DNA of 64,000 nucleotides from Bacteroidia bacterium. Its GTDB lineage: Bacteria > Bacteroidota > Bacteroidia > AKYH767-A > OLB10. Shown here piece after piece: positions 1 through 64,000 of the stretch (positions within the stretch are counted from its first letter, which is position 1; each line of letters begins with the position of its first letter). The notes under the pieces were generated by a model. The model did no database searches. It was not told the origin of the DNA and saw only the letters and a program-made list of their open reading frames with translations. The stretch covers positions 1 to 64,000 of the forward strand of contig JAEUTI010000009.1 in the NCBI GenBank assembly GCA_016788065.1, given 5' to 3'. The position numbers and the translations under genes were made by a program.

Positions 1-384
1 AAATAGTCCTGCATAACTTTTTTGCTTTACAATTTTACTGAAAATGGATTTGATGAATTTGTTGATTACCAAAGTGATTTTAGGGGCTCCGCTTCGCATC
101 GGAATGTAATTTATAAGAATCACACCAAGTACCATCAATATCCCAATAGTAATAGAAAAACTCTTTTGAAATCCTGCCATGAGTAATGTATGGCCTGCTA
201 GTCCAGCCAATAAACCCAAAATGCCGTAAGTAACTATTCTTCCTAAATTGTAGATCGATCTTCCGGCTAGAAATTTTAAATTATTTTCACCTCCGCCCGA
301 TAAAGCCAAAGCTATTGGTCCACACATGGTGACACAATGAAAGCTGCCTAAGAAGCCAATTGCCAGAGAGGTTAAACTGAACAT
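1..384 (-). CDS. TauE/SafE-like membrane transporter, partial (3' end outside window)
   Basis: The reading frame starts at the ATG complementary to 382-384, two bases after the ccoH stop, and runs off the window edge after 128 codons. The N-terminus is hydrophobic and carries HCVTMCGP near residue 16. This matches the HCxGMCGP signature of the sulfite exporter TauE/SafE (DsbD_2-like) proteins that commonly lie at the end of cbb3 oxidase operons. At least two further membrane segments follow. In this context a role in copper or oxidase maturation is likelier than sulfite export, but that is inference. The usual Gly of the signature is Thr here. The family call is good; the substrate is unknown. 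Confidence 0.8.
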   Translation of the reverse strand, partial: MFSLTSLAIGFLGSFHCVTMCGPIALALSGGGENNLKFLAGRSIYNLGRIVTYGILGLLAGLAGHTLLMAGFQKSFSITIGILMVLGVILINYIPMRSGAPKITLVINKFIKSIFSKIVKQKSYAGLF

Positions 385-386
385 AA

Positions 387-830
387 CTATCGGATTACTA
401 TTTGTTTTTCTGAGTAATATCCGGAGCCATCAACTTCGTAATCAACTTTAATACGGTACATTCCTTTTGATAAGGAAGCTGTGTTTATAGTCTGTTTCAT
501 TTCTTTATCAGGAGTAATTTCTATAGTCTGGTCTTTAGATTTATCTGAAGGACGGAATATGTTAATTGCACCGGTAATTGTTTTGTTTTGAAGATCAGTA
601 GGGTAGGTAATGATGATTCCTGCATCTGAATATTCAATTCCCAGAGCCTGATTCAAATCATTATTGCGATTTATACTCTCAATTTTGTCCTGGAACTTTA
701 ATTCCTGAGCATAGTAGTCAGGTGTTACCAGATCTACTTTTTCATTCATGCTTCTTGTTACGAAGTATATTATTAATCCTGCAAATCCTACATACAAAAA
801 CATTACTCGATATCCCCAGCTTATTTTCAT
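387..830 (-). CDS. ccoH: CcoH/FixH-like cbb3 oxidase assembly protein
   Basis: This 147-residue protein has one N-terminal membrane segment (about residues 8-26) followed by a periplasmic domain, as in FixH/CcoH, which helps assemble or stabilise cbb3 oxidase. The segment after the membrane helix (VDLVTPDYYAQEL) is typical of Bacteroidota FixH. The gene lies 30 bp downstream of ccoG and 2 bp upstream of the TauE-like gene, so it is almost certainly in the cco operon. Its C-terminal beta-rich part could bind a subunit or metal, but I see no Cys or His cluster. Confidence 0.85.
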   Translation of the reverse strand: MKISWGYRVMFLYVGFAGLIIYFVTRSMNEKVDLVTPDYYAQELKFQDKIESINRNNDLNQALGIEYSDAGIIITYPTDLQNKTITGAINIFRPSDKSKDQTIEITPDKEMKQTINTASLSKGMYRIKVDYEVDGSGYYSEKQIVIR

Positions 831-860
831 TTTGTCAGATTTATTTATTTTAATTGATAA

Positions 861-2306
861 TTACGGTTTAACCGGTTCTTCTGTCTGATGTTTCCCACCC
901 GGACCCATAAAACTGGTTTTTACTGTTTCAATTTTCTTTTCACCACTGTAAACAACTACTTTAATTTTTGTTTTCCGTTGCTTTATTTCAGATGGATCAA
1001 CAATGATGAAAAACTCTCCTTCTGTAATAGCCTGATTGTTTGCCTTCAGGTCACTATCGCCGACTATTTTTATATTCCCGTTCAATCCTTCCAGTTTAAA
1101 TTCAAGTGGGAAGTCTTCTGTAGTTTTGTTTACAATTTTAAAGTTATATAAATTACTGATAGTGCCATCGGGTTGTTTTTGAAATAACATGCCGGGAGTT
1201 CTTAAGATGGTGGTTTCAGTATCGGAACGTAATGCAATACCTGTTCCCAAACCTATTAACAGTATTGTAAGCAGTCCTGTATAAAGGGCAATTCTGGTTG
1301 TAAACCTTAATGGCTTTTTTGTGGCTATGCCATCTTCACTGGCATATCTGATGAGTCCTTTTGGTAAATTTACACTGTCCATAATATGATCACAGGCATC
1401 AATACAGGCAGTGCAGTTTATACATTCAAGTTGGGTACCATTTCTGATATCGATGCCGGTTGGACATACTTTAACGCACTGATGGCAATCAATACAATCA
1501 CCAGCCCTGCGTTCTTCATTTTTCTTGAGGTGCTTTCTTGGCTCTCCTCTAACATAGTCATAAGCAACTACAATTGAGTTTTTGTCAAGTAATACTCCCT
1601 GTAGACGACCGTAAGGACATACTACCAGACAAACCTGTTCTCTGAAGTGAGCAAAAACACCATAGAATACTCCTGAAAATATCAGAATTGCCAAAAAGCC
1701 ACTAGTGTGTTGACCGATTGGTTCAGTAGCTATTTTATATAATTCATCAATTCCAATTATATATGCAAGAAAAGTATTCGCAATAATAAATGAAATGACA
1801 TAGAAAATTACATGTTTAACGGTCTTTTTAGTTATTTTTTCTGATGTCCATTCCGATTTGTTTAGCGCTTTTTGCTGATTGGCATCACCTTCAATCAGAT
1901 ATTCGATTCTGCGAAATACCATTTCCATGAAAACAGTTTGCGGACAAGTCCATCCACACCACAAACGACCAAAAATAGATGTGAATAAAACAATAAAGAC
2001 TACAAAGGTCAGCATAGTCAAACCGAAAAGGAAAAAGTCCTGAGGCCAGAAAATAAGTCCGAAAATTATGAATTTTCGCTCCAGAACATTTAACAGAAGT
2101 AAGGGGTTTCCATTTACTTTTATAAAAGGGATTAAAAAGAGTATGGCCAGGCAGCAATAACTAACCCATTTGCGGGCTTCGTAATACCTTCCCGCAGGTT
2201 TTTGCGGCGTGATCCATACTCTTTTCCCTTTTTCATCTATTGTTGAAACGGAATCTCTAAACGACTTCTCTTTTTCCATCTTCTCCACAATCCGGTTATC
2301 ACTCAT
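861..2306 (-). CDS. ccoG: Cytochrome c oxidase accessory protein CcoG (polyferredoxin)
   Basis: This 481-residue membrane polyferredoxin is thought to act in copper reduction and handling during cbb3 assembly. Membrane helices occur near residues 48-62, 92-110, 165-185 and 340-360. The NapH-like motif WCGWTCP lies at about 116-122. Two 4Fe-4S sets follow: Cys 271/274/277/281 (CIDCHQCVKVCP) and Cys 295/298/301/305 (CINCTACIDAC). The C-terminal 120 residues form the Ig-like periplasmic domain of the family. Length is normal. It sits between ccoP and ccoH with 31 and 30 bp gaps. Confidence 0.95.
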   Translation of the reverse strand: MSDNRIVEKMEKEKSFRDSVSTIDEKGKRVWITPQKPAGRYYEARKWVSYCCLAILFLIPFIKVNGNPLLLLNVLERKFIIFGLIFWPQDFFLFGLTMLTFVVFIVLFTSIFGRLWCGWTCPQTVFMEMVFRRIEYLIEGDANQQKALNKSEWTSEKITKKTVKHVIFYVISFIIANTFLAYIIGIDELYKIATEPIGQHTSGFLAILIFSGVFYGVFAHFREQVCLVVCPYGRLQGVLLDKNSIVVAYDYVRGEPRKHLKKNEERRAGDCIDCHQCVKVCPTGIDIRNGTQLECINCTACIDACDHIMDSVNLPKGLIRYASEDGIATKKPLRFTTRIALYTGLLTILLIGLGTGIALRSDTETTILRTPGMLFQKQPDGTISNLYNFKIVNKTTEDFPLEFKLEGLNGNIKIVGDSDLKANNQAITEGEFFIIVDPSEIKQRKTKIKVVVYSGEKKIETVKTSFMGPGGKHQTEEPVKP

Positions 2307-2337
2307 CCTGATGTTATTTATGTCTTATGGTTCTCTC

Positions 2338-3297
2338 TTAGTTTACTGCTGTTGCAGTACTGTCTGTTACGCTTGTTGATACACTATCAGTTGGTGCAGC
2401 AGTTGTACTTACTTCTGTATACAAATCACCCTGAGGCGCTTTTGCATTTGCTGGCTTGGTACCTTTTAAAGTATGAATGAAGCTGGTAACTTCCTGTATT
2501 TGTACAGGCGTTAGTTGACCCTGCCATGCCAGCATCCCTTTACTTGGAACACCATATTTAATTGTTTTGAAGATGTCTCCGGCAGCACCACCATGAATCC
2601 AGTATTCATCTGTTAAGTTAGGACCAACAATTCCTTCTCCTGCCTTTCCATGACAAACTAAACATTTGTCAACATAAATTTTATTTCCGTTGGCAATAGC
2701 TGTTTCTTCAGTCAGGTATGTCACAGTTGATTCATCAACATTATTGGCAACAAGTTTTAATCGCTCTGCTTTCTGTAGTTCAGCTTCTGCTAATTGTGCG
2801 TTATATTCATCCAACTGAACATTACCGGCTCCTACAACATGATAATCTACCATGTAAATCACAGCAAATATGATGGTAAGATAGAATCCATATTTCCACC
2901 AGGGTGGCAGGTTGTTATCCAATTCTTTAATTCCATCATAGTTATGGTCAAGCAATACATCTGCTTCTTTTTCTACAGGAACAGCATCGTTAAAACTCTG
3001 TCCTAATTTTGACCAGAAGGAAGGTTTTTTAACAGCAGCTTCTGTTACTTGTCCAGGCTCTGGTGCAACGATTTTCTTAGGAGCTAACTCATCTGTGAGA
3101 ATTCTTATTACCCGCATCAACACAAGTATTGCTCCAATCATCACCAAAAATGAAAATGCAATGATGAAGTTCAAAGGATCGGTCATTAATTTAGGAAGCG
3201 TTTCTGAGGCTTTCTGAGCAACAGGACCAGTTTCCTGTGCCATAACAGCAGTGCTGGAAACCAGAAACAGTATGGTGGTGAAGAATTTATTTTTCAT
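2338..3297 (-). CDS. ccoP: cbb3 oxidase subunit III, mono-haem CcoP
   Basis: This 319-residue membrane-anchored cytochrome c passes electrons to CcoO. An N-terminal signal-like segment (1-20) and a membrane helix (about 43-66) precede the usual CcoP helix (about 134-151, after PPWWKYGF). One cytochrome c domain follows, with CLVCH at 212-216 and a probable Met ligand in KGMLAWQG near 255. Only one CxxCH is present, whereas proteobacterial CcoP has two. The C-terminal tail is rich in Thr, Ser and Ala. It lies 30 bp after ccoQ, in the operon. Confidence 0.93.
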   Translation of the reverse strand: MKNKFFTTILFLVSSTAVMAQETGPVAQKASETLPKLMTDPLNFIIAFSFLVMIGAILVLMRVIRILTDELAPKKIVAPEPGQVTEAAVKKPSFWSKLGQSFNDAVPVEKEADVLLDHNYDGIKELDNNLPPWWKYGFYLTIIFAVIYMVDYHVVGAGNVQLDEYNAQLAEAELQKAERLKLVANNVDESTVTYLTEETAIANGNKIYVDKCLVCHGKAGEGIVGPNLTDEYWIHGGAAGDIFKTIKYGVPSKGMLAWQGQLTPVQIQEVTSFIHTLKGTKPANAKAPQGDLYTEVSTTAAPTDSVSTSVTDSTATAVN

Positions 3298-3327
3298 AAT
3301 CTGTTTTTATAAGTGTTACGGCTTGCT

Positions 3328-3510
3328 TTATTTTTGTTGTGTTGTTCCATCATCATCTAATGGAAGATGATTCATTGTGTCTAATGTGTTTTTGTCCATC
3401 ATATATACTTTGAGTCCAAGTAATGTGAAGAAAACAAAGAACAGTAAGAGCGATATCATTGGAAATACTCCAATTCCGGAGATTGATTCCAGGTAGTTTA
3501 TAAATTTCAT
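3328..3510 (-). CDS. ccoQ: Small CcoQ/FixQ-like subunit
   Basis: This 60-residue protein has one membrane helix (about residues 14-35) and a short charged cytoplasmic tail, the size and topology of CcoQ/FixQ. CcoQ is a small subunit linked to cbb3 complex stability. The start codon overlaps the ccoNO stop by 4 bases (ATGA type), implying translational coupling. The sequence is too short for motif proof, so the call rests on position between ccoNO and ccoP, length and topology. A 71-residue frame over the same bases has no such features. Confidence 0.85.
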   Translation of the reverse strand: MKFINYLESISGIGVFPMISLLLFFVFFTLLGLKVYMMDKNTLDTMNHLPLDDDGTTQQK

Positions 3511-5639
3511 TTCTCGGCAGTTTTAGGTTGTGCTTTGATATCTGTTCCAAGTCTCTGTAAGTATGCAATCAGTGCTACTATCTCACGATCACTCATGATT
3601 TCAATTCCTTCTTTAGCCAGATTAGAAGTTATTGCTTCAGCTTGTTTTTTCAGATCAGCTACTGCTTGTTGGTCATAACCTTCATTATAAGGTACACCCA
3701 ATGTTTGCATGGCTCGAATTTTAGCCGGAGTATTTGTAATATTCAGCTCGTCTTCAATTAACCATGGATATGATGGCATCAATGAACCTGGTGACATACT
3801 TGTTGGATCTTCCATGTGGTTGAAATGCCATGAATCAGGATATTTCTGTCCAACACGGTGCAAATCCGGTCCTGTACGTTTTGATCCCCATTGGAATGGA
3901 TGATCGTAAACGAATTCACCTGCTTTAGAATACTCACCGTATCTTTCTGTCTCGGAACGGAATGGACGAACCATCTGTGAGTGACAGTTGTAACATCCCT
4001 CACGGATATAAATATCACGACCTTCAAGTTCAAGTGGGGTATATGGTTTTACACTGCTTATGGTAGGTATATTTGATTTTATCATGAAGGTTGGAACCAT
4101 TTCAATTATTCCTCCAATTAAAATCACAATCAAACTGATGACTAACATCATCATTGGTTTTCTTTCTAATTTACGGTGCCAGTGTTCACCTGGATTGTGA
4201 ATTGCTTTCTGACTAACCAGTGCAGGTGCTTCCGCTTCTTCATTAGCAAGTAAGTTTCCTGATGCAGCGGTCTTGAACAGGTTATACATCATCACTATCA
4301 CTCCGATAAGGTATAGTGATCCTCCCACAACACGCAACTGGTACATAGGAACAATTTGTGTTACTGTTTCCAGGAAGTTAGGATATTTCAGGAATCCATC
4401 ATCTGTAAATTCATTCCACATTAAACTTTGGGTGAAACCTGCCCAGTATAGTGGAATAGCATAAAATAAAATTCCAATGGTTCCAATCCAGAAATGGAAG
4501 CCTGCAAGTTTTTTAGAATAAAGCTCTGTACGGAAAATTTTTGGAAGTAACCAGTACAGCATACCAAATGTAAGGAAGCCATTCCATCCTAATGCTCCAA
4601 TGTGAACGTGAGCAATGGTCCAATCAGTGAAGTGACTGATTGCATTTACATTTTTTAATGATAACATCGGACCTTCGAAAGTCGACATACCATAAGCTGT
4701 AACTGCAACTACCATAAATTTAAGAACGATGCTTTCGCGAACCTTATCCCATGCACCACGCAAAGTCAACAATCCGTTTATCATACCTCCCCAGGATGGA
4801 GCAATAAGCATTACAGAGAAAACTGTTCCAAGTGATTGTGCCCAATCAGGTAATGCGGTGTATAATAAGTGGTGTGGACCTGCCCAGATATATAAAAAGA
4901 TGAGTGCCCAGAAGTGTATAATTGATAACCGATAAGAGTATACCGGACGATTTGCTGCCTTGGGTACAAAGTAATACATCAAACCTAAATAAGGAGTGGT
5001 GAGGAAAAATGCAACCGCATTATGACCGTACCACCATTGTACTAAGGCATCCTGAACCCCGGCATACATAGAGTAGCTTTTGAAAAGAGTAACCGGAATT
5101 TCAAATGAGTTTACAATGTGAAGAACAGCAACTGTAACAAATGTTGCGATGTAAAACCAAATTGCAACATACAAATGCTTCTCTCTTCTTTTTATAATGG
5201 TTCCCATCATGTTGATACCGAATACCACCCACAGTAAAGTGATAGCAATATCAATGAACCATTCAAGCTCAGCATATTCTTTACCCGTTGTAATTCCTAA
5301 GGGAAGTGTAACTGCTGCTGCAACAATGATTAATTGCCAACCCCAGAAATTTATGTTGCTTAACAAATCACTGAACATCCTGGCCTTGCATAATCGTTGT
5401 AACGAGTAATACAATCCCATGAAAATTCCGTTCCCTACAAATGCAAAAATTACCGCATTTGTATGCAGAGGACGAATTCGTCCGAATGTGGTATAAGGCA
5501 GTTCAAAATTAAAGAACGGCCAAATGAGCTGGATTGCTGCTATGAGTCCAACTAACATTCCTACAAATCCCCAGATGATTGTCGCATAGGCGAAATTTCT
5601 GACGATCTTGTTGTCGTAATAAAACTTTTGTAATTCCAT
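3507..5639 (-). CDS. ccoNO: cbb3 oxidase subunits I and II fused (CcoN-CcoO)
   Basis: This 710-residue fusion holds the catalytic subunit (about 1-470) and the mono-haem subunit CcoO (about 490-710). Haem and copper ligands are visible in CcoN: the His of PLHTNAV, WYGHNA, the HH pair of WAGPHHLLY and HVH of IAHVHIG. The cbb3-type helix VII Tyr is in AYGMSTFEGP. The CcoO part has a membrane anchor and the haem c motif CYNCH at about residue 549. The enzyme reduces oxygen to water with high affinity and pumps protons. The fusion is known in Bacteroidota. The start is 11 bp after ccoS; the stop overlaps ccoQ. Confidence 0.97.
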   Translation of the reverse strand: MELQKFYYDNKIVRNFAYATIIWGFVGMLVGLIAAIQLIWPFFNFELPYTTFGRIRPLHTNAVIFAFVGNGIFMGLYYSLQRLCKARMFSDLLSNINFWGWQLIIVAAAVTLPLGITTGKEYAELEWFIDIAITLLWVVFGINMMGTIIKRREKHLYVAIWFYIATFVTVAVLHIVNSFEIPVTLFKSYSMYAGVQDALVQWWYGHNAVAFFLTTPYLGLMYYFVPKAANRPVYSYRLSIIHFWALIFLYIWAGPHHLLYTALPDWAQSLGTVFSVMLIAPSWGGMINGLLTLRGAWDKVRESIVLKFMVVAVTAYGMSTFEGPMLSLKNVNAISHFTDWTIAHVHIGALGWNGFLTFGMLYWLLPKIFRTELYSKKLAGFHFWIGTIGILFYAIPLYWAGFTQSLMWNEFTDDGFLKYPNFLETVTQIVPMYQLRVVGGSLYLIGVIVMMYNLFKTAASGNLLANEEAEAPALVSQKAIHNPGEHWHRKLERKPMMMLVISLIVILIGGIIEMVPTFMIKSNIPTISSVKPYTPLELEGRDIYIREGCYNCHSQMVRPFRSETERYGEYSKAGEFVYDHPFQWGSKRTGPDLHRVGQKYPDSWHFNHMEDPTSMSPGSLMPSYPWLIEDELNITNTPAKIRAMQTLGVPYNEGYDQQAVADLKKQAEAITSNLAKEGIEIMSDREIVALIAYLQRLGTDIKAQPKTAEK

Positions 5640-5650
5640 AAAGTTATGTG

Positions 5651-5818
5651 TCAGGGTTTTTGTTCTTCTTTTTTGCTTATTTCATCATCAAGTAACATGC
5701 GTACCGATGGCGTGTATTCATCTTCATATTGACCCTTTCGGACCGACCATATAAAAGCTATTAGAAATCCTGTTGCCACAATTAAACTGATTCCGATTAG
5801 TAAAAAAAGTGCACTCAT
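5651..5818 (-). CDS. ccoS: CcoS, small cbb3 oxidase maturation protein
   Basis: This 55-residue protein has an N-terminal membrane helix (residues 4-24), then FIWSVRKGQYED and an acidic to basic tail. The Trp-containing x-W-x-V-x-x-G-Q-Y/F-[DE]-D pattern is the CcoS hallmark. CcoS is needed for cofactor insertion into cbb3 oxidase. It opens the ccoS-ccoNO-ccoQ-ccoP-ccoG-ccoH run and lies just below a strong promoter candidate with two Crp/Fnr-like boxes. The start is the ATG complementary to 5816-5818, about 20 bases from the predicted transcript start. Confidence 0.9.
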   Translation of the reverse strand: MSALFLLIGISLIVATGFLIAFIWSVRKGQYEDEYTPSVRMLLDDEISKKEEQKP

Positions 5819-5844
5819 TTTATTTCCTGATTTGGTAAGTGGCT

Positions 5845-5852
5845 CAAAATTA
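5845..5852 (-). promoter_or_regulatory. -7 element of the ccoS-ccoNO operon
   Basis: TAATTTTG on the minus strand is an exact match to the Bacteroidota TAnnTTTG element, 27 bp upstream of the ccoS start. There is no TTG at the usual -33 distance, which fits an activator-dependent promoter. Confidence 0.65.
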
Positions 5853-5875
5853 CTTTTACACGTTCGTGAAGGATA

Positions 5876-5887
5876 TGATGCTTGTCA
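5876..5887 (-). promoter_or_regulatory. Crp/Fnr-type operator, proximal, ccoS-ccoNO promoter
   Basis: The minus strand reads TTGAC-AAGC-ATCAT here, close to the FNR consensus TTGAT-N4-ATCAA. Its centre (5881.5) is 33 bp upstream of the centre of the -7 element, which corresponds to about -41, the class II activator position. The regulator itself is not in the window. Confidence 0.65.
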
Positions 5888-5897
5888 ATATGAAAAG

Positions 5898-5909
5898 TGA
5901 CTTTTGTCA
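5898..5909 (-). promoter_or_regulatory. Crp/Fnr-type operator, distal, ccoS-ccoNO promoter
   Basis: This is a perfect palindrome TGAC-AAAA-GTCA (minus strand). Its centre (5903.5) is exactly 22 bp, two helical turns, upstream of the proximal box, which places it near -63, close to a class I activator position. Confidence 0.6.
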
Positions 5910-5942
5910 TGAAATTGTAAGCCGACGATATATTATTGGTTA

Positions 5943-8381
5943 TCAGGCCGTAAGATTGTGATAGCGGGCTGCAATTGTACTACTTAATGTGGTAAAAAGA
6001 ATAATTGTTACAGTGCTTAATGGCATTATGATTGCCGCGAATAAGGGCGATAAATTTCCATGAATTGCAAACCAGACACCAACGCAATTATAAAGCAACG
6101 AAATGGCATAGCTCACATATATTATCTTCATTGACGTAGATGAAAATTTTAGAAAAGATGGAATTTTCTTAAAAGCATTGGCATCCAAAATGCCATCACA
6201 GGCCGGTGAAAAGTTGTTAATGTTATCTGATACTGCTATTCCGGCATTACTTTGCCTTAATGCTCCGGCGTCATTTAACCCATCGCCCAACATCATTACA
6301 TGTTGTTTTCGATTTTGAAGATCTGCAATAAAATTGAGCTTGTCAGCAGGTGTTTGTCGGAAATGCATGTTTCCATTCTTTCCGAAAAATTGTTCCAGAT
6401 TATTCCTTTCAGAGTCGTTGTCCCCCGAAAGTAAATGAAGTTGCTTTTCAGCTCCCAGTATTGAAATTGTTTCCGCCAGACCAGGCCTGTAATTGTTTCT
6501 GATAATGAAGTGTCCTGGTTTTTCGTCACCGGCAGATAGGTAAACCTTTGTTGCATTGTCTTCAATTCCTGCATTGACAGTATTTTCGTAACCGGTATAA
6601 TTTGCCGAACCTAATTTGATCTTTATTCCATCAATGGTAGCTCCGAGACCCTTACCTGGAATTTCTTCAAAATTATTTATCTTTATTCTTTCAGCAGTTT
6701 TCAAATGATCGGCAAGAACTCGCGACAGGGGATGAGTTGAATTGGTTGCTAATGAAAAGATGGAATTGATTTGGTTCTGTGAAAGAGGATTGCCTATGTA
6801 ATTTACATCTGCTGCTCCAGCTACTGTAATAGTTCCTGTTTTGTCAAATACAATAGTATCAATTGCAGATAACTTCTCAATGACTTGAGTATTTTTTAAA
6901 TAGAATTTCTGATTTCCCAGTATTCTGATCGCATTGCCCAATGTGAAAGGGTAGGAGAGGGCTAAAGCACATGGACAGGTAATAATAAGAACTGCAGTAA
7001 ATGCATTTAATGCTTTTGGTAAATCATCAGCCATTGAATGCCATATGCCTGCCCCAATTGCTATCAATATTACTGCTATTGTGAAAACTTTACTAACCTT
7101 GTCGACAACTGAATTGATTTCACTGCTTTCCTGTTTTTTTAATGTACTCTCATTCCATAATTGTGTTAATCTGCTTTGCGATACCTCATGCAAGACTTCC
7201 AGCTCTATAGTCGCTCCAATTTGTTTACCCCCTGCATAAATACGGTCTCCCGATTTTTTTGCAACCGGAACATTTTCACCTGTCACAAAGCTATAATCAA
7301 TATTACCTTCTCCTTTTAAAAGCACTGCATCTGCAGGAATCAATTCCTCATTTCTTACCAATATTCTTGCACCCGGCTTTATATCAGATACAGCACGTGT
7401 GGTTTCATTTCCGTTTTCGATAACTGTGATGGATACCGGAAAATAGGATTTGTAATCTCGTTCAAAGGATAATTTTTCGTAACTCTTATTTTGAAATAGT
7501 CTTCCTGTTAGCATGAAGAAAATTAATCCTGCAAAAGTGTCCATGTAACCGGCGCCGGTTCCTGATAATATTTCATACAAACTTCTGCCGTACATCACTA
7601 TAATTCCCAGTGAAATCGGAAAATCCATATTCAAGCGGCCTTGTCGAATTCCTGCCCAGGCTGATTTGAAGAAGTCGGTATCAGCATAAAGTAATACAGG
7701 AAGTGATAATAGCAGATTTAGATAGGCAAAAAGATCCCGGAATTCTTTTTCAAATACATCACTTAATCCAAAGTACTCAGGAAAACTCAATAACATGATG
7801 TTTCCAAAACAGAAAAATGCAACACCTAATTTATAGTAAACTTTGCGATTGGATAGTGGCTTTTTTTTGTTTTCAAGATTATCAAGACTGAAATGCGGTG
7901 CATATCCAATCTGATTTAATAGGGTAGCTATTTTTCTTAAACTGGTTTCTTGTTCATTAAAAATGAAGTTAACTTCCCGCTTCAGGAAATTTACGGTACT
8001 TCGTTTTACTCCGGAATCCAGTTTATAAAAATGTTCCAGTAGCCATAAACAGGAACTGCAGTGAATCTGTGGTATGAAAAGTGTGATATTCGTGGTGGTA
8101 CCATCAGTGAACGATATTAATTGCTGCCTGACTTTTTCATCATCCAGAAAATCATACCTGGCCGTGGATGCTTTTTTTGTTAAAGTGCTTCCCGGAGTTT
8201 CATTCAGCTGATAATAATTGCAAAGGTTGTTTTCTTCAAGAATTTCATAGACCAATTTACATCCTGCACAGCAAAAAGATTTTTCATGTGCGGCTATGGT
8301 CTCTTCTTTACATGGTTCACCACAATGGTAACATGTCAACGAATCTTTGTCAATGATTCGGGTAGGTTCTGAAATCTGCAT
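5943..8381 (-). CDS. ccoI: Copper-transporting P-type ATPase for cbb3 assembly (CcoI/FixI)
   Basis: This 812-residue P1B-type ATPase probably exports Cu(I) for cbb3 oxidase assembly. A Cys-rich N-terminal region (CYHCGEPC at 17-24, CCAGC at 37-41) precedes an HMA-like domain with HCSSC at about 108-112. The metal-site motif CPC lies at about 469-471 (ITCPCALALSYP), the phosphorylation motif DKTGT at about 513-517, TGEN near 367, and the hinge GDGLNDAG towards the C-terminus. It is transcribed separately from ccoS, 124 bp away, from its own promoter with a Crp/Fnr-like box. The N-terminal Cys cluster is normal for FixI-type proteins. Confidence 0.95.
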   Translation of the reverse strand: MQISEPTRIIDKDSLTCYHCGEPCKEETIAAHEKSFCCAGCKLVYEILEENNLCNYYQLNETPGSTLTKKASTARYDFLDDEKVRQQLISFTDGTTTNITLFIPQIHCSSCLWLLEHFYKLDSGVKRSTVNFLKREVNFIFNEQETSLRKIATLLNQIGYAPHFSLDNLENKKKPLSNRKVYYKLGVAFFCFGNIMLLSFPEYFGLSDVFEKEFRDLFAYLNLLLSLPVLLYADTDFFKSAWAGIRQGRLNMDFPISLGIIVMYGRSLYEILSGTGAGYMDTFAGLIFFMLTGRLFQNKSYEKLSFERDYKSYFPVSITVIENGNETTRAVSDIKPGARILVRNEELIPADAVLLKGEGNIDYSFVTGENVPVAKKSGDRIYAGGKQIGATIELEVLHEVSQSRLTQLWNESTLKKQESSEINSVVDKVSKVFTIAVILIAIGAGIWHSMADDLPKALNAFTAVLIITCPCALALSYPFTLGNAIRILGNQKFYLKNTQVIEKLSAIDTIVFDKTGTITVAGAADVNYIGNPLSQNQINSIFSLATNSTHPLSRVLADHLKTAERIKINNFEEIPGKGLGATIDGIKIKLGSANYTGYENTVNAGIEDNATKVYLSAGDEKPGHFIIRNNYRPGLAETISILGAEKQLHLLSGDNDSERNNLEQFFGKNGNMHFRQTPADKLNFIADLQNRKQHVMMLGDGLNDAGALRQSNAGIAVSDNINNFSPACDGILDANAFKKIPSFLKFSSTSMKIIYVSYAISLLYNCVGVWFAIHGNLSPLFAAIIMPLSTVTIILFTTLSSTIAARYHNLTA

Positions 8382-8403
8382 CTCCTGGTAGTTTGATGTA
8401 TTG

Positions 8404-8411
8404 CAAAACTA
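8404..8411 (-). promoter_or_regulatory. -7 element of ccoI
   Basis: TAGTTTTG on the minus strand matches TAnnTTTG exactly, 23 bp upstream of the ccoI start. No -33 TTG is present, as at the ccoS promoter. Confidence 0.6.
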
Positions 8412-8434
8412 CCTTGGCAATAAATGATGAAGTA

Positions 8435-8446
8435 TGACCTGAGTCA
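8435..8446 (-). promoter_or_regulatory. Crp/Fnr-type operator of ccoI
   Basis: This is a palindrome with perfect arms, TGAC-TCAG-GTCA (minus strand). Its centre (8440.5) is 33 bp upstream of the -7 element centre, the same distance as the proximal box of the ccoS-ccoNO promoter. A shared redox activator is inferred. Confidence 0.6.
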
Positions 8447-8551
8447 GTTTCGATAAAATTGACTAAAAAGCTGCAAATCAGCAATATAAATTAAGTAAAA
8501 TAGCTTGGTTACCTTTAAAGGCGACTTTCCTCAGTATTTTTAAAATTTAAT

Positions 8552-10459
8552 TTATTCCGAAACGACAGCACCACCTTTGTAGAGTTGTTTACGATATTTC
8601 AAGGATGGTGAAATCACAAAAGGCCCTAAACCAAGTTTATCCCAAATTTCATCTATTCTTGATATTGTCTTTTCATCGGAAGCAAGAATATTAGGCCAGT
8701 CCCTTTCAAATCCATCATGCTCTTTTGTTTTGCGAGTACCATCAAATGCAATGTGGTTGACCCCGGTTCCGGTTTCATCTTTATAAACAAAATGATCACG
8801 TCTGGGATCCACATTATTAGCAAAACGCCATACGGCATCTGCAATGTCATCCACTTCCAGAGTGTGTTCCAGGAAAATTGCCACTTTTACTTTATTAAAA
8901 TTGGGGTTTTGAAAAATTTGTGCGCTTAAGTCGCGAATATGATTTCGTTTATTCTTCTCTACAGCAATAAATACCATCGAAATTCCTAATGAAAGTAAAC
9001 TGTCATTGATAGCTTTTATCTCCGGAAAAGAAGATTGAATTTGGGTCTTATCAATTCCGGAAGATGAAACAGCAAGGTAATTTGCTGCTGACTGAATTTC
9101 TTCAGGTAATTTTTTTGTAGCATCGAGGCCCATTTTTCCTCCAAAGGCCATTCTAGAACACGAATGATCTAATACATCTGTTGGACCCTGAGAGAATGTA
9201 AAATCACTGAATGGATCCGTGTTTTCTGAAATATATTTAGCTACTTCCAGTTGATTATGAATGTTAACATGTTCATCAACCACAATCATCATTTTAGTGA
9301 ACATCATTTGTCCGGCACCCCAAAGCGAATTCATTACTTTCAATGCCTGCCCCGGATATTCCTTTCTGATTTTTACAATCACCAGATTGTGAAATACTCC
9401 TTCAACGGGAAGTATCATGTCAATAATTTCGGGAACCATTGTCATTTTGATCGGAGCCAAAAAAATCCGTTCAGTAGCTTTACCTATCCAGGCATCTTCC
9501 TGTGGTGGTATTCCTACAATGGTTGCGGGATACACTGCATCTTTACGGTGTGTGATTGCCGTAATGTGAAATTTGGGATAGTAATCGGCAAGTGAATAAT
9601 AACCGGTATGATCTCCAAACGGACCTTCCAGAATAAAATCTTCCTCAGGATCAACATAACCTTCTATAATAATGTCAGCATCGGCAGGCACATACATATC
9701 CTGTGTTATGCATTTTACAAGTTCCACCCGCTTTTTACGGATAAAGCCGGCGAGCATAAACTCATCAACGCCATCCGGCAACGGAGCTGTGCCACAATAA
9801 GTATATGCAGGATCACCTCCCAATGAAATAACAACCGGCATTCTTTGTTTCAGCTTCTTGTATTCGTTAAAATGACGTGCCGAAACTTTATGCCTGTGCC
9901 AGTGCATTCCGGTTGTGACTTTATCGAATACCTGCATACGGTAAAGCCCTACATTGCGAATACCGGTTATTGGATCCTTAGTTTGAATCACCGGTAGCGT
10001 TATGAAAGGCCCTCCATCCTCCGGCCAGCAGGTAAGAACAGGAAATTTTGTGATATCAGGATCACTCATAATTACTTCCTGACAAGCTCCCTTTCCATTA
10101 ATTTGTTTAGGCATCCACGATGCAACTTCTCCCAATTGTGGAAGCAATTTTAATTTATCAAGGAAATTATTTTTAGGAGAAGTAAATGTTTTGAAAAGGG
10201 ATTCGATCTGAGCAGAAATATCATCAAGTTTTTCTACTCCAAGAGCCATTGCCATTCGTTTTTCGGTTCCCATTGAATTAATAAGCAACGGGAATTTATA
10301 TCCTGTATTTTCAAAGAGTAATGCTGGTCCGTATTGTTTGGAGATGCGATCAGTGATTTCGGTTATTTCCAGATGTGGATTAACATATTCCTGAATGCGT
10401 ACGAGTTCACCCGCCGACTCAAGAGTGTCTATGAAATGCTTTAAATTTTTATATGCCAC
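8552..10459 (-). CDS. UbiD-family (de)carboxylase, possibly for menaquinone synthesis
   Basis: This 635-residue UbiD-type enzyme uses prenylated FMN to decarboxylate aromatic or unsaturated acids. The start AYKNLKHFIDTLESAGELVRI is typical. The family region around VFDKVTTGMHWHRHK and the active-site Glu motif EGPFGDHTGYYS are present. At 635 residues it is longer than E. coli UbiD (about 500), like the long menaquinone-associated members annotated in Bacteroidota. No ubiX or other quinone gene is in the window, so the substrate is inferred. It appears monocistronic; I see no clear promoter at 10460-10600. Confidence 0.88.
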   Translation of the reverse strand: MAYKNLKHFIDTLESAGELVRIQEYVNPHLEITEITDRISKQYGPALLFENTGYKFPLLINSMGTEKRMAMALGVEKLDDISAQIESLFKTFTSPKNNFLDKLKLLPQLGEVASWMPKQINGKGACQEVIMSDPDITKFPVLTCWPEDGGPFITLPVIQTKDPITGIRNVGLYRMQVFDKVTTGMHWHRHKVSARHFNEYKKLKQRMPVVISLGGDPAYTYCGTAPLPDGVDEFMLAGFIRKKRVELVKCITQDMYVPADADIIIEGYVDPEEDFILEGPFGDHTGYYSLADYYPKFHITAITHRKDAVYPATIVGIPPQEDAWIGKATERIFLAPIKMTMVPEIIDMILPVEGVFHNLVIVKIRKEYPGQALKVMNSLWGAGQMMFTKMMIVVDEHVNIHNQLEVAKYISENTDPFSDFTFSQGPTDVLDHSCSRMAFGGKMGLDATKKLPEEIQSAANYLAVSSSGIDKTQIQSSFPEIKAINDSLLSLGISMVFIAVEKNKRNHIRDLSAQIFQNPNFNKVKVAIFLEHTLEVDDIADAVWRFANNVDPRRDHFVYKDETGTGVNHIAFDGTRKTKEHDGFERDWPNILASDEKTISRIDEIWDKLGLGPFVISPSLKYRKQLYKGGAVVSE

Positions 10460-10603
10460 GTTTTATTTATTTGTTTCTATCTAACAAAGAAGAATCACTA
10501 TTGGTTTATTTTAATGCCAGAACTCTGAAGGAAATAATTGAATGTTGAGCATGTCATGGAAAAATCAATTAAGTAAACCGGTTAGAATAAACCAGGTAAC
10601 AAA

Positions 10604-10626
10604 AAAGGCAGGAATTTCCTGCCTTT
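10604..10626 (-). terminator. Rho-independent terminator of the citrate synthase gene
   Basis: A 10-bp inverted repeat (AAAGGCAGGA and its complement) with a 3-base loop lies just below the citrate synthase stop. A T-run follows on the minus strand (A-run at 10601-10606 of the plus strand). Confidence 0.85.
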
Positions 10627-10630
10627 CGTT

Positions 10631-11953
10631 TTATGCTTTTGTTTCAGATGTCTCTTTTTTAATCTTATTCAGAATCCATTCAGTAGTCACCGATCCGGGT
10701 CGTTCGATTGGAACACCTAGTGCACGATCCCACAGCAAGGAAGTTAATACTCCGATTGCACGTGACACCCCAAACAGAACAGTATAAAAGTCATATTCTG
10801 TCAAACCATAATGGATCAGCAAAATCCCTGAATGTGCATCCACATTAGGCCATGGGTTTTTAATCTTGCCGGTACTTTTCAGAATCTCCGGAGTCACTTC
10901 GTACAACAGTTGTACTATTTTGAAAAGTTCGTCATCAGCCATATTTGCTTTTGCAAACTCTTGTTGGGCCGTATATCGTGGATCTGTTTTTCTTAGAACA
11001 GCATGACCATATCCGGGAATCACCCGTCCTTCAGCTAAAGTTTTCTTAATGAATTCTGCAATTTGGTCTTTAGTTGGTACCCCATTAAATTCTTCACGTA
11101 AATCGAGAATCCATCTGGCAACTTCCTGTGCTGCCAATCCATGAAGTGGACCGGCAAGACCGTTCATTCCCGCAGCAAGTGAAAGATAAGCATCGCTTAA
11201 TGCTGAACCAACCAGATGTGTTGTGTGCGCTGAAACGTTTCCACCTTCATGGTCGACATGTATGGTGAGATATAATCGCATCAGTTTACGGAAATCGAGT
11301 GCATCATAGCCAAGCATATGTGCAAAGTTGCCTGCCCAATCTAATTTCGGATTAGGTTCAATATGAATTCCGTCTTTGTAGGTTTTTCTGTAGATGTATG
11401 CAGCAATTCTGGGCAGTCGGGCAATCAGGTTCATGATGTCCTCGTACATTGGGTCCCAGTATTCTTTTTTATTCATACCCTCACGATACTTCTGAGCAAA
11501 AACTGATTCGGTTTGCAATGCCATTATAGCCATGCTGAACTGAGTCATTGGATGTGTTTTTGCTGGAAGCATATCCAACATATCGAAAACGTGCTTGGGT
11601 ACGTTCGCACGTTTCATCCATTCGTTATTTACATTGATGACCTCTTCAAGAGTCGGTATTTCTCCGGTGAGCAGTAAATAGAATATTCCTTCAGGTAATG
11701 GTTCTGGTCCCTCTTTTGATACAGGAAGTTTCTCTCTTAATTCCGGAATTGAGTAACCGCGAAAACGGATACCTTCTTCAGCATCCAGTTTGGATGTTTC
11801 CGTGATCATTCCGATCATACCTTTCATACCGGAATAAACCTGTTCAATGGTATATTGACCAAGTACGATTTCCCCGTGTTCCTTCACCAGTTTTCTGGTT
11901 TGCTCGGCCATCGGCATGGCTTTCGAAGCAAATTTGTCTTTTAATTTGTCCAT
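10631..11953 (-). CDS. gltA: Citrate synthase, mitochondrial (eukaryote-like) type
   Basis: Citrate synthase condenses acetyl-CoA and oxaloacetate in the TCA cycle. The 440-residue sequence follows the mitochondrial enzyme closely: GMKGMIGMITETSKLD, GIRFRGYSIPE, DHEGGNVSAHTTHLVG, and the catalytic residues in NGLAGPLHGLA (His), PGYGHAVLRKTDPRYT (His) and NVDAHSG (Asp). It lacks the N-terminal layout of the usual bacterial type II GltA. Such genes are known from some deltaproteobacteria and Bacteroidota. A candidate promoter lies at 12010-12017 and a terminator directly downstream, so it is probably a single-gene unit. Confidence 0.95.
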   Translation of the reverse strand: MDKLKDKFASKAMPMAEQTRKLVKEHGEIVLGQYTIEQVYSGMKGMIGMITETSKLDAEEGIRFRGYSIPELREKLPVSKEGPEPLPEGIFYLLLTGEIPTLEEVINVNNEWMKRANVPKHVFDMLDMLPAKTHPMTQFSMAIMALQTESVFAQKYREGMNKKEYWDPMYEDIMNLIARLPRIAAYIYRKTYKDGIHIEPNPKLDWAGNFAHMLGYDALDFRKLMRLYLTIHVDHEGGNVSAHTTHLVGSALSDAYLSLAAGMNGLAGPLHGLAAQEVARWILDLREEFNGVPTKDQIAEFIKKTLAEGRVIPGYGHAVLRKTDPRYTAQQEFAKANMADDELFKIVQLLYEVTPEILKSTGKIKNPWPNVDAHSGILLIHYGLTEYDFYTVLFGVSRAIGVLTSLLWDRALGVPIERPGSVTTEWILNKIKKETSETKA

Positions 11954-12009
11954 TTTATACTAATCGGCACTGAAAATTGATTTTCTTTATGCTGTCACTT
12001 ATTAGCTTG

Positions 12010-12017
12010 CGAAATTA
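12010..12017 (-). promoter_or_regulatory. Candidate -7 element of citrate synthase (TAnnTTCG variant)
   Basis: TAATTTCG on the minus strand differs from TAnnTTTG at one base and lies 57 bp upstream of the start. The same octamer precedes two other metabolic genes in the window (55542, 62990). Confidence 0.4.
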
Positions 12018-12076
12018 CAATCCATGAAGGCAAAATGCAAATGAATATCAATTAAACTTTTGCACTTTTCGAATTG

Positions 12077-12391
12077 TTAATACCCTTTAATCGGAGCTGG
12101 TTTCGACCGCTTTTGTTTGAATTTTTCGTCTTTAATGTCGAGTTGAACTATCATTACTATCAAACTCACAACAAAGCCAATAATGATTAAAGTCCAGAAA
12201 ACCCGCTCAGCTACCTTGCTGAATTTCTTTTTGGCACTCGGCTTTTTCTTGATTCGAATCCGCTTTCTGATTTTGATGCGCCGCCGCTTTCGCCCTGGCA
12301 CATTACCGGATGATTCATCAATAATTTCCGGTTCCTGGTTTTTACCGGATTCTTCTTCCGGAATATCAGGATTGTTTTTATCTGAGGACAT
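12077..12391 (-). CDS. Small basic single-pass membrane protein, unknown function
   Basis: This 104-residue protein has an acidic N-terminus (about 1-30), a strongly basic stretch (RKRRRIKIRKRIRIKKK, about 34-50) and one membrane helix (about 65-88, WTLIIIGFVVSLIVMIV). A short basic tail follows. It starts 3 bp after the enolase stop, so it is very probably translated from the eno transcript. Topology and charge would allow membrane anchoring of RNA or DNA, but nothing shows this. No family recognised. Confidence 0.75.
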   Translation of the reverse strand: MSSDKNNPDIPEEESGKNQEPEIIDESSGNVPGRKRRRIKIRKRIRIKKKPSAKKKFSKVAERVFWTLIIIGFVVSLIVMIVQLDIKDEKFKQKRSKPAPIKGY

Positions 12392-12394
12392 GGC

Positions 12395-13693
<1,299 letters not shown>

Positions 13694-13743
13694 TTATTGT
13701 ATTGAAAATTAACGTTTTATAAATTCAACTGGATTGTAGGCAA

Positions 13744-13751
13744 CAAATTTA
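13744..13751 (-). promoter_or_regulatory. -7 element of eno
   Basis: TAAATTTG on the minus strand matches TAnnTTTG exactly. The predicted leader is about 50 bases. Confidence 0.55.
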
Positions 13752-13806
13752 TAACATTGAGGGCTAATAGCATACTAGCATTCATGTTTTCTTCACCTGA
13801 AATTTC

Positions 13807-13814
13807 TAATTTTG
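13807..13814 (+). promoter_or_regulatory. -7 element of the metal-related cluster
   Basis: TAATTTTG matches TAnnTTTG exactly, 49 bp upstream of the chosen start at 13863, and diverges from the eno promoter. Confidence 0.5.
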
Positions 13815-13862
13815 CGTAAATCCTGAAAAATCAACCCTATTAATTCATTGAAACTTCCAAAT

Positions 13863-14261
13863 ATGTCCCGACGATTTCTTTCGGCATTGCTTGTTTTGGT
13901 AATTCTGGTTTCATCCGTTGGAGTTGCTCAGGTTACTCACATTTGCAATATGGCTCTTGCCGGAATGGAAAAAGCGCCATGTGAGGACGAATCATCAGAC
14001 CTGCATTCTTGCTGTTCAACTGACCAAGCTGCGGATGAATCATGTTGCAGCAATAAAATCGCTGTTTTTAAGTCTGAAATTACTTCTACAACACAACCGG
14101 TTTTGACCGCACCTATACCGGCAATTTTGGCTTTACTTGAACTTTTTCAGTTCTATCCTGAAACCAGTATTTCGTTTGAATGCAATCGTGTTCCTGATAT
14201 CTACGCTTTCGGGTCATATTCCCAACCCATTTTTATTGAATTTCGAAGTTTGTTGATTTGA
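13863..14261 (+). CDS. Exported Cys/His protein of the HYC_CC_PP type
   Basis: The ATG at 13863 is preferred to the upstream TTG at 13848 because it directly begins a signal-like segment (MSRRFLSALLVLVILVSS). The 132-residue product then has HIC, a Cys in the acidic stretch, two CC pairs (HSCCS and ESCCS) and a P-rich middle (TAPIPA). This resembles the HYC_CC_PP family found beside TonB receptors in Bacteroidota. The Cys/His pattern suggests metal binding, probably copper by context. It is followed 71 bp later by a TonB receptor, likely in one unit. Confidence 0.72.
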   Translation: MSRRFLSALLVLVILVSSVGVAQVTHICNMALAGMEKAPCEDESSDLHSCCSTDQAADESCCSNKIAVFKSEITSTTQPVLTAPIPAILALLELFQFYPETSISFECNRVPDIYAFGSYSQPIFIEFRSLLI

Positions 14262-14332
14262 GCTTGTTTTAAACCAATTCTCTGCCGGTGTACAACCTGG
14301 TGTGATTTTTTTACGTTTAAAACTAAGAGTTC

Positions 14333-16603
14333 ATGAAAAAAATAAGATTATTTTTATACTTACTGTGTGGTTTCTTTCCAGGAATCTTTAATACGGTTCT
14401 TGCCCAAACCACAACAATAAAAGGTTCTGTATTTGAACAGGCCGATGCAAAAAGTGACAGGATCCCACTCCCTGGAGCCACCATTGTAATAAGTGGTTCA
14501 GGAACCGGTACAGTTACGGGTGCCGAAGGGAATTTTGAATTAACGGTTTCTCAAAGTTACCCTGTAAATATAATTGTCAGTTACATCGGATACAAAACGG
14601 ATACGATCGTTATTGAAAACTCGAATCCGGTCAAAATATTTTTGGCAAGATCGGTTGAACTTAATGAGGTAACTATTGAAGGGCGACAGGATGCAACCAT
14701 GATTTCCACTATTATGCCTTTAAATGTGGAGCAGGTGACTCAAAAAGAGCTCCTGAAAGCTGCCTGCTGCAATCTCTCAGAATCATTTGAAACCAATGCT
14801 TCTGTCAATGTTGCATATTCGGATGCTGTGACAGGTGCAAAGGAAATTCAAATGTTAGGACTTTCAGGGATTTATTCCCAGATAATGACAGAAAATATTC
14901 CCGCTGTCAGAGGGCTTTCTGCAGCCTATGGTTTAGGATATATTCCAGGACCATGGATGGAATCAATTCAAATTACCAAAGGCAGCGGCTCTGTGGCAAA
15001 TGGATATGAATCGGCAACAGGTCTAATCAATGTGGAATTTCTAAAACCCGACAAAGCCGATAAATTTTATCTGAATCTGTATGGTGCCAGTTCTGGTAAC
15101 ATAGAATTGAATGCTTATCAAACAATGAAGGTTAACGACAACCTGAATACCATGATTATGTTGCATGGTGAAAATATGCAAACCAAATGGGATCATCAGG
15201 ATGATGGGTTTTTGGATATGCCACTGGTTTCCCAGGGGAATATATTAAACAGATGGTCCTATTATGATGGTAAAAAATATGAAGCGCAATTTGGGGTAAA
15301 AGGAATCATTGAAAAAAGAAGAGGAGGGCAGCTGAATTATGATTTTAAAGATTTCGCTGATACCACCTCCGGTTATGGGGTCCAGATTGAGACCAAAAGA
15401 ATTGAGGTTTTCTCAAAAAACGGATTGGTTTTTCCTGCTACTCCCTGGAAATCGGCAGGACTGATTCTTTCCGGTACATTTCATGATCAGCAATCTTATT
15501 TTGGTCTCAAATCGTACGATGCACAACAGCTGGGATTTTATGGATCCCTGATTTATATGTCGATTTTCGGCACTACCGACCACAAATGGAAAGCCGGACT
15601 TGATCTTAGATTCGATGATTATGAAGAAACTTTTTTGGATTTCCCCTACAATCATTCAGAAACAGTGCCGGGAGCATATTTTGAGTATACCTGGAATAGA
15701 AAAGATAAGTTGGGGGTGGTTGCCGGCTCAAGAATCGATTATCACAGTGACCATGGTTGGTTTTATACACCACGCCTGCATGTCAAATATAACTTTACAC
15801 AGAATATAATCTGGAGAGCATCTGCAGGCAGGAATTTCCGGACAGCAAATATTTTTTCCGATAATATCGCTTTAATGGCTACAGCCCGCGACTGGTTTGT
15901 AATGGAGCAATTAGAACCCGAAATTGCCTGGAACTATGGTACCAATGTAACTGCTAAATTTCAATTGTTCTACCGGTCAGGTTCCCTGAGTGCCGATTAC
16001 TATATTACCGATTTCCAGAATCAGGTTATTGTTGATACATATTCTTCAGAAGATTTTATTTACTTCTATAATCTTAAGGGTGAATCAACGTCGCGGAGTT
16101 TTCAGGTAGCTTTAAATTACGAACTGTTTAAAAGATTCGACCTGAGACTTGCATTCAAAAATGACGATGTTGTAGCTGATTTTAATGGTATTGCCACACA
16201 AAAACCTCTCGTTGCAGCAAATAAAGCACTTGCAAATGTAGCTTATGAAACAAAAAATGCCCTTTGGAAATTTGATTTAACCATGCATTATACCGGCGAA
16301 TCACAATTAAATAATGCCTCCGAATTGCATGGTTCATCGCATCAGGGACATTCTGATTCACAAGTAAAGGGAAGCAAATCACCCGAGTTCGTCACTTTCA
16401 ACACTCAAATTACCCGTAACTTTAAAAACTGGGAGGTATATGCCGGCTGTGAAAATGTTTCAGATTTCAGACAGGAAATGCCTGTGATCGGAGCTGAAAA
16501 TCCCTTCGGAAGTGAATTTGATGCTACTAACATTTGGGGGCCAATTATGGGAAGAAAAATATATTTGGGCTTCAGGTATAGTATTAAACAAAAGAAATCC
16601 TAA
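14333..16603 (+). CDS. TonB-dependent outer-membrane receptor
   Basis: The protein has 756 residues with a signal peptide (1-24), a carboxypeptidase-like beta-sandwich domain (about 28-105, PGATIVISGSGTGTVTGAEG), a plug domain (about 115-235) and a beta-barrel to the C-terminus. The plug holds an unusual ACC pair (LLKAACCNLSESFE) that is common in receptors next to HMA or copper proteins. Neighbours are a Cys/His exported protein upstream and an HMA protein downstream, so a metal ion or metallophore is the likeliest substrate (inference). A His-rich stretch (HGSSHQGHSD) lies near the C-terminus. Confidence 0.92.
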   Translation: MKKIRLFLYLLCGFFPGIFNTVLAQTTTIKGSVFEQADAKSDRIPLPGATIVISGSGTGTVTGAEGNFELTVSQSYPVNIIVSYIGYKTDTIVIENSNPVKIFLARSVELNEVTIEGRQDATMISTIMPLNVEQVTQKELLKAACCNLSESFETNASVNVAYSDAVTGAKEIQMLGLSGIYSQIMTENIPAVRGLSAAYGLGYIPGPWMESIQITKGSGSVANGYESATGLINVEFLKPDKADKFYLNLYGASSGNIELNAYQTMKVNDNLNTMIMLHGENMQTKWDHQDDGFLDMPLVSQGNILNRWSYYDGKKYEAQFGVKGIIEKRRGGQLNYDFKDFADTTSGYGVQIETKRIEVFSKNGLVFPATPWKSAGLILSGTFHDQQSYFGLKSYDAQQLGFYGSLIYMSIFGTTDHKWKAGLDLRFDDYEETFLDFPYNHSETVPGAYFEYTWNRKDKLGVVAGSRIDYHSDHGWFYTPRLHVKYNFTQNIIWRASAGRNFRTANIFSDNIALMATARDWFVMEQLEPEIAWNYGTNVTAKFQLFYRSGSLSADYYITDFQNQVIVDTYSSEDFIYFYNLKGESTSRSFQVALNYELFKRFDLRLAFKNDDVVADFNGIATQKPLVAANKALANVAYETKNALWKFDLTMHYTGESQLNNASELHGSSHQGHSDSQVKGSKSPEFVTFNTQITRNFKNWEVYAGCENVSDFRQEMPVIGAENPFGSEFDATNIWGPIMGRKIYLGFRYSIKQKKS

Positions 16604-16700
16604 ATTTGTTAACTGTGTTGATGAATTCAACACAAAACAAACAAATAAATAACGTCTAATCAAAGCCTAATTGATCAATAAAAATTTAAACAACACTAAA

Positions 16701-17045
16701 ATGAAATATTTATCCATACTTATTACTGCATTAATTTTTGCAGTTGTAACACCTCAAAAAGCAGCTGCTCAATCTGAAGAAATTTATATTCAAACAACAG
16801 CTCAATGTCAGGAATGTAAAGATATTATCGAGAAAGCACTCATCAACGAAAAAGGTGTTCGTTTTGCTGAATTGGATATTAAAACCAAAAAAGCAAAGGT
16901 AATTTACAATCCAAAGAAAACTACACCGGAACAATTACGCGTAGTTATTTCTAAAGTTGGATATGATGCCGACGAAATTCCTGCTGATCCGGAAGCGGTT
17001 AAAAGATTAAGTCCTTGTTGTACAAAGGACGGACATAAAATGTGA
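16701..17045 (+). CDS. Exported heavy-metal-associated (HMA) domain protein
   Basis: The ATG at 16701 is chosen because it starts a good signal peptide (MKYLSILITALIFAVV...AAAQS); the reading frame is open further upstream from 16671. The 114-residue product is one ferredoxin-like HMA domain with the metal motif CQEC in TTAQCQECKDIIEKAL, in place of MTC..C. A CC pair lies near the C-terminus (SPCCTKDGH). The mature protein should be periplasmic, a possible copper carrier. It lies 97 bp after the TonB receptor. Confidence 0.85.
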   Translation: MKYLSILITALIFAVVTPQKAAAQSEEIYIQTTAQCQECKDIIEKALINEKGVRFAELDIKTKKAKVIYNPKKTTPEQLRVVISKVGYDADEIPADPEAVKRLSPCCTKDGHKM

Positions 17046-17058
17046 TTCAAACAGAATA

Positions 17059-18450
17059 TCAGGTTCCCGGAATCGTAGGCTGTGGCGGAGTTACCGGTTT
17101 TGGATTTCTTCCAAAAACAAAGTTAATTCCTGCTCGGAATCCTGTATTAAAGGAGTTCTTCCAGTTGAACAATCCGGGAACATTATCACTCACAAAGTAA
17201 ACCTGATCGTTTTTAAAATTAAGTACTATACCCGCACCCATAGTTGCAGGTGTCTGATTTATTTTATTCAACGCTATGGTATAATTCAGCCAGCTTTTAG
17301 TAGCACCCGTGAAACTCAACTGATAGTCAGTGTAACTTCCCGATGATTGCTTTTTGTTTCTGATCATTACACCAATCTTATAGTTAGAAGCTACATAGTA
17401 ACTGGCATTTAAAAGTATCTGGCGAGGAAGGACGGTTTTGTAGGATTCATGACTGGTTTGAACATCAAAAGTAGTGTAAATCGAATCTGCAAGATTTTCC
17501 AGGTATTCCTGTGCGGTAGTTGAATCATTATTGATGAATTCGTCGATATCTATTCCCTGATAAATAAATTCCCCATTCGCAGTGTTCGTACTGTAATTGG
17601 TTATATTTGATCGCCATTTTATACTTCCTAAATCAAGTACTGAAAGTCCGATTTCCAAATTGTTAAGAGGACGGTAAATTAAACCTATATCGGCACCAAA
17701 TCCATTGTTACTTTTTCCCAATGCATAATTAGCAAAAGAAAAATCCTTAAATGCTGTTGTATCTATACCAGATGTATATACCGCGAGATCTGAATTTGCA
17801 GTAATGGTAAAGTCTTGTGGATCGGTATATATAGTCACACCTGTTCCTCTGCTATGGATGTTCTCCATCCCATACAAATATTTTAGTTTAATACCACCCC
17901 TGAGGTTTCGTGCAATAGGTCGTGCCCAGTTTAAAGCATATTCTCTATAGTGGCTGCTTTCAATTTCCGGATTCAGATGTTGAAGTGTTCCTAAAGTTCC
18001 CGCATTCCCATAATACAGGAATTCGATCAGCGCTTTTGAATATTCAAAATTTACATTTGCCCGTTCTCTGATACTCAAATTGAAGTAATTACTTCCGGCT
18101 CTCACTCCAAATGAAAACCAATCCATTTCAAGATCAAATAGTATTCGGTTTCTTGTCTGCATCTGGTTTATTGCACTTGTTGCATCAAGATAGAGTGAAT
18201 CGTTTGACCTGCGTTTAATTAAATCATTGTATCGAAATCCATTATTTGAGAAGTTGAAGCCAAATCCGGAAAAAAATGGAATCCCAACATTAACTGTCCC
18301 GTGAGGTACAAAGGCGGGATTGAAATTCCCGCGTTGTGGCAAATGCTGCAAATTGGCAGCAGTAAGCTGCTGGGCTGATATTTTGATGTTTCCTGCAAAG
18401 CAAATGACAACAACCATCAAAAGGAATTTCATATTTATATTTGTCATCAT
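17059..18450 (-). CDS. DUF5723-like outer-membrane protein
   Basis: This 463-residue protein has a signal peptide ending near residue 26 and a start (LPQRGNFNPAFVPHGTVNVG) typical of DUF5723 outer-membrane proteins of Bacteroidota. The rest alternates short beta strands and ends with VNFVFGRN plus a Pro-rich tail. Function unknown; some members are linked to cell surface assembly. Its start overlaps the stop of the 552-residue lipoprotein gene by 4 bases, so the two are translationally coupled. It converges on the HMA gene. Confidence 0.8.
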   Translation of the reverse strand: MMTNINMKFLLMVVVICFAGNIKISAQQLTAANLQHLPQRGNFNPAFVPHGTVNVGIPFFSGFGFNFSNNGFRYNDLIKRRSNDSLYLDATSAINQMQTRNRILFDLEMDWFSFGVRAGSNYFNLSIRERANVNFEYSKALIEFLYYGNAGTLGTLQHLNPEIESSHYREYALNWARPIARNLRGGIKLKYLYGMENIHSRGTGVTIYTDPQDFTITANSDLAVYTSGIDTTAFKDFSFANYALGKSNNGFGADIGLIYRPLNNLEIGLSVLDLGSIKWRSNITNYSTNTANGEFIYQGIDIDEFINNDSTTAQEYLENLADSIYTTFDVQTSHESYKTVLPRQILLNASYYVASNYKIGVMIRNKKQSSGSYTDYQLSFTGATKSWLNYTIALNKINQTPATMGAGIVLNFKNDQVYFVSDNVPGLFNWKNSFNTGFRAGINFVFGRNPKPVTPPQPTIPGT

Positions 18451-20105
18451 TGTATTTTCATTTTTGCAATAGCACCAATTTTTATTTTGAGTTGATAATC
18501 CGCAAATATTTTCACATTCGTATTTCCATTGTTAGCACTTGTTGCTGTTGCTACTACAATGATTTTTTTTGCATTTAGAATTTTTGCAATTCTTGATACA
18601 TCAAAAAACTGATCATGTGTTTTCTTGCCAGGAATTGAAACTCTTTCACTTCCTGCCCCAATTGTTCCTGAAGGAATAACAACTTCATTTATATTGAACA
18701 GTGTATCCAATGGTTGATTTTGTTCATCTGTAAAGATTAACTGTACAGACGATTCCAATGGAAACCCATTCTCCAAATCCATTCGCAACATGAGTTCCGA
18801 AACATTCGCCAGGTCATTGTAACTAAATGGAACAGTATCTTTAACTTTGAAATTATCCGCTGTGCCATAAAATGGAAGTTCCACATGCACATCAACTGCG
18901 ATTTTACTGCTGTCGAGTAGAAAATTGAGCGTATGGCCTGCAGGATTTGTTGTTGCCTGAGTTTGAGAAATCAAATACTTTGGTTGCTGATCAATCATTG
19001 CAGTTATGTTACTGTTATTATGATCCAGTTCAATTGAACTAAATGCTGATTGTCCAATTTGATTAATGCCCGGACTATTAACCGGTAACGGATCAGGGAC
19101 ACCTGTTGCTACCACAAAACTGGTAAGGTTTCCATTTAATGCGAGCAATTGTGTTACCCGTGCATTTATTGGTAATCCAAGTGAGTTCGTGATATCGAAG
19201 CGAATTTTAGGCTCTGCAATTGAAAAACTTCCCGAACCAATAGAGTTATTAAAAATAGATATCTCGACCGAATCTTTGAAATTGGTTAGGTTTTGTTGTC
19301 CGGCATACCCAAATAATGAGGAAAACTGAATGCCTTTGAATACCGGATTACAGGATATTCTGTTTCCTGTAGTTATGGAAGATGCTGAACCGCTCAGGAC
19401 GATAGTATACTCGACTCTTAAACGATTGTGAGCTGTTCCTCCTTCTGTAAAATCTCCTTTATATCCCGCTAAAGGTAATGTGGTTGCTACTGTAACAGGC
19501 AGTGATCCATTGTAATTTACCGGTAAGGTGGTTGACAGTGGAAGCCCATTTTTTATTAATCCGGGTATAATTAACTGAATGCTTCCATTCAAAGGGAAAT
19601 CTGAACTAAAAGAAAGTTCTAGATCACCCGCTTTAAAGAACATCGAATCGATTTCTGCACCCTGGCTCAGGCTGAAATCAATGGTATGACTTTTAGAAAT
19701 TGATACAGTTCCTGTGTTTCCTAATGTGGATATTTGATTTGCGTTTAATCCGTATCCTTTCGAGAAGTTTTGATCGGGAATAACCAATAATTGTTGCGCG
19801 GTTACTTCAAAAGCTCTGCTGTTATATAATAAAGTGCAGAATTGATTTTCATCTATAATGAGTGTTGTATTGCTATCGTTCACCTGAGCAAGGTCTGCAA
19901 TTCCCATTTCTGTATGAACTAAAGGAAAGGCCACTTCAGGTGTCCACACTGTTTGTTCAAGCAGCGAGGCGTTAAAATCATCCTTGTTGCATCCTGTTCC
20001 CAAAATTGCAATTATTGCAGCCAGGAGTATGGAGGCTGATTTCAAAAAGGGCGGGAAATACCTTTTGACCGAAATAAACTGTTTCACTGAATTTGAAGTT
20101 GCCAT
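18447..20105 (-). CDS. Large secreted lipoprotein, unknown function
   Basis: This 552-residue protein has a hydrophobic segment (about 22-38) ending in the lipobox-like LGTGC, so it is probably a lipoprotein. The body is beta-rich and Ser/Thr-rich with no Cys cluster or catalytic motif that I recognise. It is coupled by a 4-base overlap to the DUF5723 barrel gene, and such pairs may form one surface complex (inference). The first 20 residues are unusually basic and long for a signal peptide, so a start at a later codon is possible. Confidence 0.75.
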   Translation of the reverse strand: MATSNSVKQFISVKRYFPPFLKSASILLAAIIAILGTGCNKDDFNASLLEQTVWTPEVAFPLVHTEMGIADLAQVNDSNTTLIIDENQFCTLLYNSRAFEVTAQQLLVIPDQNFSKGYGLNANQISTLGNTGTVSISKSHTIDFSLSQGAEIDSMFFKAGDLELSFSSDFPLNGSIQLIIPGLIKNGLPLSTTLPVNYNGSLPVTVATTLPLAGYKGDFTEGGTAHNRLRVEYTIVLSGSASSITTGNRISCNPVFKGIQFSSLFGYAGQQNLTNFKDSVEISIFNNSIGSGSFSIAEPKIRFDITNSLGLPINARVTQLLALNGNLTSFVVATGVPDPLPVNSPGINQIGQSAFSSIELDHNNSNITAMIDQQPKYLISQTQATTNPAGHTLNFLLDSSKIAVDVHVELPFYGTADNFKVKDTVPFSYNDLANVSELMLRMDLENGFPLESSVQLIFTDEQNQPLDTLFNINEVVIPSGTIGAGSERVSIPGKKTHDQFFDVSRIAKILNAKKIIVVATATSANNGNTNVKIFADYQLKIKIGAIAKMKIQ

Positions 20106-20194
20106 GAAACATTAAACGGAAGAAAATGCACAATGCTCCGCACCGAAATGCAGGATGATTACATGTGTAAGAAAATTGGGCTTTAAGTGCCTTT

Positions 20195-20722
20195 TTAGGG
20201 CTGATAAGGTACCAGATTAAACTGGCCCTGGGTGACAGTTACCGTGTCTCCAACTCCTGAAAGATCAAAAGCTTCGAAGCTAAAAGAACCTGAAACGACA
20301 CCTTCCGATGAATTCCAACTGCTGAAGGTGATGGTTCCGGTATTTCCAATAAAGTTTTGTCCGGTTGCTGTAATACCATAAGTAGCTGCAGCCAAATTGT
20401 AAGTTCCAACTGTAAATGGGCCAGTGTATATCATTGATAATGTGGAGGTTCCATTGCCTGAAAGAAAAATAATCGAGTTGCCATTTATAGATGTGTTGAT
20501 GTTCCCATCAGCTTCCCAAAAGGCTCCATCAACATTTGCAGAAAGTTCCGGAGTGCAATCATTGCAAGGTCCGCCACAATCAATTCCCAATTCCCCCTGA
20601 TTTTGAATGTTATCGCTGCAACTAGCCCTGGGATTGGTAACACCTTTGTCATCAGAGCTGCAGGAAGTAAAAAAAACTGTAAGTAATGTGATTACCAATA
20701 GAAAGTGGTAGGGGAGTTTCAT
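20195..20722 (-). CDS. Small lipoprotein with Cys-rich N-terminal motif
   Basis: This 175-residue protein has a signal peptide with lipobox (LLTVFFTSC) and then the Cys motif ASCSDNIQNQGELGIDCGG followed by PCNDC, a short module common just after the lipobox in Bacteroidota lipoproteins. The remaining 120 residues look like a single beta-sandwich, as in DUF6252-like proteins, with a Gly/Thr/Ser-rich composition. No enzymatic motif. It is separate from the 552-residue gene by 89 bp and may have its own promoter. Confidence 0.75.
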   Translation of the reverse strand: MKLPYHFLLVITLLTVFFTSCSSDDKGVTNPRASCSDNIQNQGELGIDCGGPCNDCTPELSANVDGAFWEADGNINTSINGNSIIFLSGNGTSTLSMIYTGPFTVGTYNLAAATYGITATGQNFIGNTGTITFSSWNSSEGVVSGSFSFEAFDLSGVGDTVTVTQGQFNLVPYQP

Positions 20723-20844
20723 GATTTTGAATCCTAATTTGCAATTGCTAAGTTAGTTAATTTTAGGATGGAGTTAATTATTCATCAAGAATTTTATGGT
20801 TCCGGGTTTCAATAATTAAATTTTATCGAAAGAGAAAGTCTGCT

Positions 20845-20878
20845 TTTGTATGGTTCACCTTGATTTTCACTAATTTTG
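20845..20878 (+). promoter_or_regulatory. Promoter of the M16 peptidase gene
   Basis: TTTG (20845-20848) and TAATTTTG (20871-20878) are separated by 22 bp, a full Bacteroidota -33/-7 pair, 18 bp upstream of the start at 20896. Confidence 0.6.
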
Positions 20879-20895
20879 CAGTTCCAAACGTAAAA

Positions 20896-22131
20896 ATGAA
20901 ATCACTTACCTGCCGTTTATCATCGGGAATCAGACTTGTTTATTCAGAGAATCCAAGCCATGTTTCGCATTGTGGCTTAATGGTGGGCGCAGGCAGCCGG
21001 GATGAAAAGCGAGGTAAAGAAGGCCTGGCGCATTTTATCGAACATGTTTTGTTTAAAGGAACTGAAAAGCGTAAAGCATACCAGGTATTAAACAGATTAG
21101 AAATTGTGGGGGGTGAGCTAAATGCTTACACTACAAAAGAAGAAACCTGTGTACATGCCTCTTTTATGAACCCGCATTTTGAAAGAGCAGTCGAGCTCAT
21201 TGCTGATATATTTTTTCATTCACAATTTCCGGAAAAAGAAATTGAGAAAGAGAAAGAAGTCGTAATCGATGAAATTAACTCTTATATGGATAATCCAATG
21301 GAGCAGATTTATGATGACTTTGAATGTCAGGTTTTCAAGAATCAGCCTTTAGGTAATCCTATTCTTGGTACACACGATTCTGTCAGATCTTTTACACGAA
21401 AGGACATACTGCATTTTATCAATCAAAATTATACCAACGACCGCATTGTATTTTCCTATACAGGAAATATCTCATTTGAAAAAGTAAAAGAAGCAGCAGA
21501 AACTTTCTTCGGTAAAGAAGGAAGAAATAAAAAGAATCTATCGGTAGCTGTTAAGTCGAAGTCGAAAATTACACACGTAACTGAAACGCGGAAGACTATT
21601 CAGGCACATTATATTGCCGGCTGCAAAGCATATTCCTGTCATTCCTCCAAACGATTTCCTTTATTTCTGATGAATAATATTTTAGGAGGCCCCGGAATGA
21701 ATTCAAGGCTGAATATGAATATTCGTGAAAAGTATGGATTCACTTATCACATAGAGTCAGCTTATGTGCCTTTTCGCGATTCAGGTCTTTTCAATATATA
21801 TCTGGCAACAGAAAAGAAATTTCTTGATAAATCAGTGAAGCTCATAGAAGCAGAACTTAAGAAATTAAGAAATGATAAAATCCCTGCGGCTCAACTCTCT
21901 CGTTTTAAATATCAGTTAAAAGGTCAAATTGCAATCTCACTAGAAAATAAAGCCGGTGTTATGCTAAATAATGCGAAGAGCTTGTTGAATTACAACAAAC
22001 CCGTCGACATTGATGCTGTTTTTAAACAACTTGATGCTATAACACCATCTGATATTCTGGAAGTAGCGAATGAGATACTGGATTCAAAAAAGATAAGCAG
22101 TTTGCTATATAATCCCGAAGAAACAGATTAG
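20896..22131 (+). CDS. M16 family zinc metallopeptidase (processing-peptidase type)
   Basis: The start at 20896 (MKSLTCRLSSGIRLVYSEN) is preferred because the -7 element at 20871 would put the transcript start after the upstream ATG at 20860. The 411-residue product has the inverted zinc motif HFIEH (GLAHFIEHVLFKGT) with the third ligand Glu in KEVVIDEINSY, and the C-terminal half with the R/Y region (NMNIREKYGFTYHI). The length fits one active M16B subunit. No signal peptide, so it is probably cytoplasmic. It converges with a 4-base overlap on the FadL-like gene. Confidence 0.93.
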   Translation: MKSLTCRLSSGIRLVYSENPSHVSHCGLMVGAGSRDEKRGKEGLAHFIEHVLFKGTEKRKAYQVLNRLEIVGGELNAYTTKEETCVHASFMNPHFERAVELIADIFFHSQFPEKEIEKEKEVVIDEINSYMDNPMEQIYDDFECQVFKNQPLGNPILGTHDSVRSFTRKDILHFINQNYTNDRIVFSYTGNISFEKVKEAAETFFGKEGRNKKNLSVAVKSKSKITHVTETRKTIQAHYIAGCKAYSCHSSKRFPLFLMNNILGGPGMNSRLNMNIREKYGFTYHIESAYVPFRDSGLFNIYLATEKKFLDKSVKLIEAELKKLRNDKIPAAQLSRFKYQLKGQIAISLENKAGVMLNNAKSLLNYNKPVDIDAVFKQLDAITPSDILEVANEILDSKKISSLLYNPEETD

Positions 22132-23624
22132 AACCGGAAGCCCATGGTTGCTATTATCCTGTGATCTGTTCTTTTGATAGTACTTCCGGGAACTGATTCA
22201 TTGGATAATGTATAAGGAGCAAAGTATTCATTTCTGGATGAATACCCGTAACCTAAATCGAAATAATATCTTTTCTCGCGGAATCCAATTCCTCCGGTAT
22301 AACTAATAACATGCTGGTCGGTTTCATCGGTGGTGTATTGTGATTTAAATGGCGTGGAGTAATAGGCAGCCCCGGCACGAAATGCAAAGTTTTGATATTT
22401 CCATTCCAATCCACCTCTGAAATTAGAAGCCACATCGTTATAAAATTTATTGATCAGCTTATTTTCATTGCTGAAATTATAATCACTTGCATCAAGTTTT
22501 GCTGCCGAATAATCAGTAAATTCATAATCGAAACTCACCATTCCATTTTGTCCAAATAAAAAGGCTACACTTCCAACTGCTTTGAAAGGAGTGGTCAAGT
22601 TGTAAGAATAAGTTCCCTCGGGCGAATCGAGACTATAATTGGTGCCATCACCAAAAGCTGATCTCATAGATGCTCTGTACTGATCGTTCAGATAATAATA
22701 AGTAGGAGTGTGAATAGAAGCTCCAACTCTAACCCATTCAACAGGTTTGAAGATTATTCCAAAACGAGCGTTTACACCATTTCCGCTAGTGTTCAGATAA
22801 GTGTCGTATACTAAAGCTTTGAAATCGATTGTTGAATCGGCATTGATGATTTCGTTGTCCTTGTCGTTTTCTTCATAAGTAGATTCTTCTTCATAACGAA
22901 CACTAGGGAAACCAAGTGTTACACCAAAGAAAATCTTTTCATTGTAATTACCACCAAAACCAAGTGTGAATTCCCCCATTCCTCCTCTGGTAGTAGTAAC
23001 TTTCGATTGATATGCACCACCATCAGGAATTACTGAAATATATTGATTGATGTTATTCGGATCTGGGTCCAGCAGATAAGTCTGGTATGCAAGATCTGCA
23101 TCGAAAGCATAATAATCATAAAGGTCATCTTCGGTTGCGCCACCATCATTTGCAATCTGATCAATAAAAGAATCCAGGATAGAATTGTTGGAGTTTTTAC
23201 CTTCAAAACTGCTTTCACTGTTAAAATTAGCCGTACGGTTATAACCCAGGGCAAAACTTAGTTGCTTTATTCCGTTTTCACTCTTCTTAGGAATGGCAAA
23301 AACAAGTCCGAGATCCGGAATATCAACTCTGAATTTGCTATCAGAATTTTTATTTTCAAGAAAATCATTTTCTGTGATTCTGTTATTGAAACCTAATGAA
23401 AAAGTAAACTCCGATTTCTTATAAACTCCTATTCCGGCCGGATTGATCATCAACGATGAGAAATCTGCTCCGGGAGCACCGAAGGCACCACCCATGGCTA
23501 GCGAACGGGCAGTAGATCCAAAACCAGTCTGACTGTAGCGAAGTGCATCAATTTCATTTTGCGCTACCAGTGAAAGGGGATAAAAAAGGCATGCTGTTAA
23601 CATGCCTTTGATTAAATATCTCAT
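22128..23624 (-). CDS. OmpP1/FadL-like outer-membrane transport protein
   Basis: This 498-residue barrel has a signal peptide (1-21) and the family start RSLAMGGAFGAPGADFSS followed by MINPAGIGVY, near residues 38-67. The sequence then alternates beta strands to the C-terminal MGFRF, a typical barrel end with Phe. FadL relatives move hydrophobic molecules across the outer membrane; the substrate is unknown here. It lies 28 bp after a repeat-rich lipoprotein gene and may share its transcript. Confidence 0.88.
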   Translation of the reverse strand: MRYLIKGMLTACLFYPLSLVAQNEIDALRYSQTGFGSTARSLAMGGAFGAPGADFSSLMINPAGIGVYKKSEFTFSLGFNNRITENDFLENKNSDSKFRVDIPDLGLVFAIPKKSENGIKQLSFALGYNRTANFNSESSFEGKNSNNSILDSFIDQIANDGGATEDDLYDYYAFDADLAYQTYLLDPDPNNINQYISVIPDGGAYQSKVTTTRGGMGEFTLGFGGNYNEKIFFGVTLGFPSVRYEEESTYEENDKDNEIINADSTIDFKALVYDTYLNTSGNGVNARFGIIFKPVEWVRVGASIHTPTYYYLNDQYRASMRSAFGDGTNYSLDSPEGTYSYNLTTPFKAVGSVAFLFGQNGMVSFDYEFTDYSAAKLDASDYNFSNENKLINKFYNDVASNFRGGLEWKYQNFAFRAGAAYYSTPFKSQYTTDETDQHVISYTGGIGFREKRYYFDLGYGYSSRNEYFAPYTLSNESVPGSTIKRTDHRIIATMGFRF

Positions 23625-23652
23625 AATTTGGTTCGATTAAAATTTATAACTT

Positions 23653-25230
23653 TTAACGTGGTCTTCTTCCTCCACCATCTTCACTTCTGGAACCACTGCT
23701 ACCTGAATTTCCGGTAGATTGACGAGGTTGACTTGCAGGTGCCTGATAGTTGTTATTAGCAGGTGCTGAGTAGCTATTGTCTCTCTTTGGTTGCTCCTGT
23801 ACTCTGGGTCTGCTGTTTGAGTCCTGAGTACGTGGTCGTGGTGCAGGCGATGAAGGCTGATTACTTTTAGGTGCTTCATAAGATGGCTTAGGATTGCTTC
23901 TAGGAGCTTCGTAACTTGGTTTAGGATTGTTACGTGGAGTTTCATAAGCAGGCTTAGGAGTGTTTCTTGGTGATTCATATGCAGGGGCAGAATTGTTTTT
24001 CCCTGGTGTTGAATAAGCAGGATTTGAAGGTTTAGGATCAGGATTTGTTGATCCTTTTACCGGGTTGGTAGCTCCGGAATTAGTATTTCCTTTTACAGGA
24101 GCAGGGTTGTAACGGGGATCACTGCTATAATTCGACGGATTAACATTATCTGATTTAGGAGTAGTTTCACCTTTACCTGAACCATTTGGATTTTTAGGTC
24201 TTGGGTCAGATGAGTAGTTTGCAGGAGTAGTATCACCTTTACCTGAATTGGACGGACTCATTGGCCTTGGATCAGAACTGTAGTCAGATGGTTTGGTTCC
24301 ACCTTTTACTGCACCTGAAGGATTCGCAGGTCGTGGATCAGAAACAGTATTAGCTTTAGATGGTGTTCTGCCAGGAGTAGCAGTTGCCGGATTCATAGGA
24401 CGTGGATCAGGATTTGCAGGCTTAACAGTAGGAGTGTTTGCTCTTTCAGGACGGTTCGATTCGTAAAGTTGACCAACACTGGTTGAAGTGCCTGAAGCCA
24501 TAAGATTTGAACCGCTTCTTCTGCGTGGGCCATAATACTGACTGGTATAATCGTAACTGTTATAGTAGTATGGGTTATTGTAATAGTTGCTGTAGTACCC
24601 ATCATAAAAGCCATTCATGTACCCTTGATTGTAACCATTCATGTAAGAATAGTAAGGTGAATAGGCATATGGGTTGTACCATGGAGAATACCAGGGATTA
24701 TAACCGTAATAGCTGTATGGAGTATAGCAATAATTGTAGTAGGTATTGTAATGTGGAGTCCACCAGTTATAACCTAAATAAATACTTACACCATATGAAT
24801 ATGGGTTGTAATCATACCAGTAAGAATTGGTAAAGTAATTGTCATAATAACCATATCCAAAACCAACATTGGTATGGAATCTTCTTAAACGTGATGAATA
24901 AGCATAATCATAATAATCATCTTCGTCGTAATAATTGTTGGTAATGTAAGTTGTTCCATCTTCAGATGTTGAAGTTGAAGAGGAAGAAGGCTGTGTTTCA
25001 TTTTCACCATTGTAATCAAATCGTGAATTTGACTCTTCCTGTGTATATTGTGCAGGATCAGCAGCCGGAGTTTGTGAAGAAGCATCAGATGTTGATGATT
25101 CCTGACGTTGATCATTTGCAGAATAGTAAACATCGTCGTAGCTACCAGAACCGGACCTCGACATATTTTGCGAAGAGCAGGACCCTAGTAGCAGGGCAGC
25201 TGCAATTACCGGAAGAAGCATTGATTTCAT
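23653..25230 (-). CDS. Low-complexity Tyr/Asn- and Pro-rich lipoprotein
   Basis: The protein has 525 residues. It starts with a lipobox signal (MKSMLLPVIAAALLLGSC), followed by a Ser/Thr/Gln-rich region (about 20-95), then about 140 residues rich in Tyr, Asn and Gly, and a Pro/Ser/Asn/Lys-rich C-terminal half. The latter holds repeats of YSSDPRPxxP and four 11-residue units NPKPSYEAPRS. A tyrosine-dense adhesive or wall-spanning surface filament is conceivable, but no domain is recognised. Short repeats make it prone to length change between strains. Confidence 0.8.
   Translation of the reverse strand: MKSMLLPVIAAALLLGSCSSQNMSRSGSGSYDDVYYSANDQRQESSTSDASSQTPAADPAQYTQEESNSRFDYNGENETQPSSSSTSTSEDGTTYITNNYYDEDDYYDYAYSSRLRRFHTNVGFGYGYYDNYFTNSYWYDYNPYSYGVSIYLGYNWWTPHYNTYYNYCYTPYSYYGYNPWYSPWYNPYAYSPYYSYMNGYNQGYMNGFYDGYYSNYYNNPYYYNSYDYTSQYYGPRRRSGSNLMASGTSTSVGQLYESNRPERANTPTVKPANPDPRPMNPATATPGRTPSKANTVSDPRPANPSGAVKGGTKPSDYSSDPRPMSPSNSGKGDTTPANYSSDPRPKNPNGSGKGETTPKSDNVNPSNYSSDPRYNPAPVKGNTNSGATNPVKGSTNPDPKPSNPAYSTPGKNNSAPAYESPRNTPKPAYETPRNNPKPSYEAPRSNPKPSYEAPKSNQPSSPAPRPRTQDSNSRPRVQEQPKRDNSYSAPANNNYQAPASQPRQSTGNSGSSGSRSEDGGGRRPR
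23870..24001 (-). repeat. Four tandem 33-bp units in the lipoprotein gene
   Basis: Units begin at 23870, 23903, 23936 and 23969 (plus-strand coordinates). They are imperfect and encode 11-residue Pro-rich units. The period is a multiple of three, so unit gain or loss keeps the frame. Confidence 0.8.
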
Positions 25231-25370
25231 GATTGTTGATTTTGAATGGTTTGACTGGTTAATTGGGATCAGGTTTAACTCTGAATTGCAATTGTGCTAA
25301 TTGTTACGCAATTTTGTCACGCTATTCATTAAAACAAAATCCATACCAATTTATTTTTCAAAGTTACCCA

Positions 25371-26846
25371 ATGGGAAAAGAAATTACAAGCAGAAGCGAA
25401 AACTACTCCGAATGGTACCAGGATCTGGTCATAAAGGCCGATCTGGCAGAAAACTCAGCCGTAAGAGGATGCATGGTTATTAAACCTTATGGCTATGCCA
25501 TTTGGGAAAAAATGCAGCGGGCTCTTGATCAGATGTTTAAAGACACCGGTCATTCCAATGCCTACTTCCCATTATTTATTCCAAAATCCTTTTTTGCAAA
25601 GGAAGCTGCTCATATTGAGGGATTTGCGAAGGAGTGTGCGGTTGTTACACATTACCGTTTGCGCAATACGGCTGATGGAAAAGGAATTGAAGTAGATCCT
25701 GATGCTAAGTTAGAAGAAGAACTTATTGTGAGGCCAACGTCTGAAACCATAATCTGGAATACCTACAGAAACTGGATTCAATCTTATCGCGACCTTCCAA
25801 TATTAGTCAATCAATGGGCGAATGTGGTTCGTTGGGAAATGCGAACACGGCTTTTTCTCCGGACAGCTGAATTTTTATGGCAGGAAGGACATACTGCGCA
25901 TGCCTCAGCAGAGGAAGCAATGGAAGAAACCACTAAAATGTTGGGTGTTTATGCCGATTTTGCAGAGAACTGGATGGCTATGCCTGTAATAAAAGGGGTA
26001 AAAACTGCAAATGAAAGGTTCGCCGGTGCAGTCGAGACTTTTTGCATTGAGGCATTGATGCAGGATGGAAAAGCTTTGCAGGCCGGGACTTCTCATTTTT
26101 TAGGTCAGAATTTTGCCAGGGCATTTGATGTGAAATTCACCAATAAAGCTGGTGTTCAGGATTATGTTTGGGCAACATCCTGGGGAGTATCAACACGATT
26201 GATGGGTGCGCTTGTGATGGCTCACTCTGATGATGACGGTTTGGTATTACCTCCTAAACTGGCTCCAATTCAGGTGGTGATAGTCCCTATCTATAAAAAC
26301 GAAGAGCAACTGGCGCAATTGAACGAATATTCTCAAAAAATTAAAAAATCCCTTGAAGCCAGGGGCATTTCAGTGAAATACGATAACAGGGATACTCATA
26401 AACCAGGTTGGAAATTTGCCGAATACGAATTGAAAGGAGTTCCGGTTAGAATTGCCATCGGACCGCGCGATATGGAAAATCACAGTGTGGAAGTAGCCCG
26501 AAGAGATACCAAAGAAAAAGCAGTTTATCAGGTGGTGGACCTTGATGTCAAGATTGAACATTTGCTCAATCAGATTCAAGAGAACATTTACAATAAAGCA
26601 TTGTCATTCCGCGAAACTGCAACCTGGAAAGCGGATACCATGGCTGAGTTTACAGATATTCTCGACAATAAGGGTGGATTTGTGCATGCACATTGGGATG
26701 GTACTACGGAAACCGAACTTAAGATTAAAGAGCTGACCAAGGCAACTATCAGATGTATCCCATTGGATAATAAGCCTGAGTCAGGGAGCTGCATTTTAAC
26801 CGGTAAACCATCCACCCAAAGAGTTGTATTTGCCAGAGCGTACTGA
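25371..26846 (+). CDS. proS: Prolyl-tRNA synthetase, archaeal/eukaryotic type
   Basis: The start is set at 25371 ([17 protein letters not shown]); the open frame reaches 25263, but the first 36 residues look non-coding. The 491-residue enzyme charges tRNA-Pro. Class II motifs are visible: motif 2 in [23 protein letters not shown]-like [10 protein letters not shown], and the anticodon domain ([11 protein letters not shown]). The length and lack of the bacterial insertion domain mark the archaeal-type ProRS usual in Bacteroidota. It is divergent from the low-complexity lipoprotein gene. Confidence 0.96.
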
Positions 26847-26864
26847 TAAACAAACCATTGAACC

Positions 26865-27560
26865 ATGAGTAGCGATTCACATACCTATTCGTTGATTTTG
26901 CAATCGCTTGCTGAGAAAGCACCAGTGAAAATGAATGCTATTCAAAAAACTGAGGCTGCTTTCAAAGAACTTAAATTGGTTTTAAGAAAACTCGAAGCAG
27001 ATATAAATAAATCGCTTTCACAGGTTGACAAACGCATTGCGGTCAGTTACCACGAAAGAGGACCGTTTGATATTGAATTTCGGATATATGATGACATTCT
27101 CATTTTTTCGATGCATTCCAATGTATACACGTTTGATGATAGTCACCATATCAACAAAAGCTCATATGTCAAACAACAGCCGTTCAATGCCTATTGCGGG
27201 ATGATTTCGATTTACAACTTCCTTACCGATTCATTTCAATATAAGCGTGGGAATGATTTGGGGTTGCTCATTGCTCGGATTTTCATAAATCAGGAAAATC
27301 ATTTTTTTGTCGAAGGGAAACGGCATCTGGGCATAGATTTTAATGATTTCGATAACGATTTGATTGATTCTCCGAGACTCACAGCTATTGTTGAAGCAGC
27401 TATTTTGCATTGTCTTAATTTCGACATTCAGACGCCTCCATTTGATAAAGTGGGTGCAATAACCGTTCAAGAGGTGATGGAGAAGGAGTTAGCTACCGTT
27501 GTGAGCACTGGCAAGCGTCTGGGCTTCAAGTTTCAATCAGAATCTGATGGGGTCAGTTAA
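26865..27560 (+). CDS. Conserved protein of unknown function
   Basis: This 231-residue protein begins 18 bp after proS, probably in the same transcript. It has no signal peptide or membrane helix. A coiled region (about 22-55, rich in Lys, Glu and Leu) is followed by a mixed domain with YHERGPFDIEFRIYDD and an acidic-aromatic stretch (FDDSHHINKSSY). I recognise no catalytic motif. It reads like a cytoplasmic soluble protein of Bacteroidota; a link to proS is only positional. Confidence 0.7.
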   Translation: MSSDSHTYSLILQSLAEKAPVKMNAIQKTEAAFKELKLVLRKLEADINKSLSQVDKRIAVSYHERGPFDIEFRIYDDILIFSMHSNVYTFDDSHHINKSSYVKQQPFNAYCGMISIYNFLTDSFQYKRGNDLGLLIARIFINQENHFFVEGKRHLGIDFNDFDNDLIDSPRLTAIVEAAILHCLNFDIQTPPFDKVGAITVQEVMEKELATVVSTGKRLGFKFQSESDGVS

Positions 27561-27575
27561 TTTTTTTGCTAATTG

Positions 27576-27606
27576 TTGGTAATTATTTACATTTTTTATA
27601 CTTTTG
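27576..27606 (+). promoter_or_regulatory. Promoter of tRNA-Glu (and possibly rpsT)
   Basis: TTG (27576-27578) and TACTTTTG (27599-27606) are separated by 20 bp, the same spacing as at rpsF. The predicted start is about 24 bases before the tRNA. Confidence 0.65.
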
Positions 27607-27636
27607 CAACCTCTTTTACAAAAGGAGGCATAATTT

Positions 27637-27709
27637 GGCCCGTTCGTCTAGGGGTCTAGGACATCTCCCTTTCACGGAGGAAACACGGGTTCGATTCCCG
27701 TACGGGCTA
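27637..27709 (+). tRNA. tRNA-Glu (anticodon TTC)
   Basis: The acceptor stem GGCCCGT pairs with ACGGGCT, with a G-U first pair. The D-arm is followed by the anticodon stem TCTCC/GGAGG around the loop CTTTCAC, giving anticodon TTC. The T-arm ACGGG/CCCGT has loop TTCGATT. The discriminator base is A and CCA is not encoded. It lies 69 bp upstream of rpsT. Confidence 0.95.
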
Positions 27710-27777
27710 CAAAATCAGGCAGTTGTAACAAAATTGTAATTGTTTGTACTTAAAATTTAACGGTTAATACCAATACA

Positions 27778-28032
27778 ATGGCTAATCACAAATCCGCTGA
27801 AAAGCGAATCAGGTCTAACGAAGCAAAACAAGACAGAAACAAGTATCAGGCTAAAACTATGCGTAATGCATTGAAGAACCTGCGTGCTACTACCGACAAA
27901 AAAGCTGCTACAGCAATGTTGCCCGGTGTTGCATCTATGCTCGATAAACTGGCTAAAAAGAACGTGATTCACAAAAGCAAAGCTGCTAATTTGAAGTCAA
28001 GTCTTACCGTAATGGTAAACAAACTTGCTTAA
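27778..28032 (+). CDS. rpsT: 30S ribosomal protein S20
   Basis: This 84-residue basic protein begins [18 protein letters not shown], the classic S20 start, and continues with long Lys/Arg-rich helices ending in MVNKLA. S20 binds 16S rRNA early in small-subunit assembly. It follows tRNA-Glu and ends at a strong terminator, so the two may form one transcript. Confidence 0.97.
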
Positions 28033-28064
28033 TAGTTTTTAGCTTAGTCGTTTAAACTTATTGG

Positions 28065-28090
28065 CCTTCCCCGGGTGGGGAAGGTTTTTT
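28065..28090 (+). terminator. Terminator after rpsT
   Basis: An 8-bp perfect stem (CCTTCCCC / GGGGAAGG) with a 4-base loop is followed by six T. Confidence 0.9.
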
Positions 28091-28122
28091 CATTTTCAGG
28101 TATTTTTTAAAAACCTCTTTTT

Positions 28123-28809
28123 ATGGAAGATTCCAACTTAAAAGCCTGGGCTGAAGCCGATCGCCCTCGTGAAAAACTGATGAATCAGGGACGAAATGCA
28201 CTATCTGATTCGGAATTACTCGCAATTTTAATCAGAAGCGGAACTAAAAAAGAAACTGCGGTTGAATTATCCCGTCGGATTCTAAATTCAGTATCCAACG
28301 ATTTGATGCAATTATCACGGTTATCAATCGGTGATCTTATGAAATTCAAAGGTATGGGTGAAGTTAAGGCTCTCACAGTAATGGCAGCACTTGAACTGGG
28401 ACGTCGACGAAGATCTGCTGAGGCAGTGCAATTAGTCAAGGTGACTTCCAGTAAAACAGTAGCTGAAGTTTTTACTCCATTACTTTCAGACCTTAATCAC
28501 GAAGAGTTTTGGGTTCTCTTACTCAATCGGGCCAATAACATTATTGGCAAACATCAAATCAGCAAAGGTGGACTGGCTGGCACGGTGGTCGATTCGAAAG
28601 TGATTTTTAAATTGGCTTTGGATGCCTCAGCATCAAGCATTATCATGTGCCACAATCATCCCAGTGGAAATCACAAACCAAGTGATGCCGATTTATCGCT
28701 CACCAAACGAATTGTGGAAGCCGGAAAAGTGCTGGATATATCTGTTCTTGACCACCTGATAATAGCCGGTGAACTTTATTACAGTTTTGCTGATGAGGGC
28801 AAAATGTAG
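28123..28809 (+). CDS. radC: RadC-family JAB-domain protein
   Basis: This 228-residue protein has an N-terminal helix-hairpin-helix region (LMKFKGMGEVKALTVMAALELGRR, split near residues 65-90) and a C-terminal JAB/MPN metal-binding domain. The metal motif is MCHNHPSGNHKPSDAD, and EEFWVLLLNRANNII lies before it. The family is widespread in bacteria; the old DNA-repair role is doubtful. It is a chromosomal-type copy of normal length, with no mobile genes beside it. Confidence 0.93.
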   Translation: MEDSNLKAWAEADRPREKLMNQGRNALSDSELLAILIRSGTKKETAVELSRRILNSVSNDLMQLSRLSIGDLMKFKGMGEVKALTVMAALELGRRRRSAEAVQLVKVTSSKTVAEVFTPLLSDLNHEEFWVLLLNRANNIIGKHQISKGGLAGTVVDSKVIFKLALDASASSIIMCHNHPSGNHKPSDADLSLTKRIVEAGKVLDISVLDHLIIAGELYYSFADEGKM

Positions 28810-28873
28810 AAAATCGCATTGCGAATGAAGCAGTACTAAGGAGTATTTTATAACTTAGCACCATTATTTCTGC

Positions 28874-30187
28874 ATGGTTGGTCCTCCTATAGTAGTTTAC
28901 ACACCCACAGTCACAACACGACTAAAATATACCTTTGATCTGATTTTTAAAGATCTTCTAGGTGTCGATTATCAGTTTGTGACATCCTCCATGCAATTTG
29001 CAGCTATGTCGGGACCTCGAATGACCTATGCGGACCAGGCGGTTGGAGATGAAATTTTTATTTATTCTTCCAGGTTATTATTTGAAAAGGGTATAGAGGA
29101 TCAGCAGATATCTGTTTTTGATTGGAATGGAATCAAAGCATTTTTTGCAACCCATCCCAAGTATGCTTTTCCATTTGATCCGTTTGCTGCATCTTTTTAT
29201 CTGGTGAGCAGGTATGAAGAATACCTTCCGCATTTGCGCGACAATCACGATAGGTATGAGACTACCGAAAGTCTGGCATATCAAAAGAATTTTCTTCAAA
29301 AGCCGTTAGTGAATATCTACGCTTTGAAATTGAAGGAATTATTCAAATCACGATATCCGGATATGGTTTTTCCTGAAAAGAAATACCGTTTTATATCTAC
29401 CATTGATATTGATAATGCGTGGGCATATCTTGAAAAGGGATTCATGCGGACGGCGGGTGCATTTGCCCGGTCCATTGTTCAATTTGATTTTGAGGAACTG
29501 ATTCAACGCGCAAAGGTTCTGGCTGGAACTTTGAAAGACCCTTATGATACTTATGAATTGCAGTTAGAGCTTCAGCGAAAATATAAATTCAAATCCATCT
29601 ATTTTTTCCTTCTCGGTGAGTATGGTGTAAACGATAAAAACGTTCCTGTTGATTCACGAAAGTTCCGTTCATTGATTAAATCGATTGCCGATTATGCTGA
29701 AAGTGGAATTCATCCTTCATATGGTTCCAATAAGAATCCCGGTCGCCTCAAAAAAGAACTAAATGAACTGAGTAAGATTCTAAAAAGAGAAGTTACCAAA
29801 AGCCGCCAGCATTTTCTGGTTCTTAAGCTTCCTGAAACTTACCGAAAACTGATTGAACTCGATATCACAGATGATTATACAATGGGATATGCGTTGCAAG
29901 TTGGTTTCAGAGCAAGCATTTGTTCACCTTTCTTCTTTTACGATCTCGATAATGAGCAAATTACCAATCTGAAGGTTCATCCTTTTGCAGTGATGGATGC
30001 AACTTTAAAGTACTATATGAAAGTTGAACCACAGGATGCCATGAGTCATATACTTCCATTAATACAAGAGGTAAAAAATGTAAATGGCGACTTTGTAAGT
30101 TTGTGGCATAATGAATCGCTTTCTGAAAATAAAATATGGGCAGGTTGGCGCAAGGTGTATGAACAGTTAGTTGAAGCTGCCTCCTGA
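28874..30187 (+). CDS. Polysaccharide deacetylase-like protein with DUF7033-like N-terminus
   Basis: The 437-residue protein has no signal peptide. The N-terminal third (about 1-150) resembles the DUF7033 region found before some polysaccharide deacetylase domains. The C-terminal part has the deacetylase-like metal motif FISTIDIDNAW (Asp) and SGIHPSYGSNKNP (His plus Lys), then SFFFYDLDN and the late HPFAVMDATLKYY. This is the NodB-fold layout. The substrate is unknown, perhaps a cell-surface glycan. The next gene starts 14 bp later, so they are likely co-transcribed. Confidence 0.75.
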   Translation: MVGPPIVVYTPTVTTRLKYTFDLIFKDLLGVDYQFVTSSMQFAAMSGPRMTYADQAVGDEIFIYSSRLLFEKGIEDQQISVFDWNGIKAFFATHPKYAFPFDPFAASFYLVSRYEEYLPHLRDNHDRYETTESLAYQKNFLQKPLVNIYALKLKELFKSRYPDMVFPEKKYRFISTIDIDNAWAYLEKGFMRTAGAFARSIVQFDFEELIQRAKVLAGTLKDPYDTYELQLELQRKYKFKSIYFFLLGEYGVNDKNVPVDSRKFRSLIKSIADYAESGIHPSYGSNKNPGRLKKELNELSKILKREVTKSRQHFLVLKLPETYRKLIELDITDDYTMGYALQVGFRASICSPFFFYDLDNEQITNLKVHPFAVMDATLKYYMKVEPQDAMSHILPLIQEVKNVNGDFVSLWHNESLSENKIWAGWRKVYEQLVEAAS

Positions 30188-30201
30188 AAATTTGTTGAAG
30201 A

Positions 30202-31116
30202 ATGATACGCTATCTCAAAAACCATCAAATAGACAGGGGCAAATGGGACAGTTGTATACAGTCATCAGTTCAAAAATCGGTGTATGGTTGTTCCTGGTAT
30301 CTCGATGTGATCTGCAACGATTGGGATGCATTGGTAGAGGATGATTACCAATCGGTGATGCCTGTTACCAAAAAAAGTAAATACCTGATGAATTATATTT
30401 ACCCGCCATTTTTCGCACAGCAACTCGGGATTTTCCATCATTCATCTGCAGATGATCAGGTTTGTGTTCGCTTTTTGAATGCTATTCCTAAAGTTTATTC
30501 CTTCATAGAATTAAATTTAAATATTTATAATCAAAATATTCCGGAATCATTCTCTGTAAAAAGCAACCGGAATTATGTTTTAAATCTAAATCCGGAATAT
30601 TCCGTGATGCATACAGGATACAGTGAAAATCTTACCAGAAATCTAAAAAAAGCATCTAAAAATGATTTGCAATTAAATCGAAATGGATCGGTAACTGATA
30701 TTATTTCTTTATTCAGAAATAACCGGGGACGTTTTGTAGAAAATCTTAAAGATAGCAATTACGAGGATTTTGGCCAATTATGCAGCACGGTTGAAAAAAA
30801 TGCATCCTTAAAAGTCTATTCTGTGAATAGTTCATCAGGGGAGACTGTTGCGGGGGCGGTTTTCTTCGAGTTTATGGAAACCGGTATTTTCATATTCTCC
30901 GGGTTGTCATCAGCCGGAAAAAATCTATCCGCGATGCCATATTTAATTGACACCTACATAAAAGATGTTGCCGGGAAAATTAAAATACTTGATTTTGAGG
31001 GATCCAATGATCAGGAATTAGCCCGTTTTTATAAGAGTTTTGGTTCAACAGAATGTGTATATTTACAGATCAAAAAAAATCAGTTGCCGCCTCCGTGGAA
31101 GTGGTTCAAAAATTAA
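30202..31116 (+). CDS. FemAB/GNAT-like acyltransferase-type protein
   Basis: This 304-residue protein follows the deacetylase-like gene by 14 bp. The N-terminus (KSVYGCSWYLDVIC) and the central MNYIYPPFFAQQLG fit the FemAB/GNAT-like fold of Bacteroidota proteins. Later, LTRNLKKASKND and VAGAVFFEFMETGIFIFSG resemble the acyl-CoA or aminoacyl binding core. Such proteins modify peptides or sugars; the pairing with a deacetylase suggests envelope glycan work (inference). No signal peptide. No catalytic residue can be assigned with certainty. Confidence 0.65.
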   Translation: MIRYLKNHQIDRGKWDSCIQSSVQKSVYGCSWYLDVICNDWDALVEDDYQSVMPVTKKSKYLMNYIYPPFFAQQLGIFHHSSADDQVCVRFLNAIPKVYSFIELNLNIYNQNIPESFSVKSNRNYVLNLNPEYSVMHTGYSENLTRNLKKASKNDLQLNRNGSVTDIISLFRNNRGRFVENLKDSNYEDFGQLCSTVEKNASLKVYSVNSSSGETVAGAVFFEFMETGIFIFSGLSSAGKNLSAMPYLIDTYIKDVAGKIKILDFEGSNDQELARFYKSFGSTECVYLQIKKNQLPPPWKWFKN

Positions 31117-31157
31117 AAATATCCATAAATTATTTCACTTAGCACCTATTCAATCCT

Positions 31158-31805
31158 ATGGTCCAGATACTAAATCAGCAAAATTCAATCATAAGCAGAT
31201 TCATAGCTGAAATACGTGATGCATCTGTGCAAAAAGACAGAATGCGTTTCCGCAGAAATCTGGAACGCATAGGTGAGGTTGCTGCCTATGAAATCAGCAA
31301 GAAAATGGCTTACGAATCCCGGGAAGTGGTAACACCTCTTGGAATAGCGAATGTAAACCTTCCTAAAGAGGAGCCGGTGCTGGCAACCATTTTACGTGCA
31401 GGTCTGCCTTTGCATCAGGGACTTCTCAATTATTTTGACCATGCCGATAATGCTTTTATTTCTGCTTACCGGAAACACCATAAGGATGGAAGTTTCGATA
31501 TTAGTCTGGAATATGTTTCGTCACCATCCCTGCAAAACCGCCTGGTGATCTTGTCAGATCCAATGCTGGCTACGGGACAATCCATGGTAATGACCTATAA
31601 AGCCATCCTTGAAAAAGGGAAGCCACAACATACCCATATTGTTGCAGCGCTTGCGAGCACACAGGGTGTTGAGTATGTGAAAAAGCATCTTCCTTTGGGA
31701 ATAACCCTGTGGATTGGTGCAGTTGATGAAGAACTTACCGCCCAATCATACATCGTTCCCGGATTGGGTGATGCCGGTGATTTGGCTTTTGGTGAGAAAA
31801 GTTAA
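31158..31805 (+). CDS. upp: Uracil phosphoribosyltransferase
   Basis: This 215-residue salvage enzyme makes UMP from uracil and PRPP. The PRPP-binding loop is LVILSDPMLATGQSM, and the uracil-binding C-terminal stretch has YIVPGLGDAGDLAFG. An Arg-rich N-terminal region (RFRRNLERIGE) is typical. The gene lies 41 bp after the FemAB-like gene. No uracil permease is adjacent. Confidence 0.96.
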   Translation: MVQILNQQNSIISRFIAEIRDASVQKDRMRFRRNLERIGEVAAYEISKKMAYESREVVTPLGIANVNLPKEEPVLATILRAGLPLHQGLLNYFDHADNAFISAYRKHHKDGSFDISLEYVSSPSLQNRLVILSDPMLATGQSMVMTYKAILEKGKPQHTHIVAALASTQGVEYVKKHLPLGITLWIGAVDEELTAQSYIVPGLGDAGDLAFGEKS

Positions 31806-31877
31806 TTTTTATACATATTTGATTTATTTTCAGAACCTATAGGGCTTGCAAACGTTATACATACTGATATTCCTATT

Positions 31878-32435
31878 GTGAGCGAGATTGTTAAAATTCT
31901 ATTAATTATATTGTTAAGCAGCGTTAAATTTGTTGCCGGACCTCCTTTTGCATATTATGATGAGCGGTATGATTTTAGTTTTTTTGAAACTGTTATTTAT
32001 TGTGTACTTGGTGGTATGCTCGGCGTTTCCGTGTTCACTTTTTTTAGTATCGAATTACAATTAATTGCCAGTTGGTTTAAAAATAAATATAAAAAAGTTG
32101 TAGCTAAGAGCAGAGCAACATTACAAAGAGGCAATAGAGCCGAAACAGTTGAATTTTCAAATCAAAGTGATCATAAAAAATTATTTACTCCACGAAACCG
32201 GAAATTTGTCAGGATTTGGAGAAAATATGGTTTGATTGGAGTAGCATTTCTGACTCCTGTTTTTATCTCTATACCTATTGGAACTATAATTGCAAATGCA
32301 TTTGAAGATAACAAGAAGAAAATATTTTTATATATGTTTATTTCTATTGTGTTCTGGTCAGTTTTTTTTACATCCATGTTTGAGTTGTATCATGTTGTTG
32401 ATATGAATGAGCTCAAAGAAAAAGTAGTAGGATGA
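31878..32435 (+). CDS. Conserved membrane protein, unknown function
   Basis: The 185-residue frame opens with GTG at 31878. It has four likely membrane segments (about 4-20, 35-55, 115-140 and 145-165). The third carries WRKYGLIGVAFLTPVFISIP, reminiscent of small multi-drug export / DedA-like proteins. The loop between 65 and 105 is basic. It overlaps the following phosphatase gene by 4 bases, implying coupled translation. The transport role is only a resemblance. Confidence 0.72.
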   Translation: MSEIVKILLIILLSSVKFVAGPPFAYYDERYDFSFFETVIYCVLGGMLGVSVFTFFSIELQLIASWFKNKYKKVVAKSRATLQRGNRAETVEFSNQSDHKKLFTPRNRKFVRIWRKYGLIGVAFLTPVFISIPIGTIIANAFEDNKKKIFLYMFISIVFWSVFFTSMFELYHVVDMNELKEKVVG

Positions 32436-33133
32436 AACAATACAAAGCTATTTTTTTCGACCTCGACCATACCTTGTGGGATTTTGAGGCTAATTCCAAA
32501 ATTGCCATTTCAGAATTATATACCACCCACAACCTTCAACATGCAGGAATACCCTCATCACAGGAATTTATCAAAATTTACAAGGTGGTAAATGCAATTA
32601 TGTGGGATGAATACCATCGAAATCTAATCAGTAAGGAACATCTTCGTTTTGGGAGATTTGAAAGGGCTTTAGCACATTTTGGCGTTCACAAAAGGGAACT
32701 TGCCGAATTGCTGTCGGTAGAATATCTTCAGATATGTCCGGTAAAAACATTGCTTTTCCCAGGAGCGTTGAGTGTATTGGAGAAATTAAAGCAACAGCAC
32801 TCGCTGCACATTATTACGAATGGGTTTAAAGAAGTCCAGTATTTGAAAGTCAAAAATTCAGGTTTGATGCCTTATTTCGATCACATTCATATTTCTGAAG
32901 AAATTGGATTTAAGAAGCCGGAACCTGAAATATTTAACTATGCCTGTAAACAAGCTCGGGCTGTGGCTGAAGAATGTATCATGGTTGGAGATAATCTGGA
33001 AACAGATATTGCAGGAGCGCGCAATGCAAATGTGGATCATATATTTTTTAATCCTGATAAAATTGAACACAATGCGAATGTGGATATAGAAATTTCACAT
33101 CTGGAAGAATTGCTTCCTGTGTTTTTAAAGTGA
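32432..33133 (+). CDS. yjjG: HAD-family nucleotidase of the YjjG type
   Basis: This 233-residue HAD phosphatase has all four motifs: FFDLDHTLWDFEANS (nucleophile Asp), HIITNGF (Thr), EEIGFKKPEPEIF (Lys) and MVGDNLETDIAGA (Asp pair). The DHTLWDFE start and length match YjjG, which dephosphorylates pyrimidine nucleotides and helps clear non-canonical ones. A location two genes after upp would suit pyrimidine metabolism. It is coupled to the membrane protein by a 4-base overlap and ends at a bidirectional terminator. Confidence 0.9.
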   Translation: MKQYKAIFFDLDHTLWDFEANSKIAISELYTTHNLQHAGIPSSQEFIKIYKVVNAIMWDEYHRNLISKEHLRFGRFERALAHFGVHKRELAELLSVEYLQICPVKTLLFPGALSVLEKLKQQHSLHIITNGFKEVQYLKVKNSGLMPYFDHIHISEEIGFKKPEPEIFNYACKQARAVAEECIMVGDNLETDIAGARNANVDHIFFNPDKIEHNANVDIEISHLEELLPVFLK

Positions 33134-33166
33134 CAGCAGTTTTCCAGCTCTGTCATTCGCAGTAAC

Positions 33167-33195
33167 AAAAAATCCCGGCTAAAGGCCGGGATTTT
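33167..33195. terminator. Bidirectional terminator between yjjG and the Cys-rich protein gene
   Basis: The stem AATCCCGGC / GCCGGGATT around a 5-base loop (33171-33193) is flanked by an A-run before and a T-run after it, so it can serve the plus-strand yjjG gene and the minus-strand gene at 33237. Confidence 0.8.
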
Positions 33196-33236
33196 CATTT
33201 TTGCAAGCGGTGATTAAGGGTGAATATTAAATTGAA

Positions 33237-33593
33237 TTACTGTTGATTTTCTTTTTGAGGAGCAGCTTCATTCTCTTTTCCTGTGGCTTTTGCTTTATCG
33301 GAGCAATGAGATTTGTCGGATCCTTTTTTATCTGCACAGCAAGATTTGCCATTTGCACTAGCAGTAGCTTTTTCTTTATTAGAGCAACATGCTTTAGCTT
33401 CACCTGGTGTGCATTTTTTACCATTATCGGCTGGAGTAACATCGGTGGCACTATCAATAGCAACTTGTGCCGGGGTAGCAATTTGTTCTTCCTGAGCAGT
33501 GGTTGTTCCGCCTGAAGTGGTGGTTGCTGATTGAGCCAATGCCAGAGTTGAAAACCCAAATGCGAAGGCGACTAATACGAGAGCTTTTTTCAT
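33237..33593 (-). CDS. Small exported Cys-containing protein, possible metal binder
   Basis: This 118-residue protein has a signal peptide (MKKALVLVAFAFGFSTLALA-Q). The mature part is rich in Ala, Thr, Lys and Glu and holds regularly spaced Cys: KKCTPGE, KACCSNK, SCCADKK and SHCSDK. This looks like a periplasmic metal-binding or metal-buffering protein. A 110-residue frame on the same strand, offset by one, lacks a signal peptide and is rejected. Gene order and the terminator downstream agree with a single-gene unit. Confidence 0.7.
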   Translation of the reverse strand: MKKALVLVAFAFGFSTLALAQSATTTSGGTTTAQEEQIATPAQVAIDSATDVTPADNGKKCTPGEAKACCSNKEKATASANGKSCCADKKGSDKSHCSDKAKATGKENEAAPQKENQQ

Positions 33594-33610
33594 TTCTTGA
33601 TTTGTTTATG

Positions 33611-33618
33611 CGAATTTA
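33611..33618 (-). promoter_or_regulatory. Candidate -7 element of the Cys-rich protein gene
   Basis: TAAATTCG on the minus strand is one base from TAnnTTTG, 18 bp upstream of the start. Confidence 0.35.
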
Positions 33619-33687
33619 GTGAATATGAGTTGATATTGTCAAGTTCCTTACGAAAAATCATGCCAAATCAGGTAATTGCGCTAATGA

Positions 33688-34953
33688 ATGTTACATTTGC
33701 AGGTAAACTTTAGCAGATTGACCATTCAGGAAAATATTCGGGTTGCATTAAGTAGCGTAAAAGGCCAGTTGCTGAGGACTGTACTAACCTCACTTATCAT
33801 TGCTATTGGTATTATGGCTTTGGTAGGAATATTGACTGCTATTGATGCAATTAAGTCATCGATTAACTCCAATTTTTCGAGTATGGGAGCTAATACCTTT
33901 ACAATCCGCAATTCAGGTCTGGGAATCAGGTTAGGAAAAGGAGGGAAGCGACCAAAGCGATTTGAACGCATTACTTATCAGGAAGCACTGGCATTTACCA
34001 AAGCTTTCCAGTTCCCGGGCACTACTACCATTTCGACGGTTGCAACACAGGTAGCCGTTGCTAAATTTAAAGGAAAGGAAACCAATCCTAATATTTTAGT
34101 TATGGGAGCTGATGCCGGTTACCTGGCAACAGGAGGATATAGCCTGGATCGGGGAAGAAATTTTTCGCCTCAGGAACTGGAAATCGGGATGAATGTGGTT
34201 ATTATTGGAAGTGAATTAGTTAGCACATTATTTAAGTCCGGAGAAAATCCTTTGGAGCAGGTCATCAATGTAGGCAACGCCAGATATCGGGTCATTGGTA
34301 TTCTGAAGGAAAAGGGCTCCAGTATGGGTTTTGGAGGTGATAAAATGTGCATTTTGCCCTTATTGCATGTTAAGCAAAGATATGGCGATGACGATCGCAG
34401 TTACACCATTTCAGTGATGGCCAATAATGTTGCTCAACTGGAAACGGCTCAGGGCGAAAGCATAGGTATTCTTCGCGTTATTCGTGGTGACAAGACAGGT
34501 GAGGAAAACTCATTTGAAATAGTTAAAAGTGACAGTTTGGCGAATTTATTAATTGACCAATTAGAGTACGTTACTGTAGTGGCAACGATTGTTGGAATCA
34601 TAACATTATTTGGAGCTGCCATTGGTTTGATGAACATTATGTTAGTTTCAGTCACGGAACGCACGCGGGAGATTGGGATCAGGAAATCGTTAGGTGCGAC
34701 ACAGTCCGATATCAGACGGCAGTTTTTGGTAGAAGCCGTGTTCATTTGTCAGATAGGCGGACTTGCAGGTATAATATTAGGGGTTACCGTTGGCAATTTA
34801 ATGGGGATGGCTTTCAGTGCAGGGTTTATAGTTCCCTGGAAGTGGATTTTCTCGGGTATTGGTCTCTGCTTTGTGGTTGGAATTGCCTCCGGATTTTATC
34901 CAGCCGTGAAAGCAGCTAAATTAGATCCGATAGAAGCGCTCCGATATGAGTAA
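33688..34953 (+). CDS. ABC transporter permease of the MacB/FtsX type
   Basis: This 421-residue permease has an N-terminal membrane helix (about 29-52, [19 protein letters not shown]), a periplasmic MacB-type domain (about 55-285) and three C-terminal helices (about 292-318, 345-370 and 385-405), with the FtsX signature [17 protein letters not shown]. No ATP-binding subunit lies beside it. A perfect -7 element lies at 33692-33699, inside the first codons, so translation probably starts later than the ATG at 33688, perhaps at the TTG at 33718. The substrate is unknown. Confidence 0.88.
33692..33699 (+). promoter_or_regulatory. -7 element of the ABC permease gene
   Basis: TACATTTG matches TAnnTTTG exactly but overlaps the first codons of the longest frame, so it argues for a later translation start. 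Confidence 0.5.
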
Positions 34954-35041
34954 TTCAAATGACTGATATTTAATAATTTAAACACTTTTTAATACCATTA
35001 ATTATTAAATAATACCCGTTATTAAAGTTTTTCGGTCGTAG

Positions 35042-35072
35042 TTGTTTCAATCAGGAACTTTTTGTACATTTG
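35042..35072 (+). promoter_or_regulatory. Promoter of the rpsF-rpsR-rplI operon
   Basis: TTG (35042-35044) and TACATTTG (35065-35072) are separated by 20 bp, identical to the tRNA-Glu promoter spacing. Confidence 0.7.
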
Positions 35073-35076
35073 CCGT

Positions 35077-35089
35077 CCCTTAGAAAGGG
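35077..35089 (+). promoter_or_regulatory. Hairpin at the 5' end of the rpsF leader
   Basis: CCCTT-AGA-AAGGG forms a short hairpin at or next to the predicted transcript start. It could be part of an S6:S18 autoregulatory leader, but the match is not proven. Confidence 0.35.
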
Positions 35090-35115
35090 CTTAAACTAAT
35101 CTAATCAAATACAGC

Positions 35116-35487
35116 ATGTTAAAGCAGTATGAAACCGTTATCATTCTGAATCCTGTGCTTTCTCAGGATCAGGTAACTGAAACGGTAGAAAAATTCAAAA
35201 AAATCCTCACCGACACCGGTTCCGTAATTGTTTTCGAAAACAATTGGGGATTAAGAAAGCTGGCATACCCGATCCAGAAGAAGAACACGGGATTCTACTA
35301 TCTCATTGAGTTTAAATCTGATGGAGCAAACATCGGTAAACTTGAGTTAGAGTACAAGCGTGATGAGCGTTTGATGCGGTTTTTAACTGTATCACTCGAT
35401 AAGCATGCTGTTATCTACAATGAGAAAAAGCGTAAGAACGCTGCTCTGAAGAAGAAAGAAGAATCTGAATCTGTATCTCAAAACTGA
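35116..35487 (+). CDS. rpsF: 30S ribosomal protein S6
   Basis: The 123-residue protein begins [20 protein letters not shown] and has the conserved [20 protein letters not shown] stretch. S6 forms a heterodimer with S18 on the small subunit. It leads the standard rpsF-rpsR-rplI operon; rpsR starts 7 bp downstream. The C-terminal tail is Lys/Glu-rich, as in many Bacteroidota S6 proteins. Confidence 0.97.
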
Positions 35488-35494
35488 TCGCACC

Positions 35495-35758
35495 ATGGCA
35501 AACAACGAAGTAAGATATCTGAATCCTCCGGCAGTTGAGGTTAACAAGAAGAAATACTGCAGATTTAAGAAGTTAGGAATAAAGTATGTTGATTATAAAG
35601 ATGCGACATTCCTGACCAAATTTGTAAATGAACAAGGTAAAGTGTTACCACGTCGTTTAACAGGAACCTCGTTGAAATTTCAACGTAAAGTTTCTACAGC
35701 GATCAAGCGTGCACGTCATTTGGCGCTCATGCCTTATGTAACAGATCTTTTAAAATAA
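35495..35758 (+). CDS. rpsR: 30S ribosomal protein S18
   Basis: This 87-residue basic protein has the family core [16 protein letters not shown] and [21 protein letters not shown]18 pairs with S6. It is placed between rpsF and rplI, 7 and 13 bp from them. A single Cys (YCRFKK) is present, as in zinc-free S18 proteins. Confidence 0.97.
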
Positions 35759-35771
35759 GGAGGCAAGGTCA

Positions 35772-36218
35772 ATGGAAATTATATTAAAACAAGATGTGAA
35801 AAATCTGGGCTATGCACACGATGTGGTGAAAGTCCGTAACGGCTATGGTTTGAATTATCTTATTCCTAACGGATTAGCGGTAATAGCAAACGAATCCAAT
35901 ATTAAAATCAATGCGGAAGTATTGCGTCAGCGTTCTCACAAGTTAGAGAAGTTGAAAACGGAAGCAGAAAAAGTAAAAACTGCAATTGAAAATGTAGTAC
36001 TTACGATTCCTGCTAAAGTAGGGGAGAATGGCAAGCTGTTTGGCTCTGTTACTACCCAGCAATTAGCTGATGTTTTGAAGAAAATGGGTCATACCATTGA
36101 AAAGCGTCAGATTTCAATGAAGGAAGAACATATTAAATCAGTAGGAACCTATACTGCCGAAGTTCAGCTTCATCGTGAAGTAACCGTTCCGGTTACCTTT
36201 GAAGTGGTAGCCGGTTAA
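35772..36218 (+). CDS. rplI: 50S ribosomal protein L9
   Basis: The 148-residue protein starts MEIILKQDVKNLGYAHDVV and continues KVRNGYGLNYLIPNGLAVIA, the classic L9 N-terminal domain. The long linker helix and C-terminal domain (GKLFGSVTTQQLADVL) follow. It is the last gene of the rpsF operon and ends at a strong terminator. Confidence 0.97.
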   Translation: MEIILKQDVKNLGYAHDVVKVRNGYGLNYLIPNGLAVIANESNIKINAEVLRQRSHKLEKLKTEAEKVKTAIENVVLTIPAKVGENGKLFGSVTTQQLADVLKKMGHTIEKRQISMKEEHIKSVGTYTAEVQLHREVTVPVTFEVVAG

Positions 36219-36233
36219 TCTCCGGTTCCTGGA

Positions 36234-36271
36234 ACAAAAGGCAGCGCATTTATGCGTTGCCTTTTGTTTTT
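36234..36271 (+). terminator. Terminator of the rpsF-rpsR-rplI operon
   Basis: A long stem (ACAAAAGGCAGCGCAT with its complement, one G-T pair) around a 2-base loop is followed by a T-run. Confidence 0.9.
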
Positions 36272-36321
36272 AAAATAATCAGATCAAAAATCAGTCGAAC
36301 ACAAATTAGTTAATTAAACTC

Positions 36322-36882
36322 ATGGCAAATACAGGTGATATCCATGTTGGGTCGGTAATCAGATTTAATGGTGAATTAGTTCAGATCATAGAGTATCAAC
36401 ACCGTACTCCTGGAAACTTACGTGCATTCTTTCAGGCAAAAATGCGCAATTTGAAATCCGGTAAGCTCGCAGAATACCGTTTCAGAGCAGGTGAAGATGT
36501 TGAATTGGCAAGAGTGGAGTATCGCGAATTACAGTATATCTATAAGGAAGGTGAGCATTTTGTTTGTATGGATAACGATTCTTATGAGCAAGTACACATT
36601 CCGGAAGATTTATTTGGATCCGGATCTCAATTTCTGAAAGAAGGAATGACTGTTAAAATTGCTTTCGAGCAAGACACTCCGATTCTCGCAGAGGCACCAA
36701 CTTTTGTTGAACTTGAAATTACCTATACAGAACCAGGTATCAAGGGTGACACTGCAACAAATACCCTGAAGCAGGCTACTTTGGAAACCGGAGCTATTAT
36801 CAATGTGCCTCTGTTTGTTGATCAGGGTGAAAAAATTAAAGTTGATACTCGAACAATGACCTACGTTGAAAGGGTGAAATAA
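36322..36882 (+). CDS. efp: Elongation factor P with Asn at the loop tip
   Basis: EF-P frees ribosomes stalled at proline runs. The 186-residue sequence has all three OB/KOW domains. In E. coli the domain I loop reads KPGKGQAF, with Lys34 as the modified tip. Here the loop is RTPGNLRAF, so Asn32 holds the tip position and Arg28 lies just before it. The usual EpmA (lysine) and EarP (arginine) chemistries therefore do not fit. No modification gene is adjacent. The C-terminal domain (VPLFVDQGEKIKVDTR) is normal. The gene is monocistronic with its own terminator. Confidence 0.97.
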   Translation: MANTGDIHVGSVIRFNGELVQIIEYQHRTPGNLRAFFQAKMRNLKSGKLAEYRFRAGEDVELARVEYRELQYIYKEGEHFVCMDNDSYEQVHIPEDLFGSGSQFLKEGMTVKIAFEQDTPILAEAPTFVELEITYTEPGIKGDTATNTLKQATLETGAIINVPLFVDQGEKIKVDTRTMTYVERVK

Positions 36883-36903
36883 TACTCTCCTTCAATACTT
36901 ATC

Positions 36904-36941
36904 AAAGCCAAATCAGTAGATTTATCTGATTTGGCTTTTTT
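36904..36941 (+). terminator. Terminator of efp
   Basis: A 12-bp perfect stem (AAGCCAAATCAG and its complement) with a 9-base loop is followed by six T. Confidence 0.92.
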
Positions 36942-37076
36942 AATTTAGATTCACCTTACCATTACAGGTGCTCACCTATGTTTAAGACAAGATGGCGGAA
37001 AATAACTTATCATATGCGGGATTTTATGATATTTGCAGCAAGAAATCCATAGAAACAAAAACTCAATTTTGCAGAG

Positions 37077-37523
37077 ATGTTTTCAAACCTTCACAATACC
37101 ACCCTTGTTGGCATTTTATCAGCCTTTTTTTTCTTTTTTTTACTTTCGTGTAAATCGCCAACAAAGAAAAAGGACCAGTATTATCACGCTGCAGAAAATG
37201 GTTTAAAGAGTTTTAATAATGTTGGTGACAGCCTGGTTGATGTTGCTATTCCGGATTCTGTAGTTGCTTATTTAAAAGGAAAAACATTCAGATATAAAAT
37301 GAGTCAGCTAACTTTTGATGATTCCTTGCATATAACACTAACTCATAACGGTAAAATAGACTTCACTGCACAGTGCCAGGTAGATGATTATCTCGTAAAT
37401 AATGAAAGGTTAATAAGCTTAATTGATAGCAACAAGACGGAAACTATTAGTTATACCATTTCATATCAGGGGTTCATTACTGACAGGAGCACGTATGCAC
37501 TATTTAAGCCGGAAGAAGAATAA
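37077..37523 (+). CDS. Small lipoprotein, unknown function
   Basis: This 148-residue protein has a hydrophobic Phe-rich signal segment ending in the lipobox LLSC (about 22-25), then a charged linker (KSPTKKKD) and a small mixed domain without Cys. A near-match to the -7 element (CAATTTTG) lies five bases before the start. No family recognised. It converges on typA with a 33-bp gap. Confidence 0.65.
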   Translation: MFSNLHNTTLVGILSAFFFFFLLSCKSPTKKKDQYYHAAENGLKSFNNVGDSLVDVAIPDSVVAYLKGKTFRYKMSQLTFDDSLHITLTHNGKIDFTAQCQVDDYLVNNERLISLIDSNKTETISYTISYQGFITDRSTYALFKPEEE

Positions 37524-37556
37524 TTCTATCTAAAAAAATTGACCCCGTAAAGGCAA

Positions 37557-39365
37557 TTACGCCATTACTTTTTTCTGTTGTCTCTTACGTTCATTTTCAT
37601 CAAGATAAATCTTTCTGACACGAATTGATTTCGGTGTAAGCTCAACATATTCATCCCACTCAATATACTCCATTGCCTCTTCTAAAGAAAAGTTTATTTT
37701 AGGAGTAATTCTTACGTTATCATCACTACCTGCAGCTCTGAAGTTGGTAAGCTGTTTTGCACGTGTAACATTGATAACCAGATCACCCGGACGGATGTGT
37801 TCACCAATAACTTGTCCTGCATAAACTTCTTCACCCGGGCTGACAAAGAATGAGCCCCGATCCTGCATTTTGTCTATAGAATAAGCTGTAGAAAGTCCCT
37901 TGTCCATACTAATAAGAACACCATTGATTCTACCTGGAATATTTCCTTTCCAAGGCTCATAAGCTTTGAAACGGTGTGCCATTATTGCTTCACCTGCAGT
38001 AGTAGTAAGTACCTGGTTTCTCAATCCAATTAATCCACGGGCAGGAATATCAAATTCAAGATGTTGTAAATCACCTTTAGGTTCCATGATCAGCAACTCA
38101 CCTTTACGTTGTGTTACTAATTCAATTACTTTTCCTGCAACTTCTGCCGGAGTATCGATAGTTAATGCTTCAATTGGCTCACATTTCTGACCATCAATTT
38201 CTTTGATGATTACCTGTGGCTGTCCAACCTGAAGTTCATAACCTTCACGTCGCATTGTTTCAATAAGAATTGACAAGTGAAGAATACCTCTTCCGTAAAC
38301 CAGATAAGAATCGGGAGAACCGGTTTCTTCAACTTTCAGGGCAAGATTTTTTTCAAGCTCTTTATATAAACGGTCGCGCAGATGTCGCGATGTTACAAAT
38401 TTTCCTTCTTTACCAAAGAATGGTGAATTATTAATAGTGAAAAGCATATTCATGGTTGGTTCATCAACAGCAACAGGTTGCAAAGCCTCCGGATTTTCCC
38501 AATCGGCAACGGTATCACCAATTTCAAAATCTTCCAGACCTACAATTGCACAAATATCTCCTGAAGGAACTTCACTAACCTTTGTTCTTCCAAGACCTTC
38601 AAAAGTCATTAATTCTTTAATTCGGGTTTTCTGAATTTTACCATCCTTTTTCACCATGGAAACTGGCATGTTTTCACGGAAAGTTCCTCTGTAAACACGA
38701 CCAATTGCAATACGGCCTACAAAAGAAGAATAATCAAGACTTGTAATCAACATTTGAGGAGTTCCTTCATGCTGAGGTGCCGGTGGTACATAGTCAATGA
38801 TGGTATCGAGTAATGCAGTAATGTTGTCGGTTGGTTGTTTCCAGTCATACGACATCCAACCATGTTTTGATGAACCGTATACAGTTGGGAAATTCAATTG
38901 TTCTTCAGTGGCATCCAAATTGAAGAAAAGATCAAAAACTTTCTCATGCACTTCATCAGGACGGCAATTTTCTTTATCTACTTTATTGATAACCAAAATT
39001 GGTTTTAATCCGGCATTCAAAGCTTTTTGCAATACAAATCTTGTTTGTGGCATAGGACCTTCAAAAGCATCAACCAATAGCAAAACACCATCAGCCATAG
39101 TTAATACCCGCTCAACTTCACCTCCAAAATCGGCGTGACCAGGGGTGTCGATGATGTTGATTTTTATACCTTTATATTGGACAGATACGTTCTTAGCTAC
39201 GATAGTGATACCACGTTCGCGTTCCAAATCATTGTTATCGAGGATTAGTTCCCCCATAAATTGATTGTCACGGAACAACTTTGATTGGTGAAGAATTTTA
39301 TCAACCAGTGTCGTTTTACCGTGGTCAACGTGGGCAATAATGGCAATATTCCTGATTTTCTGCAT
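37557..39365 (-). CDS. typA: Ribosome-associated GTPase TypA/BipA
   Basis: The 602-residue translational GTPase has G1 (AHVDHGKTT), G3 (DTPGHADF) and G4 (NKVD) motifs near the N-terminus, then domains II, III and V and the TypA-specific C-terminal part with FVSPGEEVYAGQVIGEH. BipA supports 50S assembly and stress adaptation. It is transcribed alone from a promoter with a perfect -7 element. Confidence 0.97.
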   Translation of the reverse strand: MQKIRNIAIIAHVDHGKTTLVDKILHQSKLFRDNQFMGELILDNNDLERERGITIVAKNVSVQYKGIKINIIDTPGHADFGGEVERVLTMADGVLLLVDAFEGPMPQTRFVLQKALNAGLKPILVINKVDKENCRPDEVHEKVFDLFFNLDATEEQLNFPTVYGSSKHGWMSYDWKQPTDNITALLDTIIDYVPPAPQHEGTPQMLITSLDYSSFVGRIAIGRVYRGTFRENMPVSMVKKDGKIQKTRIKELMTFEGLGRTKVSEVPSGDICAIVGLEDFEIGDTVADWENPEALQPVAVDEPTMNMLFTINNSPFFGKEGKFVTSRHLRDRLYKELEKNLALKVEETGSPDSYLVYGRGILHLSILIETMRREGYELQVGQPQVIIKEIDGQKCEPIEALTIDTPAEVAGKVIELVTQRKGELLIMEPKGDLQHLEFDIPARGLIGLRNQVLTTTAGEAIMAHRFKAYEPWKGNIPGRINGVLISMDKGLSTAYSIDKMQDRGSFFVSPGEEVYAGQVIGEHIRPGDLVINVTRAKQLTNFRAAGSDDNVRITPKINFSLEEAMEYIEWDEYVELTPKSIRVRKIYLDENERKRQQKKVMA

Positions 39366-39412
39366 GTTGGAAAGTATGATAGTAATTTATAGACTCCTCT
39401 TTTTTGAGGGTG

Positions 39413-39420
39413 CAAAGGTA
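39413..39420 (-). promoter_or_regulatory. -7 element of typA
   Basis: TACCTTTG on the minus strand matches TAnnTTTG exactly, 48 bp upstream of the start. A small hairpin (CCTC...GAGG) lies in the leader. Confidence 0.6.
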
Positions 39421-39603
39421 GTCTAAAAAAGCCGATATTCAAGAGATTAGCTGAAGCCAGTGGAAAACTATTTTGGAAAGAACCAATTTGTACAAATTTA
39501 ATAAATAGATGGATTTTATGGAGTGGCCTAAACTTATATCTTGCGCCCTTGTTTAACCCTTATAAACAAAAGTTAAACAATTTAAAACCCTAAACGAATT
39601 ATC

Positions 39604-40006
39604 ATGAAAATGTTTCAAAATTCTATTTCCCGATTCGGTTTCCGATCGTTAGTATTAATCGCAATTCCTTTATCGGTTGCTTTCACCAGCTGTAAAGACG
39701 ATGATGATGAGGAGCCAACACCAACTCCAACGACAGCTCGTTTGTTGGTAACCCATGCTTCTCCAGATGCACCAGGAGTTGACTTACTTCTCGACAATGT
39801 TAAAGTAAACAGTGCTGCTTTGGAATATCCAAACAATACCGGCTATTTAACAGTTAATTCAGGAAGCAGAAATGTAAAAGTAAATGTAACAGGAACCACT
39901 ACCACTGTAATTGATGCTACACTGGCATTGGTAACTAACAAGAACTACTCTGTTTTTGCAGTTGATTCAGTTTCTAAGATCAGTGCAGTAGTTATTGAAG
40001 ATAATC
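39604..40006 (+). pseudogene. DUF4397 lipoprotein gene, 5' part (interrupted by the IS)
   Basis: This part encodes a signal peptide with lipobox (VAFTSC), an acidic linker (KDDDDEEPTPTPT) and the first DUF4397 domain (LLVTHASPDAPGVDLLLD). The original frame runs to the target-site copy at 39999-40006. The frame then continues into the element for eight foreign residues and stops at 40032, giving a 142-residue truncated lipoprotein that could still be made. The missing half is at 42477-42790. Joining both restores a 239-codon frame exactly (403 + 314 = 717 bases). Confidence 0.92.
39999..40006. repeat. Target-site duplication, left copy (AGATAATC)
   Basis: The 8-bp sequence is identical to 42469-42476. 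Eight bases is the typical IS1595-family duplication. The identity of the two copies suggests a fairly recent insertion. Confidence 0.92.
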
Positions 40007-40034
40007 GGCGATTATATACAATTGTTGAGTAAAA
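40007..40034. repeat. Left terminal inverted repeat of the IS
   Basis: It begins GGCGATTATATACAA and matches the complement of the right end (GGTAACTACATACAA) at 21 of the first 28 positions, including GAGTAAAA at 21-28. Confidence 0.85.
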
Positions 40035-40114
40035 TTTGAGGCGTTTTTCTTTGAATTGTACAATTCTCTATACTTTTATAGTATAAATAACTATAAAAAT
40101 GAGTAAAAAACTAA

Positions 40115-40408
40115 CTAAGATTTCGGATATTTCAGAATATACTCCTGAACTTTTTTCGAAATATCTTGAACAAACTCCTCCGTTCTCTGTTTATGCATTT
40201 CGTCAGCGTCTAAAAGCTCGTCTCCGTCGCTCAAAGGTCGAATTGAAAGACTAGTCGAAATGCATTGCATGTGGAACATGATTTTTAATATAGAATGACA
40301 GTGGTCAACCCGCTTTAGGATTAGATTTATTTTTTCATCTATTGGCATATTAAAAGATGCTAGTTCTCCACCTTCTTTAAATAGGTCGTCAATATTTATA
40401 TTTTCCAT
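40115..40408 (-). CDS. Passenger ORF A of the IS, unknown function
   Basis: This 97-residue acidic soluble protein (MENINIDDLFKEGGELASF) has no membrane helix and no clear motif. It has two Cys-His positions (DHCHSIL, MQCIS) and a helical C-terminus. An AT-rich inverted repeat TTTTATAG/CTATAAAA just below its stop (40074-40099) could end its transcript. A 51-residue frame at 40099-40254 on the other strand overlaps it. Coding is likely but unproven. Confidence 0.5.
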   Translation of the reverse strand: MENINIDDLFKEGGELASFNMPIDEKINLILKRVDHCHSILKIMFHMQCISTSLSIRPLSDGDELLDADEMHKQRTEEFVQDISKKVQEYILKYPKS

Positions 40409-40451
40409 TGGTCGTTTGTTTTTAGTGTCCGGTAAATATATAATTATTCCT

Positions 40452-40459
40452 TACCTTTG
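40452..40459 (+). promoter_or_regulatory. -7 element of passenger ORF B
   Basis: TACCTTTG matches TAnnTTTG exactly and lies only 4 bases before the ATG at 40464, so the transcript would be nearly or fully leaderless. Confidence 0.45.
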
Positions 40460-40463
40460 CTAT

Positions 40464-40586
40464 ATGACCGATAAGAAAAAACCCGCTCCAAAAAAAGAAC
40501 GGGCTAATAAGTACGATAAGAAGTTGAAAATCAATACTTCGTTTGACGAGGCATTGAAAATAGTAATGGGTAAAAAATCAAATTAA
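40464..40586 (+). CDS. Passenger ORF B of the IS: 40-residue basic protein
   Basis: The product is Lys-rich (MTDKKKPAPKKERANKYDKK) followed by LKINTSFDEALKIVMGKKSN. The pattern K-[LV]-x-[IV]-x-x-S-F-D-E-[AV]-[LM]-K resembles small Bacteroidota hypothetical proteins, but I cannot confirm this without a search. It converges on the transposase gene with a 9-base overlap. It could regulate transposition or bind nucleic acid (speculation). Confidence 0.5.
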   Translation: MTDKKKPAPKKERANKYDKKLKINTSFDEALKIVMGKKSN

Positions 40587-41600
40587 ATTCCCGCTTGTAT
40601 TGTTGTTTCTATTCTGCCTCATTACACTTTTAAGGGTTTGTTTGTTCATTCGCCTGTCGCCCTTTTTATCTTCTACCGACTCAATTAAAACCGGATAAGT
40701 CAGTTTAGTATTTTCGATTAAACCGAGTGCAAAGTCAAAGCGTTCCGCCTCTGTAACTTTACGGGTGTTGTACCGGAAACTAAACTCATTACAATACCTA
40801 TGCAGGTGCTTAGAACTTACTTGGTGATATATCCCAACGATTCCACGTTTTAGCTGACTCCAAAACCCTTCAATACCGTTTGTATGTACGTTTCCTCTAA
40901 CATACTCTCCTATGCTGTGATTAACGCTCTGAATAGAATATTTTGGTGCTAACTTATTGTAGATTCCTGCCTCGTCTGTGTAAATGGTGCTACCTTCTTT
41001 AACTATCCCTTTTACCTTCTCTCTAATATCCTCCATTGATTCGGATTTTAATGGAACGTGCGTAGTTACTTTACCATCCCTGTCGAGTAGTCCAATTACT
41101 TTTGTTTTGTTATCTCCCTTACCTTCTCTTAATTTATTTTTTCTGCGCTCGTGCATATTGGATATACTTCCTCCAATAAACGCCTCATCTGCTTCAATTT
41201 CTCCATCGAGCAATAACGGTGCTTTCTCTAAAAATAACTCTCTGATTCTGCCAAGCATGAACCACGCACTTTTCTGAGTAATTCCTAAATCTTTACCCAG
41301 TTGAATAGAACTAATTCCTTTTTTATGACTTGTAGCCAAGTAAAGAGCCTGAAACCACTTTGTAAGAGGTATTTTTGTATCCATGAAAATAGTGTTGTGC
41401 TTAACGTTGAAAATCTTTAAGCAACCCTTTTCACCACAACGCAGGTTAATGTCTCCTTTTAATCTGTACACTTTCGTGCTACCACAATGCACACAAGCAG
41501 GCTCGTGATTCCATACCATTTTTTCAAGGTGCTTAATACATTTCAATTCCGTATTGAAGTACTTTGATAAACTGTGCAGGTTGTTGAATTTGGTGACCAT
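40578..41600 (-). CDS. IS1595/ISXO2-like transposase
   Basis: The 340-residue transposase has an N-terminal zinc ribbon (CVHCGSTKVYRLKG then RCGEKGC), a helix-turn-helix-like region (KGISSIQLGKDLGITQKSAW) and an ISXO2-type DDE core with GEIEADEAFIGG, IYTDEAGIYNKL and HTNGIEGFWSQLKRGI, ending in the helical region HLHRYCNEFSFRYN. The frame is intact. It has its own promoter at 41624-41631. Confidence 0.92.
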   Translation of the reverse strand: MVTKFNNLHSLSKYFNTELKCIKHLEKMVWNHEPACVHCGSTKVYRLKGDINLRCGEKGCLKIFNVKHNTIFMDTKIPLTKWFQALYLATSHKKGISSIQLGKDLGITQKSAWFMLGRIRELFLEKAPLLLDGEIEADEAFIGGSISNMHERRKNKLREGKGDNKTKVIGLLDRDGKVTTHVPLKSESMEDIREKVKGIVKEGSTIYTDEAGIYNKLAPKYSIQSVNHSIGEYVRGNVHTNGIEGFWSQLKRGIVGIYHQVSSKHLHRYCNEFSFRYNTRKVTEAERFDFALGLIENTKLTYPVLIESVEDKKGDRRMNKQTLKSVMRQNRNNNTSGNLI

Positions 41601-41623
41601 GTTTTTATTTGTTATTATTGGTA

Positions 41624-41631
41624 CAAATATA
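41624..41631 (-). promoter_or_regulatory. -7 element of the transposase gene
   Basis: TATATTTG on the minus strand matches TAnnTTTG exactly, 24 bp upstream of the transposase start. Confidence 0.55.
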
Positions 41632-41660
41632 TACTAAGTTACTCTATTTATCTACCTAAA

Positions 41661-42275
41661 ATGAAAATATTATTTAATTTAAAATCAATACTTTATCCTT
41701 ATCATAAAGATGTAATTAAAAAATACAGGGAAGTAGACAATTTTTTACGCCATGTTAGCAATATTGATACTTACGTTGCGCCGGAACTTTTTAAAAAAGC
41801 ACTTGATGAATCAGGTGTGCAAAAAATTGAGGGCGGGACAGATGCAACCGCAGTATTTTTACTTAAAGAGGGCATGATAATTTATGAGGAGCAAAACGAA
41901 AAAATAAAAATATCTATATCCATTCAAGGGAAAGTATTTTTGCTTTCAGGTGGTTATGAAAAGCAGTACATAAAAGAAAAAGTAAATCCTATGAAAAAGG
42001 ATTTACTGACTGGGTTCAATGTTTTTATATCGGCAGCAACTATATTATTTTCAGTATATACGCTTATTGGCTATGAATCAAAATTAGAATCTTCACAACT
42101 TGAAATAAAAGAAATAAGAAAAGAATTAAACCGACAAACTTTAGAAGTAGAGAGAGCCAAAAATAATGAAAGTAGAATGACCAACCCGAAACAAAATTCT
42201 GAAATTCATTATTATATATTTCCTCATAATTCTTCCACGCATACCAAAATTGATTCCATCGCTGCGCAAAATTGA
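41661..42275 (+). CDS. Passenger ORF C of the IS: membrane protein, unknown function
   Basis: The ATG at 41661 is preferred over 41574, since the latter would overlap the transposase 5' end. The 204-residue product has a soluble N-terminal region (about 1-110) with an IKIEGGTDATAVFLLKEGMI-like stretch, one membrane helix (about 117-135, GFNVFISAATILFSVYTLIG), a coiled-coil (about 140-170) and a polar tail. It diverges from the transposase gene. It could be a membrane-linked sensor or protective function for the element (speculation); no family recognised. Confidence 0.55.
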   Translation: MKILFNLKSILYPYHKDVIKKYREVDNFLRHVSNIDTYVAPELFKKALDESGVQKIEGGTDATAVFLLKEGMIIYEEQNEKIKISISIQGKVFLLSGGYEKQYIKEKVNPMKKDLLTGFNVFISAATILFSVYTLIGYESKLESSQLEIKEIRKELNRQTLEVERAKNNESRMTNPKQNSEIHYYIFPHNSSTHTKIDSIAAQN

Positions 42276-42440
42276 CCTTAGTATTATTTATATTTTTTGT
42301 TTTATATGATTTCATTGATAGTAATTTTTAGTTGATTAATCATTACTGGCAAATTTTATTCCGCTCTCAATCAATAACTTGCAAAATGATTGGGGCTTGA
42401 TTTGGCTTGTATCTTGCTGTGGGTTAGCTTATTACAAGCG

Positions 42441-42468
42441 TTTTACTCTACTTTTGTATGTAGTTACC
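42441..42468. repeat. Right terminal inverted repeat of the IS
   Basis: On the minus strand it begins GGTAACTACATACAA. See the left repeat for the alignment. Confidence 0.85.
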
Positions 42469-42476
42469 AGATAATC
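42469..42476. repeat. Target-site duplication, right copy (AGATAATC)
   Basis: It is identical to 39999-40006. Confidence 0.92.
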
Positions 42477-42790
42477 TGGCTACTCCTGCTTCAGGAAAAG
42501 CGCACATCAGATTTATCCACCTTTCTCCAAATGCACCGGCAGTTGATGTTGCATTGGACGGAGGGGCAGTAGTATTTGGTGACTATGAATTCAAAGAAGC
42601 ATCTCAATTCACACCTTTGGATGCAGGGTCTTATGATCTGGAAGTACGTGTAGCAGGAACAACAACCGTTGCACTGGACTTAGCCCCAATAACATTAGTT
42701 GCAGGAAAGATTTATACAGTTTTTGCTAAAGGATTTTTGACAGGAACAGGAAATGCTGCTCTTGGTGCAGAAATTATCACCAATAATTAA
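42477..42790 (+). pseudogene. DUF4397 lipoprotein gene, 3' part
   Basis: The frame directly after the target copy reads a second DUF4397 domain (ATPASGKAHIRFIHLSPNAP then AVDVALDGG) and ends with a normal stop at 42788-42790. A 78-residue frame with its own ATG at 42554 is part of this remnant and is not an independent gene. It is followed by the original gene's terminator. Confidence 0.9.
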
Positions 42791-42808
42791 TAGTTTCGTG
42801 GTTAAATT

Positions 42809-42842
42809 AAAGGGTTCTGCATGTTTGCAGAGCCCTTTTTTT
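42809..42842 (+). terminator. Terminator of the interrupted DUF4397 gene
   Basis: The stem AAAGGGTTCTGCA with TGCAGAGCCCTTT (one G-T pair) around a 4-base loop is followed by a T-run. Confidence 0.88.
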
Positions 42843-42934
42843 GTTTAAAGTTACACTATACGCCTAAGCTATTAAATTGACAAAATTCACCTTTTGTAAT
42901 CTCAAATTGGTCATAACAATGGAGCAATAATGTG

Positions 42935-42942
42935 TACATTTG
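42935..42942 (+). promoter_or_regulatory. -7 element of the LpxD-like gene
   Basis: TACATTTG matches TAnnTTTG exactly, 18 bp upstream of the start. Confidence 0.55.
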
Positions 42943-42960
42943 TGGTTCATTTAAGAAGTT

Positions 42961-43902
42961 ATGAAATTCAAGAATCCCGTTTCATTAGGTGAATTGGCTT
43001 CAATCACCAACACCAGGGTAATAGGTAATCCTGCAGCCATGGTTGGAGGAATCAATGAAATACATATGGTTGAAAAAAACGATATTACTTTCGTTGATCA
43101 CCCAAAGTATTATGACAAGGCACTTAACTCGGCAGCAACTTTCGTAATTATAAATAAAGAAGTTCCGGCACCAGAGGGTAAAGGATTATTATTTTCAGAT
43201 GATCCATTCCGCGACTATGTGGCCATAGTTAAGAAATTCAGACCTTTTGAACCTTCTCAGATTCCTGTTTCGAAAAGTGCTCAAATTGGAGAAGGTACTA
43301 TTATTCAGCCTAATGTTTTTGTTGGAAACCATGTTACCATAGGTAAAAATTGCATCATTCATGCAGGTGTTTCCATTTACGACCATTGTGTGATTGGAGA
43401 TGATGTAATCATTCATTCCAATACCGTAATTGGTGCTGATGCATTTTATTTTAAACGTCGGCCGGAAGGTTACGATAAAATGGTGTCCTGTGGCAGGGTT
43501 ATTATTCACGACAGAGTGGAAATAGGAGCATCCTGTACCATTGACAAGGGAGTATCAGGTGATACTCAAATTGGGGCAGGTACCAAACTTGATAATCACA
43601 TTCATGTTGGACATGATACCGTAATAGGACGTAATTGTTTATTTGCTGCACAGGTAGGAATTGCCGGTGTTGTGGTAGTTGAAGATGATGTGATTTTATG
43701 GGGGCAAGTGGGAGTGCAGAAAGATCTGGTAATTGGAAAAGGAGCCGTAGTGTTGGGGCAATCCGGTATTGCCAAGTCAATCGAAGGAGGCATTACTTAT
43801 TTTGGAAGTCCCGTTCGTGAGGCACGTGAGAAAATGAAAGAACTGGCTATGGTTAAAAGACTGCCTGAGCTAATTAAAATCCTTGACGAAACAAATTCCT
43901 GA
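42961..43902 (+). CDS. LpxD-like hexapeptide acyltransferase
   Basis: This 313-residue protein has the LpxD layout: an N-terminal uridine-binding-like domain (MKFKNPVSLGELASITN, DITFVDHPKYYDK) and a left-handed beta-helix of hexapeptide repeats, then a C-terminal helix. The LpxD-type DRVEIGASCTIDKG and a His in HIHVGHDTVIG (the catalytic His position) are present. The conserved GADGFG of LpxD is GADAFYF here. No lpxA, lpxB or lpxC is near, so it may be a second LpxD-type enzyme acting on another nucleotide sugar (inference). The next gene begins 2 bases later. Confidence 0.82.
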   Translation: MKFKNPVSLGELASITNTRVIGNPAAMVGGINEIHMVEKNDITFVDHPKYYDKALNSAATFVIINKEVPAPEGKGLLFSDDPFRDYVAIVKKFRPFEPSQIPVSKSAQIGEGTIIQPNVFVGNHVTIGKNCIIHAGVSIYDHCVIGDDVIIHSNTVIGADAFYFKRRPEGYDKMVSCGRVIIHDRVEIGASCTIDKGVSGDTQIGAGTKLDNHIHVGHDTVIGRNCLFAAQVGIAGVVVVEDDVILWGQVGVQKDLVIGKGAVVLGQSGIAKSIEGGITYFGSPVREAREKMKELAMVKRLPELIKILDETNS

Positions 43903-43904
43903 TA

Positions 43905-45137
43905 GTGGAGAATTCCATTGGTAATAACGCTGCGCATGAACTGGAGGCTAAAAAACTTCAGTTACATTGGTTATTACAAATTACCAAAGCCATCAATTAC
44001 AATTTGCCATCGGCAACGCTTTTTGAAATATACCAAACTGTATTAAAGGAACATCTGAAAGTTGGTGAACTTGTTTTGGTTGTAAATGAAGGACACTGGC
44101 ACATTCCGGTATCATACGGAGAGTCATCTGCAAGTTTTCCTGAAGATGTGGATGCTGCGGTTGCAACCATCGCTTCTTTCACAGAATCGGCAGGTAAGAA
44201 TGATAACTGGGTAAGCAAGTTTGACACTGTTGTTCCGGTAATTCATCAGGATAAACCATTGGCTTATGCTTTGATTGATGGTATCGATGAGCAGGTGTTT
44301 CATTCCAGACGAGAAATCATTTCTTATATACATACAATTACCAATCTCATTGTTGTTGCAATTGAAAATAAAAGACTTGCAAAAGAATCAATTCGTCAAG
44401 CCGCAGTACAGCGCGAGTTAGAACTTGCTGCGCAAATGCAGTCGATGTTATTTCCTGCTAATCTGGTACGACATTCTTTTCTGGATATTGCTGCCACATA
44501 CATTCCACACCAATCAGTTGGTGGCGATTATTATGACTTCATTCCTCTGAATGATGATGAAGCTCTGGTTTGCATGGCTGATGTCTCAGGGAAAGGGATA
44601 TCTGCAGCTTTGCTGATGTCGAATTTTCAGGCAAATTTGCATGCATTGGTGAAACATTCAACAACTGATCCTGTTCAATTGGTGATAGAGTTAAATCGTT
44701 GTGTAAATCAATCGGCACAAGGAGAGAAATTCATCACGTTTTTCATAGCGAAAATAAACAAACAGAAAAAGCAGATTGAGTACATCAATGCTGGTCATAA
44801 TCCGCCGGTAATATTAGTCAATGATCAATTGACTATACTTGATCAGGGCAGTACCGGATTAGGTATGTTTGAAGAACTACCATTTATCAATAAAGGAGTA
44901 GCCGGATTTCCGGAAGGGGCCATGTTATTTTGTTATACAGACGGAATAACTGAAATGGAAAACAGACATGGCCATGTATTCGGGGCAGAAATGTTGCATG
45001 ATTTATTGAAGAACCATGTGAATGCCTCTGATATGGCGCAACTGCACGAGCGAATGGTTTACTCTTTAAATGAGTTCAGGGAAGAGATAGCTTTTAATGA
45101 TGATGTGACATTCCTTAGTATCCGGATTACGGATTAA
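43905..45137 (+). CDS. SpoIIE/RsbU-type PP2C protein phosphatase
   Basis: The 410-residue frame opens with GTG at 43905, 2 bases after the LpxD-like stop. An N-terminal GAF-like sensor region (about 20-170) leads to a coiled linker (RQAAVQRELELAAQMQSMLF) and the SpoIIE phosphatase domain with metal motifs GGDYYDF, MADVSGKG and CYTDGITE. Such enzymes reset partner-switching anti-sigma or anti-anti-sigma pathways; no partner is nearby. It may share the lpxD-like transcript. It overlaps the ligase-like gene by 11 bases tail to tail. Confidence 0.9.
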   Translation: MENSIGNNAAHELEAKKLQLHWLLQITKAINYNLPSATLFEIYQTVLKEHLKVGELVLVVNEGHWHIPVSYGESSASFPEDVDAAVATIASFTESAGKNDNWVSKFDTVVPVIHQDKPLAYALIDGIDEQVFHSRREIISYIHTITNLIVVAIENKRLAKESIRQAAVQRELELAAQMQSMLFPANLVRHSFLDIAATYIPHQSVGGDYYDFIPLNDDEALVCMADVSGKGISAALLMSNFQANLHALVKHSTTDPVQLVIELNRCVNQSAQGEKFITFFIAKINKQKKQIEYINAGHNPPVILVNDQLTILDQGSTGLGMFEELPFINKGVAGFPEGAMLFCYTDGITEMENRHGHVFGAEMLHDLLKNHVNASDMAQLHERMVYSLNEFREEIAFNDDVTFLSIRITD

Positions 45138-46593
45138 GCGAATTTTTTTGCTCCTTTGGTTGCTCCGATTTGGTGTAGTGATAAATTTCCAAAGCAACTA
45201 TGGCACCAATAAAACCCCAGAATGGAACGGATGCTTTTTCGGTATCTAAAAAATTGTTTAACATTCCATGCACCCAGTAAGTAATGAGTCCGAGAATAAG
45301 ACCCTTTACAAGTATTTTCAGATGTTTGTCATCAGAATAAATAATCATTCGAGAAGCACGGAATATCACCAAAGCACCTATCAAAATAAATGCAAAAGGT
45401 CCAACGATACCTTGTTCAGCCAGCGGTCCTATATATTCACTATGAGCATTTCCACCTTCTCCAAAATTGGTTGAGATAATAGTTTTTTCACTCCATTTTT
45501 GGAATGGTGCATATTCGAACATATAGGTTCCGGGACCCCATCCGAACCAGGGACGTTCATCAAACATCCTGAATGCACTATGCCATCTGTTGATACGTTC
45601 TACGTTGGAAGCATCGGTTGAAATATTCGACATGGATTGCACATGTGATGCATAGTCGGTTGAAGATTCTTTTTCGTTTTGTTCAAGAGACATAATAATT
45701 TCAGTCTGGAAAACCAGAAACAAACCAACAACCATTACAATACCACTAACTACTACGTAGGTTTTAATTCTAAGGAGAAAAACCAGATAACAAAGAAGTG
45801 CTGCAACAAGACTAATCCAGGAAGCCCTTGTATAAGAAAGAACGATTGCAGTTATAAAAACAAGCAATACTATAAAAGACCAAAATCTGACGCTTTTCGA
45901 GGATGTCTTATCTGCAATAAATCCAAACATGAGTGGAATAAACATTGCAATGAGAGCAGCATAAGCTGTATGGTCGTTATAAAAAGGAACCATAGAAGTG
46001 TGTGCTGCTTTTTCAGTAAATCCGGCCATTGCATGGTTAATAGTTGTATAAGCAATAACCACCAGTAATGGTATCACATAACACCACACAAAGACTTTTA
46101 TATTTTTTACATTTCTGAAAACCAGAATAGCAAGGAAATAATATACAGCTACAAACCAAAAACGAGCCAGAGTTGCCTTAAATGAAACCATCGGCATGGA
46201 ACTGGTGAGTGTAGTCACCATCATCCAAAGCAAGTGAAAAAGAATGGCCAGACTGATAGGGTGAGTTATAATTTTTGCTGTTAAAGTGCTATCATAAAAT
46301 TGCCGGGTAATAAATAGCAACATTGTACCAAAAATAATTGGTTCAGAAGGGAGACTGATTCCAATACCCAAACCAGTCTTTGCAAGATTGATGGAGAGTG
46401 GAGTTAGTATTACTGCAAAAAACATCAGGTAATCGACTCTGAAAATACCGGTTACTACAACCAGCAAGGCAACAGGGAAAAGCAACAACCAATAAAATTC
46501 ATTCACAATTGCAGTCAGTGCAATTAATGCAAAGACAGCAACGCTTCCGTAGAGCCATTTTAAGCCGTTGTTCTCCCGGGAAATTAGTTGCAT
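45127..46593 (-). CDS. O-antigen ligase/polymerase-like membrane protein
   Basis: This 488-residue protein has about 11 to 12 membrane helices and one large loop (about 320-385) with RPWFGWGPGTY and the conserved His motif NAHSEYIGPLAEQG. This is the Wzy/WaaL O-antigen ligase layout. It may polymerise or ligate a surface polysaccharide. The gene is downstream of wzz- and flippase-like genes, spaced by 78 bp, supporting one polysaccharide pathway. The specific role cannot be told from sequence alone. Confidence 0.85.
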   Translation of the reverse strand: MQLISRENNGLKWLYGSVAVFALIALTAIVNEFYWLLLFPVALLVVVTGIFRVDYLMFFAVILTPLSINLAKTGLGIGISLPSEPIIFGTMLLFITRQFYDSTLTAKIITHPISLAILFHLLWMMVTTLTSSMPMVSFKATLARFWFVAVYYFLAILVFRNVKNIKVFVWCYVIPLLVVIAYTTINHAMAGFTEKAAHTSMVPFYNDHTAYAALIAMFIPLMFGFIADKTSSKSVRFWSFIVLLVFITAIVLSYTRASWISLVAALLCYLVFLLRIKTYVVVSGIVMVVGLFLVFQTEIIMSLEQNEKESSTDYASHVQSMSNISTDASNVERINRWHSAFRMFDERPWFGWGPGTYMFEYAPFQKWSEKTIISTNFGEGGNAHSEYIGPLAEQGIVGPFAFILIGALVIFRASRMIIYSDDKHLKILVKGLILGLITYWVHGMLNNFLDTEKASVPFWGFIGAIVALEIYHYTKSEQPKEQKNSLNP

Positions 46594-46671
46594 TTAAATA
46601 TGATTAGAAATGTAAACCAGTTGAAGAATTATTGAGACACCATCTGATGAGTGTGCAAATTAATGGCACAC

Positions 46672-47649
46672 TCAAAGTGAACGGTTGGCTGTTATTCTTT
46701 TTGAGTTTTCGAATACCACAATAATGATAAAAGAAAGCAACAGCATGGAAGCGGTAAACATCAGCACAATTAAACTTCTGACCGGAGAAGACTTTTTCTC
46801 GGCAGGTACCGGTTTAGTTACCACGTTGGTGTATGTTAATTCCTTACTTAAATCCTTCAAGGCATTTTCATATTGAAGCTTTAAATCGTTGTAAGTGCCA
46901 CGGACTCTCCATAAGTGCTCATTCAGGGAAACATAACGACCACCATTCTCTGCAAGGTCGGTCATAACTTTGTCGAGTTTAGAATTTGAACCTCCTTTAG
47001 CCATGCTTTCATAGTATGCACGGGTAAAAGACTTAACCTGTGAATTAAAATCAAGAAGGTTGTATGTTGTTCGAATATCTTTAAGTAAGTTCTCCATGGA
47101 ATCCATTTCTGCCTTTTTAAGATCATACTGATTCTTAATAATCACCACTACTTCAGCAGATTTTTCCCTTTGAATCATCCGTGCTTTTTTATGCATTTTC
47201 ACCAAGAGAGAATCAACCAACCGGCAAGCAACAAACGGATCTGTATCATAAACTTCTATTTCAACAGATTCAAATTTAGTCTTGTCGATTTTAATGTTTT
47301 CACTCATCTGACCATAAAGAAGGGTCAATGGATATTTTTGAGTTGTATCAATTTCATAATGATTAAACAGGTCAAAGTCGCGAATCAGCTCATCTCTGAT
47401 ATCGTCTGATTCAAAAAGCTGCAGCATTTGCTCTGTTGGGCTTTCAGTCGAGTAGGGAACTAAATTCGATGGATATACAATTGCTGTAGATTTGAATTTG
47501 GGCTTGATGAAATATTCCGAAGAAAAGACCACTGAAAGTATAATTGAAAGCACCGCTATCACAATGAGCGGAATTTTATACTTCAGGACTATATTCACTA
47601 CAAAAAGTACATCAAAGCCACTTTTCTTGCTCGTCGACTCCATCATCAT
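46672..47649 (-). CDS. Wzz-like polysaccharide chain-length regulator
   Basis: This 325-residue protein has two membrane helices, near residues 22-46 and 290-312, flanking a long periplasmic coiled region (about 180-250). This is the Wzz/PCP layout that sets polysaccharide chain length. The C-terminal PVPAEKKSSPVRSLIVL carries the Pro-rich segment seen before the second helix. No tyrosine kinase domain is attached. Positioned between the flippase- and ligase-like genes. Confidence 0.85.
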   Translation of the reverse strand: MMMESTSKKSGFDVLFVVNIVLKYKIPLIVIAVLSIILSVVFSSEYFIKPKFKSTAIVYPSNLVPYSTESPTEQMLQLFESDDIRDELIRDFDLFNHYEIDTTQKYPLTLLYGQMSENIKIDKTKFESVEIEVYDTDPFVACRLVDSLLVKMHKKARMIQREKSAEVVVIIKNQYDLKKAEMDSMENLLKDIRTTYNLLDFNSQVKSFTRAYYESMAKGGSNSKLDKVMTDLAENGGRYVSLNEHLWRVRGTYNDLKLQYENALKDLSKELTYTNVVTKPVPAEKKSSPVRSLIVLMFTASMLLLSFIIIVVFENSKRITANRSL

Positions 47650-47768
47650 ATTTTTATATCAATTAAGTATTGGCGGGCAAAAGTATAAAAAAAATGCATC
47701 CGCCCTACCGATTAGTTCCTTTAAAATCAGATAATTAGTTCCTGCACAATAAAATAAATCCTGTTTCG

Positions 47769-49214
47769 TTACCGATCGCCCTGTTTTAAAATGGTAATCA
47801 TCGATTTGATGCTTATAAGCTTGAGAATAAATGAAATAGATATTCCAACTGCGAGGGAAAGCATGATGCCCGATTTCCATTCCATTCCGGATGTACCAAT
47901 CATGAAAGTGAGTGCAAGTGTACTAATAGAGAAGATTAAAAATCTCAAAATCAGATTAATATTAGGTTCAAGTTTAAATATCCGATAACAAAGTATAACC
48001 TGAATTAAAGCGGTCATGAATTGGGTGATCATGCTTGAGATAGCCGCTCCTTTTGCCTGATATTTGGGTATCAACCATAGATTCAGCAAAATATTCAGCA
48101 ACATTCCAAACAAGGCCATGGTATTCAGCTGTTTAAGATTTCCATTTGCAGTCAGCAAGGTCCCATAAATGTATGTCGTTGAAATGGCAAAAAAGCAGGT
48201 CATTAAGATTGCAAAAATCGGGGATGATTCTGCAACATGCTCATGATAAAGGAGTTCCATTATTTCCTTCCTGAAAGAAATAGCGATGGATGCAATTATC
48301 ACGGCAGGTACTGCAAGTAAAGTATATGAAAGCCTTAAAAGTTCAGTAATGCTTTGTTTTAATTTAAGCATGTGTGCAAACATTGGAAGCAGTAGACCCG
48401 CGAAAAGGAAAGCAATCATGTTTGATGCATCAAGCAACCGGTAGGCTTGAGCATAAATTCCGGCCTGAAGAGAACCATTATCCAGTAACCTCTCAATCAT
48501 GACGGAGTCGATACGATTATAGAAGGTCATTAAAAGAATCAGAATTGCAAACGGATAAGATTTTTTCAGGATCATCAGGAAAAACAAGCGGTCCCATTTC
48601 AATCTGTTGTAAACGGCTTTTCTGGAGAGTACCACCATAGTAAAAATAGCGGTTATAATATATGCACTGGTTTGGGCCCAAACAAACCATTCGATTTGAA
48701 AGGGGGTATCGGTAACATTTCCCCAAAGTAAAAGTGAGCAAATGGCGATCATGATAGTTCTATCGAGAACCGATATTACACTATCAGTTTTGAACATATG
48801 TAAACCTGCAAGATTGGATCTCAGGTAAAGAATAAAGGATATAAGCACCTGATTTAATAGCAGGATGGCCAACATTTTTAATTGCACCACTTCATACCCC
48901 AGGATAAGCGAACCAATAAGAGAAACCAGAATATACACAACAGCCAGCGCCATTCGGAGCATAATTATTCCTGACAGGTGTTTATCGAGTAATTGCCTGT
49001 TTTGAGAAATATTGCGGTTGTTAAAATTTGTAATTCCCAGATCCAGCAGGATATTGAATAAAAAGGAGAAGTTAAAAAGTGCATAATAGGCACCATAGGC
49101 TTCGGTTCCTGCTGCATTTTGCACAGAACGGTCGATTCCCAACAGCCAGAACGGTTTGATCAGGAGGTTGAGAAACAGCAGAAAAGCAAGATTGGTGATA
49201 AATTTTTTTTGCAT
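47769..49214 (-). CDS. Wzx-like polysaccharide flippase (MOP family)
   Basis: This 481-residue protein has 12 to 14 predicted helices and no large loop, typical of the MOP/Wzx flippases that move lipid-linked oligosaccharides across the inner membrane. Family features include [20 protein letters not shown] at the start, [15 protein letters not shown] near residue 55 and the middle [14 protein letters not shown]. It is the first gene of a wzx-wzz-ligase unit and has a promoter just upstream. No glycosyltransferase is in the cluster. Confidence 0.88.
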
Positions 49215-49230
49215 TTCGAAAAAGTTGGTG

Positions 49231-49238
49231 CAAATTTA
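49231..49238 (-). promoter_or_regulatory. -7 element of the wzx-wzz-ligase unit
   Basis: TAAATTTG on the minus strand matches TAnnTTTG exactly, 17 bp upstream of the flippase start. Confidence 0.55.
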
Positions 49239-49268
49239 ACCGAATTAATTTGGGATACTATCATTCAC

Positions 49269-49871
49269 ATGAATATGCTTAAAGATGCACCTGCGGATGT
49301 TTTAAAAACAGCTGGTTGTGATGAAGCCGGAAGAGGTTGTTTAGCAGGGCCGGTATTTGCGGCTGCTGTGATATTGCCGCCCCGATTCAGGCATCCATTA
49401 CTTGATGATTCCAAGAAAATGAAAGAGGCTGATCGGGAAGAAGTTCGTGATTTTATCAAAGAAAAAGCTATTTGCTGGGCGATTGGAATGGTTGATCATG
49501 AAGAAATTGACAAAATCAATATCTTAAAAGCATCCTTTTTAGCCATGCACCGGGCAATTCTACAACTGACCGTTAAGCCTGAACATTTATTAATTGATGG
49601 AAACAGGTTTACTCCTTTTAATGGGATTTCACATACTTGCATTATAGGGGGAGACGCGAAATTCAAGGCAATAGCTGCAGCTTCCGTATTGGCAAAAACA
49701 GCACGAGATACCTATATGCTTGAGTTACATCAGCAGTTTCCTCAATATGGATGGGATAAAAATAAGGCTTATGCTACTGCTGCACATAGGGAGGCGTTGC
49801 ATGTTCATGGTCAGTCGCCATACCACCGTAAATCTTTTCGACTAGACTACCAAACCAGTCTTGATTTTTAA
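49269..49871 (+). CDS. rnhB: Ribonuclease HII
   Basis: RNase HII removes ribonucleotides and RNA-DNA hybrids. The start is set at 49269 (or 49275) because the family core [20 protein letters not shown] begins 17 residues later and the longer frame overlaps the flippase gene. The acidic residues of the active site are in GCDEAGRG and in HLLIDGNRF, with the tail [11 protein letters not shown] followed by SPYHRKSFR. Product length about 200 residues, normal. It is divergent from the flippase gene. Confidence 0.93.
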
Positions 49872-49939
49872 ATTGCTTATTAACACTGTAGTGTAGATAA
49901 ATACAAGTAAGGAGCAACAGGGAGTGCAGTGCATAGTAG

Positions 49940-49947
49940 TAGTTTTG
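49940..49947 (+). promoter_or_regulatory. -7 element of the propeller-protein gene
   Basis: TAGTTTTG matches TAnnTTTG exactly, 40 bp upstream of the ATG at 49987. Confidence 0.5.
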
Positions 49948-49986
49948 TTGAATCCCAAAAATTCACCAAATGCTGCCAGTGTATAA

Positions 49987-52701
49987 ATGAAAAGAGTTGT
50001 TAGTTCCTCCATTATTACACTCTTAATCATAGTTGCCGGTGCAGCAACATACATTTACCTTAAAAATTTTCGTTCAGGAGGTGGTGATCCTGTAAAGGCA
50101 ATTCCTGCAGATGCATCCTTTTATTTTATCTACAACAACCCCAACGAAGGCATTCATCAGCTAACGAAGCCTTCCTTCTGGAATACCATCAAGCAAGCCC
50201 CGGTTTTTAGTAAATTATACTCCCAACTTCAATTTCTCGATTCGGCATCCCGTAAAAACAGCACTTTGGCTTCTTTTATTTCGGAAGGTAGTGTTTATGT
50301 CTCCGGTCACGTTACAGGAGCCAGGGAGTTTGATTTTATTATTCTGAAAAGTCTTCCGGGCGCAATGTCTGAAGCTGCTATAAAGGAACTGGTTGTAGAA
50401 CTTGCCGGGCAGGGTGATCAAAGTTTGTCCTCCAGAAATTACGATGGAACTCAAATATATGAATGTGGGATAGCCGGTAACCGGACTTATTCTTTTGCTA
50501 TATCCAAAGGAGTTTTCATTAGTAGTTTCACACCTTTTCTGGTTGAAGATGCTTTGAGACAGTTGAAGCTTGGTAAATCAATCGCAAAAGATTTTAAGAC
50601 AATTGAAGCCGGCACTGAAGTGGCTGGAATAACATTGTTTGCAAATGTGCGTGCATTACCTGCATTTCTTTCTGTGTTTACCAGGCAATCTGTATCCGCT
50701 AAGATTGCTCAAGTCAGCAGAATTTCTGGCTGGATGCAATCTTCGATCGGTGTTAGCAGTAACAAGCTGACATTTGCAGGCAACTTTGATCAGCCGGATT
50801 CAGCAGCATTCATTAATTGTTTTGAAGGACAAACTTCAGTTGAAAAGCACATGTTAAAAATATTACCCCGCAAGGCTGCATTCATTTCCTATTATGGTTT
50901 GTCGGATTTCAATAAATATTATTCCAGATTGCATGCAAATTACTTTACAGAAGCAGAGTCAGTCAACCGGGATCGGGTGTTTCAGTTTCTTGCTGAAGAA
51001 TATAAGCTGAAGGCAGAAGAAAAAATGCTAGAATGGATGGGTGGTGAGTATGCATTAGTGATCACAGAGCCTTCAGGTGAAAATTATGACAATAATTCTT
51101 TTGCAATTTTCAAAGCTAAAAAACCGCAGGAGGCAATTACCCAGTTAAAAACCATCAGCAGAATCATAGATAAAAAAGACAATTCAATCACTAAGGAAGA
51201 AGGCTACAATGATCATACTATTGGCTTAATAAAAATATCCAATCTTTTACCTGCAATGTTCGGAAATCAGTTCAGGATGATGACCCGGATGTATTACACT
51301 TCAATAGGAAATTATATTGTTTTTGCCAATCAGGCTTCTTCATTGAGGTCGTTTATTGATGATTATGAAAATGGTGCGGTATTAACCAAAGATTCTGATT
51401 TTAATAATGCCACAGAAGGTATTTCCGGTAAGGGTTCCTGTTTTGTGCATGTTAACCCTGCCGCTTCTTTGTACCTTTTGCGTTCTTTAGCTGAGCCTGC
51501 AGGAATTAAATTAGAAAATTACAAAGATCTCATTGGTGGGATGCAGAACTTCACCTTGCAGTTAAATGCCGGTGCTAAAGTATCCATTGAGGGATCATTA
51601 GGATTTGCCTCCGGGGGTAAAGAAGAAGGGGTAAACAGATTGTTTTCTTTTGAAACAGATTCAGCAGTCAGCAAAAAGGTTTTCGTCATAAATGATCCCG
51701 AAACAGGAAGTGGTAAATTGTTATTCTATGATGATGCAAATACCTTGTACCTTACCGATGATGCGGGAAATGAAATTTGGAAGAAAGATATTCAGGGAGA
51801 AATAAAAAGCGAAATTTTTCAGATTGATTTATTTCGTAACAACACAAAACAATTGTTATTTAATACTGCAGATTATCTGTATTTACTTGACATGGAAGGA
51901 AAGCCTGTAGGCAATTATCCGATTCGTTTACCTTCGCCTGCAACAAACGGAATTGCTGTGTTTGATTTTGATGGCAACCGTGATCCAAGAATTTATGTAG
52001 CTTGTTCAAACAAGAGAGTGTATGCTTTTCAATCGTCGGGGAAACCTATGAGTGGCTGGAATTTTAATATAACAACCGGAACTGTTAACGGACCGGTTAG
52101 AGCGGCCAGACTTAATGGCAAGGATTATTTGCTGATAACGGATGAAGAGGGTGGCGTTTCAATGGTAAACCGTTATGGTGAAGGTGGAGTTTTGGTATCG
52201 AAAGGATTTACCATTGGGAAAAACAGCAAAGTATTCCAGGATTCATCAGGAACAATTATCACAACTGATAAAAAAGGTAGTATTGTTTCCATGTCAGCTG
52301 ATGGTCATGTCACACTTAGTGAAATTGGTCAGTTGGAAGAAGATTATGGATTTTATTTTTCTGATGTTAATGATGATAATTCGAGTGATTATATTTTTAC
52401 CGATAGCAATGAATTAATTGCTTACAGTAGAAATCTGGCAGTTATATTCAGAAAAGAATTTGATGATGAATTGAAGGGTCCCATAACCTCTGCTGTACTG
52501 ACAGATGGCCGAAAAGTATTTCTTGTTTCATCCATAAAAAGTAATAAAACCTGGATGGTGTACCAGGATGGTAGCATCGCCGAAGGGTTTCCTGTTAAAG
52601 GAGATGGCGCTGCAACTATTGGTCAATTAAATACAGATGGAAAGCAGAACCTGATTGTTGGAAGCTCGGATGGTCACATTTATGTTTACTCACTGGAATA
52701 A
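49987..52701 (+). CDS. Large membrane-anchored DUF3352-like and beta-propeller protein
   Basis: This 904-residue protein has an N-terminal membrane anchor (about 8-26, IITLLIIVAGAATYIYL) and a large extracytoplasmic part. The first 530 residues resemble DUF3352-like regions with no catalytic motif. The last 340 are repeated beta-blade units (LLFYDDANTLYLTDDAGNEI; IAVFDFDGNRDPRIYVACSN; IIVGSSDGHIYVYSLE at the end), as in PQQ/FG-GAP-type propellers. It may scaffold or sense a ligand. It is followed by the LysM glucosaminidase on the other strand. Confidence 0.75.
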   Translation: MKRVVSSSIITLLIIVAGAATYIYLKNFRSGGGDPVKAIPADASFYFIYNNPNEGIHQLTKPSFWNTIKQAPVFSKLYSQLQFLDSASRKNSTLASFISEGSVYVSGHVTGAREFDFIILKSLPGAMSEAAIKELVVELAGQGDQSLSSRNYDGTQIYECGIAGNRTYSFAISKGVFISSFTPFLVEDALRQLKLGKSIAKDFKTIEAGTEVAGITLFANVRALPAFLSVFTRQSVSAKIAQVSRISGWMQSSIGVSSNKLTFAGNFDQPDSAAFINCFEGQTSVEKHMLKILPRKAAFISYYGLSDFNKYYSRLHANYFTEAESVNRDRVFQFLAEEYKLKAEEKMLEWMGGEYALVITEPSGENYDNNSFAIFKAKKPQEAITQLKTISRIIDKKDNSITKEEGYNDHTIGLIKISNLLPAMFGNQFRMMTRMYYTSIGNYIVFANQASSLRSFIDDYENGAVLTKDSDFNNATEGISGKGSCFVHVNPAASLYLLRSLAEPAGIKLENYKDLIGGMQNFTLQLNAGAKVSIEGSLGFASGGKEEGVNRLFSFETDSAVSKKVFVINDPETGSGKLLFYDDANTLYLTDDAGNEIWKKDIQGEIKSEIFQIDLFRNNTKQLLFNTADYLYLLDMEGKPVGNYPIRLPSPATNGIAVFDFDGNRDPRIYVACSNKRVYAFQSSGKPMSGWNFNITTGTVNGPVRAARLNGKDYLLITDEEGGVSMVNRYGEGGVLVSKGFTIGKNSKVFQDSSGTIITTDKKGSIVSMSADGHVTLSEIGQLEEDYGFYFSDVNDDNSSDYIFTDSNELIAYSRNLAVIFRKEFDDELKGPITSAVLTDGRKVFLVSSIKSNKTWMVYQDGSIAEGFPVKGDGAATIGQLNTDGKQNLIVGSSDGHIYVYSLE

Positions 52702-52764
52702 GTGCTTTTCATCCCCAATAATGCCAATTAATTTTTTTGCTTAAAAAGCCATAGCAGATGTGCT

Positions 52765-53760
52765 TTACCGGAGTTGAATTTGCTGTCCTTCTTTAACAGC
52801 AATACTTTCATCAAAATTATTCAGCTTAATCAGCTTGCTGAGTTTCACTCCATGTTTTTGAGATATCATCCAAAGATTTTCTCCTGCTGCCACCGTGTGA
52901 AAGGCAGCTGCCGGACGACCTCGCTTTGGTTTCAGGTACACTATATCACCTGGATTTAATTCATCATTCTGACTGGCATCATTATACTTCAGAATCTGCC
53001 ATAATCTCATATCATTGGCAACAGCAATAGAAAACCACGTATCGCCATCTTTGGCATTTACAAAAGGCACTTCATTTTTATTGGTAGCAGGTTTAGGAGC
53101 CCGCACATACTTAGCCGTTTGCTTTGGTGTTTTTGGAGAGACGGAATGCTTTGGTTTTTTTGTTTGCGGATGAGCGGCTACCGGTGCAGGAATAGAATTA
53201 GTCACAGGCATTTTCTTTCCACCTTTATCAAAATCATACAGCCGGTATTCTTCAATCAACTTGATTAGCAAATCGGCATAACGGGGGTTGGTGGCATAGC
53301 CGGCTTTCTTTAAACCATGCGCCCAGCTTTTATAATCGGTTATTTCATAGTCGAATAAAAAGGCATACCTGGGGCGTTCTCTTAAAAATTTACTGTGATC
53401 ATCAAATGACTCCAATGCCGTTTGGTATTTCCTGAAACATTCATCTTTTGCATCATCATCTTTATGAAATCCAGGCCCTGTCCAGTCACTATGGCATTTA
53501 ATCCCAAAATGGTTTTTAGCTTCTCTGGCAAGATCACTGTTGCCACTTTCCGATTCAAGTATTCCTTGAGCAAGTGTAATACTTGCAGGAACCCCCATCT
53601 TCATCATATCCTTAATAGCATCCTCCTTATACATAGAAATGTAATCGGCCGGAGTATACTTTTTAGCTGACTGACTAAAAACAGATATTGGAATGAGGAG
53701 CAGTAACAGTATCCGTAACAATGGGAGGTAGGGTTTAGAAATTGATGTGTTTAAATACAA
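52765..53760 (-). CDS. Secreted glucosaminidase with two LysM domains
   Basis: The 331-residue protein has a signal peptide (1-30), then a GH73-type glucosaminidase domain (about 35-180) with the catalytic Glu in LAQGILESESGNSDLA and the motif NHFGIKCHSDW. A Pro/Lys-rich linker (about 185-230) leads to two LysM repeats (GDTWFSIAVANDMRLWQILKYN and GENLWMISQKHGVKLSKLIKLN, split) that bind peptidoglycan. It probably cleaves peptidoglycan in cell division or growth. Confidence 0.92.
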   Translation of the reverse strand: MYLNTSISKPYLPLLRILLLLLIPISVFSQSAKKYTPADYISMYKEDAIKDMMKMGVPASITLAQGILESESGNSDLAREAKNHFGIKCHSDWTGPGFHKDDDAKDECFRKYQTALESFDDHSKFLRERPRYAFLFDYEITDYKSWAHGLKKAGYATNPRYADLLIKLIEEYRLYDFDKGGKKMPVTNSIPAPVAAHPQTKKPKHSVSPKTPKQTAKYVRAPKPATNKNEVPFVNAKDGDTWFSIAVANDMRLWQILKYNDASQNDELNPGDIVYLKPKRGRPAAAFHTVAAGENLWMISQKHGVKLSKLIKLNNFDESIAVKEGQQIQLR

Positions 53761-53964
53761 TGGCTTTCGGTTGTAACGTTAAGTTTAGTCATTCCATTAT
53801 ATCAGATATTACGGAACTCCTGCAAAGTGCAATAAAAGTTAATTTTTAGACGCATGTGGGATTAGAAATACCTTATTAATTAACATTTCAGTGTTGATAG
53901 AGGTTAACTAAGAATGGTTCGGATCCTTCATTTTTTTTGGTTCTTTGGATAACAATAAAATGCA

Positions 53965-53972
53965 TAGATTTG
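53965..53972 (+). promoter_or_regulatory. -7 element of the barrel-protein gene
   Basis: TAGATTTG matches TAnnTTTG exactly, 32 bp before the start at 54005. A TTTG lies 17 bp upstream at 53944-53947. The rest of the 244-bp gap from 53761 holds no gene. Confidence 0.5.
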
Positions 53973-54004
53973 ACATTATATACGTCTGAACCAAAAATAT
54001 CCAA

Positions 54005-54643
54005 ATGAAAAAATACCCTGCTTTATTATTGCTAATTGCAATTATTACCTCATTAACAAATAACGTCAGTGGACAAAGCTTTGAAAAAGGCAACAAGATT
54101 ATTGATGCAGGAATAAAGATCTCCATTTACAAAGTCGATGATCCTGATGATAATGATGAGGATGGGGAAGATGATGGTGCTGCCAGCTATACCATTCCGA
54201 TTGGCTTTGAATATGCTATTTCAGACAGGATAGGAGCAGGAATTGAACTGGGTATTTGTAATTATTTTACCGAGGAGGATACAATTACCAGAGCAATTGC
54301 TAAGGCAAATAGTTTCGATGTTTTACTGAAAGGAAATTTTCATTGGGTGCGAAAAGGAAAGGCCGATCTTTATAGTGGACTTGGACTTGGTTTTTCATCC
54401 TTTAAGTACAAAAGTAACGATAACCTGAATAGCAGTTACAAAGCCACAGGACCATATATCAGAATCAGCGTATTGAATGCACGCCTTTATCTGGCAGATG
54501 CATTCGCACTCGGTTTACACTTTGGATTACCTATCATGAACTTTGAAGATGGACAACTCACGGATAATCTGGGTACTGACATTAATTACAGATTAAGATT
54601 TTCCGGCTGGGATTTGGGTGCCAGTGCTGCCATCCGCTTCTGA
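54005..54643 (+). CDS. Small outer-membrane beta-barrel protein
   Basis: This 212-residue protein has a signal peptide (1-23), then an acidic stretch (DDPDDNDEDGEDDG) in the first external loop and beta strands ending in AAIRF with a C-terminal Phe, typical of OmpW/OmpX-like barrels. The DxDxDG-like acidic loop could bind calcium (speculation). Its 3' end overlaps the convergent desulfhydrase-like gene by 51 bases. Confidence 0.8.
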   Translation: MKKYPALLLLIAIITSLTNNVSGQSFEKGNKIIDAGIKISIYKVDDPDDNDEDGEDDGAASYTIPIGFEYAISDRIGAGIELGICNYFTEEDTITRAIAKANSFDVLLKGNFHWVRKGKADLYSGLGLGFSSFKYKSNDNLNSSYKATGPYIRISVLNARLYLADAFALGLHFGLPIMNFEDGQLTDNLGTDINYRLRFSGWDLGASAAIRF

Positions 54644-55516
54644 TCGGGACAAGTATTGCAAACCACCGGTATGAATTGCCAGAATTTTAGTCCCTGCAGG
54701 TATAATTCCTTTTTGGGCTAAATCGTATATTCCATAAAATAATTTACCGGTATAAATTGGTTCGACAGGTATTGCTGTTTGTTGGAAAAAGGACTTGCAG
54801 AATGCATCCAAAACGGCATCGGATTTCGCATAACCACCGAAATGATAATCACTAAACACTTTTAATTGGCTCCATTTTTCCTCGGGAGTATGGCTTTTGA
54901 TAAAATTTAAAATCGAATCCTGATCCCTTAATACATTTATAACCTGTAATGTTTGATCTTTCCCCAGTGCATGGAGTAATCCTGCAGCAGTAGTTCCGGT
55001 TCCAGCTGCAACCGCAATTACATTAAAGTGGTCATGCTTCTTTTCAAGAATTTCTTTACAGCCTATCATTCCAAAATTATTTGAACCACCTTCCGGAATA
55101 ATGAATTCATTGCCATCGGTTTTCAGAATAGAATCAATAAATTCAGGCTCATTTCTTTTGCGATACAATTCGCGTGATACAAAACAAAGTTTCATGCCAC
55201 TGGCAACAGCACGGCTAAGGGTGATATTTTTGATGGAATCTGCTTCGCCCCTTATGATACCTGTACAGTGCAGACCCGCTTTTTCACAAACGGCGGCAGT
55301 GGCTGCTATGTGATTGGAAAATGCTCCGCCAAATGTAATAATATGGTTTTTATGAAGTCTTTTTGCTTCTAAGATATTGTATTTCAATTTGTACCATTTG
55401 TTGCCGCCGGTAATTTCATCTATCAAATCGATTCTTCTAACAGTTAATTGCACCCCGGTGCCTGGGATTTCAAAAGGTCCCTGGTCAATAATAAATGATG
55501 GCAGTGTCGAAAACAT
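54593..55516 (-). CDS. D-cysteine desulfhydrase / ACC deaminase family PLP enzyme
   Basis: This 307-residue PLP enzyme has the Lys motif GNKWYKLKYNILEAKR and the substrate-binding FGGAFSNHIAATA. A Gly-rich phosphate loop is in VAAGTGTTAAGLLHAL. The family includes D-cysteine desulfhydrase and ACC deaminase; key residues to separate them cannot be assigned here. D-cysteine or a D-amino acid substrate is the likelier guess. After the conserved IHTGGLQ end, an 18-residue tail runs into the overlap with the barrel gene. Confidence 0.85.
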   Translation of the reverse strand: MFSTLPSFIIDQGPFEIPGTGVQLTVRRIDLIDEITGGNKWYKLKYNILEAKRLHKNHIITFGGAFSNHIAATAAVCEKAGLHCTGIIRGEADSIKNITLSRAVASGMKLCFVSRELYRKRNEPEFIDSILKTDGNEFIIPEGGSNNFGMIGCKEILEKKHDHFNVIAVAAGTGTTAAGLLHALGKDQTLQVINVLRDQDSILNFIKSHTPEEKWSQLKVFSDYHFGGYAKSDAVLDAFCKSFFQQTAIPVEPIYTGKLFYGIYDLAQKGIIPAGTKILAIHTGGLQYLSRSEADGSTGTQIPAGKS

Positions 55517-55541
55517 AAGGTGCTTTTCAAATGTTAAACCC

Positions 55542-55549
55542 CGAAATTA
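55542..55549 (-). promoter_or_regulatory. Candidate -7 element of the desulfhydrase-like gene (TAATTTCG)
   Basis: One base differs from TAnnTTTG, 26 bp upstream of the start. It faces away from the plus-strand element at 55553. Confidence 0.4.
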
Positions 55550-55552
55550 GCT

Positions 55553-55560
55553 TAAATTTG
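55553..55560 (+). promoter_or_regulatory. -7 element of the DUF5522-hutU unit
   Basis: TAAATTTG matches TAnnTTTG exactly and ends 4 bases before the ATG at 55565, giving a leaderless or nearly leaderless transcript. Confidence 0.55.
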
Positions 55561-55564
55561 CACT

Positions 55565-55741
55565 ATGTCGTTTACTGATAAGTTCGATAAAGAAGATTAT
55601 TATCTTTCACCTGAAGGATACCTTATATTCACAGAGGCATATCATTTAAAAAGAGGGTATTGTTGTCACAATAACTGCCGGCATTGTCCCTATAAAAACC
55701 AAAATAAAACAAACATTAAAAGTAACAAAACTGATAAATAA
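55565..55741 (+). CDS. Small Cys-rich DUF5522-like protein
   Basis: This 58-residue protein, too short for most ORF cut-offs, reads MSFTDKFDKEDYYLSPEG...FTEAYHLKRGYCCHNNCRHCPY. The CCxxxCRHCPY cluster of four Cys and two His matches DUF5522-type proteins of Bacteroidota and suggests metal or iron-sulfur binding. It is 26 bp upstream of hutU and shares its promoter. Function unknown. Confidence 0.85.
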   Translation: MSFTDKFDKEDYYLSPEGYLIFTEAYHLKRGYCCHNNCRHCPYKNQNKTNIKSNKTDK

Positions 55742-55767
55742 AATAAATCAGGTAAAGCACTTAACCA

Positions 55768-57444
55768 ATGAGCACAATTTCAGGTAAACTCGATCTTTCA
55801 AAACTCAAGACTCCCACCGGTAATCAGATAAGCTGTAAAGGATGGGTTCAGGAAGCGGCACTTAGAATGCTTCATAATAACCTTGATCCGGAAGTTGCAG
55901 AAAGACCGGAAGATCTGATTGTTTATGGCGGTACCGGAAAGGCAGCAAGAAATCTGGAGTCATTTGAACTAATCGTAAAAGCTTTGCGTGATCTTGAGGA
56001 AAATGAAACACTTTTGATTCAGTCAGGAAAACCTGTCGGAATCCTGCCAACTCATAAAGATGCTCCCCGTGTATTGATCAGTAACTCTATGTTAGTACCC
56101 CATTGGGCTAATTGGGAGCATTTCAGAGCCCTGGAAGCCAAAGGGTTAACAATGTATGGTCAAATGACGGCCGGTTCATGGATTTATATTGGATCACAGG
56201 GGATTGTACAAGGTACTTACGAGACTTTTGGTGAGGTTGCCCGTCAACATTTTGGTGGTTCACTCAGAAATACACTTTCTGTAACCGGTGGATTAGGTGG
56301 AATGGGTGGAGCTCAGCCCCTTGCAATCACTATGAATGAAGGAGTTTGTCTGGCTGCTGATGTAGAAGCGTGGAGAATTCAAAAGCGATTGGATACCCGT
56401 TACATTGATGAAATGACGGATAACATAGACAAAGGAATTGACAGGGCTTTAGAGGCAAAGTCAAAAGGTGAAGCCATTTCAATTGGTGTTGTTTGTAATA
56501 TTATTGATTTGCTGGAGCGGATGCTTGAAAGAGGAATTATTCCGGATTCATTAACGGATCAAACATCGGCACATGATGCACTTGTTGGATATTTTCCGCA
56601 GGGTTTGAATGTTGAACAGGCAAAAGTTTTGCGTGAGTCAGATCCTGAAAAGTATATTCAGTTGAGCAAAGAAAGCATGGTTAAGCACACTTCACTGATG
56701 TTGGAAATGCAAAAACGGGGAGCTGTTACTTTTGATTATGGAAATAATTTAAGAGGGCAGGCTTATGCCATGGGATTGAAAAATGCATTTGATTTTCCGG
56801 GATTTGTGCCTGCATATATTCGCCCGTTGTTTTGTGAAGGAAAAGGTCCTTTCAGATGGGCCGCTTTATCGGGTGATCCTGCCGATATTAAAGTAACAGA
56901 TGACTTGATTCTGGAATTATTTCCTGAAAACAAAGGGTTGGCTCGATGGATTAAAATGGCTCAGGAGCGTATTGCTTTTCAAGGACTTCCGGCAAGAATT
57001 TGCTGGCTTGGACAAGGCGAAAGAGAGAAGGCCGGCTTAGCTTTCAATGAATTAGTGGCTCAAGGGAAGGTAAAAGCTCCAATTGTAATAGGACGGGATC
57101 ATTTGGATACAGGCTCAGTGGCTTCTCCCAATAGGGAAACAGAAGCTATGAAAGATGGTTCGGATGCTATTGCTGACTGGCCTGTTTTAAATGCTTTGAT
57201 AAATACTGCAGGTGGAGCCAGTTGGGTTTCGCTGCATCACGGTGGTGGTGTTGGTATCGGATATTCAATTCATGCCGGCATGGTGATAGTTGCAGATGGA
57301 ACATCGGATGCGGCAGCAAGGATAAAAAGAGTTTTACATAATGATCCTGCCATGGGCGTAATTCGTCACATGGATGCCGGTTATGATATTGCATTGGATA
57401 CAGCAAGAAAGCACCGTTTGGATATAAGAGAAAGATTGAAGTAA
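55768..57444 (+). CDS. hutU: Urocanate hydratase
   Basis: The 558-residue enzyme carries out the second step of histidine breakdown, from urocanate to imidazolonepropionate, using a tightly bound NAD. Family motifs are [47 protein letters not shown] and the Cys region [13 protein letters not shown]. The C-terminal [19 protein letters not shown] is typical. Length is normal. No hutH, hutI or hutG gene is near, so the pathway is scattered. Confidence 0.97.
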
Positions 57445-57498
57445 TGGCTATTCAGATTTTTTGGAATGGTATTTGAAAGATCGGTTTAAACGAATTCT

Positions 57499-57906
57499 AT
57501 GAGAAATTCCCGGATACTGATGATGTTGTTATCCATAGTTATGGTTACAACTTTACATTCCTGTGTTGATGATGACAATGCGGAACCTGATCTGCCGGGT
57601 GCTGATCGTGATAAGTTTGTAGGCAGTTGGCTTTGTCGCGAAACAGTTACAGGTGCTACACCAACTACCTTTACCATCACCATTCAAAAGTATGGTTCAT
57701 TTGATTCCTTAAAAGTATTTAATTTTAATAACCTTGGCGCTCCATATTCTGTGTATTGGATAGTTTCCGGAAACAGCGTTACAATTCCGGCCCAGACAGT
57801 TACCCAGGTAGATATTTCCGGAACAGGTATTTTCAGTAATTCAAAGATTAATTTGAGTTATACTTCCGACACCGAATCGGTTTCAGCGGAATGTACCAAA
57901 CAATGA
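57499..57906 (+). CDS. Small lipoprotein, unknown function
   Basis: This 135-residue protein has a signal peptide with lipobox (TTLHSC), an acidic start (VDDDNAEPDLPGADRD) and FVGSWLCRETV, then a single small beta-rich domain with two further Cys. The pattern resembles the lipocalin-like small lipoproteins of Bacteroidota. No catalytic motif. It lies 54 bp after hutU. Confidence 0.72.
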   Translation: MRNSRILMMLLSIVMVTTLHSCVDDDNAEPDLPGADRDKFVGSWLCRETVTGATPTTFTITIQKYGSFDSLKVFNFNNLGAPYSVYWIVSGNSVTIPAQTVTQVDISGTGIFSNSKINLSYTSDTESVSAECTKQ

Positions 57907-58054
57907 TGTTTTATATTTCAACACATCAAATAATACGGATTCACCCCAAATTTTGAGTTGTTTACGTAAAACAGCAATCGAATCAGTGCTTTGTAGTTAA
58001 AATTGTGGTTATTGATCTGCCTTATAGTGGTCAATTAAACCTCAATTCAACGCT

Positions 58055-60862
58055 ATGAAAAAATTATTTACCCTACTATTGATCGTTATGGGATGGCAAT
58101 TCGGAGTTGCCCAGGTAACAATCACACAAAACGACATGCCACAATCAGGTGATGAACTTTACCGAACGCGGGCGAATGTAAATCCATTTTTGAATTATGG
58201 TGCTACAGGTCCAAATCATGTTTGGAATTTCACCAACCTCACTGCTTCCAATCAGGATTCAGCAATTTATCAATCGGTTTCATCTACCAACTTCGTGTAT
58301 GCGATTGCCTATGTAGATTTTTTTCTGAATCCTAACAGAGCTAATCATGCAAGGCAGGGAGTAGATATTCCTTTCAATAACTTGTTGCCGATCGATGATC
58401 CGTACACTTTTTATTACAGAAGTTCATCGGTGTATAAGAAAGTTGGATATGGTGTAGGACTTGCCGGAATCCCTGTTCCAATTATTTATTCTAACCATGA
58501 TGAAATTTACAGTTTGCCAATAAATTATAATGATACTGATTCCACTTTTTCCTCATATAACCTGAGCATTCCAACATTAGCATATTATGGTTATGAGCAA
58601 AGCCGGATTAATGAGGTAGATGGCTGGGGAGTAATAAACACCCCTTCAGGAACCTACAATGCACTCCGTGTGAAAACAGAATTGTATGGAAGAGATTCCA
58701 TTAATTTAGATACTTTAAGTTTAGGATTTACTATTGACAGACCATTGATTACAGAATACAAATGGTTGTCGCCCGGTTACCGTGTTCCTGTTTTACAGAT
58801 CAATACTACTGAATTATTTGGTGTAGAGATTATCACGGATATATTCTTCTACGATGAACCTCGCACGTTGAATGTTGCACCACCATTGGCAAATGTAATT
58901 TGTCCCGGAAGCACTATTCCGGTTTCTTATGTTGCTACCGGAGTTTATAACAGTGGAGGAATTTTCAATCCTGCAAACATTTTCTGTGCACAGCTGTCTG
59001 ATGCAGTTGGTGATTTCAGTGCTCCTGTAAACATAGGTCAGGTAACAGCAACAACTTCAGGAACTATTAATGCCACTATACCTGCGAATACCCCTCCTGG
59101 TACCGGATACAGAATCAGAGTTATTTCAACAAATCCGGCATATACCGGAAACGATAACGGTTATGATCTGGCTATCGGAACCACTCCGGTTGCTACTGCT
59201 ACTGCAATGGGCGTAACTACTTTTTGTGAAGGCGGTTCAGTGATGTTATCGGCAACTGTTGATCCTGCTTATACTTATCAATGGCAACTGGATGGGGTCG
59301 ATGTAGTAGGGGCAAACGGGTCTGATTACATTGCTACAGTTGGTGGAAATTACACTGCGATTGTTACCAATGCATGTGGTTCCGTTACAACAGCTGCAAT
59401 CAGTGTAACCGTAAATGAATTACCTGAGCATACATTTAGCCAATCGGCTTATTTAATTTGCGACGGAACACCTGTTACTCTGGCGCCGCTCAATGTTACG
59501 GGTCAATCATCATTAACCTATCAATGGTTTGAAAGTGGCGTTGCAATCACAGGCGAAACCAACGCAACATTAACAACAACTTTATCAGGAAATTATAGTG
59601 TTGAGGTGATTAATTCTGTGACAGGATGTGCATTTACTTCTTCACCGGTGAGTGTTACTATTGATGCTATTCCGGCAATTTCGCTTACTGCAGCCGGAAA
59701 TACCACTTTCTGTGACGGAGCTTCGGTAAACCTGGAAGCAACTATTGTATCCGGATTAACTTACCAGTGGTACCTTGATGGTACTGCAATCAGCGGAGCT
59801 ACAACATCTGATCTTACTGCTACAGCTTCTGGAAATTATACAGTTGAAGTTACTACTTCCAATGGATGTACTGCAACTTCAACCGGTATTGCAGTGACAG
59901 TTGAACCTTTGCCAACAGCAGTAACACTGAATGCATCCGGAGCGCTTACTTTTTGCCAGGGTGGTTCGGTTACTTTAGATTTCGTTGCTGATCCCGGTGT
60001 AACCTACGGTTGGTACCAGAATGGAGTTTTACTTGCTTCTGCTTCAGGAAACACTTATAATGTAATTGATGCCGGACAGTATACCGTTGTTGCAACGAAT
60101 GCTGCTGGATGTACTTCAACATCGGCTGCAACAACAGTTGTAGTGAATGCATTGCCAGCTAATCCTGTCATAACACCTTTAGGAAGTACTGTTTTCTGCG
60201 CCGGAGGAAGTGTTGTACTTGAAACACCACTTGTAACAGGTTACACCTATCAATGGACAGTTAATGGAGTATTAATCAGTGGAGCTACTTCAAATCAATA
60301 TACTGTTGCTGACTCTTCCGGTTTCTATTCAGTTGAAGTTACCAATGCTGATGGTTGTTCAGCGATTGCATCTATATCTTATCAGGTAGTTGTAAATCCG
60401 TTACCAGCAGTTCCGGTAATCACTGCAGTTGTTGATACTTTATTTGCTTCCGGTTCCGGACCGTTTCAGTGGTACCTGAATGGAAATGCAATTTCAGGAG
60501 CAACCGGTGCTTATTATGTGGTAACTGCAAATGGAAATTATTCAGTTATGGTAACCGATGTAAATGGCTGTGAAAGCGCATCATTACCTTACATATTTAC
60601 AACAGTCGGGATAGGTCAGATTTCAACAGGTAGTTTCAATGTATTCCCAAATCCTTCAAATGGTGTGTATGTTGTAACGTTTACTGAAAATGCAATTGGA
60701 AACACTTACATGATTCATGAAGTAACCGGCAAACTTATCCAATCCGGTAAATTAAGTGGTTCAAATTCGAAATTGGATATTAGTGAGGTTCCTGCAGGAA
60801 TTTACTTCCTGACAATATCAAATGTTACATCCTCAGAAGTAATAAAGTTGGTTAAAAATTGA
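58055..60862 (+). CDS. Large secreted Ig-repeat protein with T9SS sorting domain
   Basis: This 935-residue protein has a signal peptide (1-19), an N-terminal unknown domain (about 20-270), then about seven Ig-like repeats (for example TTFCEGGSVMLSATV and YQWQLDGVDV), each with FC and CG/CT Cys pairs. The last 75 residues form a type A T9SS sorting domain (FNVFPNPSNGVYVVTF, PAGIYFLTI, VIKLVKN). It is exported by T9SS and cut or anchored at the surface. Adhesion is a reasonable guess. A long terminator follows. Confidence 0.93.
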   Translation: MKKLFTLLLIVMGWQFGVAQVTITQNDMPQSGDELYRTRANVNPFLNYGATGPNHVWNFTNLTASNQDSAIYQSVSSTNFVYAIAYVDFFLNPNRANHARQGVDIPFNNLLPIDDPYTFYYRSSSVYKKVGYGVGLAGIPVPIIYSNHDEIYSLPINYNDTDSTFSSYNLSIPTLAYYGYEQSRINEVDGWGVINTPSGTYNALRVKTELYGRDSINLDTLSLGFTIDRPLITEYKWLSPGYRVPVLQINTTELFGVEIITDIFFYDEPRTLNVAPPLANVICPGSTIPVSYVATGVYNSGGIFNPANIFCAQLSDAVGDFSAPVNIGQVTATTSGTINATIPANTPPGTGYRIRVISTNPAYTGNDNGYDLAIGTTPVATATAMGVTTFCEGGSVMLSATVDPAYTYQWQLDGVDVVGANGSDYIATVGGNYTAIVTNACGSVTTAAISVTVNELPEHTFSQSAYLICDGTPVTLAPLNVTGQSSLTYQWFESGVAITGETNATLTTTLSGNYSVEVINSVTGCAFTSSPVSVTIDAIPAISLTAAGNTTFCDGASVNLEATIVSGLTYQWYLDGTAISGATTSDLTATASGNYTVEVTTSNGCTATSTGIAVTVEPLPTAVTLNASGALTFCQGGSVTLDFVADPGVTYGWYQNGVLLASASGNTYNVIDAGQYTVVATNAAGCTSTSAATTVVVNALPANPVITPLGSTVFCAGGSVVLETPLVTGYTYQWTVNGVLISGATSNQYTVADSSGFYSVEVTNADGCSAIASISYQVVVNPLPAVPVITAVVDTLFASGSGPFQWYLNGNAISGATGAYYVVTANGNYSVMVTDVNGCESASLPYIFTTVGIGQISTGSFNVFPNPSNGVYVVTFTENAIGNTYMIHEVTGKLIQSGKLSGSNSKLDISEVPAGIYFLTISNVTSSEVIKLVKN

Positions 60863-60878
60863 TTATGATTTGAAAGTT

Positions 60879-60921
60879 AAAGGGCTGATAAAATGATATT
60901 CATTTTATCAGCCCTTTTTTA
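60879..60921 (+). terminator. Terminator of the Ig-repeat protein gene
   Basis: A 17-bp perfect stem (AAAGGGCTGATAAAATG and its complement) with a 5-base loop is followed by a T-run. Confidence 0.93.
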
Positions 60922-60961
60922 TTTGGAGGAAAGTCAATTATTAATTGACACCCAAAAATGG

Positions 60962-61621
60962 TTAAGCTAATTCTGCTAATACATCAACACTTCCGGTAAC
61001 TTTTTGATTTAGCCTGACATTCACCATAGCATTCAGGGGAAGGTAAACATCGACTCTGGATCCAAATTTGATAAAACCAAGTTCAGCACCCTGACGGATC
61101 ATATCTCCCTCATGAGGATAATAAACAATACGATTTGCTAGGGCTCCTGCAATTTGTCTCACCAAAATTTCAGTTTTATTATCCTTCTGAATTACAACTG
61201 TTGTTCTTTCATTTTCAGTTGAAGCTTTTGGATGCCAGGCGACCAGTTTTTTACCTTTATGATATCTTAGAAACTTAATGCTTCCGCTTACGGGATACCA
61301 GTTTGCGTGAACGTTAATCGGTGACATGAAAATAGAAACCTGCAATCTCTCGTCTTTAAAATATTCGCTTTCAAAAGTTTTTTCAATAACAACAACTTTG
61401 CCGTCTGCAGGGCAGATAACATAGGCATCATTTCTTGAAATTTCTCTTTTTGGCATTCTGAAAAACTGAAGTATGAGAAGAAAAAATACCAATGACACAA
61501 ACAGTGTTAATCCCATGATCATACTTTGTCCGGGCATAAATACCAGGACCAAAACATTGACAAGAATCAGGGCCGCTGCAGTGCCACTAAGGATTCCATA
61601 ACCTTCTTTGTGAATTTTCAT
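60962..61621 (-). CDS. psd: Phosphatidylserine decarboxylase, short type
   Basis: This 219-residue enzyme makes phosphatidylethanolamine. Two N-terminal membrane helices (about 14-50) precede the catalytic domain with VICPADGKVVV, VSIFMSPINVHANWYP and the self-processing site GFIKFGSRVDVYLP, where FGS is the cleavage motif. The length fits the short PSD class. It shares a bidirectional terminator with glutamate dehydrogenase on its upstream side. Confidence 0.95.
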   Translation of the reverse strand: MKIHKEGYGILSGTAAALILVNVLVLVFMPGQSMIMGLTLFVSLVFFLLILQFFRMPKREISRNDAYVICPADGKVVVIEKTFESEYFKDERLQVSIFMSPINVHANWYPVSGSIKFLRYHKGKKLVAWHPKASTENERTTVVIQKDNKTEILVRQIAGALANRIVYYPHEGDMIRQGAELGFIKFGSRVDVYLPLNAMVNVRLNQKVTGSVDVLAELA

Positions 61622-61644
61622 ATTGCTTTTATTTTACTTCAAAT

Positions 61645-61672
61645 AAAAAAAGCCGGTATTTCCGGCTTTTTT
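61645..61672. terminator. Bidirectional terminator between psd and glutamate dehydrogenase
   Basis: The stem AGCCGG/CCGGCT is extended by A-T pairs (AAAAAA before, TTTTT after) around a 5-base loop. It lies directly below the minus-strand glutamate dehydrogenase gene. Confidence 0.85.
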
Positions 61673-61678
61673 ATAGAA

Positions 61679-62962
61679 TTAATAGCTGCCTCTCGATTTG
61701 ATTCCTTTTTCAATTTTTTCGAGTGCGAATATATAAGCAGCGATCCTCATAGATACTTTGTATTTCACAGATGTTTGCCAAACATTTTCAAATGCTTTCT
61801 TCATCCAGTTGTCGGCACGTTTATTAATTTCATCTTCAGAGTAATAATAGCCGGTACGGTTTTGAACCCACTCGAAATAGGAGACAGTAACACCACCGCC
61901 ATTGGCAAGAATATCAGGAACGATTGTTACACCTTTATCATTCAGAATTTTATCGGCATTGGCTGTAGTTGGGCCATTGGCACCTTCAACAATCAGTTTT
62001 GCTTTGATTTTATGAGCATTGGTACGTGCAGTGATCTGATCTTCCATTGCACAAGGTGCAATTACATCAACCTTCAAGGTAAGTACCTCTTCATTCTTAA
62101 TTAGTGTGCCTCCTTTAAATCCTTTGAGTACACCTTTGTTTTTATCGCGATAAGCAATTGCTTTCTGGATATCGATTCCTTTTTCATTGTAGAATGCAGC
62201 TGTATGGTCAGAAATTCCGACAACTTTTACACCATGCTTTACAAAATGCATAGCAGTAATAGAACCAACATTACCAAATCCCTGAACAGCAGCGGTGCAT
62301 TTTGTTGGATCCATTCCAAGTTTTTCCATTGCCTGCAAAGCAGAAACAACAACACCACGTCCGGTAGCTTCAACACGACCCAGTGATCCACCAAGGTGCA
62401 GTGGTTTTCCGGTTACAATACCCGGAGTGAAAGCACCTGATATTTTAGAAAACTCATCAACAATCCAGGCCATTTCCTGCTGACCGGTATTCATATCGGG
62501 TGCAGGGATGTCTTTATCAACACCAAAAATGTCTGCCATTGCAGCAGTGTAAGTACGAGTCAGACGCTCTAATTCGCCTTTTGACATAGAACGAGGGTCG
62601 CATTTGATTCCACCTTTAGCACCTCCATAAGGGATATCGGCGATTGCACACTTGAATGCCATCCAGGCAGCAAGAGCTTTTACCTCATCCGTGTTAACAT
62701 CCATAGAGTAACGAATTCCACCTTTTGAAGGACCAAGGGCAGTACTGTGAATTACCCGGTGACCTTCAAAAACAACTGTAGATCCGTTGTCCATTTTGAT
62801 TGGCAAACTAACATGAATTTGCTTTTCGGGACTTTTGATAATTTCATAAACATCTTTATCTAACTTGACAATTGAAGCCGCCATATTGAGACGGGCAATC
62901 ATTTCTTCAAACGGGTTCGTGCTGTCAGTAGCAGGATTCCCTTTCTTGGTCGTTTTATTCAC
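61679..62962 (-). CDS. gdhA: Glutamate dehydrogenase (Glu/Leu/Phe/Val family)
   Basis: The 427-residue enzyme interconverts glutamate and 2-oxoglutarate plus ammonium. Motifs: KGGIRYSMDVNTDEVKALA, CAIADIPYGGAKGGIKCDP (catalytic Lys), GSLGRVEATGRGVV and the nucleotide fold VQGFGNVGSITAMHF. The length and the GGIRY/GAKGGI pattern fit the hexameric small type. NAD or NADP preference is not certain. Single-gene unit with a downstream terminator. Confidence 0.95.
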   Translation of the reverse strand: MNKTTKKGNPATDSTNPFEEMIARLNMAASIVKLDKDVYEIIKSPEKQIHVSLPIKMDNGSTVVFEGHRVIHSTALGPSKGGIRYSMDVNTDEVKALAAWMAFKCAIADIPYGGAKGGIKCDPRSMSKGELERLTRTYTAAMADIFGVDKDIPAPDMNTGQQEMAWIVDEFSKISGAFTPGIVTGKPLHLGGSLGRVEATGRGVVVSALQAMEKLGMDPTKCTAAVQGFGNVGSITAMHFVKHGVKVVGISDHTAAFYNEKGIDIQKAIAYRDKNKGVLKGFKGGTLIKNEEVLTLKVDVIAPCAMEDQITARTNAHKIKAKLIVEGANGPTTANADKILNDKGVTIVPDILANGGGVTVSYFEWVQNRTGYYYSEDEINKRADNWMKKAFENVWQTSVKYKVSMRIAAYIFALEKIEKGIKSRGSY

Positions 62963-62989
62963 AGAATTAAGTTTAGTTAAAACAGGGTG

Positions 62990-62997
62990 CGAAATTA
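62990..62997 (-). promoter_or_regulatory. Candidate -7 element of glutamate dehydrogenase (TAATTTCG)
   Basis: One base differs from TAnnTTTG, 28 bp upstream of the start. No other feature is seen in the rest of the 216-bp gap up to 63178. Confidence 0.4.
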
Positions 62998-63178
62998 GGG
63001 ATTTTTAGGCTCTGCTAACCAATTTTTAATGATTTTTTACCATTTTAATTAAGCTTTTTGAACAGGTAAGATAGGTTGAAGGGACTCATAATATATTGAT
63101 ATACAGTAGTATATTAAAATTTTTATAAATCTTAATCAAGAATTATTAACTTTAATTTTTTAAATCCCCCTTCGTTTC

Positions 63179-64000
63179 ATGAAATTGAATCTGTTTATCA
63201 CTTTGCTCCTGTTGTTGTCCGCTGTTGCGGATGCCCAGGAATTTGGAACCTGTTCTCACCGGAAATCATCAAGAATGGGTGCATCCGTCCAGGCCATTGA
63301 TTATGAAGTTCCTCACATAGGAATTTATATTGACTCCATCAATTTCAGTGGACAGCAATTACAAGCAATGGCCTCCCTGACTGTAAAAGCTGTTTCAGCG
63401 CCGGTTAGTCAGGTAAATTTCGATTTATTAGGATTCAGTATTGATTCGATTTCTATTTCAGGCTATAGCAATACCTACACTTACAATGACACTGTAATAG
63501 CTATAAATATTAACCCTGTGCTTGCTATAGGTGATAGTGCTGTCGTTAAAATCTATTATCACGGTTCTCCGGCACAGGATCAATCTGGGTGGGGAGGATT
63601 TTACTTTAGCGGAACTTATGCTTTCAATTTGGGAGTTGGATTTGATGCTGATCCGCATAATTATGGAAGGGCATGGTATCCTTGTGTGGATAATTTTACA
63701 TCGCGGAGTTTATACGATTTCTATATTTCCACACCGGCAACATCGAAAGCATTTTGTAATGGAATTTTGCAGCAAAGCACAGTACTTCCTGATGGCAGAA
63801 TTCAATGGCACTGGAAAATGAATCAAACTATTCCAAGTTATCTGGTAAGCATGGCCGTTGCCCCTTATTATACCTTGCAAAGAACATCAAATGGTATACC
63901 AGTAGAATGGGCTGCATTACCTGTGGATACGCCTTTAGTTTTAGGAACATTTTCAAATCTTGATACTGCATTATCGAGCTACATAACGGCGTATGGTCCC
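63179..64000 (+). CDS. M1 family metallopeptidase, N-terminal part (cut by window end)
   Basis: The frame starts with ATG at 63179 and stays open to the last base (274 codons). It opens with a signal peptide (MKLNLFITLLLLLSAVADAQ), then the M1 N-terminal beta domain, with RAWYPCVDNFTSRSLYDFYI matching the family R-x-W-[FY]-P-C-x-D region. The catalytic HExxH lies beyond the window. Secreted M1 peptidases in Bacteroidota often end in a T9SS domain, which cannot be seen here. Confidence 0.88.
   Translation, partial: MKLNLFITLLLLLSAVADAQEFGTCSHRKSSRMGASVQAIDYEVPHIGIYIDSINFSGQQLQAMASLTVKAVSAPVSQVNFDLLGFSIDSISISGYSNTYTYNDTVIAININPVLAIGDSAVVKIYYHGSPAQDQSGWGGFYFSGTYAFNLGVGFDADPHNYGRAWYPCVDNFTSRSLYDFYISTPATSKAFCNGILQQSTVLPDGRIQWHWKMNQTIPSYLVSMAVAPYYTLQRTSNGIPVEWAALPVDTPLVLGTFSNLDTALSSYITAYGP

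Follow-up and report, generated by a model that had tools for sequence, protein, structure and literature searches.

The subgroups of the IS1595 family in ISfinder are ISPna2, ISH4, IS1595, IS1016, ISSod11, ISNwi1 and ISNha5. The transporter IS of this family were reportedly treated by Siguier, Gagnevin and Chandler in 2009, a study cited in two further accounts, in which IS1595 'transporter IS' with passenger genes appear as an acknowledged kind of element (PMC3129680, PMC8496243). The family has 8-bp target duplications, a zinc ribbon and a DDE domain, and GG termini are given for the related Merlin elements (PMC8101967); the N-terminal zinc ribbon is found in all IS1595 groups except IS1016.

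Here we analysed a 64,000-nt stretch of DNA, referred to as the window, which contains a 2,462-bp element at positions 40007–42468. This element resembles the transporter IS in its zinc-ribbon transposase, GG ends, 8-bp duplication and passengers unrelated to transposition. It differs from them in carrying a conserved 40-aa basic microprotein, p40. We found no description of p40 in the open-licence literature; ISfinder and the 2009 family paper lie outside that scope, and prior notice is possible. With the eukaryotic Merlin and bacterial IS1016 elements the window element shares the DDE_Tnp_IS1595 domain, GG ends and duplications of 8–9 bp (PMC8101967), but its transposase has the zinc ribbon that Merlin and IS1016 lack. 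A sister clade of Bacteroidota IS1595 elements (L106, L112, L120, L142 and others) belongs to the same family and has similar ends and duplications, but carries a P63C-domain protein instead of p40.

A complete IS1595-family element in the window

The element is flanked by two exact copies of the 8-bp sequence AGATAATC, at 39999–40006 and 42469–42476, in agreement to the base with the preliminary description. The terminal inverted repeats, GGCGATTATATACAATTGTTGAGTAAAA on the left (forward strand, 40007–40034) and GGTAACTACATACAAAAGTAGAGTAAAA on the right (given for the reverse strand, 42441–42468), each open with GG and agree with one another at 21 of their 28 positions, as had been reported. 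None of 20,000 random pairs of 28-mers drawn from the window matched as well. The element is present as a single copy in its own assembly (4.26 Mb, 97 contigs).

The transposase, 340 aa long, is encoded on the reverse strand at 40578–41600. It matched PF12762 (DDE_Tnp_IS1595; E = 4e-41, 141 bits, cut-off 27), PF12760 (N-terminal zinc ribbon; E = 1.7e-8, 34.7 bits, cut-off 25.4) and NF033547 (IS1595 family transposase; E = 1.1e-56, 192 bits, cut-off 75). The zinc cysteines C36, C39, C55 and C60 and the catalytic positions D138, D209, N241/E244 and K251 are invariant across the window sequence and seven relatives with 46–50% identity. These matches, together with ends and a duplication length that fit those in PMC8101967, bear out the earlier assignment to the IS1595 family. 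Only one other IS1595-type transposase is present in the genome (L051/L068, G000:C52:57808-58608), with 35% identity. Upstream of the transposase start, TATATTTG (reverse strand, 41624–41631) resembles by eye the Bacteroidota −7 promoter motif TAnnTTTG.

Two passenger ORFs, both orphans and unrelated to transposition, lie between the ends, as is characteristic of transporter IS. The first, on the reverse strand at 40115–40408, encodes an acidic protein of 97 aa. It matched nothing in Pfam and no NCBIfam model above the cut-off, and 246 other genomes of the class yielded no relative. The second, on the forward strand at 41661–42275, encodes 204 aa comprising an N-terminal domain, one hydrophobic stretch (residues about 119–137) and a long helix. 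It had no Pfam match above the cut-off, its sole match in 295 class genomes was weak and chance-like, and no relatives were found on plasmids or in viral contigs; its single-sequence fold was poor (mean pLDDT 45). Two further ORFs are probably not genes, because each overlaps a passenger in antisense and is unmatched in related elements: a 51-aa ORF opposite the 97-aa ORF (40099–40254, forward strand) and an 83-aa ORF opposite the 204-aa ORF (42064–42315, reverse strand). We infer that both passenger ORFs, of 97 and 204 aa, represent exchangeable cargo. The preliminary description held that the passengers move with the element. This follows from their position within its boundaries, but the case is weaker than had been stated, as searches of the own genome and for relatives of the passengers yielded no second copy showing joint movement.

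Related elements and their cargo

As relatives we took the 80 best transposase matches in a collection of one genome per species; nearly all are from Bacteroidota, and none exceeds 51% identity. Mechanical scanning of 73 related loci for GG...CC ends, inverted repeats and flanking duplications delimited 60 bounded elements, 59 of them with an exact 8-bp duplication. The commonest form of the ends is near GG[TC]AACTATATAC. The bounded relatives measure 2,014–5,849 bp and bear cargo, so extra DNA is the rule in this group.

Among 117 cargo ORFs scanned, the Pfam matches included P63C (11), RhuM (4) and SocA/Panacea (3), with others to N6-methylase, RadC, GmrSD, Fic, AAA_21 and a type I restriction domain. 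Four cargo ORFs matched the PADLOC candidate families PDC-S05 and PDC-S23. Across the wider group, then, some of the cargo is restriction-, toxin/antitoxin- or defence-like, and the group shows a route by which short genes of restriction, defence or toxin type can travel in Bacteroidota inside a simple IS.

The p40 microprotein family

In the window, the p40 gene (40464–40586, forward strand) runs towards the transposase gene, the two sharing 9 nt at their ends, and is not co-transcribed with it. Its identification draws on family membership, alignment, codon pattern and an independent set of elements. In a single-sequence comparison, the window p40 matched small ORFs of 21 other elements (best relative, E = 1.6e-8). 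With a p40 profile, 61 bounded elements gave matches in 31 cases at E < 0.1 and in 27 at E < 1e-3, always within the element, with 0 matches in 301 kb of flanks. Sixteen of these matches were sequences from which the profile was built, and the remaining ones likewise all fall inside elements; the window copy (E = 5.4e-16) is itself a profile member.

Members of the family begin with a Lys/Arg-rich stretch, continue with a core resembling KYExKLxIxGSFDDV and finish in basic residues; their pI is 9.2–11.0 and they have no cysteine. Scanning of 21 members gave no convincing Pfam match, and the window p40 had no NCBIfam match. The gene follows the transposase gene at a distance of up to about 100 bp or else is found near an element end, with cargo between. 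A low-confidence structural model of p40 (mean pLDDT 72.5, pTM 0.28) is mostly disordered, with a short helix at residues 27–35. The family, for which there is no Pfam model, is thus a marker of a widespread IS clade that bears cargo. Immediately ahead of the p40 start codon, TACCTTTG (40427–40470) resembles by eye the −7 promoter motif TAnnTTTG of Bacteroidota, and the p40 mRNA could therefore be nearly leaderless.

Distribution of p40 and the transposase phylogeny

When 61 transposases were placed in a tree, the 31 p40-bearing elements all fell on one side, and 19 elements without p40 formed a supported clade. The presence of p40 changed 7 times on this tree, versus 20.8 times with shuffled labels. 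Under midpoint rooting, the window transposase branches first on the 42-row p40 side (support 100/93). Distances between p40 proteins correlated with those between their transposases (Mantel r = 0.44, p = 2e-4, n = 21).

A search with the profile only, across 295 genomes of the class, located p40 at 16 places outside the window genome. With three profile members set aside, nine of the 13 others are no further than about 6 kb from an IS1595 transposase, and a tenth, at L179, lies within an element that has no transposase match. IS1595 transposases occur at about 43 places in 100 genomes, from which we estimate that proximity to p40 would arise by chance in well under 1% of cases. In a second collection, of viral contigs, the frozen profile found p40 in 4 of 35 distinct bounded elements, inside the element in all four cases. 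The p40-bearing elements of this collection were 4 of the 9 with a transposase nearest the p40 side of the tree and 0 of the 26 others.

The element at L179 (L179:3313-6859) is 3,547 bp long, with ends of the group type, an exact 8-bp duplication, p40 and no transposase match, and is apparently a non-autonomous derivative that has kept p40 and cargo. A candidate for a minimal element of transposase and p40 (L169, 1,506 bp) was rejected, its transposase ORF being only 195 aa long.

These distributions bear on whether p40 belongs to the transposition machinery or to the load. If p40 were ordinary cargo, for instance a small protein of the antitoxin or stability type that serves the host or helps the element to persist but takes no part in transposition, it would be in the company of the toxin/antitoxin- and defence-like genes that these elements carry, and its frequent position near the element end, at a distance from the transposase gene, would be natural. 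Three p40-like ORFs, at L173, L175 and L177, have no IS1595 transposase nearby, and those at L175 and L177, weak as they are, also point this way. Yet p40 tracks both the clade and the divergence of the transposase, unlike exchangeable cargo, and other cargo ORFs seldom recur: one cluster has 19 members, and those next in size have 6, 5 and 3. We regard the cargo reading as a real, if doubtful, possibility.

The neighbours of the two weak ORFs deserve mention. The ORF at L175:6007-6165 (E = 1.9e-4) stands beside a pair of genes and that at L177:5977-6099 (E = 3.3e-4) beside a single one, and the homology of both to p40 is uncertain. From reading the sequences by eye, we take the pair to be an AAA ATPase and an RloB-like gene, and the neighbour at L177 to be RelA-like.

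On comparative grounds, the reading we favour is that p40 is a long-term component of one clade of IS1595 elements, a feature that the preliminary description had not recognised. Detectable p40 is missing from 11 elements whose transposases group on the p40 side and from 5 of the 9 corresponding elements of the second collection; p40 is either not strictly required or has diverged beyond detection there. As to its role, the chances seem to us about even that p40 would assist or regulate the transposase as a partner, binding DNA or the transposase and tuning transposition; its convergent orientation in the window counts against this. We are evenly divided, too, on a broader proposal, in which a large Bacteroidota-centred IS1595 clade would be a two-gene transposition module, made up of the transposase and a conserved basic microprotein of 40–50 aa that controls or aids transposition, with exchangeable, partly defence- or toxin-like cargo between or around them; other clades may have partners of their own.

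From what is known of the family, we would expect the transposase to bind the GG ends and to join them to target DNA whose strands are cut 8 bp apart. In this scheme p40 would work with the transposase, most likely as a small regulator or accessory that binds DNA or the transposase, and its basic disordered tail and one short helix would provide the basis for such binding. p40 is a small, testable candidate regulator of IS1595 transposition. The insertion would inactivate the host lipoprotein.

Codon pattern of p40

The ORF is short and often close to the element end, and its conservation might stem from some element feature at the DNA or RNA level, with no translation of p40. Identity across the family is 0.55, 0.75 and 0.32 at first, second and third codon positions, respectively. 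Third positions are thus far less conserved than second positions, a pattern indicative of a translated, selected protein under purifying selection. The placement of p40 relative to the ends and the transposase also varies, and we consider an untranslated ORF highly improbable.

Possible partner proteins in other clades

In nine elements of the sister clade (L106, L112, L120, L142, L093, L098, L118, L136 and L143), an ORF of 308–386 aa begins only 2 nt beyond where the transposase match stops, so that the last transposase codons and the start codon of this ORF overlap; the P63C domain was found in the ORF of L106 and in ten other cargo proteins. This arrangement suggests translational coupling of a different accessory protein in the sister clade.

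Downstream of plasmid-borne alphaproteobacterial IS1595 transposases, we observed a small Lys-rich protein (L184:3122-3310, L185:5280-5465 and L187:4166-4306) with a motif like RFxEAARELxxDEDExRFxxxLxxIARQKPK; two of the three genes adjoin a PIN/VapC gene. This protein may represent a second family of small partners. Another ORF, which follows an alphaproteobacterial IS1595 transposase (L182:4867-5094), is similar to p40 by eye; it scored only E = 0.1–0.35 and was rejected as a p40. We therefore make no claim for p40 beyond Bacteroidota/Chlorobiota.

Insertion into a DUF4397 lipoprotein gene

The element splits a DUF4397 lipoprotein gene on the forward strand. The 5′ half (403 nt, 39604–40006) and the 3′ half (314 nt, 42477–42790, without a start of its own) each match DUF4397 in Pfam (E = 7.7e-21 and 2.6e-9, respectively). 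In the window, the 5′ half runs into the element as a 142-aa ORF with its stop at 40032. Joined, the halves make 717 nt and form a single open frame of 238 residues plus a stop, upholding the earlier reconstruction. The lipoprotein gene is truncated and presumably inactivated by the insertion.

An empty site of the kind that the preliminary description had suggested looking for is present in G001, the one other genome of the genus searched. In a search with the joined protein, this genome proved to encode an uninterrupted 238-codon homologue, 97% identical over all 238 residues. When the element and one duplication copy are taken out, the two flanks in the window align with the G001 locus (L002) over 1,927 bp at 93.7% identity, continuously across the join. 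At the insertion site, L002 has a single copy of the target (AGATAACC), where the window has AGATAATC twice, as expected of the 8-bp target duplication of the IS1595 family. Intact DUF4397 homologues with 58–65% identity occur in four further members of the family to which the organism belongs.

A split produced by misassembly or a chimera might be imagined for a single-copy element in a draft of 97 contigs, but the element sits mid-contig with an exact duplication, paired ends and an intact transposase, and the empty site of the congener matches, which makes an artefact scarcely credible. The 2,462-bp sequence is almost certainly a passenger-carrying IS1595-family IS whose insertion into a previously intact DUF4397 gene duplicated 8 bp of the target. 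As an insertion it is unremarkable, adding a member to the acknowledged transporter-IS kind. That it was also recent, as first proposed, is consistent with the identical duplications and the one empty relative; these two observations make a weaker case than had been claimed.

The target sites of the related elements include a distinct type. Eight elements (L078, L079, L081, L082, L096, L099, L124 and L133) interrupt an inverted repeat precisely at its loop. Eight of the 60 target sites lie above the 99% quantile of local controls, versus 0.57 expected, with the sites partly interrelated. The window target site is not of this hairpin-loop type. In L081 and L096, which are from different genomes and have similar ends, the identical duplication TGTCCCCA lies within near-identical hairpins (GGTTCGTGTCCCCACG...), and this shared site suggests a preferred target.
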